DNA of 64,000 nucleotides. Source: Colwellia sp. (GTDB lineage: Bacteria > Pseudomonadota > Gammaproteobacteria > Enterobacterales > Alteromonadaceae). The translations under genes and the position numbers were made by a program. Where the stretch lies: positions 181,078 through 245,077 of the forward strand of contig NVWU01000004.1 in assembly GCA_002733765.1 (NCBI GenBank), given 5' to 3'. Position 1 is the stretch's first letter; each line of letters begins with the position of its first letter. Below, piece by piece: positions 1 to 64,000 of this stretch. The notes beneath the pieces are model-generated. The model did not search any database and was not told the DNA's origin. It saw only the letters and a program-made list of their open reading frames with translations.

Positions 1-2208
1 GAATTACGTCATGAGTTTATGACTGTAGAGCACCTACTGTTAGCGCTGTTAGATAATCCATCAGCCATTGAGGTTTTGGGAGCCTGTGGCGCAGACTTAA
101 ATATAATTAAAACAAGCCTTCTTGAGTTTATTAAAGAAACTACTCCGGTAATACCCGTTGAAGAAGATGAGCGTGAAACACAACCGACTCTAGGGTTCCA
201 ACGCGTATTACAACGTGCCGTTTTTCATGTGCAATCATCAGGTAAAAGTGAAGTGAATGGCGCTAATGTTCTAGTTGCTATCTTTAGTGAACAAGAATCG
301 CAAGCTTCTTATATATTGAAAAAAGCAGATATTAGTCGACTAGATATTGTTAATTATATCTCACATGGCATCGCTAAGATTGAAGGTGATTCTAATAGTT
401 CTGTTGTCGAAGAAGGTGAACAAGTCAGTGAAGAAGAACCGAGAACAATTGAAAACTTTTCGGTTAACTTAAATGAAGAAGCACTCAAAGGTAATATTGA
501 TCCCCTAATTGGTAGAGACAGTGAATTAGAAAGAACTTTGCAGGTATTAAGCCGTCGCCGTAAAAATAATCCGTTATTTGTTGGTGAAGCAGGGGTTGGT
601 AAAACGGCAATTGCAGAAGGTTTAGCTAATTTAATTGTTGCGGGAAAGGTACCTGAATTTTTAAAAGATGCCACTATTTATTCTTTGGATATGGGGGCTT
701 TACTTGCGGGTACTAAATATAGAGGCGACTTTGAAAAACGCTTTAAAGCGTTATTAAAAGATCTTGAGTCAGACGATAATGCCGTTCTATTTATTGATGA
801 AATTCATACTATTATTGGTGCTGGAGCTGCATCTGGCGGCATGTTGGATGCATCTAACCTAATTAAGCCCTTACTTTCAGCAGGTAAACTTCGTTGTTTA
901 GGCTCTACTACATACCAAGAATATCAAAGTATTTTTGAAAAAGACCGTGCATTAGCAAGACGTTTTCAGAAAATTGATATTATTGAACCAAGCGTTGAAG
1001 ACACTACTAAAATACTGCAAGGGCTAAAAGAAAAGTACGAATCACATCATGGTGTTCGTTATACCAATGCTGCTTTACGTGCAGCAGCACAGCTTTCTGC
1101 CAAGTACATTAATGAACGTTTTTTACCTGATAAAGCAATTGATGTTATTGATGAGGCCGGTGCAAAACAGCAACTTGTGGAGGCTTCTAAACGGAAAAAG
1201 ACGATCAATAATACCGATATTGAGGCTATTGTGGCAAAAATGGCCAGAATACCGGAAAAATCTGTATCCTCATCGGAAAAAGATAGTCTGAAAAACCTTA
1301 ATCGTAATTTAAAACTCGTTGTATTTGGTCAAGACAATGCGATAGAAGAATTAACCTCTGTTATTCGTTTGTCACGCGCTGGGCTTGGTAGTGAAGAAAA
1401 GCCAGTTGGCTCATTTTTATTTGCTGGTCCTACCGGGGTAGGTAAAACAGAAATCACGCAGCAATTGGCTAAAGTTTTAGGTGTTGAACTATTGCGTTTT
1501 GATATGTCAGAGTACATGGAGAAACATGCGGTTAGCCGGTTAATAGGCGCGCCTCCTGGTTATGTGGGCTATGAACAGGGCGGTTTGTTAACTGATGCTG
1601 TTTTGAAGAATCCACATGCAGTTGTTTTACTCGATGAAATTGAGAAAGCCCATGAAGATGTTTACAATATTTTATTACAAGTGATGGACCATGGCACTTT
1701 AACTGATAATAATGGACGTAAAGCAGATTTTAGAAATATTATTTTAGTACTAACCACTAATGCTGGTGTGCAAGAAACCGTACGTCAATCAATTGGCTTT
1801 AAACAGCAAGATCATAGCTTAGATGCGATGAGTGAAATAAATAAAGTCTTTTCACCTGAGTTTAGAAACCGCCTAGATAATATTGTTTGGTTTAATCATC
1901 TTGATAATGAAGTAATTCAACAAGTAGTTGATAAATTTATTGTTGAATTACAAGTACAGCTAGATGAAAAAGGTGTTTCATTAGAACTAACGCGCGATGC
2001 TAAAAAATGGCTAGCAGAGCACGGTTATGATAAAACGATGGGGGCTCGACCTATGTCTAGGTTAATTCAAGAGAAGCTTAAAAAAGAATTAGCAAATGAA
2101 TTACTCTTTGGGGAGTTAACTAATGGTGGTGTCGCTAAAGTTGGCGTAAAACAAGATAAACTTATTATCTCTTACGAAAGTAAACAAGAGTTGATTACAG
2201 AAAAATAA
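1..2208 (+). CDS. clpA: ATP-dependent Clp protease ATP-binding subunit ClpA (5' truncated by window)
   Basis: ClpA is the AAA+ unfoldase that feeds substrates, including N-degron proteins delivered by ClpS, into the ClpP peptidase. The reading frame is open from base 1, and the residues before the first ATG (ELRHEF, then MTVEHLLLALLDN) match the normal ClpA N-domain. The gene therefore begins left of the window, lacking only about 20 residues of the usual ~755. Visible parts are the Clp N domain, a first AAA module with Walker A GEAGVGKT and Walker B VLFIDEIHT, a second module with GPTGVGKT and VVLLDEIEKAH, and the C-terminal D2-small domain. The intermodule spacing is short, without the long ClpB coiled coil, so this is ClpA and not ClpB. 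clpS would be expected just upstream. Confidence 0.97.
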   Translation, partial: ELRHEFMTVEHLLLALLDNPSAIEVLGACGADLNIIKTSLLEFIKETTPVIPVEEDERETQPTLGFQRVLQRAVFHVQSSGKSEVNGANVLVAIFSEQESQASYILKKADISRLDIVNYISHGIAKIEGDSNSSVVEEGEQVSEEEPRTIENFSVNLNEEALKGNIDPLIGRDSELERTLQVLSRRRKNNPLFVGEAGVGKTAIAEGLANLIVAGKVPEFLKDATIYSLDMGALLAGTKYRGDFEKRFKALLKDLESDDNAVLFIDEIHTIIGAGAASGGMLDASNLIKPLLSAGKLRCLGSTTYQEYQSIFEKDRALARRFQKIDIIEPSVEDTTKILQGLKEKYESHHGVRYTNAALRAAAQLSAKYINERFLPDKAIDVIDEAGAKQQLVEASKRKKTINNTDIEAIVAKMARIPEKSVSSSEKDSLKNLNRNLKLVVFGQDNAIEELTSVIRLSRAGLGSEEKPVGSFLFAGPTGVGKTEITQQLAKVLGVELLRFDMSEYMEKHAVSRLIGAPPGYVGYEQGGLLTDAVLKNPHAVVLLDEIEKAHEDVYNILLQVMDHGTLTDNNGRKADFRNIILVLTTNAGVQETVRQSIGFKQQDHSLDAMSEINKVFSPEFRNRLDNIVWFNHLDNEVIQQVVDKFIVELQVQLDEKGVSLELTRDAKKWLAEHGYDKTMGARPMSRLIQEKLKKELANELLFGELTNGGVAKVGVKQDKLIISYESKQELITEK

Positions 2209-2255
2209 AGCTCACCAAATATCTGTTTTATTAATTGACTAATGTGGTTAATTTT

Positions 2256-2292
2256 AATAAACCTTATTATCTTAACGATAATAAGGTTTATT
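2256..2292. terminator. Rho-independent terminator after clpA
   Basis: A perfect 16-bp inverted repeat (2256-2271 against 2277-2292) with a 5-base loop lies 47 bases after the clpA stop. It is AT-rich, with T-rich sequence on both sides, so it could act in both directions. Confidence 0.7.
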
Positions 2293-2444
2293 TATATCGC
2301 ATTATCTAAGTAGATATCACCTCAATAAGTCTATTTTATTTTTTGTCTCGAAATAGTGGTTATGAATATCCTATTAAAGATTTAAGACATGCAGGGCTAA
2401 CTATATATTGCTCTGAAAAACTTAATCAGAGCAACTTTATCGCT

Positions 2445-2580
2445 TTTTAAGTATCATTGCGAGAAGGTAAAGGCTTACAGGCTGCGTTATTGATTTTGAT
2501 AAGGGAATCACCCTTCTCTTTAATCAATGCCTTGCTTACATGGATGTAGGTCTGTATTTAGCAGGGGTGATAAGGGTATA
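2445..2580 (+). repeat. Dispersed TATACCC-family intergenic repeat, decayed copy A
   Basis: The core at about 2471-2540 (CTGCGTTATTGATTTTGA, then CTTTAATCAATGCCTTGCTTA) aligns with the cores of the repeats at 24424-24629 (inverted) and 62242-62399. The right end, GGGTATA at 2574-2580, matches the family terminus. The left terminus is not recognisable. The rest of the 2209-2724 gap holds the clpA terminator, an 8-bp hairpin at 2408-2434 and no credible gene. Confidence 0.55.
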
Positions 2581-2636
2581 GTGTTTTTAAAATATAGTTT
2601 ATCGTATATTCACTTTATTATGTGCAATAAAAAGCA

Positions 2637-2672
2637 CAGTTCATCGCTCTACCAATTGACACTTGAGGAATT
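2637..2672 (-). pseudogene. Degenerate 5' half of tRNA-Asn
   Basis: The bases resemble the 5' half of the nearby tRNA-Asn genes (D-loop and anticodon-stem side, TCATCGCTCTACCAA on the + strand) but with substitutions that break the acceptor stem. No 3' half is present. It lies beyond the tRNA operon terminator. Confidence 0.5.
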
Positions 2673-2692
2673 GTTTTTTAAAGACAATAAAA

Positions 2693-2716
2693 AAGGCTAC
2701 GATTTCTCGTAGCCTT
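2693..2716 (-). terminator. Terminator of the tRNA-Asn operon
   Basis: A 10-bp stem (AAGGCTACGA against TCGTAGCCTT) with a 4-base loop is followed on the minus strand by a T-run (CCTTTTTTATTG). It sits 8 bases beyond the last tRNA in the minus direction, as expected for the end of the tRNA transcript. Confidence 0.8.
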
Positions 2717-2724
2717 ATTTTATG

Positions 2725-2800
2725 TGGCTCCCCAAACTGGGCTCGAACCAGTGACACATGGATTAACAGTCCATCGCTCTACCAACTGAGCTATTGGGGA
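2725..2800 (-). tRNA. tRNA-Asn (GTT)
   Basis: A 76-base cloverleaf with encoded CCA. On the minus strand it begins TCCCCAATAGCTCAG and ends GTTTGGGGAGCCA. The anticodon loop CTGTTAA gives GTT (Asn), the T-loop is GGTTCGAGCC, and the 7-bp acceptor stem TCCCCAA/TTGGGGA pairs. It is identical to the copies at 3022-3097 and 3217-3292. Confidence 0.97.
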
Positions 2801-2919
2801 ATAAATCTTTTTATTTTTGATTAGATTACATGGATTAACAGTAACTAATCTCCCTAGGTTTACAACTGACACTTAGAGAATAATTTTTCTATGAGCTTGT
2901 AATCACTCAACTTACAATG
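2801..2919 (-). repeat. tRNA-Asn spacer repeat, copy 1
   Basis: This 119-bp spacer is repeated, nearly identical and of equal length, at 3098-3216. Inside it (about 2829-2881) lie GGATTAACAGT, TACAACTGA and AGAGAAT in the same order and spacing as parts of the tRNA-Asn 5' half. The spacer therefore seems to contain an old, badly decayed tRNA-Asn copy. Confidence 0.6.
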
Positions 2920-2999
2920 TGGCTCCCCAAACTGGGCTCGGGAAACAATCAGCGACACATGCTATTATTAGAGAGTACAGTCCATCGCTCTACCGCTCT
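2920..2999 (-). pseudogene. Degenerate tRNA-Asn
   Basis: The 3' end is intact (TGGCTCCCCAAACTGGGCTCG on the + strand, the first 21 bases of the intact genes up to the T-loop). An altered, expanded segment follows, then ACAGTCCATCGCTCTACC, and the 5' acceptor strand is absent. It cannot fold as a tRNA and sits between two perfect copies. Confidence 0.75.
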
Positions 3000-3021
3000 T
3001 CATTTGTCGTCAAATAAAATA

Positions 3022-3097
3022 TGGCTCCCCAAACTGGGCTCGAACCAGTGACACATGGATTAACAGTCCATCGCTCTACCAACTGAGCTATTGGGGA
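3022..3097 (-). tRNA. tRNA-Asn (GTT)
   Basis: Second intact copy: 76 bases, encoded CCA, GTT anticodon, identical to the tRNA-Asn at 2725-2800. The 297-bp offset between the two, with the shared spacer, indicates tandem duplication. Confidence 0.97.
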
Positions 3098-3216
3098 ATA
3101 AATCTTTTCAATTTTGATTAGACTACATGAATTAACAGTAACTAATCTCCCTAGGTCTACAACTGACACTTAGAGAATGATTTTTCTATGAGCTTGTAAT
3201 CACTCAACTTACAATG
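3098..3216 (-). repeat. tRNA-Asn spacer repeat, copy 2
   Basis: This 119-bp spacer matches 2801-2919 with only a few substitutions. Together with the flanking tRNAs it defines a duplicated tRNA-plus-spacer unit. Confidence 0.7.
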
Positions 3217-3292
3217 TGGCTCCCCAAACTGGGCTCGAACCAGTGACACATGGATTAACAGTCCATCGCTCTACCAACTGAGCTATTGGGGA
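3217..3292 (-). tRNA. tRNA-Asn (GTT)
   Basis: First tRNA of the minus-strand operon and third identical intact copy (76 bases, encoded CCA, GTT anticodon). Its upstream promoter is at 3343-3371. A short remnant resembling a tRNA 5' half (GCCCCGTTAGCCCAGTTGG on the minus strand, about 3319-3340) lies between promoter and gene. Confidence 0.97.
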
Positions 3293-3342
3293 ATTGCTTT
3301 TCTTTCGATTAGCTTGTTAACCAACTGGGCTAACGGGGCGGA

Positions 3343-3371
3343 ATAATAAAGACCTGTGCGCTTAGTGTCAA
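3343..3371 (-). promoter_or_regulatory. sigma70 promoter of the tRNA-Asn operon
   Basis: On the minus strand there is a consensus -35 TTGACA (3371-3366), a 17-base spacer and -10 TATTAT (3348-3343). A GC-rich discriminator (TCCGCCCCG) follows, as in stringently controlled stable-RNA promoters. It is placed to transcribe all three tRNAs. Confidence 0.8.
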
Positions 3372-3501
3372 CACAAAAATAAAAAAAACTCATATATTCG
3401 TTTGTTTGCTTAAATTGCGTTCACTAAAGTGAGTTTGTTAGCATTTATTGGTAGTTTTATAACCATTGAGTTTAATTTGTTTTTCAAAAGGATAAAACTG
3501 G

Positions 3502-3530
3502 TAGTTATCCACCAAAGTTGTGGATAACTA
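3502..3530. promoter_or_regulatory. Inverted pair of DnaA-box-like sites
   Basis: A perfect 11-bp inverted repeat (TAGTTATCCAC, 7-base loop, GTGGATAACTA) contains the DnaA box TTATCCACA on the minus strand (3527-3519) and TTATCCACC, one mismatch, on the plus strand (3505-3513). It lies about 260 bases upstream of the MATE-uvrB operon. DnaA binding is an inference, and a simple hairpin is the alternative. The rest of 3372-3786 is AT-rich with no gene seen. Confidence 0.45.
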
Positions 3531-3786
3531 TGTTAGTTAATTTATAATAACTCGTTGTTATATCGTTTTATATAGCTTGTAGCTAAGTCAATATTTTCTT
3601 TTGAATACTTTTAATGTTATTTAAATTAAGGTCTTACGTTTGTTTTGTTGTTTTTTTGGCTGTTTGGTGTAATTTTTAAACAAAGGGATATTTAACCTCA
3701 TTTACTGTGCATTTCTTTTGGATTTGATTACAATAGATGAACAGTTAAAGAGCCTGTGATCACTCTACCTTTAATAAAGTTTATTA

Positions 3787-5187
3787 ATGACATCAAATAA
3801 AATAACCATGAATAAGAAACAACGGGTGAATTTACTCAAAGATCCCGTTGCTAGCACCTTACAACGAATGACTATTCCGATGATCTACGGCATGGTTTTA
3901 TTAATGACATTTAATTTAATTGATACTTTTTTTGTTAGTTTGTTAGGTACTCAGCCTTTAGCTGCTATTAGTTTTACTTTTCCGATTACTTTTACTGTGA
4001 TTAGCTTGATGATAGGTTTAGGTGTAGGCACCTCAGCAGTTATTGCCAGATTTTTAGGTCGTGATGATCACGAGTCGGCAAAAAACGCTGCAACAGCTGC
4101 TTTATATCTAGCTGCCGTCATTGTTATTAGCTTATCTTTTTTAGGTTACTTATTTACGGATGAGTTATTTACTTTATTAGGCGCTCAAGCCTCTCTCTTA
4201 CCTTTAATTCATCAGTATATGGATATTTGGTATATTGGTAGCGTTTGTTTAATTGGACCTATGATAGGCAACGCTATACTTCGTGCGTCAGGCGACACTA
4301 AAACACCAAGTATGATTATGGGTAGTGCTGGATTAATTAACGCGATTCTTGATCCTATCTTTATTTTTGGTTTTGGTCCTGTTCCTGCCATGGGCATGCA
4401 AGGTGCTGCTATAGCAACACTTATCTCTTGGTTATTTGGTTTTACATTTGCATTGACTATATTAACAAAACAAAGAAACTTAATTCATACGCATTTATTA
4501 TCACTCAAACAGTTAATTTCTTCCGGCCGTATTATTTTAAAAATAGGCTTACCTGCCGCAGGCGCAAACATGTTAACTCCAATTGCTGCCGCTATTATGA
4601 CCGCTATTGCTGCAACATATGGTGAATCAGTAGTTGCAGGCTTTGGTGTTGGCTCTAGAATTGAATCGATTGCCTGCCTAGTTGTTCTAGCGCTGTCGAT
4701 GACATTGCCGCCATTTATTAGTCAAAATTTTGGTGCAGGTCATATGCACAGAGTTAAACATGCCTATAAAGCTGCAATTAAGTTTGTTTTACTCTGGCAA
4801 GTCGTAATCTATGTAGTGTTAATTATTGCCGCTCCTTGGATTGCCTCGGCTTTTTCCAAAGAGCAAGAAGTTGCTGATATCATTGTGCTGTTTATTTGGA
4901 TTTTGCCATTAGGTTATGGTTTTCAAGGCGTTATTATTTTAACTAACTCTTCTTTTAATGCTTTACACAAGCCGATAGTGGCACTGATATTGAGTTTTAT
5001 TCGATTATTTATTTGTTATGTACCGTTAGCTTCTATAGGCAGTTATTTCTATGGTTTACATGGTTTTTTTATTGGGGCGCTAATAGGGAACTTAATTATG
5101 GCATCTATTTCGTATCGATTGTTTTCTAAGCAGTTTACCAATGACGAGTTTATTGTGAATAAAACAGCTCAGGAACAATTACCTTGA
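3787..5187 (+). CDS. MATE family multidrug/Na+ antiporter-type efflux protein
   Basis: Predicted inner-membrane exporter of the MATE (MatE) family, which extrudes cationic drugs or metabolites using Na+ or H+ gradients. The 466 residues fit the usual length and form about 12 hydrophobic segments in two homologous halves. The N-terminal [21 protein letters not shown] and the following [20 protein letters not shown] are typical. The substrate is not predictable. The first ATG is used here; an in-frame ATG at 3808 ([13 protein letters not shown]) lies closer to the conserved region, and neither has a strong ribosome site. The stop overlaps the uvrB start by 4 bases, so the two are probably co-transcribed and translationally coupled. 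Confidence 0.9.
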
Positions 5188-7211
5188 AAAATATCACGTT
5201 GAAAGAAACAAATTTGAAAGCCTTTACCTTGCGGTCAGATTACACACCTGCTGGCGATCAGCCTAGTGCAATTAAACAGTTACTTGAAGGGATCGATTCT
5301 GGTCTAGCACATCAAACCTTACTCGGTGTTACCGGATCAGGCAAAACATTTACTATTGCTAATGTTATTGAAAAATTAAACCGCCCAACGATGATGTTAG
5401 CGCCGAATAAAACCTTAGCAGCGCAGCTTTATGGTGAAATGAAAGAGTTTTTCCCCAATAATGCTGTTGAATATTTTGTTTCTTACTATGATTATTACCA
5501 ACCAGAGGCTTATGTACCCACAACCGATACCTTTATAGAAAAAGATGCCTCGGTAAACGAACATATAGAACAAATGCGCTTATCTGCGACTAAGGCACTT
5601 TTAGAGCGGCGTGATGTCATCATTATTGCTTCTGTTTCTGCTATCTATGGCTTAGGAGATCCTGATTCCTATTTGAAAATGATGCTGCATATCAGCCAAG
5701 GGGATATTATTAACCAGCGTGATATTTTACGTCGGTTAGCTGAACTACAATATATCCGTAATGATGTTGCTTTCGCACGAGCAACATACCGAGTGCGTGG
5801 CGACGTTATTGATGTTTTTCCCGCAGAATCTGACCGACTAGCGTTAAGAATAGAATTATTTGATGAAGAAATTGAACGTATTAGTCAATTTGATCCATTA
5901 ACCGGGCAGGTGGAACGTAGATTAGCGCGAGTGACTATTTATCCAAAAACTCATTATGCGACGCCTAGAGAAAAAATTTTAGCCGCCGTTGATAAAATTA
6001 AAATTGAATTAAAAGATAGATCACAATACCTTAAAGATAATAATCGCTTAGTTGAAGAGCAGCGGATATCGCAGCGGACTCAATTTGATATTGAAATGAT
6101 GACCGAGCTTGGTTATTGCTCGGGTATTGAAAACTATTCTCGTTATTTGTCAGGTCGTGGGCCAGGCGAAGCGCCGCCGACGCTATTTGATTACTTGCCT
6201 GATGATGGTTTACTTATTATTGATGAATCTCATGTCACTGTGCCGCAAATAGGCGCTATGTACAAAGGCGACCGATCACGTAAAGAAAACTTAGTACAAT
6301 ACGGTTTTCGACTACCTTCTGCACTTGATAATAGGCCAATGAAGTTTGAAGAGTTTGAAGCACTTTCACCACAAACTATCTATGTATCAGCAACGCCAAG
6401 TAACTATGAAATTGAAAAGTCAGCGGGAGATATCGCAGAGCAGGTGGTACGTCCAACTGGCTTGTTAGATCCGCAAATAGAAGTTCGTCCAGTGGAAACT
6501 CAAGTGGATGACTTACTCTCTGAAATTAACAAACGATTACCTTTAGACGAGCGAGTATTAGCAACTACGTTAACCAAGCGAATGGCCGAGGATTTAACTG
6601 ATTACTTAGATGAGCATGGTATTAAAACACGTTATTTACATTCTGATGTTGATACAGTCGAAAGAGTGGAAATTATTCGAGATTTCCGTTTGGGTAAATT
6701 TGATGTTTTAGTGGGTATTAATTTATTGCGGGAAGGTTTAGATATGCCTGAAGTGTCGCTTGTTGCAATATTGGATGCTGACAAAGAGGGGTTTTTACGC
6801 TCCGAGCGTTCACTTATACAAACGATTGGCAGAGCAGCGCGCAATATTAATGGTAGAGCTATCTTATATGCGGGTAGAATTACTAAATCAATGCGTAAAG
6901 CCATTGATGAAACTGATCGACGTAGAGAGAAGCAGCATCAAAATAATATAGACAATAATATTACCCCTAAAGGTGTAGTAAGAAAAATTACTGATGTTAT
7001 GGATGTTGGTGATTTTAGTAAGTCTAAGGAGTTGGGTAAAGTAGCTGAACGACATGCTAATTATCAGCTACTAACAACAAAAGAAATTGATAATAAAATT
7101 GAGCAACTTGAAAAGGAAATGTACTTATGTGCACAAAACTTAGAATTTGAACAAGCCGCTTCAATTCGCGATGACATTGCTAAGCTCAGAGAGCAACAAT
7201 TGTCGACTTAG
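5184..7211 (+). CDS. uvrB: UvrABC system protein B (excinuclease subunit UvrB)
   Basis: UvrB is the damage-verifying helicase-like subunit of nucleotide excision repair, which is loaded by UvrA and recruits UvrC. The 675 residues show [13 protein letters not shown], Walker A GVTGSGKT, the beta-hairpin region ([20 protein letters not shown]), DESH, the helicase motif QTIGRAARN and a C-terminal UVR motif. The first ATG codon lies after the Walker A motif, so translation must begin at a non-ATG codon. TTG at 5184, 9 bases after an AGGA and overlapping the MATE stop, is the best choice; TTG at 5199 or 5214 would also work. No clear LexA box was seen upstream. Confidence 0.96.
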
Positions 7212-7248
7212 CAATACTTTTATTTTAAGTAATCTAAAATCGATAAAA

Positions 7249-7461
7249 TTATCTAAGATCCATCATAGAATAATTGCCAATAATACCGGCGACTGCATCA
7301 CTATTACAATTCCTTAAATTGCTGATATCTTCAATAATTTTATCTTGAATATCGACAGGGAAAAGTAATAATTGCTCAAGATACATATGTGCTTGAGTTT
7401 CATTATTTGCATCCATCATTTTTTTTAAGCACCGCGCTTGGCACGTCCACATAGCACTCAT
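7249..7461 (-). CDS. Small hypothetical protein (70 aa)
   Basis: I do not recognise this protein. It is 70 residues, predicted soluble, with a Cys pair near the N-terminus (CQARC) and a third Cys in NLRNCNSD. The start has a good ribosome site, AAGGA six bases before ATG on the minus strand, which is why I accept the frame as real. It lies alone, convergent with uvrB, downstream of a region with no other gene. No function can be assigned. Confidence 0.55.
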   Translation of the reverse strand: MSAMWTCQARCLKKMMDANNETQAHMYLEQLLLFPVDIQDKIIEDISNLRNCNSDAVAGIIGNYSMMDLR

Positions 7462-7724
7462 AAATAATCCTTAATAATTTATTAGATACTAATTAAGTTT
7501 AGACTATCAGTTGATAAGGGTTATAAACAATTTTTCTTAAAAAAAAATCAAAGGATAAAAATAATCTATAGAATAAAAAGTAATTAATATTCAGTATATT
7601 ATTAAATAATGCTAGTACCAGTAAGTTAGTGATCAAATATCAATGAGGATAGCTGTTCAATAAGAATAAGCTTGATTGAGTAATAGTGGGGGGTATGGGT
7701 TTTTAGCTCCCAATAAAGCCTAAG

Positions 7725-7770
7725 TATCTATATCTATATCTATATCTATATCTATATCTATGTCTATGTC
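7725..7770. repeat. TATCTA hexanucleotide tandem repeat
   Basis: Six perfect TATCTA units (7725-7760) are followed by TGTCTA and a partial TGTC. It lies in the 397-base gap 7462-7858, about 260 bases upstream of the small gene and 90 bases past the ion-channel stop. Nothing else was recognised in that gap, which is AT-rich. Confidence 0.85.
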
Positions 7771-7858
7771 GTCAACGGTGTTATTGGAAATTTAGGTCAT
7801 TTAGAATTAATAGCTATTTATTGATAGAATATCAAATAATTTATACTGGTATTTTTGC

Positions 7859-8821
7859 TTATTTACCGCAATGAGGGCACTTTATACCGTGTTGACCCTG
7901 CTTTAACACTTGAATACTACGTTGTAGTTCGTCAGGTTCTATTTCCAACTTATCTGCAAGTGTTTCTAAGGCTTTGTACTCTTCTTGGTCAATATAACCA
8001 TCAGTTAGCGCATTAGTAATATGAGCATCTAGCTTCTTTTTTCGTTCACGTAATTCTTCGCCAAAACGCGCCGCTAACATGCCTGCAGGTAATGCGACAA
8101 GACCAACACCGACAAGCATAATAAAGGTTGAAATAACCTTTCCTACGGCTGTAATAGGGACTACATCGCCATACCCTACAGTTGTCATGGTAACAACTGC
8201 CCACCAAAAAGATTGAATAATACTGCCAAAAACATCAGGTTGTATTTTTCCCTCTACTGAATGCATTAAACTGGCGGCAATAATAATTAAAAACATCATT
8301 ACCATCATGGCAGCGGTAATACTTTTTAATTCTTTAGCAATGACATTGATGAAAATATTGAAGCCTTTAAAGTAATGGGTCAATTTTAATAACCTTAATA
8401 CTCTTAATAAACGAAGTGTTCTTAAGTCAATGGCAAAAAATAGGGCTATAATAAAAGGTAAAATGGCAATTAAATCAATTAATGCCATAGGCGTGAATAT
8501 GTAGTCGGTTCTAGCTTTGATCGTTGAGAAGGCTTGATACTTGGGGTTTTCTATACAGCACCAAACTCTTAATAGGTACTCAACACAAAAAAGTGATAGT
8601 GAAATAAACTCAAATAAAGCAAATTCTTGGTGATAAAGCTCATGGTAATCAGCTTCTGATTCAAAAACTGCTGCGATAACATTGCTAAGAATAAGAACGA
8701 TTAAAAAAAAGTTGATTGCCTTTGCTACGAAATTTTTACTGGTTTCACTTTCAAGCAATTGGTAAGTTTTTGTTCTTAAAGACTCACGTGAAGTGAGCTT
8801 ATTAGGGAAAGCATCAGCCAT
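7859..8821 (-). CDS. Voltage-gated potassium channel-like protein (6 TM)
   Basis: Predicted inner-membrane ion channel of 320 residues. The S1-S4 voltage-sensor region includes an S4 with Arg at every third position (LRTLRLLRVLRLLKL, about residue 132). The pore loop carries the K+ selectivity signature TTVGYGD, followed by S6. A soluble C-terminal tail of about 80 residues is rich in acidic and basic residues (YIDQEEYKALETLADKLEI) and ends in CPHCGK, half of a zinc-ribbon knuckle. Prokaryotic Kv-type channels of this length are common in marine gammaproteobacteria. The gating signal is unknown. It is transcribed alone or with queC upstream (72-base gap). Confidence 0.88.
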   Translation of the reverse strand: MADAFPNKLTSRESLRTKTYQLLESETSKNFVAKAINFFLIVLILSNVIAAVFESEADYHELYHQEFALFEFISLSLFCVEYLLRVWCCIENPKYQAFSTIKARTDYIFTPMALIDLIAILPFIIALFFAIDLRTLRLLRVLRLLKLTHYFKGFNIFINVIAKELKSITAAMMVMMFLIIIAASLMHSVEGKIQPDVFGSIIQSFWWAVVTMTTVGYGDVVPITAVGKVISTFIMLVGVGLVALPAGMLAARFGEELRERKKKLDAHITNALTDGYIDQEEYKALETLADKLEIEPDELQRSIQVLKQGQHGIKCPHCGK

Positions 8822-8893
8822 AAAGTTATTTTAAATTTTTAATTATTTGGAGTTTGATGCCGTTGAGTTAACATCTATTTATTTAACAGTATG

Positions 8894-9580
8894 TCACTCG
8901 TATGCAATTGGATCTACCATTTTATTTTCGCTAAAAGCTTCCAAACGCTCTTGGCAAGATCCACACTTACCACAGGCTTTTTCTCTGCCATTATAGCAAG
9001 TCCATGTATTACTATAGTCTAAGCCCATATTAAGTCCATCGGCTAAAATAGCGGTTTTATTTACCTTTAAATAAGGACTGAAAATTTCAACACTCTCATA
9101 ATTAGCTATTTGACAAACATCATTCATTTTTTGTACAAACTCTGGGCGGCAATCAGGGTAAATAGCATGATCACCACTATGAGCGCCATAATAAACTTGC
9201 TCAGCGCCAACTGATACAGCATAGGCTACTGCTAACGATAATAAAATCATATTGCGGTTGGGCACTATAGTTGATTTCATGTTTTCACTTTCGTAATGAC
9301 CTTCTGGAATATCGATATCATCGGTCAATGAAGAGCCGGCTAATAATTGATTGATGGCTGAAATATCAATCACTTTATGATTTATTTTTAATGATTGGCA
9401 TACGCTACTAGCACACTCCAACTCTTTTACATGGCGCTGACCATAGTCAAAAGAAAGTGCATACACTTCTTTGCCGTCTTTTAGTGCACGATTAAGTACA
9501 GTAAAGGAATCCATACCGCCGGAATAAATAACAACAACTTTTTCAGCCATACTTTTTTTCGTCATAGCTTTTTCTGTCAT
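8894..9580 (-). CDS. queC: 7-cyano-7-deazaguanine synthase QueC
   Basis: QueC converts 7-carboxy-7-deazaguanine to preQ0 with ATP and ammonia in queuosine biosynthesis. The PP-loop SGGMDS (residues 20-25 from this start) and a C-terminal zinc site with four Cys ([15 protein letters not shown]) are present. The frame stays open upstream to 9703, but those extra residues would overlap queE and are hydrophobic, unlike QueC. I therefore start at ATG 9580, with AAGAG upstream. ATGs at 9565 and 9550 are alternatives. The gene is divergent from queE, with an 85-base shared promoter region. No preQ1 riboswitch was recognised. Confidence 0.95.
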
Positions 9581-9665
9581 AGTAAGGTCTCTTAAAAATA
9601 AATAAGGTATAATCAATGCAGCACATTTTACTTGATTAATTCCATAGGCAAAAGCACAAATTAAA

Positions 9666-10337
9666 ATGATTGAATACAAAATCAACGAACTATTTGAAAC
9701 CATACAAGGCGAAGGCTCTTTTACGGGTCAGCCATCAATATTTATTCGTTTACAAGGCTGCCCAGTTGGTTGCTCGTGGTGTGATACTAAGCATACTTGG
9801 GAAATAGAACTTGGTGACGAAGTAAGTCAAAATATTATGTTAGCTAAAGTTCAAGAAACCTCACAGTGGACCGCAATGACGGTAGAACAAATATTAGCTT
9901 TAGTGAAAGACAAACATTTCCAAGCGAAGCATATAGTTATCACTGGTGGAGAGCCATGCATGGTTGATCTAATACCTTTGTGCAGTGCTTTTGAGCTACA
10001 AGGATATAGCACGCAAGTGGAAACGTCAGGCACCTTTGATATTCGTGTTTCAGATCAGTGCTGGGTGACAGTATCACCTAAAATTAATATGCGAGGGGGA
10101 TATGCTATCTTAAATAGCGCTATGATACGTGCTAATGAAATAAAACATCCAATCGCAACAGAGCAACATGTTAATGATCTAAAAAAGCTACTAGCAGAGC
10201 ATAATATTAAAAGTACGCCTATATACTTACAACCTATTAGTCAAAAAAGTAGAGCAACAGAACTCGCTATTGCTACTTGTATTGCTAATAATTGGCGTTT
10301 GTCAGTACAAGTACATAAATATTTAGGTATAGAGTAA
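9666..10337 (+). CDS. queE: 7-carboxy-7-deazaguanine synthase QueE
   Basis: QueE is the radical SAM enzyme that rearranges 6-carboxytetrahydropterin to 7-carboxy-7-deazaguanine, the step before QueC. The N-terminus [16 protein letters not shown] is diagnostic, followed by the cluster motif CPVGCSWC (CxxxCxxC) and the SAM-binding ITGGEP. At 223 residues it matches the gammaproteobacterial form. A TATAAT element at 9608-9613 could serve as its -10. Its divergence from queC makes a compact queuosine-precursor locus. QueD and QueF are not in the window. Confidence 0.95.
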
Positions 10338-10428
10338 AGTGTTGGATAAATAACGTTTAATATTGAGACTGACGAGGCTTAATATTAAGTAAGTAATTAC
10401 AATAAAATTCATATAGTAAGGACGTTCA

Positions 10429-12579
10429 ATGAAGTTTTTTTTAGTTATGCTCAAGCTTATTAAAATTAATATAGGGTTAGTGTTATTCTTTGTTTCTTTT
10501 AATTCACTCTCGGTAAATGCTACTGAGTGGCCACAAGAATTAAGTGGTGATAAAAGTACTATTGTTATCTATCAACCACAGCCAGAAAAACTGACGGGCA
10601 ATCACCTTACCGGGCGAGCTGCGATGCAGTTAGAGGGAGAAAGTAATAAAGAACCTATTTTCGGTGTTTTTTGGTTTTCGTCTACGATAGAAACTGATCG
10701 CAGTACTAACTCAGTTATTATAAAAAATATCAAAGTGACTAACGTAACTTGGCCTGATTCTAAAGAAAAAAGTGAGCAAAAATTTACTCGTTTTGTTGAA
10801 AAAAAGTTAGAAAATGCTAGTTTTACCGCATCACTTTCTAAGTTAACGGCAACGCTTGCTAGCGCAGAAGATGTTCAGAAAAGTTTAGATAATATCAAAA
10901 ATGATGCACCTATTATTCTTTTTGAGAACAAGCTAGCAGTACTACTAAGTTATGATGGCGATCCTATCTTTAAAGAGGTAGAAAATAGTCCTTACCAAAG
11001 AGCATTAAATACCCAGTTTGCTGTGATTAAAGTAAAAACTGAATCGCGATACTACTTAACCAGCGGCAGTTTATGGTATCAAGCAACTAATGAGTTAGGT
11101 CCATGGAAAGTAGCTGCTAATCCACCAGCTGACTTAATGGCTATGATCGCTAAAGATGATAAAGAGGCGATTAAAAATAAGCCAACGAAAACTCCTATGG
11201 TAGTTACGGCCACTAAACCTACTGAATTAGTGGTTTCTGACGGTAAGCCTGAGTGGGGAAGTTTAACTGGAGGTAAACTCTTGTATGTCATAAATACTGA
11301 AACACCATGGCTAAGAGAGATAGCTAGTGGTGATATGTATTTATTACTATCAGGTCGTTGGTTTAAAAGTAAAAGCGAAAAAGGACCTTGGGCATTTGTT
11401 CGCGGGGATAAATTGCCAAAAAGTTTTAAAGACATTTCACCAGAGTCTCCTATCGGCGGCTTAAGAAGTTCAGTTGCCGGAACGGATGAAGCCAATCAAG
11501 CCGTTTTAGATGCACAAATTCCACAAACAGCCGCGATTAAACGTGATGAAGCGACACTAACCGTAAAATACGATGGCGATCCTAAGTTTGTTCATATTGA
11601 GGATACTGATGTTGAGTATGCTGTGAATACTAATGCGCAAGTATTAAAAATTGCAGGTAAATTTTATGCCGTAGACAATGGTGTTTGGTTTGTTGCTAAT
11701 GCCGCTAGAGGAAAATGGGTAGTCGCGGATTCAATTCCTACTTCTGCTATAGCACAAATTCCTCCTAGCTCGCCTGTTTATAATACAACTTACGTAAAAG
11801 TGTATGACTCTACACCTGAAGTGGTTTACGTGGGATATACGCCAGGGTATATGTGGTCTTATCCTTATTATGGCGTACCTATTTATGGCACAGGTTGGTA
11901 TTACCCACCTTATTATGGTGCTTGGTATTATCCTCGTCCACCTACTTGGGGAATGCATGTTGGTTATAACCCATGGACTGGATGGCGTGTTGGTGTGAGT
12001 TGGGGTGGCCCATTCTTTCGGGTTGGTGTCAGTTGGGGTGGCGGTTACCATAATCATTATCGACCTTGTTGTGGTTATTATGGTGGTCACCGTGGTAGGC
12101 ATAATACCAATATAAACATTAACGGTGATATTAATATCGGTAACTCAACTAATATTGGTAATCGTAACAATGTTAAAAATAATATTGGTAATAAATCGGG
12201 TAACAAGTTAAATAATAACTTGTATGAAAATTCAGCTAATAAACACCGTAATGCGAAAAAGGTGACTTCAAACAAAAGGGTACAAAAAGCACGTTCAGCA
12301 CCTAAGCGAGCCAATAATGTTTTTGCAGACAAACAAGGTAATGTGATTAGAAATGAGAAAGGTCAATGGCAAAACCGTAGTAATAAAAGCTGGAATAATA
12401 TCCCTAAAAGCAACCAATTACCGCAACAAAATAGACAGATGAGGCAAGGTGGTTTGCCTAAAAGTAATAACATTAATAAGCAAAACTTTAATCGCAATAA
12501 TATGAACAATGCCCACCGTGCTAGAAGTATGGGTGGGATGCAACGACAACAACTTCAACGAGGTGGGCATCGTCGCTAA
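10429..12579 (+). CDS. Large exported protein with three internal repeats and Asn-rich tail
   Basis: This is a 716-residue exported protein with a signal peptide (cleavage likely after SVNA, residue ~31). The mature N-terminus (WPQELSGDKSTIVIYQPQ) resembles proteins often labelled carbohydrate-binding family V/XII, but I see no proven carbohydrate site. Three related segments follow, near residues 175-235, 265-330 and 375-435, each with DGDP or DGKP, then a GxxWFxxxxxxGxW-type motif. A Tyr/Pro/Gly/Trp-rich stretch (about 460-560) comes next, and then a basic Asn-rich tail of about 150 residues (repeated NIGN, NNN) with Gln/Arg at the end. The ribosome site is AAGGA. A surface-associated or periplasmic role is inferred. 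Confidence 0.75.
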   Translation: MKFFLVMLKLIKINIGLVLFFVSFNSLSVNATEWPQELSGDKSTIVIYQPQPEKLTGNHLTGRAAMQLEGESNKEPIFGVFWFSSTIETDRSTNSVIIKNIKVTNVTWPDSKEKSEQKFTRFVEKKLENASFTASLSKLTATLASAEDVQKSLDNIKNDAPIILFENKLAVLLSYDGDPIFKEVENSPYQRALNTQFAVIKVKTESRYYLTSGSLWYQATNELGPWKVAANPPADLMAMIAKDDKEAIKNKPTKTPMVVTATKPTELVVSDGKPEWGSLTGGKLLYVINTETPWLREIASGDMYLLLSGRWFKSKSEKGPWAFVRGDKLPKSFKDISPESPIGGLRSSVAGTDEANQAVLDAQIPQTAAIKRDEATLTVKYDGDPKFVHIEDTDVEYAVNTNAQVLKIAGKFYAVDNGVWFVANAARGKWVVADSIPTSAIAQIPPSSPVYNTTYVKVYDSTPEVVYVGYTPGYMWSYPYYGVPIYGTGWYYPPYYGAWYYPRPPTWGMHVGYNPWTGWRVGVSWGGPFFRVGVSWGGGYHNHYRPCCGYYGGHRGRHNTNININGDINIGNSTNIGNRNNVKNNIGNKSGNKLNNNLYENSANKHRNAKKVTSNKRVQKARSAPKRANNVFADKQGNVIRNEKGQWQNRSNKSWNNIPKSNQLPQQNRQMRQGGLPKSNNINKQNFNRNNMNNAHRARSMGGMQRQQLQRGGHRR

Positions 12580-12693
12580 CTTACCTAAAGTCGTTTCTAA
12601 TTCCAGCTGAATCAGGCATCTTCTAATGGTAATAAATATATTTGCTTAAATGAATATTTATTAATTAAAAAGCAAAATAAGGAAGGTAAAATA

Positions 12694-13371
12694 ATGAAAA
12701 AATTAACAATGCTTAAGTTAAGCTTTATTGCTATATCACTTATGTTAGTCGTAAGTTGTCAATCAACCACTGAAGTACCACAAGTGTCCCAAGATGGCAT
12801 GCAATTAAAAGTTAATGAACGCTCTACCATTGCTTATAAAAAAGAAGGTGTAGACTTTTCTGAATACGACAACATACAAATTTTACCTAGCCAAGTAGCT
12901 TTTAAAAAGAATTGGCAGCGGGATTACAATCGCAGCCAGCCCTCATTATCAGCCCGTGTTAAAGATGAAGATGTATTACGCATTAAAACGGGCGTTGCAA
13001 AACTGTTTGATGAAATTTTTAAGGAAGAATTTGGTAAAACAGGTGATAACCCAGTTGTCGAAAAAGCGGGAACAGGAACATTAGTAATAAAGCCAGCAAT
13101 TATTAATCTAGTTGTTAATGCACCTGATCTACAATCAGCAGGAAGAGTGACAACCTACGTAAAAGAAACAGGTAAAGCAACCTTGTTTCTTGAGCTTTAT
13201 GATGGTGTTAGCGGTGAAATTTTAGCGCGTATTATTGATTCTGAAGTGGTTGGTGATAAAATGTATATACAATGGGCTAATCGCGTAACCAATACCGCAG
13301 ATGCCAAACGTACCATTAGAAAATGGGCAAAAGCATTAAGAGCAAAGCTTGATCAAGCACAGGGAAAATAA
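12694..13371 (+). CDS. DUF3313-type lipoprotein
   Basis: Predicted lipoprotein of 225 residues with lipobox VVSC (Cys at residue 22). The body (FSEYDNIQILPSQVAFKKNW, later IIDSEVVGDK) resembles the DUF3313 family of outer-membrane lipoproteins of unknown function. It lies 114 bases after the large exported protein on the same strand and has its own ribosome site (AAGGAAGG). The two may form a cell-envelope pair. Confidence is high for a lipoprotein and moderate for the family. Confidence 0.75.
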   Translation: MKKLTMLKLSFIAISLMLVVSCQSTTEVPQVSQDGMQLKVNERSTIAYKKEGVDFSEYDNIQILPSQVAFKKNWQRDYNRSQPSLSARVKDEDVLRIKTGVAKLFDEIFKEEFGKTGDNPVVEKAGTGTLVIKPAIINLVVNAPDLQSAGRVTTYVKETGKATLFLELYDGVSGEILARIIDSEVVGDKMYIQWANRVTNTADAKRTIRKWAKALRAKLDQAQGK

Positions 13372-13438
13372 TTTAATTCCACTTATTAGCATCATTTATT
13401 GAGTCGTTTGAAAATAATGCGTTGTGAATATTATAAAA

Positions 13439-13470
13439 AGTCTGCTCAGTACTTACGCACTGAGCAGACT
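13439..13470. terminator. Bidirectional terminator between the lipoprotein gene and alr
   Basis: A perfect 12-bp stem (AGTCTGCTCAGT against ACTGAGCAGACT) with an 8-base loop lies between two convergent genes. On the minus strand it is followed by CTTTTTAT, making it a strong alr terminator. Confidence 0.85.
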
Positions 13471-13474
13471 ATGT

Positions 13475-14557
13475 TTACTTATTAATATAAACTTTAGGTA
13501 CTCGCGCAGACACGCGAGTCAGTAATTCGTAATTAATCGTATTCATATGCTCAGCTACTACTTCAACGCTGAGATTTTCTCCCCATAACTCTACTACGTC
13601 ACCTACACTAACATTTGCTATATTAGTGACATCCACAGTGATCATATCCATTGATACTCTTCCAGCTAAAGGAGCCAGTTGATTATTGATAAATACGGGT
13701 GTGCCTGCTGGGCTGTTTCTTGGGTAACCGTCAGCATAGCCTATGGCAATGGTAGCAATGACTGAAGCTTGTTTAGCTCGCCAAGCTTCTCCATAGCCAA
13801 CAGAGTCACCTAGTTTTAACTTTCTTAAGGCAATAATTGTTGATTGTAATGTCATGGCAGGAGTCAATTTCATTGGCATATTTTTGATTGGTGTTGGGTT
13901 GGCACCATATAAAGCAAGGCCAAGTCTATTAAAGTCGGCATGACTTTGTGGCCAGTTAATGATTCCTGCAGAATTAGACAAGCTTAATTGACATGAATAT
14001 TTCTCGGAAAGTGTTTTTAAGCAAACTATTTGAGCGGGTGTTTTCGGGTTATCTAGTTCATCAGCACTAGAAAAGTGTGAACAAATAACAAGATGTTTTT
14101 TTTGTTCATTGGTTAATTTTGCTAATATTTTTTTTGCGTGTTTAGGTGTAAAACCTAATCGGTTCATGCCAGTATCAATTTTAAGCCATAGTTTTTCTTT
14201 ATAGTTAGGGTGTTGTGTTAGCCATGAAATTTGTTCATTATTATGTAACATTAACCAAAAATCATGTTGTGTCGCTAAGGTAAAGTCTTCTTTATCTAAA
14301 GGGCCTTCAAGAATTAAAATAGGTAAGGTAATTCCCGCGTTGCGTAAAACAATCGCTTCATCAATAAATGCCACAGCAAAAGCTGGCACCAGAGAGTTGA
14401 GGCTTTTAGCAATTTCAATCGCGCCATGACCATAAGCATTTGCTTTAATAACGGCAATAGTTTTACTTTGCGGCGCTAAGCTAGCAATTTGATTATAGTT
14501 ATTTTTTAAGGCAGATAAATTTATAATTGCTTGTGTTTTTCTTGAACGATGAGTCAT
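13475..14557 (-). CDS. alr: Alanine racemase
   Basis: Alr is a PLP enzyme that makes D-alanine for peptidoglycan. The 360 residues show the PLP-lysine motif VIKANAYGHG near residue 39, the substrate-binding region LWLKIDTGMNRLGF and the C-terminal catalytic-Tyr region (GYGEAWRAKQASVIATIAIG, YADGYPR). It is divergent from murQ, so two cell-wall amino-acid/sugar genes share an intergenic region of 184 bases. The length fits the family, with no sign of truncation. Confidence 0.96.
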   Translation of the reverse strand: MTHRSRKTQAIINLSALKNNYNQIASLAPQSKTIAVIKANAYGHGAIEIAKSLNSLVPAFAVAFIDEAIVLRNAGITLPILILEGPLDKEDFTLATQHDFWLMLHNNEQISWLTQHPNYKEKLWLKIDTGMNRLGFTPKHAKKILAKLTNEQKKHLVICSHFSSADELDNPKTPAQIVCLKTLSEKYSCQLSLSNSAGIINWPQSHADFNRLGLALYGANPTPIKNMPMKLTPAMTLQSTIIALRKLKLGDSVGYGEAWRAKQASVIATIAIGYADGYPRNSPAGTPVFINNQLAPLAGRVSMDMITVDVTNIANVSVGDVVELWGENLSVEVVAEHMNTINYELLTRVSARVPKVYINK

Positions 14558-14741
14558 AGGTTGTTTCTACAAATGAAAGCATTAAAAGCATATTTTTTTG
14601 AATTATATCATGCTTCTATTCTGTGTATGGTTTAATATTCGCAGTGATATCACCCTTTATTTTAATTCATTATTTATCTATTGTGTTGAATAATGTACTT
14701 TTATCTGGATTCAAATAAAAATTAAATTAACAAGGCCAACC

Positions 14742-15680
14742 ATGAGCACAATGCTAATGAAAAAACAGTCTGAACTAATTGATGAACTGAAAACAATCAC
14801 TACCGAAGGACAAAATCCCGATACGTTAGACATCGATCTACTTGACGCAATTGGGGTGTTAGAAAAAATTAACAATGAGGATCAAAAAGTTGCGAGTATC
14901 GTTAAGCTTATTCTTCCCGAGATAGCTAAAGCCGTGGATAAAATAGTTGACGCTTTTGCTAAGGGTGGTCGTTTAATTTATATCGGGGCAGGCACCAGTG
15001 GTCGTCTTGGCGTTTTAGATGCCGTTGAATGTCCACCAACATTCAGTGTTAGTGATAAACAAGTTTTGGGAATTATTGCCGGTGGTGATAAAGCCATTAA
15101 GAAAGCGGTTGAAGGCGCAGAAGATAACGAAGCTCTCGCCGTTGAGGATTTAAAAGCGGTCAAGTTAGTAGCAAAAGATGTACTAGTTGGTATTGCTGCT
15201 AGTGGCAGAACACCTTATGTTCTTTCAGCGATGCACTATGGTAAAACTATTGGTGCCACCGTGGTTGGTTTGAGTTGCAGTTATAATGACAAATTTGCAC
15301 AAGCCAATGACATAAATCTTTGCGCCGTTGTTGGCGCTGAAGCCTTAACCGGCTCAACACGGATGAAGTCGGGCACGGCGCAAAAATTAATTCTTAACAT
15401 GCTAACCACTGCTAGCATGATTCGCAGTGGCAAAACGTACCGTAACTTAATGATTGATGTCAGCGCGAGTAATGAGAAGCTTTATGCCCGCGCAATCAGA
15501 ATAGTAATGCAGGCTACCGAGTGTAATTACCACCAAGCTAAAAAAGCCTTGAATATAGCCGATAACAACACTAAATTGGCGACTCTTATGGTATTGACTG
15601 GCTTGGAAGTAGCAGCTGCCAAGGCCTCTTTACTGCAAAATAAAGGCTTTTTACGCAAGGCTATTGAACAAGCAGAGTAA
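14742..15680 (+). CDS. murQ: N-acetylmuramic acid 6-phosphate etherase MurQ
   Basis: MurQ cleaves the lactyl ether of MurNAc-6-phosphate to give GlcNAc-6-phosphate and D-lactate in cell-wall sugar recycling. The 312 residues include an SIS sugar-isomerase fold with [35 protein letters not shown] and [16 protein letters not shown], all typical. The start has AAGG seven bases upstream. It heads an operon with namZ and an amidase/serine hydrolase. The kinase that would make its substrate (AnmK, MurK or a MurP PTS) is not in the window. Confidence 0.96.
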
Positions 15681-15732
15681 TTAGAGCAATAAATTCAAAG
15701 TAACCAGAAGAATAAATTTTTGAGGGTATATC

Positions 15733-16956
15733 ATGCATCATTTTTTCATCAGAATACCTAATAAATTAACGGTACTTTATATGGCATTATTTCTGATACT
15801 TTTTGCTTGTACTCCTATCGATTATGATAACAATGCGCAAGTAAAATTAAAGAGTAAAGATATCATGCTTGGCGCAGAGCAACTGACTTATTACCTACCG
15901 ATGCTAACAGGTAAAAGAGTTGGTTTGGTGGTCAATCAAACATCAAAAGTGGCTAATAGGCACCTAGTTGATCTGCTTATTGCTAATCATGTTAATATAC
16001 AAGCTATTTTTGCACCTGAACATGGTTTTCGTGGTAACCGTGATGCGGGTGAAAAATTTAGCTCTAGTGTTGATGAAAAAACAGGCATTCCTTTAATATC
16101 AATTTATGGTAAAAACAGGAAGCCATCGGCTGAAGTGATGGCAAATCTTGATGTCATTATTTTCGATATTCAAGATGTTGGCGTGCGCTTTTATACTTAT
16201 ATCAGTTCGATGCATTATATGATGGAAGCGGCATCTGATGCGAATGTAAGCTTTATTGTTTTTGATAGACCGAATCCAAATGGTGCTTTTGTTGACGGCC
16301 CTATGCTTGAACCTGAGTTTACTTCGTTTGTCGGCATGCATAAAATACCTTTACTGCACGGTATGACCGTTGCCGAATTAGCACTAATGTTTACAGGCGA
16401 AGGCTGGCTTAATAGTACTAATGCTCTTAATTTATCTGTGGTTAGTATGAAAAACTATCAACGGACAATGGCTTACTCATTGCCAATAAAACCAAGTCCT
16501 AATTTACCTAATAATGTTGCTATTAACCTTTATCCTTCACTTGGTTTTTTTGAAGCAACACCGGTGAGTATTGGGCGAGGTACTAACTTTCCCTTTCAGG
16601 TGATCGGTCATAATAAAATATCAATAGGTGATTTTGAATTTATGCCTATCTCTACTCCAGGCGCTGCATCTACACCTAAATTAATGAATAAAAGCCTTGT
16701 CGGGCAAGACTTACGACATAGTAACGTTAAGGGAATAGACTTATCTTTTATTATTACGTGGCATCAAGCATTTCAAACTACAAACACCGAGTTTTTTACG
16801 CGTATTGGTTTTATGGACAAACTCAGTGGTACTGATCAATTAAGAAAAGCCATTATAGCGGGTAAAACTGAACAAGAAATTAAGCAAAGTTGGCAGCAAG
16901 CTTTAGTTAAATTTAAAGACTTAAGAAAACCTTATTTATTGTACAAAGACTTGTAA
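15733..16956 (+). CDS. namZ: Exo-beta-N-acetylmuramidase NamZ-like lipoprotein (DUF1343)
   Basis: DUF1343 proteins include NamZ, which releases MurNAc from the non-reducing end of peptidoglycan fragments. The 407 residues begin with a lipoprotein signal (lipobox LFAC, Cys ~32). Family motifs follow: GKRVGLVVNQTS, FAPEHGFRG, GIPLISIYG, FDIQDVGVRFYTYISSMHY and VFDRPNPNG, with FLVIGH-like FQVIGH and SIGRGTNFPFQ later. It sits 52 bases after murQ. The order murQ-namZ implies that MurNAc released outside is later phosphorylated and fed to MurQ. The lipid anchor suggests action in the periplasm. Confidence 0.9.
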   Translation: MHHFFIRIPNKLTVLYMALFLILFACTPIDYDNNAQVKLKSKDIMLGAEQLTYYLPMLTGKRVGLVVNQTSKVANRHLVDLLIANHVNIQAIFAPEHGFRGNRDAGEKFSSSVDEKTGIPLISIYGKNRKPSAEVMANLDVIIFDIQDVGVRFYTYISSMHYMMEAASDANVSFIVFDRPNPNGAFVDGPMLEPEFTSFVGMHKIPLLHGMTVAELALMFTGEGWLNSTNALNLSVVSMKNYQRTMAYSLPIKPSPNLPNNVAINLYPSLGFFEATPVSIGRGTNFPFQVIGHNKISIGDFEFMPISTPGAASTPKLMNKSLVGQDLRHSNVKGIDLSFIITWHQAFQTTNTEFFTRIGFMDKLSGTDQLRKAIIAGKTEQEIKQSWQQALVKFKDLRKPYLLYKDL

Positions 16957-17058
16957 TTGGTACAACATAACTAAAGTAAAAGTGTAGATACCAAGAGAAG
17001 TTAACTCTCGAAATAAAAATTTCCATTATTAACCGTAATAAACAAGTTGGACTTAACC

Positions 17059-19554
17059 GTGATTCATACTTTTAAAAAGTACTCTGCTAAAATTATACTT
17101 TTATCAGCGGCTATTGCTTTAGTTTTATTAACGAGTTGTACGTCAAATACCCTGTCTGTTGAAGAAGTACATTCAAAAAATTATGGGCAACGGATTAAAT
17201 TTTTGATCATGCATTACACGGGAAGTGATTATCATCATTCACTGCAAGCATTAGTGCATCAAGGCAGTGTCAGTTCTCATTATTTAGTACCGGAAAGTCA
17301 TGATAAAACATACCTTGATGATGAACTTAAAGTACTCAAACTTGTTGATGAAAATGAACGTGCTTGGCATGCGGGCAGTAGTTATTGGCAAGGTAGAACG
17401 GCTATTAATGATCAATCTATTGGCATCGAAATTGTTAATACAGCTAAGTGTGAATATTTGCCTCAAGAACAAACGGAATTAGTAAAAGAACAAGGTTTAG
17501 TAAATAATCAGTTAGTCGTGAATAAAATGTGCTTCTTTCCAGACTATGATCCGAAACAAATTCAATTGCTGATTGAGCTTTCAAAAGAAATATTAAAGCA
17601 GAATCCTGATATTACCCCCACAAACATTATTGGTCATAGTGATATTTCAGCACAACGAAAAAACGATCCAGGTCCCCGTTTTCCTTGGTATCAATTATAT
17701 CAATCAGGTATTGGCGCATGGTACGAACAAGAAACCGTACTTAAATATTGGCAATTATTTGATATTCAAATGGCTAATATAGGCTTAATTCAACAAGCGT
17801 TACATCGCTATGGCTATGATATTGAAGAAACTGGCGAACTTGATAGCCAAACACAAGCAGTATTACATGCCTTCCAAACTCATTTTTTACCATGGAAAGT
17901 AACAGATAGAGCGGATGAACAAACGGTTGCTACGTTATTTGCGCTATTAGAAAAATACATGCCGGAGCGAGCTAAAAAATTACTCGTTAGATATGATCAT
18001 GAGCGCGCTTCAGTTAAAACAGCCAATACTATGGTGAATAAAAAAGGGCAAATAGATCAAACTTTCCCACAAAAAAAACGTAGCTCGCGTGAGCTAGTCA
18101 ATGATCGAGCTATCTTTAAAAGCTATCAAGGGAGAGGTGAAATCATCATTGATAACCAAGACGCTATTTCTGCTGATATTTTTATCAATGGTGAAAAACT
18201 CAATATTGCCGATCCTTTGCAAGCCTATAATACCTATCAATACCGTTTAAATAAACGTACTAAAAATGGAGATAACACCTTTAAAATAGAAAATATTTTA
18301 CCTGAAAGTGCCAAGATTAATATCACCATTCCTTACCCAGTATTAGAAAATGAAACGTCAAAGCATAAGCAACAATTTTCTAAGGTTGATGCTTTAATAG
18401 CCGCTGACATTGAACAAGGCTTTCCCGGCGCAGTATTATTAGTACTTAAAGATGGAAAAATAATTAAAAACACAGCTTACGGCTACGCGAGAAAATTTGC
18501 AGATGGTGGGAAGTTACTTACAGCGCCGGTAAAAATGACCACCAATACTTTGTTTGATATTGCTTCAAATACTAAAATGTTTGCCACTAACTTTGCGTTA
18601 ATGAAGTTAGTTAGTGAGGGCAAGCTCGATACGAGTTTACCTATCAATTATTACTTACCTACTTATCGTGGGGCGGGGCGTGATTTACGGACAGTCAAAG
18701 ATATTCTTACGCATAATGCAGGCTACTCGCCGCAAGTGAAATTTTTTACTCGTGATAACAACTTAGGGGTAAAGTTTTTTTCTCAAGAATCAAATAAAAC
18801 CAAAAACCTTATTTTGACTCAAGTTCCTTTTGCGGTAGGTCGTTCTGCTAAACGCATGTATAGCGATACAGATTATATGCTGTTAGGTATGATTATCGAA
18901 AAAATAACAGGCATGCCGTTAGATATATATGTTGAATATAATATCTATCATCCACTTGGGTTAAATAATACGGTATTTAACCCACTACAAAAGGGCTTTA
19001 GGAAGAATCAATTTGCAGCTACTGAAATTCACGGAACCACGCGGGGGCACCGTGTTAGTTATGAAAATGTACGTACTTATGTATTACAAGGGGAAGTGCA
19101 CGATGAGAAAGCTTATCACTCGTTAGCAGGCGTTGCCGGTCATGCAGGGCTCTTTTCAACGGCTAAAGACATGGCGGTTTTAGCACAAGTATTATTAAAT
19201 CGTGGCGGTTATGAAAATAAACAATTATTTTCGGGTAAAGTAATTGATCAATTTGTGAAACCCGATGACGGTAATGGTACTTACGGCTTAGGTTGGCGCC
19301 GTGCTAATAATGGCGACAGAAAATGGCACTTTGGTCCGTACGCTAGTGGTTCTGCCTATGGACATACGGGGTGGACAGGTACAGTCACTGTAATAGATCC
19401 AAAGCATGACTTAGCTATTATTTTACTCACTAACGCTCGTCATAGCGAAATTGAAGGTGATGAAAAAAATTACCAATTTAAAGGGAAACAGTTTGAAACT
19501 GGTAAATATGGCAGTGTTATTTCACTCGTATACGAAGCCGTTTTAGATAATTAA
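17059..19554 (+). CDS. Lipoprotein fusion: AmpD-type amidase + PG-binding domain + beta-lactamase-fold serine hydrolase
   Basis: This is a large fusion protein of about 830 residues. An N-terminal lipoprotein signal (LLTSC) precedes an amidase_2 domain like AmiD/AmpD: IMHYTG gives the first zinc His, IIGHSDIS the second, and DPGPRFPWY the Asp. A peptidoglycan-binding helix bundle follows (QQALHRYGY, near 245-290), then a linker with a small beta-domain. A C-terminal serine beta-lactamase fold carries SNTK (SxxK, near residue 505), YSDTDY (YxN-like) and GHTGWTG (HxG). It probably trims stem peptides in the periplasm beside NamZ. The frame opens at TTG 17047, but GTG 17059, with GGA upstream, gives a normal signal peptide. 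Confidence 0.88.
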   Translation: MIHTFKKYSAKIILLSAAIALVLLTSCTSNTLSVEEVHSKNYGQRIKFLIMHYTGSDYHHSLQALVHQGSVSSHYLVPESHDKTYLDDELKVLKLVDENERAWHAGSSYWQGRTAINDQSIGIEIVNTAKCEYLPQEQTELVKEQGLVNNQLVVNKMCFFPDYDPKQIQLLIELSKEILKQNPDITPTNIIGHSDISAQRKNDPGPRFPWYQLYQSGIGAWYEQETVLKYWQLFDIQMANIGLIQQALHRYGYDIEETGELDSQTQAVLHAFQTHFLPWKVTDRADEQTVATLFALLEKYMPERAKKLLVRYDHERASVKTANTMVNKKGQIDQTFPQKKRSSRELVNDRAIFKSYQGRGEIIIDNQDAISADIFINGEKLNIADPLQAYNTYQYRLNKRTKNGDNTFKIENILPESAKINITIPYPVLENETSKHKQQFSKVDALIAADIEQGFPGAVLLVLKDGKIIKNTAYGYARKFADGGKLLTAPVKMTTNTLFDIASNTKMFATNFALMKLVSEGKLDTSLPINYYLPTYRGAGRDLRTVKDILTHNAGYSPQVKFFTRDNNLGVKFFSQESNKTKNLILTQVPFAVGRSAKRMYSDTDYMLLGMIIEKITGMPLDIYVEYNIYHPLGLNNTVFNPLQKGFRKNQFAATEIHGTTRGHRVSYENVRTYVLQGEVHDEKAYHSLAGVAGHAGLFSTAKDMAVLAQVLLNRGGYENKQLFSGKVIDQFVKPDDGNGTYGLGWRRANNGDRKWHFGPYASGSAYGHTGWTGTVTVIDPKHDLAIILLTNARHSEIEGDEKNYQFKGKQFETGKYGSVISLVYEAVLDN

Positions 19555-19578
19555 TTTTCTGTGTATACAGTGTGATAA

Positions 19579-19803
19579 GTTCCTAGCTTTAATAAATCTA
19601 AATATGACAAATTAGAACAGCAATGGAAAGAAAAATGGAGTAAAAGTACACATGTTCATCACATTATCCCTATAAATTTTAATGGCCGAAATAGTGCTAA
19701 AAATTTCATTCCATTAAAAGCTGAAAAACACGTCGGCAGTGATGGAGTTCATCCTCAATTTTGGGGACCGTTAAAAAAATTCTTAATGAATATACGTAAA
19801 TAA
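19579..19803 (+). pseudogene. Orphan C-terminal fragment of an HNH-nuclease toxin
   Basis: An open stretch of 74 codons without a start codon or ribosome site encodes a C-terminal nuclease-like tail. Visible motifs are VPSFNKSKYDKLEQQW, then THVHHIIPINFNGRNSAKN, FIPLKAEKHVG and VHPQFWGPLKKFL. The HHxxP...N...PL...EH pattern is that of HNH-type DNase domains at the C-terminus of polymorphic toxins. The rest of the toxin gene is missing. It begins 24 bases after the upstream stop codon. I read it as a leftover toxin tip; a real short gene is unlikely. Confidence 0.6.
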
Positions 19804-20196
19804 AAAGCAACAATTTATTTGTGAAAATGAACACGCTTATACTAACGATATTAGCTACATTTGTTGTTATATCGACATTTTTAAAAAATAGGTTGGACGG
19901 TTCGGCTTATTCTTTATTTTTACATTGAGAGAATCATAAATCTTTATAATCAATGACCTAGTATTATTTTTAGCCCTCTATTATCAAATCAGTCATGCGC
20001 CATTTTATCCAATTGTCAATTTTTCGCAAAACGGTAGAACTAAGCTAAATAAACCGATGACTGATTCTACTTACTTTATCAATATTACTATTTTGGCTTC
20101 AACTTAACTCAATATAGATCAGTAACCATAAAAAATTTCTGGTTTGTTTTCCTTTATGTCTCGTTATTGACTTGGTTGTTCTTTATGTTAATGTAG
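19804..20196. other. Intergenic stretch after the toxin fragment
   Basis: This AT-rich stretch contains a 33-codon ORF (19827-19928, MNTLILTILATFVV...) that would be a single hydrophobic segment. It might be a remnant of an immunity or membrane protein, but it has no convincing ribosome site. Nothing else is recognisable. Confidence 0.25.
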
Positions 20197-20244
20197 TGAC
20201 GTATTGACGTCATGATTGTTTGTTTTTTATATGACGTTGCGTCA
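20197..20244. promoter_or_regulatory. TGACG-repeat putative operator of the RHH-CHAD-ParA operon
   Basis: The TGACG pentamer or its complement occurs repeatedly: TGACG at 20197, the palindrome TGACGTCA at 20205-20212, and TGACG-TTG-CGTCA at 20232-20244. The cluster ends 22 bases before the start of a ribbon-helix-helix gene. Autorepression, or use as a centromere-like site by that protein, is inferred. No -10 was assigned. Confidence 0.5.
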
Positions 20245-20266
20245 CAAAATAGAATAAGGTTGTGCT

Positions 20267-20467
20267 ATGGCTAACGATAAAAATAAAGCTTCTAAGGCTT
20301 CAAAATCAACGAAAGAAAGTAAAGCAAATAAAAAAAACACTTCACTTAGATTGGATAACAAAACACTAAAAGCACTTAAAATTCATGCGATTGAAATTGA
20401 TTCAAGCGTACAAAAAATAATTGAACAACTTGTCCATAATTATTTAGATAAGGTGAAAAATAAGTAA
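20267..20467 (+). CDS. Ribbon-helix-helix DNA-binding protein (ParG/CopG-like)
   Basis: A 66-residue basic protein with a disordered Lys/Ser/Ala/Asn N-terminus (about 24 residues). A ribbon-helix-helix segment follows: NTSLRLDNKTLKALKIHAIE, then a second helix SSVQKIIEQLVHNYL. This order (flexible basic tail plus RHH) is that of ParG-type centromere-binding partners of small ParA ATPases, and of CopG/Arc-type repressors. AAGG lies eight bases upstream of ATG. The gene heads the operon (two bases to the CHAD gene) and the TGACG repeats lie just upstream. The DNA target is a prediction. Confidence 0.7.
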   Translation: MANDKNKASKASKSTKESKANKKNTSLRLDNKTLKALKIHAIEIDSSVQKIIEQLVHNYLDKVKNK

Positions 20468-20469
20468 CT

Positions 20470-21990
20470 ATGATGACATCAAACAATCAAAATTATTTTT
20501 ATTCAGGACCCGTTACCAGTAAAAAAATTGGAAAATCTTTAGGCAAGTTAATTGTAAAGATAGATAAAAGAGAAGAGCAAGTAGCATTTGAGTTACTCGA
20601 TTGTTTCAACCAATCTATCAGGAAAAAAGGTTGTGTATTATTACGATTGAACAACACACTAATGTTGTTATTACCATCAGGACAAATTATTACTCAAAAT
20701 TGTCCTGAACAATTAAGTTTTATTTCTTTGCTTGCTGATGGTGTTATAAAAAATGTGTTGTCTTATGTATCACCTCTTAGAAGTTTAATGGTGGTAAGTA
20801 AGGGCAGATGTAAACAATTTACCGCCTCTTTACTCGATAATGAGCAAAAAACACAGTCACGTGTACACTTATACACTTTCACATCTTCAACAATACCTAC
20901 CACATTTACTCTGGCATCATTAGTGTACTTACGTGGTTATTCAGGTGCTCATAAAAGCTTGTTACACAAGCTTGATGATATGGGTTTTCAAGCGATGAAT
21001 AACCCAAGTATAATTTATGAAAAATTAATTGCAGATTATGATATTTATGAAGCCAAGCCTAATATTATTATCGGTAATAATGCTACCGCGTATGATACCG
21101 CGAATGTCATTATTCGTGCCTATTTAAAGGTAGCCCAAATCAATAAATTTGGTATGATCGTAGATATAGATACAGAATTTTTGCACGACTATCGTGTATC
21201 GTTAAGAAAAATCCGTTCGGTGGTTAGTTTATTTAAAGGGGTTTATTCAGAAGCTCAAAGAACTACTTTGAAAACGTTGTTTTCAGATTTGATGGCACCC
21301 ACTGGTCGATTAAGAGATTTGGATGTTTATTTACTCGAACGTGAAATGTATTTTCAGTTATTACCAACTTCATTGCATGAAGGGCTTGAATATATGTTCA
21401 AACTGTTTGAAGCTGAACGTAATGATCAGCATAAGGCATTAATAAAATATTTTAAAAGTCCCTCATTTAAAAAACAAATGAGCACGGTAGAAAAATTATT
21501 TTTTGACGATAATCTTCCTAAAACTGGTTCACGTTCGGCAATGATTGCCTCCAAATATGCCACAAGCTTGATTTGGAAATGCTATCGAAAAGTCTGTAAA
21601 ATTGCTCGTTCTATTGACGAAAATACCCCCGATGAAGAAGTCCACGAATTACGAATTCAATGTAAAAAATTACGTTATTTAATTGAATTTTTCAGTACTC
21701 TTTTTGATAAAAAAGAGATAACAATTATTATTAAGTCACTTAAAGTCTTACAAAATACTTTAGGTTTGTTTAATGATTATTCAGTTCAACAAGATTCTCT
21801 TAAAGCGTTTATTGACGCACAAGCATTGGACGGCACAAAACAAGATAGAGCAATAGCCCAAAGTGTCGGCGCACTGATAACCGTATTACATCAACGGCAA
21901 TTAACCGAACGGGAAAAAGTTGCCTCCAAGTTTATGCATTTTGATAATGCAGACACACAAACTACATTCAAAACATTGTTTAAGCGCTAA
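20470..21990 (+). CDS. CHAD domain protein (polyphosphate-associated)
   Basis: CHAD domains are helical bundles with conserved basic residues that bind polyphosphate and can target proteins to polyphosphate granules. This 506-residue protein has the two CHAD helical signatures: HDYRVSLRKIRSVVSLF near residue 240 and VHELRIQCKKLRYLIEFF near residue 392, with GRLRDLDVYL between. The N-terminal ~210 residues are not a clear CYTH domain and I do not recognise them, although many relatives are CYTH-CHAD fusions. A separate CYTH gene lies two genes downstream. A second in-frame ATG at 20473 is possible. It is tightly linked to the RHH gene (2 bases) and to parA (9 bases). Confidence 0.85.
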   Translation: MMTSNNQNYFYSGPVTSKKIGKSLGKLIVKIDKREEQVAFELLDCFNQSIRKKGCVLLRLNNTLMLLLPSGQIITQNCPEQLSFISLLADGVIKNVLSYVSPLRSLMVVSKGRCKQFTASLLDNEQKTQSRVHLYTFTSSTIPTTFTLASLVYLRGYSGAHKSLLHKLDDMGFQAMNNPSIIYEKLIADYDIYEAKPNIIIGNNATAYDTANVIIRAYLKVAQINKFGMIVDIDTEFLHDYRVSLRKIRSVVSLFKGVYSEAQRTTLKTLFSDLMAPTGRLRDLDVYLLEREMYFQLLPTSLHEGLEYMFKLFEAERNDQHKALIKYFKSPSFKKQMSTVEKLFFDDNLPKTGSRSAMIASKYATSLIWKCYRKVCKIARSIDENTPDEEVHELRIQCKKLRYLIEFFSTLFDKKEITIIIKSLKVLQNTLGLFNDYSVQQDSLKAFIDAQALDGTKQDRAIAQSVGALITVLHQRQLTEREKVASKFMHFDNADTQTTFKTLFKR

Positions 21991-21999
21991 GGGTACCGT

Positions 22000-22743
22000 A
22001 TGAAAATTTTAGCTTGTTATAGTAATAAAGGCGGTGTTGGTAAAACAGCGACTGCGGTGAATTTGGCTCTTGCATTTGCACAAGCAGGATATAGAACACT
22101 GTTATGCGATTTAGATCCTCAAGGGGCATCTGGATATTATTTTCGTGTTAAACCTTCTAAAAAACTTACCAATGAAAAATTTTTTACAAATGTTAAACGT
22201 TTTACTTCGGCCATTCGAGGTAGCGATTATGATAACCTTGATATATTACCCGCTAATATGACCTTTCGTGATTTTGATGTGTTTTTGTCAAGCATGAAAA
22301 AGCCTCAATCACAATTAACTAAAGCATTAAAAAACGTTAATGAAGATTACGATATTATTATTTTGGACTGTCCCCCTAATATTTCTTCGTTGTCAGAAAA
22401 TATTTTTCGTGCGGCGGATCGTATTATTATCCCCGTCATTCCAACGACATTATCAGAGCGTACATTAGAACAGCTCATAAAGTTTTTTGATGAAAATAAA
22501 ATAGATAGCAAAAAAATGATGCCTTTTTTTTCTATGGTACAGCGACAAAAAAAAATGCATATCGAAACGATGGGGCGTTTAAAAGTAGTCTATCCTAAAA
22601 TGTTTCTAAACGAACCGATCCCTTTTTCAACCGACATAGAGTTAATGGGGGTTCATCGTGCACCGGTAGCAACATTTGCAAAATCACGTCCTGCAACCAG
22701 CGCTTATAATGCGCTATGGACTGAGTTAGTGGTCAGAATATAA
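22000..22743 (+). CDS. ParA/Soj-family partition ATPase
   Basis: A 247-residue ATPase of the ParA/MinD group. The deviant Walker A motif KGGVGKT (residues 10-16) includes the signature Lys, with DLDPQG (switch I) and IIILDCPPN (Walker B) after it. There is no N-terminal HTH, so it belongs to the small ParA type that pairs with an RHH or other adaptor. Such ATPases position plasmids, chromosomes, carboxysomes and other cargo on the nucleoid. No parB gene is nearby. Its neighbours are RHH, CHAD, CYTH and Nudix genes, suggesting polyphosphate-bound cargo (inference). Confidence 0.9.
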   Translation: MKILACYSNKGGVGKTATAVNLALAFAQAGYRTLLCDLDPQGASGYYFRVKPSKKLTNEKFFTNVKRFTSAIRGSDYDNLDILPANMTFRDFDVFLSSMKKPQSQLTKALKNVNEDYDIIILDCPPNISSLSENIFRAADRIIIPVIPTTLSERTLEQLIKFFDENKIDSKKMMPFFSMVQRQKKMHIETMGRLKVVYPKMFLNEPIPFSTDIELMGVHRAPVATFAKSRPATSAYNALWTELVVRI

Positions 22744-22755
22744 AGGTATTTGGGT

Positions 22756-23280
22756 ATGAATACATTACAAGATAGTTCAGCACAAAAAAATGCACCACAA
22801 GAAATTGAACGTAAATTTTTGGTTGCTCAACTGCCTAATTTAAGTGATGCCAAGCAGTCGACAATTCATCAAGGATATATAACGCATTCGGATGATTCTG
22901 TGGAAGTGCGTTTAAGGCAAAAAGAGAGTGATTTTTATTTGACGGTTAAGCAAGGTGCTGGATTAATTCGCACGGAAGTGGAAACAACAATTGTACTAGA
23001 GCAGTTCGTCACACTTTGGCCGTTAACCATAGGTTCACGGATAGAGAAGATACGTTGGACAGGTAATATCACCAATAATCTTTTTTATGAACTTGATATA
23101 TTTTCAGGTGAATTGGAATCACTGCAACTAGTGGAAGTTGAGTTTTCTTCAAGAGAATCTGCTGAAAAATTTATCATTCCAGCTTGGTTTGGTAAAGAAG
23201 TGACTGAGGATAAAAGGTTTAAAAATAAGTCATTGGCAATGAATAAGGTTGTTATTCATGAACTCTTATCTGAATTTTAA
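22756..23280 (+). CDS. CYTH domain protein (triphosphate tunnel metalloenzyme)
   Basis: CYTH enzymes hydrolyse or bind triphosphate groups (inorganic tripolyphosphate, thiamine triphosphate, nucleotides) inside an eight-strand tunnel. The N-terminal EIERK (residues 16-20) is the ExExK signature. The further strand motifs VEVRLRQK, DFYLTVKQG, RIEKIRW, YELDIFSG and LVEVEF supply the expected charged residues. At 174 residues this is a single CYTH domain. The frame opens at TTG 22750; I use ATG 22756, with AAAGG nine bases upstream. The gap to parA is 12 bases. The substrate is likely a short polyphosphate, but this is not proven. Confidence 0.9.
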   Translation: MNTLQDSSAQKNAPQEIERKFLVAQLPNLSDAKQSTIHQGYITHSDDSVEVRLRQKESDFYLTVKQGAGLIRTEVETTIVLEQFVTLWPLTIGSRIEKIRWTGNITNNLFYELDIFSGELESLQLVEVEFSSRESAEKFIIPAWFGKEVTEDKRFKNKSLAMNKVVIHELLSEF

Positions 23281-23294
23281 GTGGGGCTAAGTTA

Positions 23295-23672
23295 ATGACA
23301 GCAAAACAATATGGTGTTTTACCCTTTATAAACAAGTCGAAGAGCAAGAAAAAAGTGGTACTGATCAGTAGTTGTGAAAGTAAAAAGTGGATTGTACCCA
23401 AAGGTCATAAAATCGATAAGCTGAGCAAACAAGCTACGGCGTTGCAAGAAGCTTTTGAAGAAGCAGGTATTAAAGGCTATATAAAGCGTAAAAAACCGTT
23501 GGTTTTTAAAATTAAAAGTCATGGTAAAAAAGTAACACTGGTACTTTACTTTATGAAAGTTAAGGAGTTGTTATTGTTGTGGCCAGAAAAGAAAAAGCGA
23601 AAACGAAAAGTGGTAAAACTAAAAAAAGCAAAAAAAATGGTGGCGTGGCAAGAGCTGAGTGACTATTTATAG
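23295..23672 (+). CDS. Nudix hydrolase, DIPP-like
   Basis: A small (125-residue) Nudix protein. KWIVPKGH followed by QEAFEEAGIKG fits the Nudix box, with catalytic Glu at 51, 54 and 55 and Gly at 57. The usual Glu after G-x5 is Leu and the Arg before the first Glu is Gln. The WIVPKG start is typical of the diphosphoinositol-polyphosphate/dinucleoside-polyphosphate hydrolase group. A Lys/Arg-rich stretch (KKKRKRKVVKLKKAKK, near 95-110) inserted before the last helix could bind a polyanion. It lies 14 bases after the CYTH gene. Polyphosphate or Ap(n)A is a plausible substrate. Confidence 0.8.
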   Translation: MTAKQYGVLPFINKSKSKKKVVLISSCESKKWIVPKGHKIDKLSKQATALQEAFEEAGIKGYIKRKKPLVFKIKSHGKKVTLVLYFMKVKELLLLWPEKKKRKRKVVKLKKAKKMVAWQELSDYL

Positions 23673-23779
23673 GTTTAGCTGATTGTTTTGGTATTATTTA
23701 ATCTTTAGCTAAGTTAGAAAAATTAAAAAAAACTGAACAATATTAATAATAAATTTTAATCGATAATGGAGAATAAAAA

Positions 23780-24388
23780 ATGAGTTTATCAATTCAAACA
23801 GTTCGTGGTATAGGTCCGTCAGCAGCTACTATTCTTGCCGAGAACGGTATTAAAACGATTGGTGAACTTGCCGCTAAAACCCCTTTGCAACTCGCAACGA
23901 TTAAAACCTTTAGCGAAATTCGCGCTACACAAGTCATCAAAGATGCTAAGGCATTGATGCCTAGCAGTGTCGTAGCTAAACCTATTAAATTAGTAGCACC
24001 AGAAAAAATTGCTGAGGTTGTTGTTAATAAAACCGATAATACTGTTGACCAAAAAGTTGACAAGAAAGTTAGCAATAAGGCTGACAAGAAAGTGAGTAAG
24101 AAAGTCGACAAGAAAGTTAGTAAGAAGGCTGATAAGAAAGTTAGCAAGAAGTCTGATAAGAAAGTGAGCAAGAAGTCTGATAAGAAAGTGAGCAAGAAAG
24201 CTGATAAGAAAGTTAGCAAGAAGGCTGATAAGAAAGTTAGCAAGAAGGCTGATAAGAAAGTTAGCAGTAAGGCTGATAAGAAAGTTAGCAGTAAGGCTGG
24301 CAAGAAAGCTGACAAAAAAGCTGACAAAAAAGTTAGCAAAAAACTAAACAAAAAACTAAACAAAAAATCTAAGAATAAAATGAAATAG
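23780..24388 (+). CDS. Helix-hairpin-helix protein with long Lys-rich repeat tail (histone H1-like)
   Basis: This 202-residue protein has an N-terminal helix-hairpin-helix domain (VRGIGPSAATILAENGI, then TIGELAAKTPLQLATI; residues ~8-58), as in DNA-binding HhH/DUF4332-type modules. After a linker, about 110 residues consist of an 8-residue repeat, KKADKKVS and variants (KKSDKKVS, SKADKKVS). The tail is nearly all Lys with Ser, Ala, Val and Asp, resembling histone H1-like tails (AlgP, HctB). GGAG lies eight bases before ATG. It follows the Nudix gene by 107 bases, and the next element is a repeat. A DNA- and polyphosphate-binding scaffold role is inferred. Confidence 0.75.
   Translation: MSLSIQTVRGIGPSAATILAENGIKTIGELAAKTPLQLATIKTFSEIRATQVIKDAKALMPSSVVAKPIKLVAPEKIAEVVVNKTDNTVDQKVDKKVSNKADKKVSKKVDKKVSKKADKKVSKKSDKKVSKKSDKKVSKKADKKVSKKADKKVSKKADKKVSSKADKKVSSKAGKKADKKADKKVSKKLNKKLNKKSKNKMK
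24051..24345 (+). repeat. In-gene 24-bp tandem repeat (Lys-rich tail)
   Basis: About 11-12 imperfect 24-bp units (consensus AAGAAAGTTAGCAAGAAGGC plus TGAT) encode the KKVSKKAD tail. Third-position differences between units show that the protein repeat is being maintained. The array is prone to length change by slippage. It is coding and is not a CRISPR. Confidence 0.9.
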
Positions 24389-24423
24389 TTATTTCACAGG
24401 TTATAAGGTGGTAATTTATCTTG

Positions 24424-24629
24424 TATACCCATGCTATTGTAAGATGGAGCGAGAATGACCAGGCTGATAGGCGCAGGTCCATAGTTCCCAAACTAAAGCT
24501 AAGTACCTAGATCAATCAAGGTAAGACCTTGATTGATGAGAATAGTTTAAAATCAATAACGCAGCATTCGTCTTGTTTAATAGTTCTTTTGTAGTCCTGA
24601 AACTCGCATGTTGAGGTGGCATGGGTATA
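24424..24629 (-). mobile_element. MITE-like TATACCC repeat, copy B
   Basis: A 206-bp element bounded by perfect 11-bp terminal inverted repeats (TATACCCATGC at 24424-24434, GCATGGGTATA at 24619-24629), with imperfect extension to about 22 bp. It contains no ORF. The core, read on the minus strand (GCTGCGTTATTGATTTTAAA, then TCATCAATCAAGGTCTTACC), matches the copies near 2.5 and 62.3 kb. An internal perfect 12-bp palindrome is at 24511-24537. It fills most of the 24389-24720 gap between the convergent HhH and ppx genes. Confidence 0.8.
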
Positions 24630-24720
24630 ATAACTGCTTAACTATTATTAAGTTAACGCTTCGGTTTTTCTTATTCATTTGCATAGCAGTAATAATAGTA
24701 GTCACTAGAAAGAGCTGAGC

Positions 24721-26244
24721 CTAAGTAAAAGATAAATGATAACCGACTGCTTTCAGGTATTCTTGCTCTAACTCTAAATCTGCGATAATGATCGTATGCT
24801 CGGACAACCAATTAGCAGGAAATTGTAAGCTGATATCATTTTCATCGACGGTTAATGTTAATTCCGGCAGAAAATTTGGCTGGCGTTTTATATTTAATAA
24901 AGCGCTTAATCTTAATAACACCAGACACTGAAAAACTTCTGCTTGAGTAAATTGGCTAAATTTAGGTATCTCTTTTAGGTGAATTTTTTTTCGATAAAAG
25001 CGTGTCAGGGTAGCTAATAATGTTTGTTGCTCGGCGTTAAAACCGTGCATGTCAGCATGGTTTAATATATAAGCTGAGTGACGTTGTACCCCCCTAGAGT
25101 GAATGTGCAAACCCACTTCATGCAGCAATGCCGCCCACGACAAAAGTGGTTTGATTTTTTTATCATTCAATTTCCAAGGGTTTTTTACTTGTTTGTATAA
25201 TGCTAAGCTCGTTGTTAAAACCAAGTTGGCTTGGCAAGTATCAACGTCGTATCGAGTTGCTAAACTTTGCGCTGAACGTTCTCGTATGTCTGTATGCTGC
25301 AAGGAGGCTTCCATTTCATACATTACCCCTTCTCTTAATGCCGCACTCGTAAATGTCAGCTCTGCTATTTTTAATGTCCGAAATATCGCAATTAAAATGG
25401 CTAACCCTGCGGGGTAAACTTGTCTTCTGTCTTCTTTACATTCAGCGATAATAAGGTTATCTACCGACTTTGCCGCAATAGCCTCAGCCATTAGTTGTTC
25501 TAGGTGCGTTAATGTAATTGGTGTTACGTTACTTTGATCTTGTGGAATTATTTGACTAATACAGCCAATAGAGCCCGATGTACCTAAGCAATGTTGCCAT
25601 CCCAATTTAATAAACTTGTCTTCAATCAGTGCTAGTTCTTGTTGCGCTGCGGTAATCGCTTTATTAAATAGCGATTTTTTTATCAGCCCATCTTTAAAAA
25701 AACGCTGAGAGTAACTAACACAGCCCATATTTAAACTGCGTAACAGTAAGGGCGTAAATTTTTCCCCTATAATAAATTCCGTAGAGCCGCCACCGATATC
25801 GATAACCAAATTCTTATTCTCTAACGTGTTTGTGTGAGCAACACCTTGATATATAAGACGAGCTTCTTCTTGGCCAGAAATTATTTCAACAGGATATGAA
25901 AAAACTTTTTTTGCTTTTTGTACAAACGAGTGGGCATTTTTTGCTTTACGTAAGGTATAAGTCGCAACAATTCTAACCGAGCTAGGTTCAAAGCCGGTTA
26001 AACTTTCTTTTACTAGCTCTAATGACTCTATTCCTCTGGCAATAGCCTCATCAGATAGACAGTTGTCTTTTGTTAAGCCATCAGCTAACCGTACTTTTTG
26101 TTTCATTTTATGCAGGACTTGTACGGTTCCTGATATAACTCTAGCGACAACTAAATGAAAGCTGTTAGAACCAATATCTAAAACGGCAATTTTGGTTGAC
26201 TCTCTTAACTCAAGATCATTAAAGGCGGTTTTGATTTTGCTCAT
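24721..26244 (-). CDS. ppx: Exopolyphosphatase (Ppx/GppA family)
   Basis: Ppx removes terminal phosphates from polyphosphate; relatives (GppA) act on pppGpp. The 507 residues show the ASKHA-fold phosphate-binding motifs IAVLDIGSNSFHLVVAR at the N-terminus and NLVIDIGGGSTEFIIG near residue 145, the GxxREG-like ALREGVMYEME, and a C-terminal HD-like domain with LLHEVGLHIHSRGVQRHSAY. The start codon overlaps the ppk1 3' end by 26 bases, so ppk1-ppx form one minus-strand operon, as is common in gammaproteobacteria. Because ppk1 is adjacent I favour Ppx over GppA. Confidence 0.93.
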   Translation of the reverse strand: MSKIKTAFNDLELRESTKIAVLDIGSNSFHLVVARVISGTVQVLHKMKQKVRLADGLTKDNCLSDEAIARGIESLELVKESLTGFEPSSVRIVATYTLRKAKNAHSFVQKAKKVFSYPVEIISGQEEARLIYQGVAHTNTLENKNLVIDIGGGSTEFIIGEKFTPLLLRSLNMGCVSYSQRFFKDGLIKKSLFNKAITAAQQELALIEDKFIKLGWQHCLGTSGSIGCISQIIPQDQSNVTPITLTHLEQLMAEAIAAKSVDNLIIAECKEDRRQVYPAGLAILIAIFRTLKIAELTFTSAALREGVMYEMEASLQHTDIRERSAQSLATRYDVDTCQANLVLTTSLALYKQVKNPWKLNDKKIKPLLSWAALLHEVGLHIHSRGVQRHSAYILNHADMHGFNAEQQTLLATLTRFYRKKIHLKEIPKFSQFTQAEVFQCLVLLRLSALLNIKRQPNFLPELTLTVDENDISLQFPANWLSEHTIIIADLELEQEYLKAVGYHLSFT

Positions 26245-28330
26245 AGTTAGCTTTTTCCAAGTGTTTTAAATAGTGATATGTTTCATTTTGCGAACGTAGG
26301 TTTTTTCTATTGCCACGTTTAACATAGCTATTTACTTGGTCTTTGTCGATAACTCTAGCTTTTAAAGTATCTTTGAAGTGAATTTCTAGAAGATTTGTTA
26401 TTATTTTAATCAGCTTTTGGTCGTAAATAGGACAAGACACTTCAATTCGATCTTCCATATTACGTTTCATCCAGTCGGCGGAAGAAATATAAACTTTTTT
26501 ATCACCATTATTGTAAAAACACATGACTCTAGAATGTTCAAGAAAACGATCAACAACACTGATGATGCTGATGTTATCACTCAACCCTTTTATTTTAGGG
26601 CGTAGCGAACACATGCCTCTAATTATACCGCGTATTATTACCCCAGACTGACTTGCTTGGTATAATTTTTCGATGATATCATGATCAACTAAGTTATTGA
26701 CCTTGAATAGAATATCAGCTTTATTTCCGGATTGAGCATGAGTGATTTCGTTATCGATCAGCGCCAATATTGACGACTTCGAGTTTAGCGGAGAGACTAA
26801 TAAATGTTCAAATTTTTGTTGGCGATAAGGGAGCTGGATTAAGTCGAATATACTCAGTACTTCTTTGGTGATATTTTGGTCTTTAGTAAATAAGCTGAAG
26901 TCGGTGTAAATTTTTGCAGTACTTTCGTGAAAGTTACCTGTGCCTATATGAGCATAGTTGACCATTTTGGATTTTTCTTCACGGCTAACAACGAAAATTT
27001 TAGTATGTATTTTAAATGAAGGGTTACCAAAAACTACTCGAATACCTGCGTCAGTCATCGTTCTAGCCCATTCGATATTAGCTTCTTCATCAAATCTAGC
27101 TCTTAGCTCCATCACCACGGTAACCATTTTTCCATTATCTACCGCGTCAATGAGTGAACTAACTACTCTAGAATTTTTAGCAATGCGATATAAGGTAATA
27201 CGAATATGCTTTACATGAGGGTCGAACGCCGCTTGGCGAACAAACTCCGTAAAATGTAAAAACCGATGGTATGGGTAGTTTAGCAGAATATCTTGTTGTT
27301 GAATCGCTTCAAATACGGTGTTGTAGGCAGCAAATTGTTGATTGGTTAATGCCTCTATTGGTTTGTTTTCTAAGTTGCTGCGACCAATATTAGGAAATTT
27401 AATAAAATCTTTTACGTTCCGTACTTTGCCAGCCGCTACTAGGTTATCGTAAGAAGAATGTTTTAAATGGCGTTTTAAGCTTTTTACCATTTCTTCAGGC
27501 ATATTACCGTCGTATATAACGCGCACTGGCTCGGCGATAAGACGCTGTTTCATGCTGTCTGACATTTTTTCAACGTAACTTTCTGCAATATCTTCGTTGA
27601 TTGAGTATTCTGAATCACGGGTCATTTTAAATGAGTGGGCCTCTATAGAGTCAAATTTAACAAAGCCTAGAAAAATATCCTCAATAAAGAGTTGGATGAC
27701 ATCTTCAAGTAAAATTATCTTCTTATATTTTTTTTCTTTTGATAAAGGTGGCAAGATGATAAACCTAGACATTTTATCAGTGGGTATTTCTATAGTGGCA
27801 TATTTAGTCTGTTTGTCGTCGCGATGAATCGCTAAATAGTAATAGGTTGCCGAGTCATTTAAGCGAGCAACTAGGTTGACTTTTTTCTCAATTAAAATAG
27901 GGGTTATATGACGCAAAACCTTGTTTTGAAAAAAATTTTTCAACCAATGAATTTGATCATCATTGACCTGATGGTGGTCTATTAATTGTATATTGTGTTG
28001 AGCAAGTTGATTAACCAATTTTTGATAAATAATGTCAAATTCATCAGTGAGTTTGATTATTTTTTGCTGTATCTGAGTCATTAAAAGTTGATTTTTTTCT
28101 GCTGCTTCTTGCTCATCATTATTCATTAGAATAATGATTTTTCGTCGCACATCAGCCACTCTAACGCGATAAAATTCATCCATATTATTAGAGTAGATGC
28201 CAAGAAAGCGAAACCGCTCGATAATGGGGTTATTTTCGTCAGCGGCTTCTTGCAAAACTCGTTCATTGAAGGCGAGCCAACTAAGCTCTTTAGGAAAAAA
28301 TCTTTGGGTAACTGTTTTATTTTTATTCAT
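26219..28330 (-). CDS. ppk1: Polyphosphate kinase 1
   Basis: PPK1 makes polyphosphate from ATP through a phosphohistidine intermediate. The 703 residues begin with FFPKELSWLAFNERVLQEA. Catalytic-core motifs are IHTKIFVV, YAHIGTGNFHESTAKIYTD (containing the phosphorylated-His region) and the second phospholipase-D-like half (FLEHSRVMCF, VYISSADWMKRNMEDRIEV). The length is normal. A Pho box and -10 lie just upstream (28362-28395). It is the first gene of the ppk1-ppx operon and faces the CHAD/ParA/CYTH/Nudix operon across a repeat element. Confidence 0.97.
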   Translation of the reverse strand: MNKNKTVTQRFFPKELSWLAFNERVLQEAADENNPIIERFRFLGIYSNNMDEFYRVRVADVRRKIIILMNNDEQEAAEKNQLLMTQIQQKIIKLTDEFDIIYQKLVNQLAQHNIQLIDHHQVNDDQIHWLKNFFQNKVLRHITPILIEKKVNLVARLNDSATYYYLAIHRDDKQTKYATIEIPTDKMSRFIILPPLSKEKKYKKIILLEDVIQLFIEDIFLGFVKFDSIEAHSFKMTRDSEYSINEDIAESYVEKMSDSMKQRLIAEPVRVIYDGNMPEEMVKSLKRHLKHSSYDNLVAAGKVRNVKDFIKFPNIGRSNLENKPIEALTNQQFAAYNTVFEAIQQQDILLNYPYHRFLHFTEFVRQAAFDPHVKHIRITLYRIAKNSRVVSSLIDAVDNGKMVTVVMELRARFDEEANIEWARTMTDAGIRVVFGNPSFKIHTKIFVVSREEKSKMVNYAHIGTGNFHESTAKIYTDFSLFTKDQNITKEVLSIFDLIQLPYRQQKFEHLLVSPLNSKSSILALIDNEITHAQSGNKADILFKVNNLVDHDIIEKLYQASQSGVIIRGIIRGMCSLRPKIKGLSDNISIISVVDRFLEHSRVMCFYNNGDKKVYISSADWMKRNMEDRIEVSCPIYDQKLIKIITNLLEIHFKDTLKARVIDKDQVNSYVKRGNRKNLRSQNETYHYLKHLEKANYEQNQNRL

Positions 28331-28361
28331 GACCGCTTACGATGAATGCTTATATATGACC

Positions 28362-28395
28362 ATCATAGTTTATTTAAATGACTGTTTTATTACAG
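28362..28395 (-). promoter_or_regulatory. Pho box and -10 element of ppk1-ppx
   Basis: On the minus strand CTGTAATAAAACAGTCAT (28395-28378) matches the PhoB consensus at 16 of 18 positions. After 10 bases comes TATGAT (28367-28362), a good -10. In PhoB-activated promoters the box replaces the -35 at this spacing. It ends 31 bases before the ppk1 ATG. Induction by phosphate starvation is predicted. The rest of the 28331-28546 gap shows only a weak hairpin. Confidence 0.7.
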
Positions 28396-28546
28396 TTAAG
28401 TTAGCGTAATATCAAAATAGTCATATTTGGCTAAACCGCAGTGCTATTTTGTCTTTGATATGCACAAGCGTATATTCAAAGATATCAGGAAAAATTTGTA
28501 CTGAAAAATTAATTAGGTTTGTCGTTCGCTATTGATGAATAATATA

Positions 28547-29851
28547 TCATTCAGGCGAAGTAAAGTCTTTGATACTTAACTGATGTTTTTGTAATTTTCT
28601 GTATAGTGTTCTAACGCTTATTGCTAAGTTATCAGCGATGGTTTTGGGTTGATTACCGTATTGATTAAGTAGCTTAGTGATGTGTTCTTTTTCGTTTGAT
28701 ATCAGATTGCTTGGGTGATTATCTATCTTGTTTAAACCAATGATACTTTGAGGTAGGTGTTCAACGTTTATTAAGTCATCATCACTTAATAAAGCACTTC
28801 GTTGAACGATGTTCTTAAGTTCTCTGACATTACCTGGATAATGATAATGAGATAATGCCGTTAACGCTTCAGTAGTGAATTTTTTTGATGAAAATTCACT
28901 TTTTGATAATAAATGTTCCGCTAATAATGAAACATCTGATTTTCTTTGTCTTAGTGTCGGTAAGTTAATGGGAAAAGCCGCAATTCGGTAATACAAGTCT
29001 TCTCGAAACTCACCTTTTTTAACCATATTTTCTAAATTTTTGTGGCTGGCACAAATTAATCTAAAGTTGGCCATTTGCTTTTCAACACTGCCTACTCGTC
29101 GATAATGACCTGTTTCCAATAATCGTAATAATTTCACTTGTAAATTAAGTGGCACATCGCCTATTTCATCTAAAAATAAAGTGCCGCCATTTGCCATACA
29201 AACCAAGCCATTTTTACTTGTACTTGCACCGGTAAATGCCCCTTTCTCATGGCCGAACAATTCAGATTCAAATAAAGACTCATTAAGTCCGGTACACTCT
29301 ACCTCTATAAAAGGCTTATTCGCTCGTTTACTTGCTTGATGTATTGATAAAGCGGCGAGTTCTTTACCTGTTCCTGTTTCACCTTGTAATAATATGCTGA
29401 TATTACTTTTTGCACTACGCGTGATCATTTTAAGCAGTTCTTGAAACGGTTTACTTTTACCTATTAATTTTTGATCACTACTAACGCTACTAGCAAAATC
29501 AATCTTTTCGAGAATTTCTAAAAAGCCAATCGTTATACCGTTGTTGTCTTTGACTGGCTTCATCAGAATATTGCAATAAGTATCTCCTGAGCCCGTTTTA
29601 TGAATGTGCAGCGCTGAACTGTTTTTGCCCGTTTTTTTACATGATGATAGAGGACAAGCTTCACCTTTCTGGTCGCAAGGTTTAGTGAAGTTATGGGATA
29701 CCCCATAACACTTACTTTCCCCCAAGATCACTTGTGTAGTGTAAGTATCACGGTAAGCCTGATTAACCGCTTCAATGGCGTAATCATGGGTAATGAATAT
29801 TGCAGGTTTCTCAACCGATTCGATGATTGCTTGAATAGTTTGATGTACCAC
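28547..29851 (-). CDS. PAS-containing sigma54-dependent transcriptional activator
   Basis: A 434-residue bacterial enhancer-binding protein. An N-terminal PAS domain (about 1-120) carries an unusual Cys/His set: Cys48, His53, Cys59, Cys66 and Cys71 (CYGVSH, PC, CPLSSC). The AAA+ sigma54-interaction domain has GETGTGKE, the sigma54-contact loop GAFTGA and GGTLFLDEIGD. A C-terminal Fis-type HTH follows (NQPKTIADNLAISVRTLYRKL). No receiver domain is present. The Cys/His cluster suggests redox, metal or haem sensing. It is divergent from cydABX, whose promoter has a sigma54-type sequence, so cytochrome bd is the likely target. Confidence 0.88.
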   Translation of the reverse strand: MVHQTIQAIIESVEKPAIFITHDYAIEAVNQAYRDTYTTQVILGESKCYGVSHNFTKPCDQKGEACPLSSCKKTGKNSSALHIHKTGSGDTYCNILMKPVKDNNGITIGFLEILEKIDFASSVSSDQKLIGKSKPFQELLKMITRSAKSNISILLQGETGTGKELAALSIHQASKRANKPFIEVECTGLNESLFESELFGHEKGAFTGASTSKNGLVCMANGGTLFLDEIGDVPLNLQVKLLRLLETGHYRRVGSVEKQMANFRLICASHKNLENMVKKGEFREDLYYRIAAFPINLPTLRQRKSDVSLLAEHLLSKSEFSSKKFTTEALTALSHYHYPGNVRELKNIVQRSALLSDDDLINVEHLPQSIIGLNKIDNHPSNLISNEKEHITKLLNQYGNQPKTIADNLAISVRTLYRKLQKHQLSIKDFTSPE

Positions 29852-29881
29852 AATACTTTACCTTTTAATTAATTGTGTCAA

Positions 29882-29915
29882 AAATGACGTAAATCAATGT
29901 CATTTAATGTCATTT
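29882..29915 (+). promoter_or_regulatory. Putative enhancer (UAS) for the sigma54 activator; overlaps an FNR-like site
   Basis: AAATGAC (29882-29888) and GTCATTT (29899-29905) form a perfect inverted repeat with a 10-base spacer. A third GTCATTT is at 29909-29915. It is centred about 110 bases upstream of the sigma54-type promoter, a usual enhancer distance. ATGACGTAAATCAA (29884-29897), inside the repeat, also fits 8 of 10 fixed FNR-box positions. Confidence 0.55.
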
Positions 29916-30002
29916 GTGTCTTAAATAAAAGGTGTTTTAATGTTTTTTTTATATTTTATTTATATTCTCTTATTTTTCATGTGGTTAGCTTTTGTGTTTT
30001 TA

Positions 30003-30018
30003 TGGCGTGCTTATTGCT
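30003..30018 (+). promoter_or_regulatory. sigma54 (-24/-12) promoter upstream of cydA
   Basis: TGGCGTGCTTATTGCT matches the sigma54 consensus TGGCACG-N4-TTGCW at all but two positions, keeping the essential GG and GC with correct spacing. It lies 217 bases before the cydA start and downstream of the inverted repeats, with a sigma54 activator gene divergent. The remaining part of the 29852-30234 gap is AT-rich leader with no gene. Confidence 0.65.
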
Positions 30019-30234
30019 TTAGTAGAAAGTAATTGTTTGTTGTGGGTTAGGTAAAGTGTTCAATTATTAGATTGCTTGCACTCTTTCTCCTTTGCTAGTA
30101 ATTAAAACTACGGTAGCTATAACGTCAGCTATCTTTATTTTAATTAAGTTGCCACGCTAGAAAAATGAACCATAGCCAAACGCACATCAGAGCACTTTTT
30201 TAATAACAAAAGAACAGAAGCGAGAGTAATTAAC

Positions 30235-31821
30235 ATGATAAGTGAAGCTTTAGTTGAATTATCGCGGTGGCAGTTTGCTGTTACAGCACTATTTCATTTC
30301 TTGTTTGTTCCCTTAACAATCGGTTTAACATGGATTTTATTCATCATGGAAGCCGTTTTTGTCATGACAGGGCGGGAAATTTATCGCGACATGACAAAGT
30401 TTTGGGGCAAACTATTTGGTATCAACTTTGCCATTGGTGTGGCTACTGGCCTCACCATGGAGTTTGAGTTTGGTACTAATTGGTCATACTATTCTCATTA
30501 TGTGGGAGATGTGTTTGGTGCTCCGTTAGCAATTGAAGGACTAATGGCATTTTTTCTTGAGTCAACCTTCGTCGGGATGTTCTTTTTAGGTTGGGATAGG
30601 TTAAGTAAACGACAACATTTAATGGGCACATTGCTCATGGCCTTGGGTACTAATTTTTCTGCGTTATGGATATTAATTGCCAATGGTTGGATGCAAAACC
30701 CCGTTGGCAGTGAATTTAACTACATGACAATGCGCATGGAGTTAGTAAGCTTTAGTGAAATTATTTTTAACCCGGTAGCGCAAGTAAAATTTATTCATAC
30801 TGTCGCGGGTGGTTATGTTGCAGGTTCAATGTTTGTGTTAAGTATTAGTAGCTATTACTTGCTTAAAGGCAGAGATATCGCTTTTGCAAAACGTTCTTTT
30901 TCAGTGGCAGCAGGCTTTGGTTTAGCCGCGATATTTTCTGTTATTCTCCTTGGCGATGAATCCGGCTATGAAGTGGGTGAAGTACAGCGAGTAAAACTTG
31001 CGGCTATTGAAGCAGAATATCATACCGAGCCAGCACCAGCGGCATTTACCTTAATCGGCATACCTGATGATGAAGCGATGGAAACCCATTATGCGGTAAA
31101 AATTCCTTATGCCTTGGGTATTATTGCTACTCGTTCTTTAGATGAAAAAGTAATTGGTTTACGTGATTTACAAAAAGCGCATGAACCGCGCATTCGTAAT
31201 GGCATGATTGCATATAAGTACTTAGTTAAATTGCGTAATGGTGAAGACACACCTGAAAATATTGCTAAATTTAATGAAGTTAAACATGATCTTGGCTACG
31301 GATTACTACTTAAACGTTATACTGATAATGTTGTTGATGCGACCGAAGAACAAATACAGATGGCCGTTAAAGATTCAACGCCACCTGTTGCACCTATTTT
31401 TTGGGCATTTCGAATGATGGTTGCTTCAGGTTTTATTATGTTACTGCTATTTTGTTTAGCGTTTTACTTTAATGCTCGACGTCAAATTGAGCAAAAACGT
31501 TGGCTGCTAAAATCAATACTTTTTGCTTTACCTTTACCCTGGATAGCGATAGAAACCGGTTGGTTTGTTGCTGAATTTGGTCGTCAACCTTGGGCTATTA
31601 GTGAAATTTTGCCAACATTTTTATCTACCTCTAGTTTAGCGGCAAGCGATGTGCTGTTTTCTCTTGTTGCCTTCATTGTTGTTTACAGTATTTTATTTGT
31701 GATTGAAATGTATTTAATGATTAAGTTTGCGCGTTTAGGTCCTAGTGCTTTACATACTGGACGTTATCATTTTGAACAAGTACCAGAGTTAGTCTCTGGT
31801 CTTCGCAGCCAGAATTCTTAA
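30235..31821 (+). CDS. cydA: Cytochrome bd quinol oxidase subunit I
   Basis: CydA carries haems b558, b595 and d and the quinol site of the high-affinity bd oxidase in the inner membrane. The 528 residues begin [22 protein letters not shown] (haem His near residue 19). A long Q-loop of the E. coli type follows ([19 protein letters not shown]), then the signature [11 protein letters not shown]. Gene order cydA-cydB-cydX-cydD-cydC gives the enzyme and its assembly transporter together. The predicted promoter is of sigma54 type, with possible FNR input. The GAGAG ribosome site is normal. Confidence 0.97.
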
Positions 31822-31831
31822 GGGGAAATAC

Positions 31832-32986
31832 ATGTTTGATTATGAAACATTAAAATTTTTATGGTGGTGCATTATCGGCTTTCTTTTCATCGGGTTTGCC
31901 ATCACCGATGGTATGGATATGGGGGTAGGCGGTTTATTACCTTTCGTTGCTAAAAAAGATGTTGAGCGTCGTGTTGTTATTAATACTGTCGGCCCACATT
32001 GGGATGGCAACCAAGTATGGTTTATTACCGCAGGTGCTTCCTTATTTGCTGCCTGGCCTTTGGTATATGCAACAGCATTTAGTGGCTTTTATTTTGCCAT
32101 GATGTTAACACTCTTTAGCTTGTTTTTGCGGCCGCTTGCTTTTGATTATCGCAGTAAAATAGACTCTTTAAAGTGGCGTAATAATTGGGACAAGGCATTG
32201 TTTGTTGGTTCTATGGTGCCACCGTTGGTGTTCGGTGTTGCTTTTGGTAATTTATTACAAGGTGTGCCTTTTAGCTTTGATTCATTAATGCGCGTAACGT
32301 ATACCGGATCGTTTTGGGCTTTATTTACGCCTTTTACTTTATTAACAGGCGTAGTGAGCGTCGCTATGATGTTAATGCATGGTTCAACGTGGTTGGTAAT
32401 GCGCACAGATGCTGATGTCGCTCAGCGCTCTGCTAATATTGGTCGGGTTATTTCAGTGGTCTTAGCGTTTGCTTTCGCGCTTGCTGGCGTCATGGTTTGG
32501 CAAAGTATTGATGGTTACTTGGTTGTAAGTACTATCGATACTATGGGACAAGCACAACCAACAATAAAAGTAGTGTCAACAGCTGCGGGTGTTTGGCTAA
32601 ATAATTATGTAGATACACCACTATTATGGCTAGTGCCTGCTATTGGCTTACTTGCGCCATTTTTGGTTGCGCTTTTATTGAGTATAAAAAGCAAAAGTAC
32701 GTCAGTAAAAGTACTCGCTTTTATAGCAAGCTCTTTAACGATTATAAGTATTATTTTAACCGCTGGCATTGCTATGTTTCCCTTTGTTATGCCATCAAGC
32801 AGCCAGCCTAATCACAGCTTATTGATGTGGGATACCGTGTCTAGTGAAGGCACGTTAGGTTTAATGCTTGCTGTAGTCGCCTTTTTTGTCCCCATTATTC
32901 TTGGTTATACCTTTTGGTGTTATAAAAAAATGTGGCGTACCGTTACGGTGGCTGAAATTGAGCAAAATAATCATACCGCCTATTAA
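31832..32986 (+). CDS. cydB: Cytochrome bd quinol oxidase subunit II
   Basis: CydB is the structural partner of CydA in the bd oxidase. The 384 residues form eight or more membrane segments, with the family features FIGFAITDGMDMGVG near the N-terminus, GPHWDGNQVWFITAGASLFAAWP and FALAGVMVWQSIDGY. It starts 10 bases after cydA with a good AGGGG ribosome site, so it is co-translated. The length is as in E. coli. Confidence 0.97.
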   Translation: MFDYETLKFLWWCIIGFLFIGFAITDGMDMGVGGLLPFVAKKDVERRVVINTVGPHWDGNQVWFITAGASLFAAWPLVYATAFSGFYFAMMLTLFSLFLRPLAFDYRSKIDSLKWRNNWDKALFVGSMVPPLVFGVAFGNLLQGVPFSFDSLMRVTYTGSFWALFTPFTLLTGVVSVAMMLMHGSTWLVMRTDADVAQRSANIGRVISVVLAFAFALAGVMVWQSIDGYLVVSTIDTMGQAQPTIKVVSTAAGVWLNNYVDTPLLWLVPAIGLLAPFLVALLLSIKSKSTSVKVLAFIASSLTIISIILTAGIAMFPFVMPSSSQPNHSLLMWDTVSSEGTLGLMLAVVAFFVPIILGYTFWCYKKMWRTVTVAEIEQNNHTAY

Positions 32987-33127
32987 TCCAGTTGGTATAA
33001 AGCTAAGTATAACCAAATAAAGTTAAATAAAGCTGAGCATGACTAAGCAAAACCGAGTTAAGTAAAGAAAAGTTAAGCTCAGTAATATTACGCTCAGCAA
33101 TATTAATGAATAATAGAGGAAAATATT

Positions 33128-33256
33128 ATGTGGTATTTCAGTTGGTTGTTAGGCGTATTACTCGCGGTGTCGTTGGGCATAATTAATGTGATGTGGTACG
33201 AAATGGAACAACATGTAGACAATGTTGCTAAAGATCAAGATAGCGACGAGCAATGA
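33128..33256 (+). CDS. cydX: Cytochrome bd small subunit CydX
   Basis: A 42-residue single-span protein beginning MWYFSWLLGVLLAVSLGIIN, the hallmark of CydX (YbgT), which stabilises the bd oxidase haems. The charged C-terminus (EQHVDNVAKDQDSDEQ) is cytoplasmic. AGAGGAAA lies upstream of ATG. It is 141 bases after cydB and 51 before cydD. The gap before it (32987-33127) holds short AAGCTAAG/AAGTTAAG-like low-complexity repeats. Confidence 0.93.
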   Translation: MWYFSWLLGVLLAVSLGIINVMWYEMEQHVDNVAKDQDSDEQ

Positions 33257-33307
33257 TAAAAGAAAACGAGTGCGCAGCGTTGAGAATAATGGCCGAGTAT
33301 TAAGTAG

Positions 33308-35104
33308 ATGAATATGACAGAGCAAACTGAACAGCAAAAAAAACAAGTTAATCGCTGGCTCAAATATCAAAAAAAATATGCTCACGGTAAGTTAAGTCGT
33401 GCTATTGCGTTGGGATCACTAAATGGGTTGTTAATGATCTTGCAAACGGCAATGCTTGCTTACCTCATTGATTTGGTTATATTTCCCAATAGTGAAGCGA
33501 GTTTGAATCACACCTTAAGTAGCAGTTCAAACAATAGCGTCATCACTGATGTAGCAACTTTTACAGATATCACCATGATCATTATGGCTTTAGTCGCTAT
33601 TATTTTTTGTCGTGCGGCATTAGGCTATTTTAGTGAATGTTATAGCCGTCGTGGTGCGATGAATATTAAAGCTAATATTCGCGCACGATTGCTGAATCGT
33701 TTATTTCAGTTTGGCCCCGCGTATACACAAACTAAAGGCAGTGCCAAGTTAGCGCATTTACTGCATCAAGGTATTGATTCATTAGAAGATTACTTTGCCG
33801 GTTACCTGCCTGTTATTGCTTACTGTGCGGTTATTCCATTAGCGATACTGGTTGCGGTATTCCCCATAGATTGGCAATCGGGATTAATTTTATTGTTTAC
33901 AGCCCCGATGGTGCCGTTTTTTATGATTCTTATTGGTCATAAAGCACAGCGTTTAAACCAAGAGCATTGGGCTAAATTACAGCGCATGAGTAGCCACTTT
34001 CTTGATATTATCCAAGGATTAACACAACTTAAAATATTCAATGCTTCGCGCAGGGAGATGGCGGCAGTAAAACAAATCAGTGATGACTATGGTGATGAAA
34101 CCATGGGTATTTTAAAAATTGCCTTTTTGTCCTCTTTTGTTTTAGAGTTTTTAGCATCTATTTCAATCGCATTAGTTGCGGTTATTTTAGGCTTTCGCTT
34201 ATATTATGGCGATGTTGATTATGTTTTTGCGTTGTGGGTTTTATTGCTCGCACCTGAATTTTATTTGCCCTTTAGACAACTTGGCAGCCAGTATCATGCA
34301 AAAATGGCCGGTGTGAGCGCCGCCGAAGATCTGGTTAATATACTGAATTTACCTCAGGTACAAAATTCTCCAGAAGAAACATTTACAGCGCCTTTTACCA
34401 TCAATCTTGTGCAAGCAGAATTTGCCTACCCTGAACGTAGTAAGGCATTAACTCAAGTGAATGTTGAGTTCAAATCTCACGGCTTATATGCGGTTATTGG
34501 AGAAAGCGGTTCAGGCAAATCAACCTTAATTGATATGGTACTTGGTTTTGTTCAGCCAAGTTCTGGTCAGGTAATGATTAATGATGAGCCATTAATACCC
34601 GCTAATCGCGATCACTGGTTGCAACATTGCGGGTGGATTTCTCAACAAGCACAAGTTTTTTATGGCTCATTAGCCTTCAATATCGCCTTGTCAGATAATT
34701 ACCAAGACACACTGGTAGTTGAAGCGCTTGAAAAAGCAGGATTAGCCAGTTTTGTGCAAAGCCTTGAACAAGGTATTGAGAGTATAGTTGGCGAAGACGG
34801 TGCTGGGCTTTCAGGCGGTCAAGCGCAACGCTTAGCGTTAGCACGAGTATTTTATCATCAACCTGATATTTTGATACTTGATGAACCGACAAGTCACCTT
34901 GATCAATATACGGAACAAATTATCACTGCCTCAATAAATAGGTATGCTGAAAACCATATTGTTATTGTTATTGCTCATCGGTTACATACGGTTATCGATG
35001 CCAAAAACATCATTGTACTTGAACAAGGAAAAGTCATTGAATCAGGCACACATAAAGAACTGTTAAAGCATAATGGTTATTATGCTCAGCAGGTTAACTT
35101 ATGA
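33308..35104 (+). CDS. cydD: Thiol reductant ABC exporter subunit CydD
   Basis: CydDC exports cysteine/glutathione (and affects haem) to the periplasm and is needed to assemble cytochrome bd. The 598 residues contain an ABC exporter membrane domain with six spans and a nucleotide-binding domain with Walker A GESGSGKST, signature LSGGQAQRLALARV and Walker B ILILDEPTSHLD. It precedes cydC by 10 bases, making the usual heterodimer pair. Linkage to cydABX supports a dedicated bd-oxidase biogenesis role. Confidence 0.95.
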   Translation: MNMTEQTEQQKKQVNRWLKYQKKYAHGKLSRAIALGSLNGLLMILQTAMLAYLIDLVIFPNSEASLNHTLSSSSNNSVITDVATFTDITMIIMALVAIIFCRAALGYFSECYSRRGAMNIKANIRARLLNRLFQFGPAYTQTKGSAKLAHLLHQGIDSLEDYFAGYLPVIAYCAVIPLAILVAVFPIDWQSGLILLFTAPMVPFFMILIGHKAQRLNQEHWAKLQRMSSHFLDIIQGLTQLKIFNASRREMAAVKQISDDYGDETMGILKIAFLSSFVLEFLASISIALVAVILGFRLYYGDVDYVFALWVLLLAPEFYLPFRQLGSQYHAKMAGVSAAEDLVNILNLPQVQNSPEETFTAPFTINLVQAEFAYPERSKALTQVNVEFKSHGLYAVIGESGSGKSTLIDMVLGFVQPSSGQVMINDEPLIPANRDHWLQHCGWISQQAQVFYGSLAFNIALSDNYQDTLVVEALEKAGLASFVQSLEQGIESIVGEDGAGLSGGQAQRLALARVFYHQPDILILDEPTSHLDQYTEQIITASINRYAENHIVIVIAHRLHTVIDAKNIIVLEQGKVIESGTHKELLKHNGYYAQQVNL

Positions 35105-35114
35105 GGGCTAACAT

Positions 35115-36869
35115 ATGAAGGGCAGTGATATGAAAGTATTTATCCGCTTAGTAAGCTTACTTAAACCTCAGTTGCCTTTGATGTTACTTGGCGCTTTATT
35201 GTCAGTAATTACCGTGTTGGCCAACATCAGTTTACTGGCAGTTTCAGGATGGTTTATTACATTGATGGCTATTGCTGGAACAACCGGTATCACGGTAAAT
35301 TACTTTACCCCTGCGGCAATTATTCGGTTTTTAGCTATTGTGCGAACAGTTGGCCGTTACGCCGAGCGACTGTTAACGCACAGAGCAACATTTAACGCAT
35401 TGGCGCACTTACGATATTATTTTTATCAACAACTTGAACCCTTATTACCTTATTATCGACTTAATTTACGCTCAGGCGACCTCTTAGCGCGATTACAGCA
35501 AGATATTGATAATCTAGATAACTTTTATTTACGCGTACTCTTACCAATAGTCGTTGCCTTAATTTCAGTGCCTATTGTTTGTTATGCCTTGGCTACTTTC
35601 TCTCCTACTATTGCTTGGGTTATGCTAAGTGCATTATTGATTGTTGCGCTTATTCTTCCTGGGATCAGTTATGTAGCGTCTACAGAACTTGCTAAAGAAA
35701 AATCTCACTTAGAAAGTCATCTCACTGAAGAGTTAGTTAATGGTATTGGCGCCATTAAAACGCTATTAGTTTATCAAGTCGGTATCAATTATCAGCGCTC
35801 AATAGCAAGCCTTACACGACAATATTATGGGGTACGTTATCGTTTAGTTAAAATTAATGCAGCTCTAAGCGCGATAACTTTTTTGCTTATTCATCTATCA
35901 GCGCTAGCGTGTTTATTTATTTTATTACCCCAACTATCAACAGCTGACGTTGACAGTAAATCTTTAGTGGCGGTTATTTTACTGGTATTAGTGAGTTTTG
36001 AAACGGTCAACACTATGCCATTAGCATTACAGTTATTACCGCAAAGTCTAGCCAGTGCGGCAAGGTTGTTCGCTATTATTGATAAAGAAAAACCCGATGA
36101 TATGGGTATTGAAACCGCTAAACAGGGTGATATTTGCTTTGAAAATTTTACTTTTAGTTATCCTGAACAAAAAACGGCAAGTTTATTTGATATTAATTTA
36201 TTGATAAAAGTGGGCGAAAAGGTTGCTATCATCGGGGCTAGTGGTGCGGGTAAATCTACCTTAGTGAATTTACTGATGGGGTTTTGGCCAACAGGTAAAG
36301 CCCTTTCATCAAGCAAAGGTGTTATAACCATTGCAGGGTGTGATTTGAGTTTGATTGAACGAGAGTCTTTGCGCCAACATATTGCGCTAATGAGCCAACA
36401 AGGATATATTTTTGATGCAAGTATTGCTGATAATTTACGTTTAGCTAAACACGATGCAACGCAAGAGGAAATGCGCAAAGTTTGTCAACTAGTCAATTTA
36501 ACTGATTTCATTGATAGCTTGCCAAATGGCTTTGATACTTGGCTAGGCTCAACTGGTACCGGGTTATCAGGTGGTCAAGCACAGCGATTACAAATTGCTC
36601 AATTATTACTGCGATCTGCCAGTGTTCTGATTCTAGATGAACCAACAAAAGGCTTAGATCGCCGTAACGAAGAAGAAATAATGTGCAATATTTTAGCCCA
36701 TATAAAGCAGCAAAAACAAAGCTTATTGGTGATTACGCATAAACCTTTGATGCTAGAGAGTATGGATAAAATAATAGTCATGGAACAAGGAAGAATTGTT
36801 GCTCAAGGTAAGCACAGCCAATTGATTAGCAATAACGACTATTATCAAAAGTTACTTAATTATTTTTAA
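35115..36869 (+). CDS. cydC: Thiol reductant ABC exporter subunit CydC
   Basis: Second half of the CydDC exporter. The 584 residues include the membrane domain (NISLLAVSGWFITLMAIAG, typical of CydC) and an ATPase with GASGAGKST, LSGGQAQRLQIAQL and VLILDEPTKGLD. The C-terminal part before the stop is complete. ATG 35115 follows GAGGG; an in-frame ATG at 35130 after AAGGG is also possible. It ends the cyd operon, and a periplasmic haem protein gene follows after 39 bases. Confidence 0.95.
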   Translation: MKGSDMKVFIRLVSLLKPQLPLMLLGALLSVITVLANISLLAVSGWFITLMAIAGTTGITVNYFTPAAIIRFLAIVRTVGRYAERLLTHRATFNALAHLRYYFYQQLEPLLPYYRLNLRSGDLLARLQQDIDNLDNFYLRVLLPIVVALISVPIVCYALATFSPTIAWVMLSALLIVALILPGISYVASTELAKEKSHLESHLTEELVNGIGAIKTLLVYQVGINYQRSIASLTRQYYGVRYRLVKINAALSAITFLLIHLSALACLFILLPQLSTADVDSKSLVAVILLVLVSFETVNTMPLALQLLPQSLASAARLFAIIDKEKPDDMGIETAKQGDICFENFTFSYPEQKTASLFDINLLIKVGEKVAIIGASGAGKSTLVNLLMGFWPTGKALSSSKGVITIAGCDLSLIERESLRQHIALMSQQGYIFDASIADNLRLAKHDATQEEMRKVCQLVNLTDFIDSLPNGFDTWLGSTGTGLSGGQAQRLQIAQLLLRSASVLILDEPTKGLDRRNEEEIMCNILAHIKQQKQSLLVITHKPLMLESMDKIIVMEQGRIVAQGKHSQLISNNDYYQKLLNYF

Positions 36870-36908
36870 AACATAACTAACACAACTAATATAAATACGG
36901 AGAAGACT

Positions 36909-37490
36909 ATGAAATCAATGAGCATTAAGGTGTTATTAGCGAGTACGTTATCACTATTTTCATTACTTGCCAGTGCGGGAGAAAAGGTACCTAGCCAAAA
37001 CACTCTAGACGCGCGTGCCTTGGTTAAAGCGTTCGGCGGTGATTTAAAACACGTATTAAAAACGTCTATGAAATCAGGAGGACCTATAAAAGCATTAGCG
37101 CAGTGTAATACTCAAGCAGGACCAATTGCCAAAAAGAACTCTACTTCATCAGGCTGGGACATAGGAAGGACCTCACTGAAAGTTCGAAACGAAAGTAACG
37201 CACCAGATGAGTGGGAGTCTATAGTCTTACGTCAATTTGAAAAACGTAAAGCAGCAGGAGAAAGTCTAAAAACCATGGAATACTCCGAGACGGTGAAAGA
37301 CGGCGATAAATTAGTTTACCGTTATATGAAGCCAATACCTACCGCAGGCTTATGTTTAACATGCCATGGTGGCGATGTGTCTGAAGAGGTCACTAAAAAA
37401 GTGCAATTGTTATATCCTAACGATCAAGCCACAGGGTTTACTGTTGGTGACATTCGAGGCGCATTTACATTACAAAAAACAAATCTATAA
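36909..37490 (+). CDS. Periplasmic c-type haem protein (DUF3365/Tll0287-like)
   Basis: A 193-residue exported protein with a signal peptide ending LLASAG. The DUF3365-type sequence follows, with VKAFGGDLKHVL, ALAQCNTQAGPIA and RRTSLKVRN-like GRTSLKVRNESNAP. One covalent haem site, CLTCH, is near residue 156. This family includes small haem sensor proteins and domains fused to signalling proteins. Its position, 39 bases after cydC on the same strand with a GGAG ribosome site, suggests co-expression with cytochrome bd and a redox or gas-sensing role. Confidence 0.82.
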   Translation: MKSMSIKVLLASTLSLFSLLASAGEKVPSQNTLDARALVKAFGGDLKHVLKTSMKSGGPIKALAQCNTQAGPIAKKNSTSSGWDIGRTSLKVRNESNAPDEWESIVLRQFEKRKAAGESLKTMEYSETVKDGDKLVYRYMKPIPTAGLCLTCHGGDVSEEVTKKVQLLYPNDQATGFTVGDIRGAFTLQKTNL

Positions 37491-37629
37491 GCTCTTGATT
37501 AAGGTGTTCTATCAGGGCTAGGTCGCGTATTTTTTAGAAACTACAGAATATAATAAAAATATTTTAAATTTTTCTGTGGCATGAACAGAGTAGTATCCTA
37601 ACTTAGCTGGCTAAAATAATACTGAAAAT

Positions 37630-38030
37630 TTGATGTCATACTTTATCAATTTTGCTAACTCTGCTCGTCAAAAAGAGGGAAAGGAATATATTAGCTTTGA
37701 TGGTAAAGTGTGGCTCTAAGTATGGTGACAATGATGTAACCATGCTTAGAGCATGGTCGTATTAACGAAAGAGATTACCGACTTTACCCATAACAAACTG
37801 GTTTGATGACATAGAAAATTTAAAGATAGCTTTGTTATTATCGAGATAAAGAGAATACAGCACTAAAACAGGTGGAAATGACGGCAGGATACATACGCAG
37901 GCATTGGACAAGAGAAAATAGCCAACACTAAAGATTAAAGGTGACTTTTAGATAAGGTGGCGCAATAAACCTAACCATGATTAAGTTTAAATCACAGAAC
38001 TTAAACTTATTAAAATGCAATGTTTTAGGT
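37630..38030 (+). pseudogene. Decayed ISAs1-like transposase remnant
   Basis: Translated pieces in shifting frames recall ISAs1/H-repeat transposases in the right order: ISFDGKV (for I-DGK), NDVTMLRAWS, EITDF...NKLV (for NEITAIPKLL), WFDDIENLKIALLLSR, and GYIRRHWTRENSQH (for the IRxHWxIENxLHW motif). Stops and frameshifts abound and no terminal repeats were found. The remaining 37491-38339 stretch holds no gene that I can support. Confidence 0.45.
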
Positions 38031-38339
38031 AAAGTGTCATGGGTATATTGGGATAGCGAACTTAGGACGAAAAATTCATTTGGTGAAAAATAAATCAAAG
38101 CATAACCTTACTTTGATGACACCAGTGCAAATAAAAATAATTCATGAGTTAATTCAAAGTTTAGTAGTTGGTAATATTAATAAGAATGACTGATTCATAT
38201 ATACTAACGAAGCATTTGTTTTTTTTTGATTAATAAAAAGCTTATATTTGTTTAGATTTTCACCTTAATCAAATGTTACAATTGTGACTATCGTAGTTGT
38301 GCTTATCTAAGTTTATGCTTAATTTTTTAGAGGTTTCTT

Positions 38340-38684
38340 GTGACAGATTCAATGTCAAAACATGTTCAGGTTGGAGAATGGATTTTCGAAGTAAAAATGG
38401 TTCGTGCACTTAAAGTTTCAGAGTACGGTAAACCTTATTCAGCTATTGCAAACTGCAATATTAATGGCAATGTTATGTATATAGATGGTTTATTAACAAA
38501 AAATGAGCAAGCTTTTACTAAAAGTGACTTTAAAAGCTTCACTGAATTTTGTCATGTAATGGGGCTTAAGCAGTTTTCTTATCATCGATATCAAAATGGT
38601 CAGTCAATAATTAAAGATGTTATGGTAAGCCCTACCATCGAACCTACGCTGCAAAATAAAGAACAAATAAAAGCTATTAAGTAA
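38340..38684 (+). CDS. Hypothetical protein (114 aa)
   Basis: I do not recognise this protein. It is soluble with no signal peptide (VQVGEWIFEVKMVRALKVSEYG..., HYRYQNG-like YHRYQNGQS near residue 80). It starts at GTG with AGAGG six bases upstream, supporting translation. The pattern of short beta-strands suggests a small alpha/beta domain. A terminator-like hairpin overlaps its stop codon. No neighbour suggests a function. Confidence 0.6.
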   Translation: MTDSMSKHVQVGEWIFEVKMVRALKVSEYGKPYSAIANCNINGNVMYIDGLLTKNEQAFTKSDFKSFTEFCHVMGLKQFSYHRYQNGQSIIKDVMVSPTIEPTLQNKEQIKAIK

Positions 38685-38700
38685 GCTATTTAATAGCTTT
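38670..38700 (+). terminator. Terminator-like hairpin at the end of the 114-aa gene
   Basis: A perfect 11-bp stem (AAAGCTATTAA against TTAATAGCTTT, 9-base loop) overlaps the stop codon and is followed by ATTATTG. The T-run is weak. Confidence 0.45.
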
Positions 38701-38787
38701 ATTATTGAGAATCCTCTAAAAGGGGGGTTGTCTCATTACTGTTTATTGTTAAAATAACCCATCAATTATTTTCGATTAAAAATCACC

Positions 38788-39339
38788 ATGGCATCACTTC
38801 AAGATCAATTACTTAAAGCAGGTTTAACGACTAAGCAAAAAACACGTCAAGCCAACGTAGATAAACGTAAGAAAAACAAACAAAAGCGCAGTGGTGTGCA
38901 GCATGGTGCTAGTTTGCAAGAACAAGTTCAGCAGGACTTAGTCAAAGCTAAAACAGATAAGCAAGCAAAAGATAATGCGTTAAATGAACAGAAACAGCAG
39001 CAGCTTGCTGACAAAGAGCAAGTCTTACGTATTAAACAAATTCTAACTCACCATCAGATTACCAATGTTGCCGGTGATAATAATTACAACTATACTTTTA
39101 ATACTACAATTAAAAAACTGCCATTAGATGCTATTACTCATAAAGCATTGGTCAATGGTCGTTTAGCATTGTGTGGTTTAGATGAAGTCACTTATTTAGT
39201 GACTAGTGAAACGGCAGTAAAGCTGAGTGAGCTAGATAAAAATGTTGTATTGGTACAAAACGATAAAGCGCTTGATGAACAAGTCGACGAAGATGATCCT
39301 TATGCAGACTATCAAATTCCAGATGATATGATGTGGTAA
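38788..39339 (+). CDS. yaiL: YaiL/DUF2058-family protein
   Basis: A 183-residue protein of the DUF2058 (YaiL) family, described as nucleoprotein/polynucleotide-associated, role unclear. The basic N-terminus MASLQDQLLKAGL is diagnostic, followed by a Lys/Arg/Gln-rich coiled region (RKKNKQKRSG, QEQVQQDLVKAKTDKQ). A C-terminal domain (NYNYTFNTTIKKL, LVNGRLALCGLDEVTYLV) ends in acidic DDPYADYQIPDDMMW. The basic N-terminus could bind nucleic acid. It is a single gene with a plain ribosome context. Confidence 0.88.
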   Translation: MASLQDQLLKAGLTTKQKTRQANVDKRKKNKQKRSGVQHGASLQEQVQQDLVKAKTDKQAKDNALNEQKQQQLADKEQVLRIKQILTHHQITNVAGDNNYNYTFNTTIKKLPLDAITHKALVNGRLALCGLDEVTYLVTSETAVKLSELDKNVVLVQNDKALDEQVDEDDPYADYQIPDDMMW

Positions 39340-39457
39340 GCCAACTTAACTTGCCAGTATTGTTAATGTGAATACTAATAAATTAGATAAAAATATCCCT
39401 TTTGTAAGTCCTTGTGTAATAATATAGGTAAAGTAACATAAAATTTGTGAGGGTAGT

Positions 39458-39619
39458 ATGGCCCGTAAAGATAGAAATAATATGTTAAAAAATACTGAGT
39501 TGAATGCTGATAAATGTAGTAATGAACAAAAAACTACGCAACAACAGTTGGCCGATGCCAATAATGAAATTGCTGAGTTAAAATTACAAATAGTATGGTT
39601 AGAACGCTCTTACGAGTAA
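39458..39619 (+). CDS. Small coiled-coil protein (53 aa)
   Basis: A 53-codon ORF with a strong ribosome site (GAGGG four bases before ATG) and a following terminator. The sequence is polar (MARKDRNNMLKNTELNADKC...) with a C-terminal heptad-like helix (NNEIAELKLQIVWLERSYE). I do not recognise it; length and helix recall SlyX-type small proteins, but homology is unproven. Convergent features are absent, and it sits between yaiL and efpL. Confidence 0.6.
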   Translation: MARKDRNNMLKNTELNADKCSNEQKTTQQQLADANNEIAELKLQIVWLERSYE

Positions 39620-39645
39620 TTTATTTGCAATCACTGAAAAGTTCA

Positions 39646-39681
39646 AAAAAGGCTAATGTAAGTAATTACATTAGCCTTTTT
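39646..39681 (+). terminator. Rho-independent terminator after the 53-aa gene
   Basis: An 11-bp perfect stem (GGCTAATGTAA against TTACATTAGCC) plus five A-T pairs, with loop GTAA, followed by TTTTTC on the plus strand. It closes the small-gene transcript. Confidence 0.88.
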
Positions 39682-39847
39682 CTTTGTAGTAATTTTATTT
39701 TTAGCTTTTTTATAAAGTAAAATTAAATTTTTCATCAATGATTATAGTTAGCTGATCATTTATGATATTCATTGCTTGCATTACTGCGAGTTCATGTTAT
39801 TTTCTTGGACAATCTTATTTATAAAATTTAATGTAAGGAATTTATTC

Positions 39848-40423
39848 ATGCCGAAGGCTAGTGATATAAAGAAAAATGCTGCGATAGAGCATAATGGTAA
39901 AGTATTAATTGTTAGAGATATTACTCGCTCTGTTCCTCAAGGTAGAGCAGGGGGAAGCTTATACCGCATGCGTTTATATGATGTAGTTACTGGTGCTAAA
40001 GTTGATGAAACCTTTAAAGCCGATGATATGCTAAATTTTGCTGATTTAAGTCGTCGTCCGTCAATGTTTTCGTATATTGATGGCGATGAGTATGTCTTTA
40101 TGGATAACGAAGATTACACACCGTATAACTTGAATAAAGAAAGTATCAACGAAGAGTTGTTATTTATCAACGAAGATACTCAAGGCTTATCTGTGATTAT
40201 TGTAGATGATGTTCCTGTTGCCGTTGATCTACCTGCCTCTGTCGATTTAGTTATTACGGAAACAGACCCTTCTATAAAAGGCGCTTCAGCTAGTGCTCGT
40301 ACTAAACCAGCAACACTGTCAACAGGGTTGATTGTACAGGTGCCAGAGCATATATCTACAGGCGATAAAATTAAAGTTAACACCAGTGAGCATAAATTTA
40401 TGGGTCGTGCAGATTCTAAATAA
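39848..40423 (+). CDS. efpL: Elongation factor P-like protein EfpL (YeiP)
   Basis: EfpL (YeiP) is an EF-P paralogue that helps ribosomes past difficult peptide bonds. The 191 residues start [19 protein letters not shown] and include [20 protein letters not shown] and the later [27 protein letters not shown]-ending. The frame runs open to an upstream ATG at 39776, but the family start and an AAGGA ribosome site place it at 39848. The tip loop lacks the modified EF-P Lys and has the YeiP-type sequence with Arg. It is a lone gene. Confidence 0.93.
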
Positions 40424-40478
40424 TAACAGAGAAGATATGATCGTTTAGAAAATTTAGAAAAAAGGGGCTGTGATGAAA

Positions 40479-40519
40479 GATAACGATGCTTTATGAATAA
40501 ACCATAAAACATCGTTATC
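40479..40519. terminator. Hairpin between efpL and uspE
   Basis: A 10-bp perfect stem (GATAACGATG against CATCGTTATC), extended by six pairs after one mismatch, with a 7-base loop. It is between two convergent genes and may serve both. A T-run is lacking. Confidence 0.4.
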
Positions 40520-40607
40520 AAGATGAAGTAATTTAACGCTTGATGAACAAAGGGGATCTGTTGATTGCCCTTAACAAGATCATAAACATAATGAAACTGG
40601 TATAACT

Positions 40608-41552
40608 TTAATCGGCCAATGGCGAAATATAGCCATCTGGTTTTAAGGCGAGTACATCACAATTTAGTTGATCAATAACATGCTCTGCTGTGTTACCAAT
40701 TAAAGCCGCTGAAATACCCGTTCTGCCTATAGTACCTAAAATAACTAATTCAGCATCAAGTTTAGCGGCAACTTGCTCTATTACTGTTTCAGGCAGGCCT
40801 TCTTCAACATGCGTGTTAACAATACTAATATCAAATTTATTTGCATGAGCAATCATCGCCTGCTCATGATGCTTAAGCATAGTATCGTTATACTCAGTTG
40901 AGTTAAACTCAGGTATTTCAATAGCAATATTTACGGGTGTGCCAGGAAATGAGTTAACCAGATGAACATTGGCTTTAATTAATTGTGCCAGCTGTTTGGC
41001 TGCTTCTGTTATTTTTACATTGAGCGAATGATGCTCTGATTCATCACTACCTACATTTACCGCAGCGATAATATTACCATTACTTGGCCATTCATGTTCT
41101 TTTACCAGTAATACAGGGCAGGGACATTTACGTAAAATATGCCAATCAGTGGGCGTAAAAACGACTGATTTAAATTTATCATGTTGATGAGTAGCTTTAA
41201 TGACAAGATCATAACCTTGTTTGATTACTCGTTCGATTATGGCTTCAAAGGGGCGATTGTGCCATACCACTTTACAATTAATTTCTATATCAGTATTTAA
41301 TTCATCAATAAGGTTTTCTAGCCAAAGTTCTTTGTCTTTGAGCACTGATTGACGCATAAGATCACGTTCATCACTGGAGAGTATTGTGGTCATTTCATAG
41401 GAAAAGTCAAAAACACATAAAAATGCACTAACTTTTGTTTGATTGGTATTATTTAGGTTCGCTTTAGAGACTAAATCTATTGCTCTTTTTAAGGCTTTTT
41501 GCTCGTTAGTTGTCGGGTCGATGACAACTAAAATATTTTGATAAGTTTCCAT
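40608..41552 (-). CDS. uspE: Universal stress protein UspE
   Basis: UspE has two tandem universal stress (UspA-fold) domains and supports survival under stress. The 314 residues begin METYQNILVVIDPTTNEQKAL; the second domain begins near NIIAAVNVGSDESEH, and ends GRTGISAALIGNTAEHVIDQLNCDVLALKP, with the G-x2-G-x9-G(S/T)-type nucleotide loop. The frame opens at GTG 41564, but ATG 41552 fits the family. The gene follows fnr on the same strand, an arrangement also found in E. coli. FNR/oxygen control is likely. Confidence 0.94.
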   Translation of the reverse strand: METYQNILVVIDPTTNEQKALKRAIDLVSKANLNNTNQTKVSAFLCVFDFSYEMTTILSSDERDLMRQSVLKDKELWLENLIDELNTDIEINCKVVWHNRPFEAIIERVIKQGYDLVIKATHQHDKFKSVVFTPTDWHILRKCPCPVLLVKEHEWPSNGNIIAAVNVGSDESEHHSLNVKITEAAKQLAQLIKANVHLVNSFPGTPVNIAIEIPEFNSTEYNDTMLKHHEQAMIAHANKFDISIVNTHVEEGLPETVIEQVAAKLDAELVILGTIGRTGISAALIGNTAEHVIDQLNCDVLALKPDGYISPLAD

Positions 41553-41727
41553 GATAAATCTCACTCTGATGAAATTAAAATACTAGCTTGTATAAAGCTT
41601 AGTTAATTTATAGCAAAAGTGTGAGATTAATGCTTGTTTTAAATCAATTTGTTGAAAGTTTCAATCAACTAATTTATTAACAGTAGTATCGAGTTAGCTT
41701 CTTAGTACTGAGAGTATATTGTAGAGG

Positions 41728-42447
41728 CTAGTTAGCAGCGCAATCAATTAACTGCTCAATATCTAAAATAGTGATCAGTTTACCATCAACTTTTATTAAA
41801 CCATTTTTATGAAAACGATTTAATAAACGGCTAATGGTTTCAACAGTAAGCCCAATATAGTTACCAATGTCGCTACGGGTCATGGTTAGACGAAACTCTA
41901 TTGAAGATAACCCTCGAGCATGATATCGATCACTTAAATTAACTAAGAATGTAGCGACACGTTGTTCCGCATTTTTCCTGTTAAGCAATGTAAGCATTTC
42001 TTGATCTGTTCTGATTTCATTACTCATTAAACGTAATACTTGTTTTTTAAGTTTAGGCATCGTATTAGATAAAGTATCTAGACTATTATAAGGGATTTCA
42101 CAAACCATTGATGTTTCAAGGGCTTGAGCAAAACTTTTATGCTCACTATCGGCAATTGCATCAAAGCCTAATAAATCACCCGCTAGATGAAATCCAGTAA
42201 TTTGCTCTTCGCCTTGTTCGTTTACTGTAAAGGTTTTAAAGGTGCCGGAACGAATGGCAAATAAACAATGTAGTTCTTGACCATCCGTATATATTTTATC
42301 GCCTTTATGAATAGGACGTTTGCGATCAATGATATGATCAAGTGTATTTAGCTCTTGATCATTAAGAGTAAAAGGTAAGCAAAGTTCACTAATACTGCAA
42401 CTTTGACATTTAATATGCTGTGCACTAGAGCCATTATTATTCGGCAT
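41728..42447 (-). CDS. fnr: FNR/EtrA-type oxygen-responsive regulator
   Basis: A 239-residue CRP/FNR-family regulator that binds DNA when its [4Fe-4S] cluster is intact under low oxygen. N-terminal Cys14, Cys17 and Cys23 ([10 protein letters not shown]) and a Cys near 113 (SMVCEIP) form the cluster set. The effector domain has [10 protein letters not shown], and the HTH recognition helix [11 protein letters not shown] carries the Glu-x-x-Ser-Arg of FNR. This is the classical FNR (EtrA in Shewanella). It lies between the ccoS-side genes and uspE. Its likely targets include cyd and cco promoters. Confidence 0.95.
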
Positions 42448-42513
42448 GTTCCACTCAATTATTTTTAGAAGTAACTAAAGTATTACTTTAATCTTCAGGA
42501 CTAGACTATGGTA

Positions 42514-43236
42514 TTAGAACATTTGTTTATATGCAACAATAAAACTATAAATACCGAAGGATACTAAGATTAATGCCATCGTTTTTCGTAAAAGAGGATT
42601 TACCAGTATGTTTTTTATGCTTTCAAAACCGATTGATAAGGTTAATAGAGCGGGTAAAGTGCCCAAACCAAAGAAAAACATAATACTAGCACCATCAATT
42701 ATATTGTTGCTTGCTAATGCCCAAGTCAGTGTTGAATAAACTAAACCACAGGGTAACCAACCCCATATAGCACCAAGGCCAAGTGCTTTTAATGGCGTGT
42801 TTACCGGAAGGGCTCTGCTTGCTAGAGGAGAAATATATTGCCATAATTTTTTTCCTAATGCTTCTATTTTATTGAGCCACATGAGCCATTGGCCTATATA
42901 CAGACCTAACAATATCACAAATACGGCAGAGAACATTCTTAAACCAGCTAGTGGTAGGCCTATATTCTTTGCTGCAATAGAGCCGGTGAAACCAACAATC
43001 GCGCCAATAAAACTGTATGAGGCTATTCGTCCTAGATTGTAACAAAAAACTAAAATAAATTTGCTTGATTGTATTTGATTTTTGTTTTGATTATTGACGG
43101 GGATTTTTTGATTGTTATCATATTTATTACTAGGAAGTGCAGAGGTAAGCATCGTTGTTATGCCGCCACACATGGCAATACAATGCCCTGAACCAAGCAA
43201 TCCTATAATGAAAGCGGAAAAAAAATCTAAATTCAT
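42514..43236 (-). CDS. TauE/SafE-like membrane protein linked to cbb3 assembly
   Basis: A 240-residue integral membrane protein with about six spans. Motifs are LLGSGHCIAMCGG at the N-terminus and GAIWGWLPCGLVYSTL in the middle, typical of the UreH/TauE-like group encoded with ccoGHIS. The Cys/His (GHCxxMCGG) and Pro-Cys-Gly pairs suggest metal (copper) handling or thiol chemistry. It overlaps ccoS by 4 bases (ATGA), so it belongs to the ccoHIS operon. Copper delivery for cbb3 oxidase is inferred; sulfite export is the name-based alternative. Confidence 0.82.
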   Translation of the reverse strand: MNLDFFSAFIIGLLGSGHCIAMCGGITTMLTSALPSNKYDNNQKIPVNNQNKNQIQSSKFILVFCYNLGRIASYSFIGAIVGFTGSIAAKNIGLPLAGLRMFSAVFVILLGLYIGQWLMWLNKIEALGKKLWQYISPLASRALPVNTPLKALGLGAIWGWLPCGLVYSTLTWALASNNIIDGASIMFFFGLGTLPALLTLSIGFESIKNILVNPLLRKTMALILVSFGIYSFIVAYKQMF

Positions 43237-43442
43237 TTATCATTACTTTTTGAATGATTAGACTTAACCGTTAACGTGGTATCTTTTTCTTTTTTATCAC
43301 TCGTTTTTTCATCAAAGAGAATACTCATCCCTTCTTTTTCTAGATCATCAAACTGCTCTGTTTTTACCGCCCAGAAAAAAAGATAAATACATAGGGCCGT
43401 AAGTAATGCTGCAACAGGAATTAAAATATAGATAATACTCAT
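43233..43442 (-). CDS. ccoS: cbb3-type oxidase assembly protein CcoS
   Basis: A 69-residue single-span protein beginning MSIIYILIPVAALLTALCIYLFFWAVKTEQFDDLE, typical of CcoS, needed for haem and copper insertion into cbb3 oxidase. The extended charged tail (KKEKDTTL...) is slightly longer than usual. It follows ccoI after 28 bases and overlaps the next gene by 4 bases. Confidence 0.93.
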   Translation of the reverse strand: MSIIYILIPVAALLTALCIYLFFWAVKTEQFDDLEKEGMSILFDEKTSDKKEKDTTLTVKSNHSKSNDK

Positions 43443-43470
43443 GAACTTTATCCTTTATGTTTTAAGTAAA

Positions 43471-45924
43471 CTATCTTTTTAATAGACGTAGTGAATTGGT
43501 AATCACTAAAATTGAACTTGCTGACATGCCAATAACAGCCATATAGGGAGTAATGAATCCTGCGACGGCTAGTGGTAATACAATACTATTATAACCAAAA
43601 GCCCATAAATAATTTTGAAAAATTATACGACGAGTTTTGACTGCTATATAGTTTAATGTATTAATACTGGTAAGTTGGTTGTTTAATAAAATGACATCCG
43701 CACCACTTTTGGCTATATCTGTCCCACACCCCATAGCCATAGACACATGAGCCGCACCAAACACAGGTGAGTCATTAACGCCATCACCTATCATAGCAAC
43801 AGTGGCATTTTGTTCTTTTTGTAAATTCTTAAGTTTAGTCATTTTATCGGTTGCACTCAAGCCGCCATAACAATGAGGTATTGATAATGATTTTGCGATT
43901 TTTTCACAAGCATTTTGACTATCACCGGATAATATTAATGTTTGATTATTCTCATTTAGCTTAGTCAGTAATATCAGGGCATCATCCCGTATTTTATCGA
44001 CAAGGTAAAAAGCCCCGACAAGGGTGTTTTCGTAAACTAAGACACAAGAAGCATTGATTAATTGCTCATGCTTTTTTTGAGCATCAGTAAAGCTAGCAAA
44101 GAGCCAGCTAGGTTTACCAATATGGAATTGTTTATTGTCGATTATACCACTAACGCCTTTACCAGAATGTACTTTAACATTGGTAGCGTTTATTTTGTAA
44201 TTTCGATACTGAATGAAAGGTTTAGCGAGTGGGTGTTCAGAATGAGACTCTAATGCTGCGGCAAGGGCTAAAATACGTATTTCGTTAAACGCTTTATCCG
44301 TCAATAATACATCTACTTTATCAATGGAAAAATCACCGGTAGTTAAAGTACCTGTTTTATCAAAAGCAAAGGTGTTTATTTTGGGTATTGTTTCCATTAC
44401 ATGAGAAGATTTTATCATAATACCATCACTATTCAGGCGAGTGGTGGCACACGTTAATGCAGTTGGTGTCGCTAAAGATAAGGCACAAGGGCAGGTGGCA
44501 ACTAATACTGATAAGGTGATCCAAAATGCTTCTTCAGGTAAATGTTGTTGCCAGTATACTGCGGTTCCAATAGCGGTAATTAGGATAACGGCAACAAAGT
44601 ATTGTGCTACTTGATCAGAGAAACGTGCTAGTTTAGGTTTATGGGCTTGGGACTGCTCACTTAAGCGAATAAGTTGGCTTAAAAATGATTGACTACTCGG
44701 TTGTTTAACTTTTACCGTTAAATTGCCATCACCATTAATTGTGCCAGCAAACACACTGTCATTAATAGTTTTGTTTAATGGTAATTGCTCACCAGATAAC
44801 ATAGCTTCATTTACTTGACTATTACCGCTAACAATTTCACCATCAGCGGGAATTATTTCACCAGGTTTTATTTGTACAAAATCACCTTTTATCAATAGTT
44901 TAGCGGCTACTAATTCTTCCTTTATTTCTTCGCTACTAGCACCGGATAACTTATAATTACTTATTTTTGTCGCCGTCATGGGCATTAATTTTAATAAATT
45001 TGCTGATACTTGTGCCGCGTGAGAGCGCGCTCTAAACTCTAAAAATTTACCAATGAGTAGTAAGAAAGTGAACATGGAAACTGATTCAAAATACACTTCA
45101 CCTTGTTCAGTTATTGTGGCCCATGCGCTAGCACTAAACGCTAAAATAATCGCGATAGAAACGGGGACGTCCATAGATAAACGTTTTAATTTAAGCGCAT
45201 TAATTGCGCCAACATAAAAAGGGAAAGCACCATAAACAACAATAGGAATGACTAAAATAAAGCTAACCCAACGTAAATATACGATATTGTGAGCAGCCAT
45301 ACTTGAAAAAGCACCAAAATATAAACCGAACGCAATCATCATTATTTGCATCATTAAAATGCCGCTTATTCCTAAACGTTTAATAAAAAGTTTGCTTTGT
45401 ATTTTATTTTTTTGTTCTACTTCACTCGCTTTAAAAGGCAAAGCTTGATAACCAATATCATCAATAGTGTTCAGAATTTCACTTAGTTTTATCTGGTCAT
45501 CTTGCCATTTTATTGTTGCTCTTTGGGTAGTGGCATTAACGCTTATGCGTTTAATGCCCTTGAGTTTATTGAGCTGCATTTCTATTAACCATGCACAGGC
45601 GGCACAACTAATCCCTTCCACAGTTAAAATAGCTTCTTTTGAGTCATTTTCTTGATAAATGAATTCATTTTGCAAAACGTCTTCATCAAGAAGTTGATTC
45701 TTTAGTCTTTGCTCTGATTTTAGTTGCTCAGGAATAAGATCTGCACCTTTTTGAGCTGGCTCAGTTCTCACTTGATAATATTGAGTTAGGTTGTTGTCAA
45801 CGATGGTTTGAGCAACGGCTTGACAACCTATGCAGCACATAGGTTGTTGTTTTTGATTGATAGTGACACACAGTTTTAGACCCTTAGGAATTAACTCATC
45901 ACAATGAAAGCAAGTACTAGGCAT
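43471..45924 (-). CDS. ccoI: Copper-translocating P-type ATPase CcoI
   Basis: CcoI (FixI) is a P1B ATPase supplying copper for cbb3 oxidase. The 817 residues start with a Cys-rich N-terminal metal site (CFHCDEL, CCIGCQAV), then an HMA domain with GISCAACAWL. Eight membrane segments include the transport motif TCPCALSL; the phosphorylation site is DKTGTLT, and GDGVNDSPV lies near the C-terminus. It starts three bases after ccoH stops. The length fits the family. Confidence 0.96.
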   Translation of the reverse strand: MPSTCFHCDELIPKGLKLCVTINQKQQPMCCIGCQAVAQTIVDNNLTQYYQVRTEPAQKGADLIPEQLKSEQRLKNQLLDEDVLQNEFIYQENDSKEAILTVEGISCAACAWLIEMQLNKLKGIKRISVNATTQRATIKWQDDQIKLSEILNTIDDIGYQALPFKASEVEQKNKIQSKLFIKRLGISGILMMQIMMIAFGLYFGAFSSMAAHNIVYLRWVSFILVIPIVVYGAFPFYVGAINALKLKRLSMDVPVSIAIILAFSASAWATITEQGEVYFESVSMFTFLLLIGKFLEFRARSHAAQVSANLLKLMPMTATKISNYKLSGASSEEIKEELVAAKLLIKGDFVQIKPGEIIPADGEIVSGNSQVNEAMLSGEQLPLNKTINDSVFAGTINGDGNLTVKVKQPSSQSFLSQLIRLSEQSQAHKPKLARFSDQVAQYFVAVILITAIGTAVYWQQHLPEEAFWITLSVLVATCPCALSLATPTALTCATTRLNSDGIMIKSSHVMETIPKINTFAFDKTGTLTTGDFSIDKVDVLLTDKAFNEIRILALAAALESHSEHPLAKPFIQYRNYKINATNVKVHSGKGVSGIIDNKQFHIGKPSWLFASFTDAQKKHEQLINASCVLVYENTLVGAFYLVDKIRDDALILLTKLNENNQTLILSGDSQNACEKIAKSLSIPHCYGGLSATDKMTKLKNLQKEQNATVAMIGDGVNDSPVFGAAHVSMAMGCGTDIAKSGADVILLNNQLTSINTLNYIAVKTRRIIFQNYLWAFGYNSIVLPLAVAGFITPYMAVIGMSASSILVITNSLRLLKR

Positions 45925-45927
45925 AGT

Positions 45928-46422
45928 TTACTGGGCTTTAGTTGGATCTGGCACTATGTCAATAAAATCATTTTGCGGCAGGCTAATGGTATCTTGAATT
46001 TTCCAATGATTTTCAAATGGCGTTAAAGTAATTTTCCACTTACCTGAAATATTATGGTCAAAACGGTGTCTGAAGTATCCGTTACCGTCTGGTGTCAGTG
46101 CTAAATAAAAATCTTTTTCTTCTAGTGTAGGATGAAAGAAGCTGATATTGATTAAAGGAAATGATTTTTCGATACCCGTAGGTTTAATAATTAGTTCATT
46201 ATTTACTAATTTCAATCCGAACCGCATCCCTAATTTTTGTGCTTGTTTTACTTTCGCTACTTGTAAGTTAATGGCTTTACCCGTTTTATAGTAATCACCG
46301 ACCACTAGTGTATCAGCATCGGTATTGGCAATAATATAGGTGGTAATACTAGCTACAACAGCGATACAAGGAAGAATAAAAACTAACCAAGCCCACGGCT
46401 CACGATACCAAGATGTTTTCAT
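45928..46422 (-). CDS. ccoH: cbb3 oxidase assembly protein CcoH (FixH)
   Basis: A 164-residue FixH-family protein: N-terminal span (WYREPWAWLVFILPCIAVVAS) and a periplasmic domain (VVGDYYKTGKAINLQVAKVK, FFHPTLEEKDFYLALTPDG). CcoH works with CcoI in maturing the cbb3 oxidase. It starts 184 bases downstream of the ccoNOQP terminator and heads a second transcript ccoH-ccoI-ccoS-tauE-like. Confidence 0.93.
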   Translation of the reverse strand: MKTSWYREPWAWLVFILPCIAVVASITTYIIANTDADTLVVGDYYKTGKAINLQVAKVKQAQKLGMRFGLKLVNNELIIKPTGIEKSFPLINISFFHPTLEEKDFYLALTPDGNGYFRHRFDHNISGKWKITLTPFENHWKIQDTISLPQNDFIDIVPDPTKAQ

Positions 46423-46516
46423 AGAATTTAAACGTTTTTAATTGTATAAAATTGACGGTTATTATAGCGTTTATCTGTATTTTGAGCTAGTTTTCTTTAT
46501 CGGAATTTAATAATAA

Positions 46517-46550
46517 AAAACCCTAGATAACAGAAGTTATCTAGGGTTTT
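46517..46550 (-). terminator. Terminator of the ccoNOQP operon
   Basis: A perfect 15-bp stem (AAAACCCTAGATAAC against GTTATCTAGGGTTTT) with loop AGAA (TTCT on the minus strand). On the minus strand it is followed by T-rich sequence. It lies 57 bases beyond the ccoP stop and separates it from ccoH. Confidence 0.88.
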
Positions 46551-46606
46551 ATTATTATTTGTAATAAGGCAATTAAGACCTTAATACAAATAATATTGTC
46601 TTAGTT

Positions 46607-47578
46607 TTAATCTTGAGAAAGAGAATAGATATAAGCACTAATTACATGTACTTTTTCTTCACCAAGAATAGCTTTCCAAGGAGGCATTACACCGGCACGA
46701 CCATTGCGAATAGATTCTTCAATAGCACGTTGTGAACCACCGTATAACCAAGTGTTATCAGATAAGTTTGGTGCACCCATAGGTAAACCTAACGCTAAAC
46801 TGCCTTGGCCATCGCTGCCATGACAACCAGCACAAAGTCCAAATTTAGCCTTACCCGCTTTCGCTAAGTCTGCGTTTACAGAACGACCACTTAAGCTAAT
46901 TACATAAGCTGCTACTTCTTTAACACCTTGTTCGCCGCCAATAGCACCTGCCCAAGCCATCATACCAACCGCTTTACGGCCGTGCATAATAGTTTCTTTG
47001 ATTTTCTCTGGACTACCACCATATAACCAATCTTTATCTGCTAGGTTAGGGAAGCCTGTAGTACCACGAGCATCAGAGCCATGACATTGTGAACAGTTTT
47101 GAATAAATAAGCGTTGACCTACTTTCAATGCTTCGGCATCTGTGGATAAATCTTCAATACTTCGCGCTGCGTAAGCATCAAAAATCGGCCCATATTTAGC
47201 ATCAGCTTGCACTATTTCACGGTCATACTGTACTAATACACCAGAGTCTTTTTTCAAATACTCTAACGTTTTAGCTTTAGACTCAGCAATATTTAAAATG
47301 CCTTGGTTTGAACTTTTCCAACCTAAAATACCAGTCCAGTTACCTAAGCCATAAAGTGCTAGATAACCAAAAGCCCAAATAATGGTTAATAAGAAAAAGG
47401 TGCTCCACCATTTTGGTAGTTGATTATTTAATTCTTCTATGCCGTCAAAGGAATGCCCCATGGACTCCCCTTCTTCAACACCTGCAAAGTTTTTTAAGCA
47501 CCAACGTAGTAAAATAAAACAACCTACGATTGATCCTAGGGTAAGAACCCAAACCCATATATTCCAGAAGCTAGACAT
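46607..47578 (-). CDS. ccoP: cbb3-type cytochrome c oxidase subunit III CcoP
   Basis: CcoP is the membrane-anchored dihaem cytochrome c of cbb3 oxidase that passes electrons to CcoN. The 323 residues include two N-terminal spans, the CcoP domain (FDGIEELNNQLPKWW), and two haem sites, CSQCH and CAGCH, each followed by a Met axial-ligand region. The frame opens at TTG 47611, but ATG 47578, with GGGGAC upstream, gives MSSFWNIWVW and overlaps the ccoQ 3' end by 8 bases. It is the last gene of the operon. Confidence 0.96.
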   Translation of the reverse strand: MSSFWNIWVWVLTLGSIVGCFILLRWCLKNFAGVEEGESMGHSFDGIEELNNQLPKWWSTFFLLTIIWAFGYLALYGLGNWTGILGWKSSNQGILNIAESKAKTLEYLKKDSGVLVQYDREIVQADAKYGPIFDAYAARSIEDLSTDAEALKVGQRLFIQNCSQCHGSDARGTTGFPNLADKDWLYGGSPEKIKETIMHGRKAVGMMAWAGAIGGEQGVKEVAAYVISLSGRSVNADLAKAGKAKFGLCAGCHGSDGQGSLALGLPMGAPNLSDNTWLYGGSQRAIEESIRNGRAGVMPPWKAILGEEKVHVISAYIYSLSQD

Positions 47579-47792
47579 TATTATTAGTCCCCTGTTTGCT
47601 ATCTGTATCAAGATGACGTGCTTTATTTTTTTGTGCTGTTTTCTTTTTTAATGAAAGGTCTTCCTCAAAAATCGAAAGAGCTACTTCATCAAATGAAGAT
47701 TTACGTTTTTTCGAGTATGACCAGAGCACAATAATGATAAATAACGCCAATATAAGAAGGGCAACAAGCCCTCTGAGTGTTCCGTAATCCAT
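47571..47792 (-). CDS. ccoQ: cbb3-type oxidase subunit CcoQ
   Basis: A 73-residue protein with one membrane span (YGTLRGLVALLILALFIIIVLW) and a charged tail, as in CcoQ (FixQ), a small stabilising subunit. It starts five bases after ccoO, and its end overlaps the ccoP start. Confidence 0.93.
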   Translation of the reverse strand: MDYGTLRGLVALLILALFIIIVLWSYSKKRKSSFDEVALSIFEEDLSLKKKTAQKNKARHLDTDSKQGTNNNV

Positions 47793-47797
47793 CAGAG

Positions 47798-48442
47798 CTA
47801 CTTCAATGCATGCCCAAGTGATTGCAAATAAGCAACCAAGGCATCCATTTCAGTTTTACCTTTAACAGCATCAGCAGCACCATCAATTTCAGCCGGTGTA
47901 TAAAGAGGGATAGCATTACCATTTTCATCTTTATGACTGCGATTGCGTGTTAACCAGTTAAATGTTTCAAGTTTTTTACCGGTTAGTTCACCATCAAGCG
48001 TGTTGGTGTTTAACCAGTTGTATGCAGGCATGTTGGACTCAGGTACAACCGAGCGAGGATCAGTCAAGTGAGCAATATGCCAATCATCACTATAACGCTG
48101 ACCTACACGGGCTAAATCAGGGCCAGTACGTTTTGAACCCCATAAAAATGGATGTTCCCAAACATGTTCACCAGCAACACTGTAATGACCGTAACGCTCT
48201 GTTTCCGCTCTAAATGGACGGATCATTTGGCTATGACATACGTGACAACCTTCACGAATATATATATCACGACCTTCCATTTGTAGCGCGGTATAAGGTT
48301 TTAAGTTATCAACTGGTTGCGCTAATTCTTTTTGAAAAAATAATGGTGTTATTTCTACCAAGCCACCGATACTGATAGCTAAAACAGTAAATAGAAAGAA
48401 CAAACCAACATTTTTTTCAACTTTTTCATGTATGTTTTTCAT
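47798..48442 (-). CDS. ccoO: cbb3-type cytochrome c oxidase subunit II CcoO
   Basis: A 214-residue membrane-anchored monohaem cytochrome c. The haem site is CHVCH (near residue 62), with the family start [21 protein letters not shown]. Later motifs are [29 protein letters not shown] and [12 protein letters not shown]. It lies between ccoN (11 bases) and ccoQ (5 bases). Confidence 0.96.
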
Positions 48443-48453
48443 GTTTGTTCTCC

Positions 48454-49878
48454 TTAAACTTCTTCAACAGGCTTAAGACTTCCGTCTTTTGCACCCATGG
48501 TTTTAAACATGTTGTAGGCCATTAATACAAAGCCTGCCACAATTAACACACCACCTATAAATCGTATAAAATAGAATGGATAAGAGGCGGTTAAACTTTC
48601 TACAAAGCTGTAAGTTAACGTACCATCAGTATTTACTGCGCGCCACATTAACCCTTGCATAACGCCTGAAATCCACATCGCTACGATGTAAAGAACAACA
48701 CCTGTGGTATGAATCCAAAAATGAATATTGATGAGGCGAATGCTATACATACGACCTTGGTTAAATAACACTGGGATTAAGTGGTACATAGCACCAATTG
48801 AAACCATAGCAACCCAACCTAGAGCACCTGAGTGTACATGACCTACAGTCCAATCAGTGTAATGAGATAAAGCATTTACTGATTTAATTGCCATCATAGG
48901 ACCTTCAAAGGTAGACATACCGTAGAAAGATAAAGAAACAATTAAAAAACGTAAAATAGGATCATGACGAAGTTTATGCCATGCGCCAGAAAGAGTCATA
49001 ATACCGTTAATCATACCACCCCATGAAGGTAGGAATAATACAATAGACATTGTCATACCAACTGTTTGTACCCAGTCAGGTAATGCGGTGTAATGTAAGT
49101 GATGCGGGCCAGCCCATATATAAAGAGAAATCAACGCCCAAAAATGAACGATAGATAAGCGGTAAGAGTATACAGGACGCTCTGCTTGTTTAGGTACGAA
49201 GTAGTACATCATCCCTAAGAAACCAGCCGTTAATAGAAATCCTACGGCATTATGTCCATACCACCACTGCATCATGGCATCAATTGCACCAGAGTAGATG
49301 GAATATGATTTCATTGCCGAAATGGGTACTACCATGCTATTACCAATATGCAGTACTGCAATAACAATAATAAAAGCACCAAAGAACCAGTTGGCAACAT
49401 AAATATGAGAGACTTTTCGTTTAATTAAAGTACCAAAAAAAACAACCGCATATGCAACCCAAACAATAGTGATTAATATATCAATTGGCCACTCTAATTC
49501 AGCATATTCTTTTGTTGAGGTATAACCTAAAGGTAAAGTTATTACAGCAGCTACAATCACTGCTTGCCAGCCCCAAAAAGTAAATGCAGCTAATTTGCCA
49601 CCGAATAATCGGGCTTGGCAGGTTCGCTGTACTACGTAGTATGAGGTAGCAAATAAAGCACTAGTACCAAAAGCAAAAATTACTGCATTGGTGTGAAGTG
49701 GTCGAAGACGAGAGTAGGTTAACCAAGGTGTATCAAAGTTTAACGCGGGCCAAATTAATTGAGCCGCGATAAGCACACCTACGAGTGTACCCACGATCCC
49801 CCAGATTACAGTCATTACAGTAAATTGACGTACAACATCGAAGTTGTAGTCTACTGCTGACGTATTACTTTGAGTCAT
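48454..49878 (-). CDS. ccoN: cbb3-type cytochrome c oxidase subunit I CcoN
   Basis: CcoN is the catalytic haem-copper subunit of the high-affinity cbb3 oxidase. The 474 residues form 12 spans with conserved His regions ([51 protein letters not shown]). It heads ccoNOQP. Two FNR boxes lie 180 and 213 bases upstream of the start (50058-50104), so low-oxygen induction is predicted. Confidence 0.97.
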
Positions 49879-50057
49879 GTTATGGATTCCGCAGTGTTAT
49901 TATTAATGAAAACAATTATAAAGACGTTATTTAACACTAAAATGTGTTAAAAACGTACAATAATTAAACTATTTCTGTGTGTTCGCCAAAAGGCGATGAT
50001 ATATGTCACAAAAGCGAGCTAAATATGCCATATACAAGGTAATTTTACCCTTTGACC

Positions 50058-50104
50058 ATGACATAAATCAACCGCCGTATCTATTTAAATTTGACATAGA
50101 TCAA
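50058..50104 (-). promoter_or_regulatory. Two FNR boxes upstream of ccoN
   Basis: TTGACATAGATCAA (50091-50104) fits the FNR consensus TTGAT-N4-ATCAA at 9 of 10 fixed bases. ATGACATAAATCAA (50058-50071) fits 8 of 10. They lie 33 bases apart (three helical turns) in the 344-base gap before ccoN, far from the start codon. The rest of 49879-50222 is AT-rich leader with nothing else recognised. Confidence 0.7.
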
Positions 50105-50222
50105 GTTTGAACTAAATTGACCACATTCATTATGTGGCTATGAGAATAGAGTTAAGGGTTTATTGTGATTTAATTGAATAAAAATCCAACGAGAATAGAC
50201 AGAGAGTAAGAGAGGAGGCTAG

Positions 50223-50960
50223 CTAAAGGTCAGCTATTTTAATAAGATTTTCTTGCGCAATGAGTTTTATTTTTCTTCCTTCTACTTGAATTAATTGCTC
50301 TTTTTGAAATTTAGAAAAAACTCGGCTGAGGGTTTCACGACGTAAACCTAAAAAATTAGCAATGTTATTTCGGTTAATTGGTAATTCAATACTATTGTCA
50401 CTACCAGTATAACTGGCGTTTCTTTCGATAATATTTAATAAAAATGCCGCTAATAAGCTATCGGCCGATTTTTTTCCTATGTAAGCTTGAAAGTTTTTCT
50501 GACGTACATAGTTTTGTCTACTTAGTAATTCAATTAGATTTTTTTGAATTTCGGGTATTAGTTGACCGCAAGAGGTCATTTGTTCAACAGAAACTTTACA
50601 TACCGAACTATCACCTATTGCGATGGCAGTATAGTTATAAGTTTTTAAAAAAAGTGCATCTTCGCCAATAAGTTCACCAGGAAAGCGTAAACCAATAATG
50701 TTCTCTGTCGAGTCATCGGTTTGGAGAAGTAATTTAAATGCACCAGAGCTAACGGCATAAATATTTGTTAAGGGCGTTGATTGGTTAAAAAGTATGTGAT
50801 TCGCTTTGGTCGTAATTCTTTTATGCAAAAAACTGTCAGATAAGTTGATTGATTGCTTGACTGTCGAGAGAGGTCGACACACTGAATTCATCGAGCAGTC
50901 ATCACATTCCACATAATTATGCTTGTCTTTTTTTTGTATACTTTGGCTAGGCACAGTCAT
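50223..50960 (-). CDS. Second FNR-type (Crp/Fnr) regulator with Fe-S cluster cysteines
   Basis: A 245-residue CRP/FNR-family regulator. Cys19, Cys22 and Cys28 (CDDCSMNSVC) have the FNR spacing, and a later Cys (SSVCKVS) could be the fourth ligand. The HTH helix LRRETLSRVFSKF has the FNR-like Glu-x-x-Ser-Arg. It is diverged from the fnr gene at 41.7-42.4 kb. It lies immediately upstream of ccoN on the same strand, suggesting it controls the cco operon. The frame opens at GTG 50963; ATG 50960 is preferred. Confidence 0.88.
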   Translation of the reverse strand: MTVPSQSIQKKDKHNYVECDDCSMNSVCRPLSTVKQSINLSDSFLHKRITTKANHILFNQSTPLTNIYAVSSGAFKLLLQTDDSTENIIGLRFPGELIGEDALFLKTYNYTAIAIGDSSVCKVSVEQMTSCGQLIPEIQKNLIELLSRQNYVRQKNFQAYIGKKSADSLLAAFLLNIIERNASYTGSDNSIELPINRNNIANFLGLRRETLSRVFSKFQKEQLIQVEGRKIKLIAQENLIKIADL

Positions 50961-51054
50961 CACTTACTTGTTAACATGGGTATGTCCAATTCAGATCAAC
51001 TATCTTAAGGGAGTCGAGCAATAATAACAATTGCTTGAACTTAGAAAATTATCA

Positions 51055-51543
51055 ATGATTAAAGTTGTTGTCGTTATATTATGTATTTTTAATATATTAG
51101 CTTGTAATCCAATCCAACAAGCATCTCAAAAGAAAAGTACACACTCTCAGGTACCCTTTACTTGTTTAGCTAGTCAAAGTCGTTGTGACGTTAATACTGA
51201 GCTTGGCACTTTTACGATTAAGTTTTCAGGGCAAGTTGATATGGGAAAAGTAAAAACAGAGTTGCCATTTCAAATTCAATTAACATTTGATGCAATAAGT
51301 CAACATTTTCAGTTAAAAAGCGTTAGTAGTTATCTTGAAGGTAAATCTATGTTTATGGGAAAAATTCCTGTGTTTTTTCAACGAGCTGAAAAAATTAGTG
51401 ATTCTTTGATTGCACAAACTTTGCTTGTTAACTGTAGTGAAGAGATAATGACATGGCGGCTTTGGTTTACGGTAGAACTTGAGAATGATGAGCAGGTAAC
51501 CCAGCAAGACTTTTTTATAGATTTTGATAGCCAAAGACTATAA
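51055..51543 (+). CDS. Hypothetical lipoprotein (162 aa)
   Basis: I do not recognise this family. A lipoprotein signal (VVVVILCIFNILAC) precedes about 145 residues of beta-rich sequence (GTFTIKFSGQVDMGKVKTEL, QLTFDAISQHFQLKSVSSYL, WRLWFTVEL). Several Cys (FTCLASQSRCDV, LVNCSEE) could form disulfides. The order of beta-segments is like copper/periplasmic binding domains, but no metal motif is clear. The frame opens at TTG 51031; ATG 51055 starts the signal. It is divergent from the FNR-type gene. Confidence 0.65.
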   Translation: MIKVVVVILCIFNILACNPIQQASQKKSTHSQVPFTCLASQSRCDVNTELGTFTIKFSGQVDMGKVKTELPFQIQLTFDAISQHFQLKSVSSYLEGKSMFMGKIPVFFQRAEKISDSLIAQTLLVNCSEEIMTWRLWFTVELENDEQVTQQDFFIDFDSQRL

Positions 51544-51564
51544 AAAAGTTGCGAACTGTTAGTA

Positions 51565-51641
51565 TCGAGTAAGATAAGCAGGGAGTTACGAAGAGTTAGA
51601 CTATTGGACTTATTAGTTATCTCTGCTGCTTCGCTACTCGA
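51565..51641. terminator. Imperfect hairpin between lipoprotein gene and mltD
   Basis: TCGAGTA (51565-51571) pairs with TACTCGA (51635-51641), and AGCAG (51577-51581) with CTGCT (51626-51630), across a long loop. It is between convergent genes; termination is possible but weakly supported. Confidence 0.3.
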
Positions 51642-51658
51642 AACCCTTGTACTTGAAA

Positions 51659-53281
51659 CTATATATTATTTGTTACATCAACCGATAGCTTTAGCCTTTG
51701 TCCGGGTTGTAAATATTTATTTCGACTCAGGCTGTTCCAACGTTCAATATCACTAATACGAACGTTAAACTTATCGGCAATACGGGCAAAAGAATCACCA
51801 GGGCGTACTTTATAGGTAATATTACGCATTATTGCTTGCTCAACGCTTCGATAACTTGCTTTGCGTGAAATATTCGTTTTTTGCCAAATAACCAACTTCT
51901 GTCCCAACTTCAACGGGTCACGTGGTGCAAAACCATTCCATTTAGCTATTTTACTGCTATTGACTTTATAACGTTGTCCTATATCCCAAAGATTATCACC
52001 AGAAACAACCTGATGGGTTATTTTAAAGCCTTGCTGTGGTTTGGCTTGTTTTTTGGCAATACGTTGATCTTGAGATAATATATAGCTATCAAGTGATTTA
52101 GCGGCTACTGGAATTAACAAATGTTTGCCTGCGCGTATTTGATGACCATTAATACCATTTACTTGGCGTATTAATTCAATACTACTGTGAAATTTTTTCG
52201 CTATTTGGCTTAAACTGTCGCCATTTTTTATTTTATATCGCTGCCAAGCTAAGCGTTCATCTTTGGTTAACTTCGCTAAACCTTGTTCAAAGTGCGTAAC
52301 TTTATGTTTGGGCAATAATAATCGATGTGGTCCATCTGGATCCGTTGACCAGCGGTTAAACCCCGGGTTTAACCGCTGTAATTCAGGTAAAGATAAATCA
52401 GCTAGGTTCGCTGCTTTGGCTAAATCGAGTTGTGACTTAATATCAACTTGCACTATGACTTCTTCATTAGCTATTTCATAAAGTTTGATATCAAATTGCT
52501 CAGGACGTTTAATTATGTCAGCAAGGGCAAGTAATTTAGGAACATAAGCACGTGTTTCTTTAGGTAAGTCAAGTGACCAAAAGTCAGTGTTTTTTCCTAG
52601 CTTTTTATTTTTTCTTACCGATCTTCGTACACGGCCTTCACCTGAATTATATGCAGCTAAGGCAAGTAACCAGTCACCATCAAAGAACTTATGTAAATAT
52701 TTCATGTAGCTTATTGCACCTTGTGTTGATGCAACAATATCTCGACGCCCGTCATACCACCAGTTTTGCTTCATGCCGAAACGTGTTCCTGTAGCAGGAA
52801 CAAATTGCCACATGCCTGAAGCTCTACCGTGAGAATAGGCAAAAGGGTCGAAGGCACTTTCTACAATGGGCAATAATGCTAACTCTACCGGCACATTATT
52901 TTTTTCTAACTCTTCAACAATGTAATACAAGAATGGCTCGGCGCGTTTTGCTACTCTAGTAAGATAACTGGGATGTTTAGCGTACCAATTACGCTGCATA
53001 ATCACACGGTTATTCTGTGGGATATCAAAAGTGAGTTGGCCACGTATACGTCGCCAAACGTCATTACTATTTTGTAGTGAATCATTTTTTAAGGAAAATG
53101 TAACATCATCAACTGGATGAATAACATCAATGCTTTCATCGACAAGTAATGCCTGGTTTATCTCAGTGGTATTAGCTACTTGCTCTGGTGGTAAATAAGT
53201 TTTGTCAGTATCATCTTGTGATAACAAAGTTCCTTGACAGCCACTTAGGATAATTAATGCGAGGAATAAAATATATTTCAT
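51659..53281 (-). CDS. mltD: Membrane-bound lytic murein transglycosylase D
   Basis: MltD cleaves peptidoglycan glycan strands with formation of anhydro-MurNAc ends. The 540 residues have a lipobox (LSGC), an SLT domain with catalytic-Glu region LLPIVESAFDPFAYS and GRASGMWQFVPATG, AYNSGEGRV, and three C-terminal LysM repeats (KNGDSLSQIAKKF, SGDNLWDIGQRY, RPGDSFARIADKF). The frame opens at TTG 53287; ATG 53281 starts the signal. It is next to gloB, as in E. coli. Confidence 0.95.
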   Translation of the reverse strand: MKYILFLALIILSGCQGTLLSQDDTDKTYLPPEQVANTTEINQALLVDESIDVIHPVDDVTFSLKNDSLQNSNDVWRRIRGQLTFDIPQNNRVIMQRNWYAKHPSYLTRVAKRAEPFLYYIVEELEKNNVPVELALLPIVESAFDPFAYSHGRASGMWQFVPATGTRFGMKQNWWYDGRRDIVASTQGAISYMKYLHKFFDGDWLLALAAYNSGEGRVRRSVRKNKKLGKNTDFWSLDLPKETRAYVPKLLALADIIKRPEQFDIKLYEIANEEVIVQVDIKSQLDLAKAANLADLSLPELQRLNPGFNRWSTDPDGPHRLLLPKHKVTHFEQGLAKLTKDERLAWQRYKIKNGDSLSQIAKKFHSSIELIRQVNGINGHQIRAGKHLLIPVAAKSLDSYILSQDQRIAKKQAKPQQGFKITHQVVSGDNLWDIGQRYKVNSSKIAKWNGFAPRDPLKLGQKLVIWQKTNISRKASYRSVEQAIMRNITYKVRPGDSFARIADKFNVRISDIERWNSLSRNKYLQPGQRLKLSVDVTNNI

Positions 53282-53361
53282 GTACAACCAATGGTAATGT
53301 AAAACGGAGAATTAAATTTGCTATAGCAACGGCTAAAGCAGAGGAGAGTTAGATTAACACG

Positions 53362-54165
53362 TTAAAATTGGTCTTTCCAGCGTCTAATTGTGGTGAAAGT
53401 ATCTTGTGCTGTGGTATTGGTGTTAGTTGCAAATTGTTGGGCATTGGTCTGAATACTTTGCTCATGACAACGTAAAAAGGGATTTATTTGCTTTTCAAGT
53501 TGAATAGTACTTGGAATTGTTGCATGGCCTTTAGAGCGTAATTCATTAACGTTATTGTAATAATTGACTAGTGCTTGATTACTTGGCTCTATGGTTAGTG
53601 CAAAGGATAGGTTCGCTTGAGTATATTCATGCGTGCAATACACTAGAGTGTTCTCAGGTAAATTAGCTAGCTTCGTTAGTGAATTTAACATTTGTTCAGG
53701 ACTGCCTTCAAAGAGTCGACCACAGCCTCCGGAAAATAGTGTATCACCACAAAATAGAATGGGCGTTATCTGCTTATTAGCAAAGTAAGCTATATGTCCT
53801 GCCGTATGACCAGGTAAATCAATAATTTTAAAATCAATGTGAAGTTGCTCTAGAACAACCGTGTCATTTTCTTTAAGTTTAATATCACAATGAGGAATGT
53901 TTTCGTTTGCAGGCCCATAGACAGTTAATGACCATTGCTTTTGTTGACAATAATCAACCAACTCAGCTATTCCTCCAGTATGATCTGAATGATGATGAGT
54001 TATCAATATAGCGTTAAGCGTTAATTTGTTTTTTTCTAAAAACTCAATGCAAACGGTAGCATCACCAGGGTCAACTAACGTTGCTACATTTTTATTGATA
54101 ATAGCCCAAATGTAATTGTCACTAAAGGCTTTTATCGGCGTAACTTTTATTGATGTAAGGCTCAT
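53362..54165 (-). CDS. gloB: Hydroxyacylglutathione hydrolase (glyoxalase II)
   Basis: GloB hydrolyses S-lactoylglutathione to D-lactate and glutathione, the second step of methylglyoxal detoxification. The metallo-beta-lactamase motif is THHHSDHTGG; other metal ligands are in DLPGHTAGHIAY, FCGDTLFSGGCGR and YCTHEYTQ. Starting at ATG 54165 (SD AGAGG) gives the family's normal start MSLTSIKVTPIKAFSDNY (267 residues); a second ATG at 54210 would add 15 residues. Divergent from the methyltransferase gene. Confidence 0.95.
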   Translation of the reverse strand: MSLTSIKVTPIKAFSDNYIWAIINKNVATLVDPGDATVCIEFLEKNKLTLNAILITHHHSDHTGGIAELVDYCQQKQWSLTVYGPANENIPHCDIKLKENDTVVLEQLHIDFKIIDLPGHTAGHIAYFANKQITPILFCGDTLFSGGCGRLFEGSPEQMLNSLTKLANLPENTLVYCTHEYTQANLSFALTIEPSNQALVNYYNNVNELRSKGHATIPSTIQLEKQINPFLRCHEQSIQTNAQQFATNTNTTAQDTFTTIRRWKDQF

Positions 54166-54282
54166 CGGGTTAACCTCTAAGGACGAATTGATTGGTTTTA
54201 TTACACTCATCTGGACTTTCCAACTTGCTCATTCTCAGTATATACTTAATTATACTTCTTTTAGTCTCGAATAACATGACTT

Positions 54283-55059
54283 ATGAAACCTGCACTAGCA
54301 TTTAGACAACCACATCACCCTGAATCTTGGCAAGAGTTGCCAAATGGTAGTCTTATTTTATCGTCTATTGAAACAATATTAAAACCATGGTGGCAAAAGT
54401 TTTTTGGTTATCACCTAGTTAAAATAGGAGCGTTGAGTCATGAAGTTTGCACTCAAAATAGTCCTATAAAGCATCAAGTTAGTTGTTGTTTTACTCGAAC
54501 CGTAGGACAAGAGAAAGCGAATATTGTTGGAGAGTTAGATGATTTACCTTTATTGGAACATAGCATTGATGTTTGTTTACTTAGCCATGCATTAGAGTTT
54601 TCACTTGATCCCCATCATGTTATCCGTGAAGCTAACCGGGTTTTAATTCCAAATGGTTACCTTATTATTACTGGCTATAATCCACTGTCTTTGGCAGGGT
54701 TTAATCGAGTTATACCTTACAGAAGAAAAAAACTGCCATGGAATGAACACTTTTTTTCTCCCATGCGAGTGAAAGATTGGTTACATTTAATGGGGTTTGA
54801 AATTATTAGTGATGAGCGTTGTATACACAGTAATTTGGCAGGAAAAGTGAGTGAGCACTTTATCGCAAATAATTGGCGAAAATTTGCCAATAATTACTTT
54901 ACTAGCTTTGGCTCTATTTATGTCATTATTGCCAAAAAAAGAGTTTTACCTTTAACCCCCATCAAACCTAAATGGCAGATAAGGGCTAAATTTAGCCCGG
55001 TAAAAGTACCATCGATGAAAGTGACTCCTAGTAAAAAAAGTTATTTTCAACAAAAATAA
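54283..55059 (+). CDS. yafS: SAM-dependent methyltransferase (YafS-like)
   Basis: A 258-residue class I methyltransferase-type protein. The Methyltransf_11 core is seen as GELDDLPLLEHSIDVCLLSHALEFSLDPHHVIREANRVLIPNGYLIITGYNP. The N-terminal SAM-binding GxGxG is poor (GALSHEVC), as is common in YafS-type proteins. The gloB-yafS adjacency (divergent) is as in E. coli. The substrate is unknown. Good ATG context. Confidence 0.82.
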   Translation: MKPALAFRQPHHPESWQELPNGSLILSSIETILKPWWQKFFGYHLVKIGALSHEVCTQNSPIKHQVSCCFTRTVGQEKANIVGELDDLPLLEHSIDVCLLSHALEFSLDPHHVIREANRVLIPNGYLIITGYNPLSLAGFNRVIPYRRKKLPWNEHFFSPMRVKDWLHLMGFEIISDERCIHSNLAGKVSEHFIANNWRKFANNYFTSFGSIYVIIAKKRVLPLTPIKPKWQIRAKFSPVKVPSMKVTPSKKSYFQQK

Positions 55060-55075
55060 AATAAGTAGTAATAGA

Positions 55076-55834
55076 ATGAAACTAATTGATTTTGAGCAAT
55101 ATTTAAATAACCTATTAAAGCCGGAACAAATAAAAGATTACGCGCCAAATGGTTTGCAAATTCAAGGTTGTGACCAAATAACTAAAATAGTGACAGGGGT
55201 TACGGCATCACAAGCGTTAATTGACTTAGCGATTGAAGAAAAAGCGGATGCGTTACTTGTTCATCATGGTTATTTTTGGAAAAATGAGTCGTATGTTATT
55301 CGCGGAATGAAGCATAGGCGAATTAAAGCGCTAATAGAAAATAATATCAACTTGTTTGCCTATCATTTACCGCTTGATATTCACCCAACATTAGGTAATA
55401 ACACACAATTGGCAATGTTATTAAATATAGACGTAACAGGGCCATTAGAATTAGGCAATGCGTTAAGTATTGCTATACAAGGAAAATTACCGGCAATAAC
55501 TAGCGGCTCTGATTTAGCATTGCTAATTAATAAAAAACTTAATCGAGAGTGTTTACACATAGCGCCGCCATCGAACAAAAAAATTAACACCATTGCATGG
55601 TGTACAGGCGGAGGGCAAGACTATATTGAATTGGCGGCAGAGCAGGGCATTGATGCCTTTATATCCGGTGAAGTTTCAGAAAAAACAACGCATATTGCCA
55701 AAGAAATGGATATTCACTTTTTTGCTGCGGGCCATCATGCTACTGAGCGTTACGGTGTTAAAGCACTAGGTGAGCATATTGCTAAAGAGCAGGGCCTAAA
55801 CGTTGTTTTTATTGATATTGATAATCCGGTTTAG
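55076..55834 (+). CDS. NIF3-family metal-binding protein (YbgI-like)
   Basis: A 252-residue protein of the NIF3/YbgI (GTP cyclohydrolase I type 2-like) family, a toroidal di-metal protein of uncertain activity. Motifs are DYAPNGLQIQG, the metal His pair LLVHHGYFWK, NLFAYHLPLDIHPTLGNN and, near the C-terminus, AAGHHATERYGVKALG. It starts 16 bases after the methyltransferase, probably in one transcript. Confidence 0.93.
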   Translation: MKLIDFEQYLNNLLKPEQIKDYAPNGLQIQGCDQITKIVTGVTASQALIDLAIEEKADALLVHHGYFWKNESYVIRGMKHRRIKALIENNINLFAYHLPLDIHPTLGNNTQLAMLLNIDVTGPLELGNALSIAIQGKLPAITSGSDLALLINKKLNRECLHIAPPSNKKINTIAWCTGGGQDYIELAAEQGIDAFISGEVSEKTTHIAKEMDIHFFAAGHHATERYGVKALGEHIAKEQGLNVVFIDIDNPV

Positions 55835-55884
55835 TGATCTTTATTGAGACAACAAAAGCGGGCAATAATTTAATGAAAGTGGCA

Positions 55885-56649
55885 CTAGTTAAATAGTGTT
55901 TTAAACCATTGCACTAAACGACCTAAACTTTCATACCAGACTGCAGTCGTTTGTGTTAATTTTTTACTATTAGGAATATAACTTTTCCAGCTACTTTTAT
56001 CTTGCGGATTCTTAACCCAATACCCTGTTGGCGCGGCAATTGGAAATACCCCTTGAAGTTGAAAATATTTCATTGATCTTGGCATATGACCTGCGTTGGT
56101 AATTAGCACAACATTAGTACCTTGCACTCTTGGACTGATAAGTTGTGCTTCCTCTTCGGTATCTTTAGGGAAGTTCTCTGTCATGATTTTTTGCTCAGGA
56201 ATACCTAAAAGTATTAATGATCGTTTCATTTTTTCAGCGTTTGATACAATATCCCTATTATGATGGCCAGAAGTGATAATTCTTGCTTCGGGATGTAATT
56301 TGTAAATCCGTAATGCTTCGACTAATCTTTGCAAAGAATTATTATTTAGCTGACTCGTTATAGGTAATGCAGCATTTTTTGTATGCCAGCCACCTAAAAT
56401 TATTATGTAATCTATAGGTTTGCTTGAAAGGGTAAATGGCTCATAATTATCTTCAATGCTGGCCATAAAAGTGTCAGAAAAAATGGGCATTGAAGAAACA
56501 AATAACAGTAAGAATGCAGAAAATAAATATTTGAAACTTGTGTGTGGACGCTTTCGAAAATAAAACAGAGAAAATATCAATAAAATTAGCACAATATTAA
56601 TTGGCATAATCGCTGCTGAAATAATTTTTTTGAGTAAAAATAAATCCAT
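55885..56649 (-). CDS. ElyC/SanA/YdcF-family (DUF218) membrane protein
   Basis: A 254-residue protein with two N-terminal membrane spans and a DUF218 domain (DYIIILGGWHTKNAALP, ARIITSGHHNRD, PKDTEEEAQL, NVVLITNAGHMPRSMKYFQ). The ElyC group influences envelope or lipid-carrier metabolism; the molecular role is unsettled. The frame opens at TTG 56658; I use ATG 56649. The upstream gap 56659-57282 is filled with repeats D and E. Confidence 0.88.
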   Translation of the reverse strand: MDLFLLKKIISAAIMPINIVLILLIFSLFYFRKRPHTSFKYLFSAFLLLFVSSMPIFSDTFMASIEDNYEPFTLSSKPIDYIIILGGWHTKNAALPITSQLNNNSLQRLVEALRIYKLHPEARIITSGHHNRDIVSNAEKMKRSLILLGIPEQKIMTENFPKDTEEEAQLISPRVQGTNVVLITNAGHMPRSMKYFQLQGVFPIAAPTGYWVKNPQDKSSWKSYIPNSKKLTQTTAVWYESLGRLVQWFKTLFN

Positions 56650-56772
56650 AATGATCAAACTAGTAGGGGAAATATATGTATTTCGAATTTTGTAGTAATA
56701 CTATAACAAAAATTGTGAATGCATACTCTCGTTCATATTCATTACCTGTTTACTCATGTAATAAGGTCATAT

Positions 56773-57085
56773 TATACCCAAGTGACTTCAAAATGCATGA
56801 TTCAGTTGGAATTAGAAACGTTTTAGGCAAGGCATTGATTGAAGATAATGGTTACTCAGGAGAATATGCTCCTGCATTCTCTAATAAGCTACATCCATGT
56901 AGCGACATTGTCAAAACCAATAACGCAGTATAAAACGTTTCTAAACCAACCCATAAGGGACTTCTGAGAAAATCATGTTCGGCGTAGCATCTATTTTTAA
57001 GGGAATAACCATTAATAAAAAGATGCGCCTTGATCATCAATTTCTCAGCAGTCCTGAACAAGTATTTTGAAGTTGCTTGGGTATA
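56773..57085. mobile_element. MITE-like TATACCC repeat, copy D
   Basis: A 313-bp element with long terminal inverted repeats. The left end TATACCCAAGTGACTTCAAA and the reversed right end TATACCCAAGCAACTTCAAA continue with matches to about 27 bp. The internal AAGGCATTGATTGAAGATAA and CAATAACGCAGTATAAAACG sequences relate it to copies A-C. Short ORFs inside on both strands are not convincing genes. Confidence 0.8.
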
Positions 57086-57190
57086 CTGCTAAAACTAAGT
57101 GTAAACACGTAGAAAAAATACGCGTAGTTACCTATATCGCATTCATCTAAAATTTAATACGATTGGTAATAATAGTATTTTGAGGTAGCT

Positions 57191-57255
57191 TATACCCATG
57201 TTACTTCAATATGTCAGATTCAGCTGGAATTAGAAACGCCTTTAGGCTTTAAAAG
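57191..57255 (+). repeat. Truncated left end of a TATACCC repeat, copy E
   Basis: TATACCCATGTTACTTCAAT, then ATTCAGCTGGAATTAGAAAC-like sequence, matches the first ~60 bases of copy D. No right end is present. It ends about 30 bases before the start of the downstream dehydrogenase gene, so it may overlap that gene's promoter. Confidence 0.65.
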
Positions 57256-57282
57256 AACCAATAGTTAATAAGAGAGTTTGTA

Positions 57283-60135
57283 ATGTTATTACCGCAATAT
57301 CATGATTTTTCCAAGCAGTTAGCCCAATTCTTACCTAAAAAGCGAATAATTAGTAACTATGCCAAACGTCTTGCCTACGGTGTAGATGCAAGTTTTTATC
57401 GTTTAGTGCCACAATTAGTATTGATACTTGATAATGAAGAAGAAGTAATAAGGGTATTAAGAGAAGCTGCATTATTTAAACTTGCAGTAACCTTTAGAGC
57501 TGCAGGTACAAGCCTTTCTGGGCAGGCACAATCAGAATCAATATTGGTCATGTTAACAACCAATTGGCGTGATCATCAAATTTTAGATTTAGGTCTTAAA
57601 ATAAAACTGGGTCCAGGTGTTATTGGTGCTGATGCTAACAAATATTTATTACCTTATGGCCGAAAAATAGGCCCGGATCCTGCTTCTATTAACACCTGTA
57701 AAATTGCAGGTATTGCCGCAAATAATGCCAGTGGCATGTGTTGTGGTATTGCGCAAAATAGTTATCATACCTTAGAGAGTATCCGGGTGATTTTACATGA
57801 TGGATCAGTGCTTGATACGGGTGATAAAGAGAGTATTGCTGAGTTTAAAAATACACATGCTGCGTTGCTAGAAAACTTAAAAACACTAGCACTGAAAACG
57901 CGAAATAATAAAGAATTACACCAATTGATTAGCCACAAATACAGGCTAAAAAACACCACGGGTTATGCCATTAATTCGTTAATTGACTTTGATGATTCTA
58001 TCGATATTCTTGCTCATTTAATGATTGGGTCTGAAGGCACCTTAGGTTTTATTTCTTCTCTCACTTATAACACGGTTATTGAGCATAAATATCGTGCATC
58101 ATCACTGGTATTTTTTCCGGATATAAAAACCACTTGTCATGCAGTCTCTGCACTGGCTAATGCTAATGTTTCTGCCGTTGAGCTAATGGACCGACGAGCT
58201 TTAGCGTCGGTTAGTAATATGGATGGCTTACCTGATTTTATTAAAACGCTTGATAATAATGTTGCGGCATTATTGATTGAAACTCGCGCGGCTAATGCTG
58301 AATTGTTGGGACAACAAGTTATTGAGCTAGAATCATTATTAGCAGATTTTGAGCAGACTAATGCGATTAAGTTTACTGATATTGCTAGCGAATATTCTCA
58401 GCTTTGGGCAATAAGAAAGGGCACTTTCCCCGCTGTTGGTGCTGTACGCGAAAACGGTACTACAGTGATTATTGAAGATGTTGCATTTCCGGTTGAACGG
58501 CTTGCTAATGCTGTTTCAGATCTCCAAGTGCTTTTTGAAAAATATCATTATGATGAGGCCATTATCTTTGGTCATGCGCTTGAAGGAAACTTGCATTTTG
58601 TCTTTACTCAAAATTTTTCTACACAATCTGAAATAAACCGTTATCAAGCCTTTATGGATGATGTTTGTCAGCTAGTTGCGGTCGATTACCAAGGTTCACT
58701 AAAAGCTGAACATGGTACAGGGCGTAATATGGCACCCTTTATTGAATTAGAGTGGGGCAAGCAAGGACTCGCGTTGATGCAAAAAATAAAGCAATTATTG
58801 GATCCTCAAAACTTACTTAATCCTGGCGTTATCATTAATGACGATGCTAATGCGCACATTAAGCATTTAAAGGCATTACCTCCGGCTGATCCTATTGTTG
58901 ACAAGTGTATTGAATGTGGATTTTGTGAGCCAGTATGTCCTTCAAATGGTTTAAGTTTTACTCCGCGTCAGCGTATCACCACTTATCGAGAAATTAGCCG
59001 CTTGAGAGATACCAATGAAAATCCTAAGTTATTGGCAGAGCTTGAAGACGAATTTAACTATTCAGGCATTGAAACTTGTGCAGCAACGGGATTATGTGCT
59101 GAGCGCTGTCCTGTCGGCATTAATACTGGGGATCTCATTCGTGAACTGCGCCATCGAAATAATAAAAACTATCAAGGTGTCTCTAAGGTTCTAGCAAATA
59201 ATTTTACTACGGTAGAAAAAATGACCCGTATTTCTCTGGCTGTAGCAGGTTTTAGTCACCGACTTGTTGGTAGTAAAGTCATGGGAGGGCTAACCGGAAC
59301 CATAAGAAAGCTCTCTTTTAATAAAATTCCTTTATGGAGTAAATATTTACCTCAAAAAGCTAACTATTCCCCTATAAGTAAGCCTAATACCTCTGTCAGA
59401 GATGAATTAACTTCTCGCCCTAAAGTGGTATACATTCCAAGCTGTGCCAGCCGTAGCATGGGGCAAGCAATAACGGCAACAGACCAGCGTTCATTAACAC
59501 AAGTGACTTTTTCGTTAATCGAAAAAGCTGGATTTGATGTGATAAGTCCAGATTTTACAGGTGAATGTTGTGGTATGCCATTTAATAGTAAAGGCATGTT
59601 TTCACAAGCAAATCAAAAAAGAAATTCTTTACTAAATAAGTTAAGAGATTTAAGTGAACAAGGTAAATATCCGATTTTAATTGATACTAGCCCGTGTAAA
59701 TCAATGTTATTAGAAAATAAAGACAAAGTCAGTGGTTTATCAATTTATGAACCGGTGGGGTTTATTGAAGATGTATTAATAAATCATTTAGATTTTTCGC
59801 CATTAGATGAAACCGTTATGTTACATGTTACTTGTTCTAGCAGAACAATGGGCTTAGCGACAAAAATGCAACAATTAGCAGAGCGCTGTAGCACAAAAGT
59901 CATTTTACCCGAAGATATTCAATGCTGCGGTTTTGCAGGTGACAAAGGCTTTACTACGCCAGAGTTGAATGAAAATGCCCTTGCACCATTAAAATTACAG
60001 GTGCCGAAAGATTGTAATGCTGGCTATAGTAATAGTAGAACCTGTGAAATAGGGCTATCTCATCACTCCGGCATTGATTACCAGTCGATTATTTACCTAG
60101 TCGATAAAGCCACAACCGAGAAAGTTATGATTTAG
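57283..60135 (+). CDS. FAD and Fe-S D-lactate dehydrogenase-type oxidoreductase (Dld-II-like)
   Basis: A 950-residue enzyme joining an N-terminal FAD-linked oxidase (FRAAGTSLSGQAQ, GIAANNASGM, IGSEGTLGFIS) with FAD-oxidase C (AEHGTGRNMAPF) and a GlpC-like Fe-S/CCG part: CIECGFCEPVC, CAATGLCAERC, then SCASRSMGQ, CCGMPF, TCSSRTMG and CCGFAGDKG. This architecture is that of the Dld-II D-lactate dehydrogenase of Shewanella and relatives, giving electrons to quinone. Other 2-hydroxy acids are possible. A kinase and regulator gene pair follows. Confidence 0.87.
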   Translation: MLLPQYHDFSKQLAQFLPKKRIISNYAKRLAYGVDASFYRLVPQLVLILDNEEEVIRVLREAALFKLAVTFRAAGTSLSGQAQSESILVMLTTNWRDHQILDLGLKIKLGPGVIGADANKYLLPYGRKIGPDPASINTCKIAGIAANNASGMCCGIAQNSYHTLESIRVILHDGSVLDTGDKESIAEFKNTHAALLENLKTLALKTRNNKELHQLISHKYRLKNTTGYAINSLIDFDDSIDILAHLMIGSEGTLGFISSLTYNTVIEHKYRASSLVFFPDIKTTCHAVSALANANVSAVELMDRRALASVSNMDGLPDFIKTLDNNVAALLIETRAANAELLGQQVIELESLLADFEQTNAIKFTDIASEYSQLWAIRKGTFPAVGAVRENGTTVIIEDVAFPVERLANAVSDLQVLFEKYHYDEAIIFGHALEGNLHFVFTQNFSTQSEINRYQAFMDDVCQLVAVDYQGSLKAEHGTGRNMAPFIELEWGKQGLALMQKIKQLLDPQNLLNPGVIINDDANAHIKHLKALPPADPIVDKCIECGFCEPVCPSNGLSFTPRQRITTYREISRLRDTNENPKLLAELEDEFNYSGIETCAATGLCAERCPVGINTGDLIRELRHRNNKNYQGVSKVLANNFTTVEKMTRISLAVAGFSHRLVGSKVMGGLTGTIRKLSFNKIPLWSKYLPQKANYSPISKPNTSVRDELTSRPKVVYIPSCASRSMGQAITATDQRSLTQVTFSLIEKAGFDVISPDFTGECCGMPFNSKGMFSQANQKRNSLLNKLRDLSEQGKYPILIDTSPCKSMLLENKDKVSGLSIYEPVGFIEDVLINHLDFSPLDETVMLHVTCSSRTMGLATKMQQLAERCSTKVILPEDIQCCGFAGDKGFTTPELNENALAPLKLQVPKDCNAGYSNSRTCEIGLSHHSGIDYQSIIYLVDKATTEKVMI

Positions 60136-60173
60136 TAGGCTTAATAAATCAGCAAAAAGTAATAGGGGCATAA

Positions 60174-61592
60174 ATGAATTTAAATTTAAAATTGCAATTA
60201 GTTACCATCATACCATTGGTATTAGCACTTTCGGGGGTGCTTTTTGTCACACAGGTGCAATACCAATCACTGTCGAAGCAAACCGTTGATGAATATCGCC
60301 AAAGTGTTATTAAGCATCGTAAAGAAGAATTACGTAATTATGTCACTATTGCGGAAGGTGCCATAGAACACATTTATCAAAACAAAAATTTAAATGTGCA
60401 ACAAGCACAAACATTAGTTAAGCAAATATTATCTAATATGCGTTTTGGTGAAGACGGCTATTTTTTTGCTTATGACTTTGATGGAACGGCGTTGGTTGTG
60501 CCGGGGCAGGAATGGCGTATTGGCAAAAACTGGCTCGTTCTAGAAGACAGAAATGGCATCAAACTTATTCAGCGCTTGCTTGAAGAAGCACAAGGAGGAG
60601 GAGGTTATCTCAACTATGTTTTTAATCAGCCTTCTAAAGGTGGTGACGATGCTCAAAAAATTGGCTATTCACGCACGCTAGATGATTGGCAGTGGATGAT
60701 TGGCACGGGCGTTTATATTGACGATATTGATCAAGAAACTGCGCTGTTAAGCGCTTCTATTGGCAAACATATTCGTAATACTTCTATCATGACACTTATC
60801 ATTGGGTTGTTTGCTGTTATTGCCATTTTTGTGTCTGGACAGTTTATTCGTTTTAGTGAAAAAAAATTAGCTAATCGTAAGTTACGCGAGCTAAATGAGC
60901 GTATTTTTCAGACGCAAGAAGAAGAATGTAAACGCGTTTCTAGAGAATTACATGATGGCATTAGTCAAACTATTGCGGCAGCTAAATTTTCGTTAGAAAC
61001 AGCACAATTAAAGCAACAAAGCAATACTGATTCCAGTAAGGAAATGGATCGTTCCATACAATTCATTTGTAAAATAATGGGTGATATTCGCGCTATTTCT
61101 CACCGGCTTCATCCTGGGCTATTAGAAGATTATGGCTTAGGCGCAGCATTAGAAGAACTCGGCCGAGACTTTTCTCAGCGAACAGGCATTGATGTTAAAG
61201 TAGAGCGCTTATCTATTAGAAACGTTTTATCAACTGAAGTAAAAGCTGCGTTATATCGAATTGCTCAAGAATCGTTAACTAACATTGAACGACATGCCAA
61301 TGCCTCAAAGGTTACACTCACTTTAAAGTTGATACCTGGGTGGTTAGTACTCGAAATTATTGATAATGGCCAAGGTTTTGATTATCAGCATTACGATAAG
61401 AGTAGTGACAAAAAAACTAAAGCTCATCAAGGAATTGGTCTACGTAACATTAAGGAAAGATTAAGCTTTTATCAAGGTAACTTAACGGTTAGTTCAGAAA
61501 ACAATGGCACGACAGTACTAGCTCGCATACCACAATCGCAATTGCGTTATAATGCAAGTAACGCGAGTGAAAGTTTAAATGAAGGAGAATAG
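60174..61592 (+). CDS. Cache-domain sensor histidine kinase (NarX/DegS type)
   Basis: A 472-residue membrane kinase. Two spans (residues ~8-28, ~203-223) flank a periplasmic single-Cache domain (FGEDGYFFAYDFDGTALV, WQWMIGTGVYIDDID). HisKA_3 has the phospho-acceptor region VSRELHDGISQ, and the HATPase has NIERHANASKV, DNGQGF and GIGLRNIKERL. It lies 38 bases after the dehydrogenase gene and one base before its regulator. A small carboxylate ligand, perhaps lactate or pyruvate, is inferred from its neighbour. Confidence 0.9.
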   Translation: MNLNLKLQLVTIIPLVLALSGVLFVTQVQYQSLSKQTVDEYRQSVIKHRKEELRNYVTIAEGAIEHIYQNKNLNVQQAQTLVKQILSNMRFGEDGYFFAYDFDGTALVVPGQEWRIGKNWLVLEDRNGIKLIQRLLEEAQGGGGYLNYVFNQPSKGGDDAQKIGYSRTLDDWQWMIGTGVYIDDIDQETALLSASIGKHIRNTSIMTLIIGLFAVIAIFVSGQFIRFSEKKLANRKLRELNERIFQTQEEECKRVSRELHDGISQTIAAAKFSLETAQLKQQSNTDSSKEMDRSIQFICKIMGDIRAISHRLHPGLLEDYGLGAALEELGRDFSQRTGIDVKVERLSIRNVLSTEVKAALYRIAQESLTNIERHANASKVTLTLKLIPGWLVLEIIDNGQGFDYQHYDKSSDKKTKAHQGIGLRNIKERLSFYQGNLTVSSENNGTTVLARIPQSQLRYNASNASESLNEGE

Positions 61593-61593
61593 T

Positions 61594-62214
61594 ATGATTA
61601 AAGTGTTATTGGTAGACGATCATCCACTCTTTAGAGAAGGGCTGACATATCGCTTAAGTCTTGATAATGACATAGAGGTTGTTGGAGAAGCTGAAAACGG
61701 TAAACAAGCGCTAGAGCTTATTAAGAGCCTTGAATTTGATATTGTTTTAATGGACATCAATATGCCTGAAATGGATGGCATGTACGTACTTGAACTAATT
61801 AAAGAGCAAGGTATTGATTGCAAAGTACTCATGCTAAGTATGCATGATAATAAAGAATATATTTTAGGTGCTATGCGACATGGCGCTGATGGTTACATTT
61901 TAAAAGATGTGCCGGGTAAAGAATTAATTGAAGCGATTAAAAAAGTTATTTCAGGAAAACATTATTTCAGTGCTGAAGTCACTGAAATTTTGTCAAAAGA
62001 GCTTGCTGGTGAACAACGAGGTATTGTCACTAGACGGGAACAATTAGTATTAAGGCTTATTTCTCGAGGTCTTAATAACAAACGTATTGCACAAGAAATT
62101 AATGTTAGTGTACGAACGGTTGAAACCCATAAACGTAATATCAAACAAAAATTGGGGATTGATTCAACCATGGGATTAATGCGTTATGCTATTGATTATG
62201 GTTTAGATCGTTAG
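61594..62214 (+). CDS. NarL/LuxR-family response regulator
   Basis: A 206-residue regulator: receiver domain (VLLVDDHPLFREGL, phospho-Asp in DIVLMDINMPEMDG, KDVPGKELIEAI) and a LuxR-type HTH (VTRREQLVLRLISRG, RVSxxTVExHKxNI-like VSVRTVETHKRNIKQKL). The strong AAGGAG places the start at 61594 rather than at 61579. It pairs with the preceding kinase and probably regulates the dehydrogenase operon and/or the facing chemoreceptor gene. Confidence 0.93.
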   Translation: MIKVLLVDDHPLFREGLTYRLSLDNDIEVVGEAENGKQALELIKSLEFDIVLMDINMPEMDGMYVLELIKEQGIDCKVLMLSMHDNKEYILGAMRHGADGYILKDVPGKELIEAIKKVISGKHYFSAEVTEILSKELAGEQRGIVTRREQLVLRLISRGLNNKRIAQEINVSVRTVETHKRNIKQKLGIDSTMGLMRYAIDYGLDR

Positions 62215-62240
62215 CAGGAAAAATTCTCTCTTTTCCTGCT
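62214..62240 (+). terminator. Hairpin at the end of the regulator gene
   Basis: A 9-bp stem (GCAGGAAAA against TTTTCCTGC, 9-base loop) begins at the last base of the stop codon. The T-run is short; it abuts copy C of the TATACCC repeat. Confidence 0.45.
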
Positions 62241-62241
62241 T

Positions 62242-62399
62242 ATACCCGTGCTATCTCAAGATGCGAGTTTAAAATACATCGAGTTTAAAGACATATAGCC
62301 GCGTTATTTATTTTGACAATAGAATAACTATTCTCTTCAATCAACGCCTTACCTATAAGGCTTTAAATTCTCATTGAATCCTGAAATGGCATGGGTATA
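62242..62399 (+). mobile_element. MITE-like TATACCC repeat, copy C
   Basis: A 158-bp element with terminal TATACCC (62242-62248) and GGGTATA (62393-62399). The internal GCCGCGTTATTTATTTTGAC, TCTTCAATCAACGCCTTACC and end TCCTGAAATGGCATGGGTAT match copies A and B. No ORF. It fills the gap between convergent genes. Confidence 0.8.
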
Positions 62400-62418
62400 T
62401 AATTTACAATCGGATTGG

Positions 62419-64000
62419 CTAAACAATAAATTTATCAGAAACCTGATTAAGCTCTTGAGATAAATTTTCAAGCTCTTCAAATTTCTCTCGAGAAACAGAG
62501 GAGCCTTTACCGATTTCTTCTGCAAGGTTGGCAATACCACTAATACTTTCGGCTATTTGATTGGCAACATTTGATTGTTCTGAAGCTGCGGTTGAAACCT
62601 GCATATTCATTTCGGTTAATTGCTCTATAGAGTCTGAAGTAGAATCAATAAGGTCTCGAATAGCCGACATTGCATCAGAAACCGCAGCTCTTTTTTCAGC
62701 AGACTCACCCATATCTTGAATCGTTCGCTGAGAGCTGTTTTTAAGACTATCTAGAATATCAGAAATTTCAATGGTACTTTGTTGAGAGCGTTGCGCTAAT
62801 GTACGAACTTCATCGGCGACAACAGCAAAGCCCCTTCCTTGCTCTCCGGCTCTAGCTGCTTCTATTGCGGCATTTAATGCTAATAAATTGGTTTGTTCAG
62901 AAATTCCTTGAATGACCCCAAGAACAGAATTAATCGATTCAACATTGCCACCTAGATCTTGCATGGAATGTTCTACGTTTTCTAATAATGAATTAAGTTC
63001 GTCCATACGTTGATTTGAAGTTTGCACTTGTGAAAGAACACTTCTCATTTCTGTTTTAGCATTCTCAGCTGATGTGTGAGTAATTTCAGCACTATTAGCA
63101 ATTTCTGCAGAGGTTGAAGCCATTTCTTCAACAGCGGCTGCTACTTGAATAGTTTCTTGTTTTTGTTGTTCGGAAGAGTCTTCAAGTTTACGTTGACGCT
63201 CAGTTGATTGTATTGCCATGTCTGATAAATTTGTACTGGTTTGTTTTATATTACGAACATCACCCGCTAAGGTACTTAAGAAATGATTAAAATAACTTGA
63301 TATATCATTTAGCACATCGATTGGACTACTAACAATTGTTTGCGTTAAATCACCCTCACCATTTGCAAGCGCTTGTACTGATGACGATAAGTTTTTAAGG
63401 CCACTATAGATAATCTTAGTTGCAAGGCTAGCGATCAGAGCAACGATTATTGCAACAATTAGTATTGTAATAATACTATTAGTAATATTACTATTTTGTG
63501 ACTCTGCAATTGATTCATCAATTTCTAGAATAACTTTATTCATGGAGTCGATATAAAAACCCGTACCAATCATTAGATTCCATTTACTAATATAGATGGC
63601 GTAGCTATATTTAGGAGAAGCCTCAGTTTCATTTGGTTTAGGATACCAATAAGTATAAAAGCTAGGACCTTTTTTAGTTTTATGAATTAAATCTCTTACA
63701 ATGTATTGTCCCTTCTTATCTTGAAGGTCCCAATAACTTTTACCAATTCCTGCGGTCTTATTACCATTTAACGCTCTTTCGCCACCGTCCTTGTAGGCAA
63801 ATATATAACCAGAACCATCATCGAAGGCTAGGTTAGACAATATTTTTAGTGCCTCATCGTAACCATCAGTACCTGACTTATCTACATAAGGTTGAATGAG
63901 AGATTCCACTGAATCCATAATTGATTTTAAGCGATCTTTTTCGATACTTAATATAGTTTCTTCAGTTAATTTAGTAACATCACTACCAAAACTATTAAGT
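62419..64000 (-). CDS. Methyl-accepting chemotaxis protein, Cache sensor (5' end outside window)
   Basis: A chemoreceptor of which at least 527 residues are visible. The frame is open to the right edge without a stop, so the N-terminus is missing. It has a Cache sensor ([32 protein letters not shown]), a span ([18 protein letters not shown]), a HAMP-like segment and the MCP signalling hairpin ([38 protein letters not shown]). The sensor resembles that of the kinase at 60.2 kb. Confidence 0.93.

Follow-up and report, generated by a model that had tools for sequence, protein, structure and literature searches.

The locus raises the question of why a gene for a ParA-type ATPase should lie in one operon with genes for likely polyphosphate (polyP)-binding and polyP-trimming proteins. 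According to the accessible part of a review from 2025, the proteins behind polyP granule positioning in Caulobacter are still to be identified, and whether PHB and polyP granules need energy (ATP) for their localisation is an open question (PMC13052382). Our reading, which we hold with moderate confidence, is that the operon serves to position or partition polyP granules by means of its ParA, with the CHAD protein as adaptor. The operon supplies a concrete candidate ATPase, an adaptor and named carriers (these include Nitrosomonas, Ruegeria and Paracoccus) for polyP positioning, and the question thus becomes directly testable.

Layout of the locus and its enzymes

In the window, the whole stretch of 64,000 nucleotides that was analysed, protein family calls for the ORFs were made with Pfam profiles at curated cut-offs, and the features of the locus are collected in Table 1. 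An earlier, sequence-only reading had described five tightly spaced genes (RHH-CHAD-ParA-CYTH-Nudix) facing ppk1-ppx; the gaps of 2, 9, 12 and 14 bases proved exact from the ORF coordinates, and ppx-ppk1 was opposed as described. The same reading had placed the start of the locus at 20197, which had to be corrected: a TGACG-rich stretch starts at that base, and the RHH ORF only at 20267. An alternative TTG start at 22750 is possible for the CYTH gene.

Table 1. Positions of the features of the locus in the window
Feature	Position	Strand	Description
Operator region	20197..20244	.	TGACG 20197-20201, palindrome TGACGTCA 20205-20212, TGACGTTGCGTCA 20232-20244
RHH protein	20267..20467	+	66 aa, lysine-rich N-terminal tail and ribbon-helix-helix, probable autoregulator
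CHAD protein	20470..21990	+	506 aa, tunnel-fold N domain and CHAD domain, predicted granule adaptor
ParA-type ATPase	22000..22743	+	247 aa, KGGVGKTA Walker A
CYTH/TTM enzyme, NE1496 kind	22756..23280	+	ATG start; predicted tripolyphosphatase
Nudix protein	23295..23672	+	125 aa, nearest DDP1/DIPP1, non-canonical Nudix box; predicted polyphosphatase
HhH/Lys protein	23780..24388	+	202 aa, HhH_5 domain and K-rich repeat tail, local gene
ppx/gppA exopolyphosphatase	24721..26244	-	Ppx-GppA (Pfam); local polyP neighbour
ppk1 polyphosphate kinase	26219..28330	-	four PPK1 domains (Pfam); local polyP neighbour, rare in genus

The suggestion that the CYTH and Nudix proteins trim chains was borne out as likely by their nearest relatives, NE1496 and DDP1/DIPP1. 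The CYTH protein matched Pfam CYTH (E 5.6e-6) and, in the PDB, 3typ (E 1.3e-43) and 2fbl (E 1.5e-43), both of which are NE1496, and the motifs EIERK (ExExK), QGY and TVK (TxK) are retained in it. NE1496 is encoded by the third gene of its own CHAD-ParA-CYTH locus, and we take it to be NeuTTM, the characterised tripolyphosphatase of Nitrosomonas europaea; the CYTH gene of the window is of the same kind. In NE1496 the QGY tyrosine and the TLK lysine are 24 residues apart, the same spacing as in the dyad Tyr-28 and Lys-52 that is given for NeuTTM in the accessible text of its paper, which does not connect the enzyme with ParA or CHAD (PMC3440374). NeuTTM-type enzymes gain a genomic setting in these loci. 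The match of the Nudix protein to Pfam NUDIX was below the curated cut-off (E 0.0025), and the call is supported by the best phmmer matches in the PDB, DDP1/DIPP1 (top E 4.9e-9). The canonical Nudix box is GX5EX7REUXEEXGU; by eye, the first Glu is replaced by Leu and the Arg by Gln in the window protein, with the Glu of RE and the EE pair kept. By sequence this protein is kin to the polyphosphatases DDP1/DIPP1; a polyphosphatase activity is a prediction.

The CHAD-ParA pair

The CHAD protein is composed of an N domain (about residues 3-190) and a CHAD domain (193-506), the Pfam CHAD match (E 3.7e-50) covering residues 214-444 only. It models as a tunnel-fold (TTM-like) N domain followed by a CHAD domain of the type known from solved polyP-binding structures, which is the TTM-CHAD domain order of ygiF (5a60). 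No CYTH match was obtained for it in Pfam, and E.E.K was present in the first 60 residues of none of the 23 CHAD-protein rows. Among the six polyP-binding basic positions named for CtCHAD in the accessible part of its description, five are also basic in the window protein, and R385 corresponds to W369. The polyP-binding fold and basic surface known from CHAD phosins and TTM-CHAD proteins (E. coli ygiF, R. eutropha CHAD proteins, CtCHAD) are thus kept in the model; unlike those proteins, the window type has an N domain without ExExK and its gene is coupled to ParA. No ParA partner is reported in the accessible literature on these proteins (PMC6537752, its text, the gene map of Fig. 1B excepted).

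The ParA protein matched Pfam AAA_31 (E 1.1e-40), and the deviant Walker A lysines K10 and K15 were found in all 51 CHAD-linked and all 65 other ParA rows. Instead of moving granules, it could act through CHAD as a regulatory or assembly ATPase that governs their nucleation, size or enzyme loading, which we judge to be unlikely. Such a role would agree with the matches of ParA to BcsQ-type and other non-partition P-loop families, all of them under cut-offs, and the likely trimming enzymes of the operon suit granule turnover as well as movement. It is opposed by the best NCBIfam match, the partition ATPase NF041546 (93.6 bits, under its cut-off of 180), by PDB matches to chains of the ParA/Soj type (two are deposited under the name cobyrinic acid synthase), and by the retention of the basic positions K184 and R220, for which a role in DNA binding is a guess.

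To return to ParA as a positioning ATPase with CHAD as its adaptor, the pairing of the two genes was followed across bacteria. In 43 of the 46 loci of the genome scan, the ParA subfamily gene directly followed a CHAD gene; these loci are a sample and not a census, since exact short peptide patterns were demanded, and 34 more scan loci with at most 37% identity were left out as generic ParA. CHAD also lay directly upstream of ParA in 6/6 further genomes that were retrieved via the N-terminal domain of the CHAD protein, and it was absent from all 62 loci of sister ParAs in the genomes sampled by the scan (flanks below 1.7 kb upstream in one and downstream in ten of them). These counts uphold the earlier view of CHAD and ParA as a unit. 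A common neighbour of the sister ParAs was sought by eye in 14 of the 62 loci, and none was found. Some observations run against our reading. ParA occurred without CHAD at L079, L089 and L090, and a related CHAD gene (28% identity) on a Thiodictyon plasmid had no adjoining ParA; L013 (genome G017) ends at a contig edge, with a ParA fragment on a different contig. In a quick tree, in which long branches were flagged, the CHAD-linked ParAs did not form a single clade.

The CHAD-ParA loci belong to Proteobacteria, Desulfobacterota, Chloroflexi and Kiritimatiellota, and the five-gene order was found again on plasmids of Paracoccus and in a different class. When 246 other genomes of the order were searched, only 2 had full-length CHAD. 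CHAD was found in none of 13 same-genus genomes, a set without a positive of its own, the same query finding the own genome and the two others in the order-wide search. The expectation that gene order is conserved in relatives therefore failed for the close ones, which are nearly without the locus, and stood for distant bacteria. Two further plasmid matches, from Photobacterium, were mostly to the CHAD part of the protein.

It is improbable that the genes are a co-regulated polyP turnover operon only, in which ParA would be present by shared transcription and act elsewhere. The CYTH and Nudix genes, the occurrence of ppk1 or ppx beside some loci and pst-phoU-phoB close by on one Paracoccus plasmid would fit such an operon, but the CHAD-ParA pair is kept without trimming enzymes (same-strand CYTH in 19/43 and a Nudix gene in 2/43 CHAD-ParA loci), and CHAD and ParA stay together across phyla.

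If ParA positions polyP granules as we favour, the CHAD protein would coat the granule via its basic CHAD domain, and this protein or its tunnel-fold N domain would be the cargo-side partner of ParA. ParA-ATP would bind the nucleoid non-specifically, the meeting with CHAD on the granule would lead to ATP hydrolysis and release, and granules would track ParA gradients, giving spacing and sharing at division. The CYTH protein, as a tripolyphosphatase, and the DDP1-like Nudix protein where present may clear short chains at the granule. The contact between CHAD and ParA, the nucleoid binding and the movement are steps that we infer.

No described system of such composition was found in the literature searched, and the sequence-only reading had known of none. 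Among the nearest known systems is McdAB carboxysome positioning, with its ParA-type ATPase encoded together with a cargo-bound protein and a predicted ratchet on the nucleoid (accessible parts of PMC10241942 and PMC13052382). In contrast to McdAB, the operon is predicted to have polyP as cargo and a folded TTM-CHAD protein as partner, and it carries additional genes for an RHH regulator and for enzymes that likely trim polyP. Known ParA/MinD cargo partners are described, in the accessible part of PMC10241942, with a positively charged disordered N-terminus; by eye, no charged disordered N-terminal tail was seen on the CHAD proteins; the RHH tails had net charges of 0 to +6 in the ten examined, but RHH is an optional member.

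The RHH protein and its candidate operator

The RHH protein matched Pfam RHH_1 with E 3.5e-4 and 20.8 bits against a cut-off of 20.5, and a conserved core around KKNTSLRL..KTLKALK.RAIEEDTSVQKIIE was seen in the 18 listed loci. Against the PDB, phmmer gave weak matches to PutA and E73 only (best E 0.028), and ParG was not listed. Of the 17 loci with a clear RHH gene, 15 have the palindrome TGACGTCA upstream; it was found in one of three with a weak one (L076, L066 and L061, L076 itself being part of the profile that found it) and in none of 25 without RHH, among which the sequence ahead of L069, L081, L082 and L083 is short (122 to 332 bases). The association was also present in held-out loci. 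Since the presence of RHH tracks that of TGACGTCA, the RHH protein is probably the operon's own regulator. At L142, TGACGTCA lies 17 bases ahead of CHAD and no RHH was found; at L071 there are one-mismatch sites only.

One exact TGACGTCA was found in each of the whole plasmid stretches L290, L291, L293 and L294, and two in L295. A search for exact copies thus gave at most a few sites, often one, and showed no centromere array of the ParG/omega type. A chromosomal parS-like RHH array was likewise rejected, as 17 scattered TGACGTCA were counted in the 4.05 Mb of the own genome versus 27 for the reversed control. That RHH and ParA are a plasmid-type DNA partition cassette, with CHAD as a passenger or a polyP-to-DNA link, is very improbable: the full operon is present on Paracoccus plasmids and RHH with a small ParA resembles ParFG-type cassettes, but RHH was undetected in 25/43 CHAD-ParA loci against CHAD in 43/46, and the TGACGTCA sites are single, without an iteron array.

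Under the granule-positioning reading, the RHH protein would bind TGACGTCA before its own gene and set the output of the operon by repression, and polyP could titrate it off the DNA via its basic tail.

Neighbouring genes and genomic setting

The HhH/Lys gene lies 107 bases downstream of the Nudix gene; its product matched Pfam HHH_5 (E 5.9e-9) and, weakly, the phasin PhaH (E 0.0089). It resembles the AlgP/PhaH type, with an HhH as in PhaH and a K-rich tail as in AlgP. AlgP (polyP spacing in Pseudomonas aeruginosa) and PhaH/PhaF/PhaM (PHB granules) share with the proposed system the organisation of granules relative to the nucleoid; they are described, in the accessible parts of the sources, as single DNA-binding tethers, and the HhH gene of the window does not accompany the operon elsewhere. 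Its earlier inclusion in the system was abandoned, as it was found in the own genome only (1/19 genomes, none of the 18 others) and the single match among the loci examined was that of the window.

The role of general partner given earlier to ppk1-ppx could not be maintained either, ppk1 or ppx adjoining only 4 of 46 loci, which also tells against our reading; compared with none of 62 sister loci, the count gives a Fisher p of 0.03, but the control flanks were shorter. Among 12 same-genus genomes, ppk1 was found in one. The sigma54-cydAB side (from about 28549) is common to three relatives. A clean empty site in relatives was not obtained: the right side is shared, but the left insertion edge could not be fixed because the G257 homologue of the gene at 17047 sits about 0.63 Mb off. 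A phage origin was rejected, the best match being 35% in a pattern-limited scan of viral_contigs.

GAK genes (ATP-grasp TIGR04356 and HprK-related kinase B TIGR04355) adjoin CHAD-ParA in three genomes, and in a fourth they lie next to a CHAD gene that is truncated where the contig ends, which suggests that the unassigned GAK gene set works with polyP. TIGR04355 had no match in the window's own genome, and a literature search on GAK gave nothing useful. A wider picture can be offered as a tentative possibility only. The locus may be a horizontally mobile kit that turns the polyP granule into a truly partitioned organelle, with a ParA-CHAD ATP ratchet, surface trimming enzymes and an RHH repressor. 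PolyP would titrate this repressor by way of its lysine tail, and partition machinery would then be made only with polyP present. The kit would have arrived in the window genome together with its own ppk1-ppx and would dock elsewhere onto the GAK set, in which case GAK too would be part of the biology of polyP.

The CHAD-ParA pair across genomes

When the genome collection was scanned from an alignment of ParA, 46 loci (L045-L090) of 42-69% identity emerged, including Roseivivax, Ruegeria, Nitrosomonas, Alcaligenaceae, Desulfobacter, Oceanospirillum, Pontiella (Kiritimatiellota) and Chloroflexi, and in 43 of them a same-strand CHAD gene was located immediately 5′ of ParA. The link was tested independently by searching for the N-terminal domain of CHAD in 398 genomes of the window's phylum, taken to be Pseudomonadota; it matched in seven, the window genome and six others, and in all six others ParA was found immediately 3′ of the CHAD gene. 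The ParA profile (E 1e-40 or better) gave 69 places in the same 398 genomes: one in the window, the six just described, and 62 sister loci (L147-L208), all of which were without CHAD in flanks of about 5 kb on the 5′ side and 4 kb on the 3′ side (less at contig ends; 61 of the 62 have at least 1.7 kb of upstream sequence). On a quick tree of 116 ParA sequences, with long branches flagged, CHAD linkage took 5 changes; shuffling gave 38 on average, and none of 500 shuffles was as low. R49, one example of residues that most sisters are without, was present in 51/51 CHAD-linked ParAs versus 8/65 sisters. The CHAD-ParA core is conserved and specific. The sister ParAs, which often carry MKxxAxYNxKGGVGKT, are related to the CHAD-linked ones and are orphans as to cargo; no common neighbour was seen in the 14 of these 62 loci inspected.

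Wider gene order was also compared. The full RHH-CHAD-ParA-CYTH-Nudix order recurs in L144 (genome G388; same phylum, another class) and on four Paracoccus plasmid stretches, where the RHH, annotated as hypothetical, was recognised by reading the frames; plasmid stretch L290 has one extra small annotated gene after ParA, and pst-phoU-phoB lies close to the operon on one Paracoccus plasmid. A Nudix gene is also 3′ of ParA in L056 (Pontiella) and L080 (Oceanospirillum), and ppk1 or ppx adjoins four of the 46 loci (L070, L075, L085, L086). A histidine-phosphatase gene stands 5′ of CHAD in L086, and frames resembling it occur in L084 and L087; a SixA-like gene stands 3′ of ParA in L145.

The window operon and its history

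The sequence-only reading had placed RHH, CHAD, ParA, CYTH, Nudix, HhH/Lys, ppx and ppk1 genes here, and all were located. The first five are separated by 2, 9, 12 and 14 bases; the HhH/Lys-repeat gene begins 107 bases past the Nudix gene, and ppx and ppk1, which overlap each other, are convergent to the five-gene set. Position 20197, where the sequence-only reading began the locus, is not the start codon of RHH; it is the first of several TGACG elements. Ahead of the operator, intergenic positions 19557-19800 resemble by eye an HNH-type domain remnant (HHIIP-like). Elsewhere, three closely spaced tRNA-Asn genes (anticodon gtt) occupy 2725-3292 on the minus strand.

Coordinates of the window operon genes and of the GAK gene sets in four other loci
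Feature	Locus	Coordinates	Strand
RHH	window	20267-20467	+
CHAD	window	20470-21990	+
ParA	window	22000-22743	+
CYTH	window	22756-23280	+
Nudix	window	23295-23672	+
GAK set	L009	2189-7974	
GAK set	L013	2728-8347	
GAK set	L143	3381-9841	
GAK set	L146	3-5925	

Full-length CHAD is rare near home, since among 247 genomes of the order a match over most of the protein was obtained only in the window genome and in two genomes that belong to a single different genus, and 0/13 same-genus genomes had any match; order-wide, seven genomes gave any match, the one in G017 ending at a contig end. Only one of 12 same-genus relatives has ppk1, at a different place, and CHAD was not found in the 19.9 kb inspected near it. 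The sigma54-cydAB side is common to the window and three relatives up to about 28549. On this comparison of relatives, the window genome holds two accessory units, the CHAD-ParA operon and the ppk1-ppx pair, which may have arrived together. In one relative (G255:C2 182483-183776) the cydAB-adjacent sigma54-regulator homologue is broken by stop codons.

RHH and its upstream site

Across the 18 loci listed, with one organism represented twice, the RHH proteins have a strongly conserved core in common, and they generally begin with a basic tail. Upstream, TGACGTCA was present in 15/17 loci with a clear RHH, 1/3 with a weak RHH and 0/25 without RHH (Fisher p 1.4e-9, which overstates the association as the loci are related). 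L049, one of the two exceptions, does carry TGACGTCA 5′ of RHH and was missed since the start assigned to CHAD lay too far 5′. Outside motif discovery, TGACGTCA precedes RHH in L144, L290, L291, L293 and L294 and lies near RHH-like frames in L295 and L296, the five Paracoccus and like plasmids being close kin and not independent tests. Directly 5′ of TGACGTCA, TGACATCA was found in L049, L050, L064, L068, L291 and L294. The window's own genome holds only 17 scattered TGACGTCA copies. Because RHH is optional and its site promoter-proximal, the data point to RHH as a predicted autoregulator of the operon and speak against RHH being the obligatory partner of ParA.

Putative granule positioning and associated enzymes

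ParA-type ATPases are described as nucleoid-bound and released by a cargo-bound partner, which positions the cargo (PMC10241942). Here the polyphosphate (polyP) granule would be the cargo and the CHAD protein its likely coat. Since ParA is conserved with a likely polyP-coat protein, the pair is best read as a polyP-granule positioning system, which we consider its probable function. Granule spacing is a regulated trait according to work on AlgP (PMC9239181), and a 2025 review describes energy use in polyP positioning as an open question (PMC13052382). The CHAD-ParA module is real and widespread, with a defined operator; no description of it was found in the literature searched, which mostly excluded subscription papers and preprints, and to that extent it is undescribed. 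If the reading holds, a known type of ParA cargo system would have a new cargo.

The only PDB relatives of the window CYTH protein at E 0.1 or better were 3typ (1.3e-43) and 2fbl (1.5e-43). The latter is named NE1496, and the CYTH product of L061, the CHAD-ParA locus found in N. europaea, matches its sequence over 150 identical residues. We take NE1496 to be NeuTTM; a Tyr and a Lys in it are 24 residues apart, which fits this identity. NeuTTM of N. europaea is described as acting specifically on tripolyphosphate and as having a Tyr28/Lys52 dyad (PMC3440374). The CYTH motif and the dyad are retained in the window protein. The window Nudix box deviates from the canonical box, and polyP hydrolysis by this protein is therefore a guess. 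Its nearest relatives were yeast DDP1, by which polyP is reported to be hydrolysed (PMC8064635), and human DIPP1. CYTH and Nudix are likely polyP-trimming partners of CHAD-ParA.

In four genomes the neighbours include GAK, an uncharacterised set of PhoU-APH fusion, ATP-grasp (TIGR04356), HprK-related kinase B (TIGR04355), histidine phosphatase and metallophosphatase genes. It adjoins CHAD-ParA in L009, L143 and L146 and a CHAD gene cut by the contig end in L013; curated matches support the calls in L009 and that of the kinase in L013, and the others were made via profiles built in this analysis. TIGR04355 is absent from the window genome. This neighbourhood suggests that GAK has a function connected with polyP or phosphate. 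Paracoccus marcusii plasmids carry an additional CYTH gene downstream of Nudix (L291 9178-9675, L294 7178-7675).
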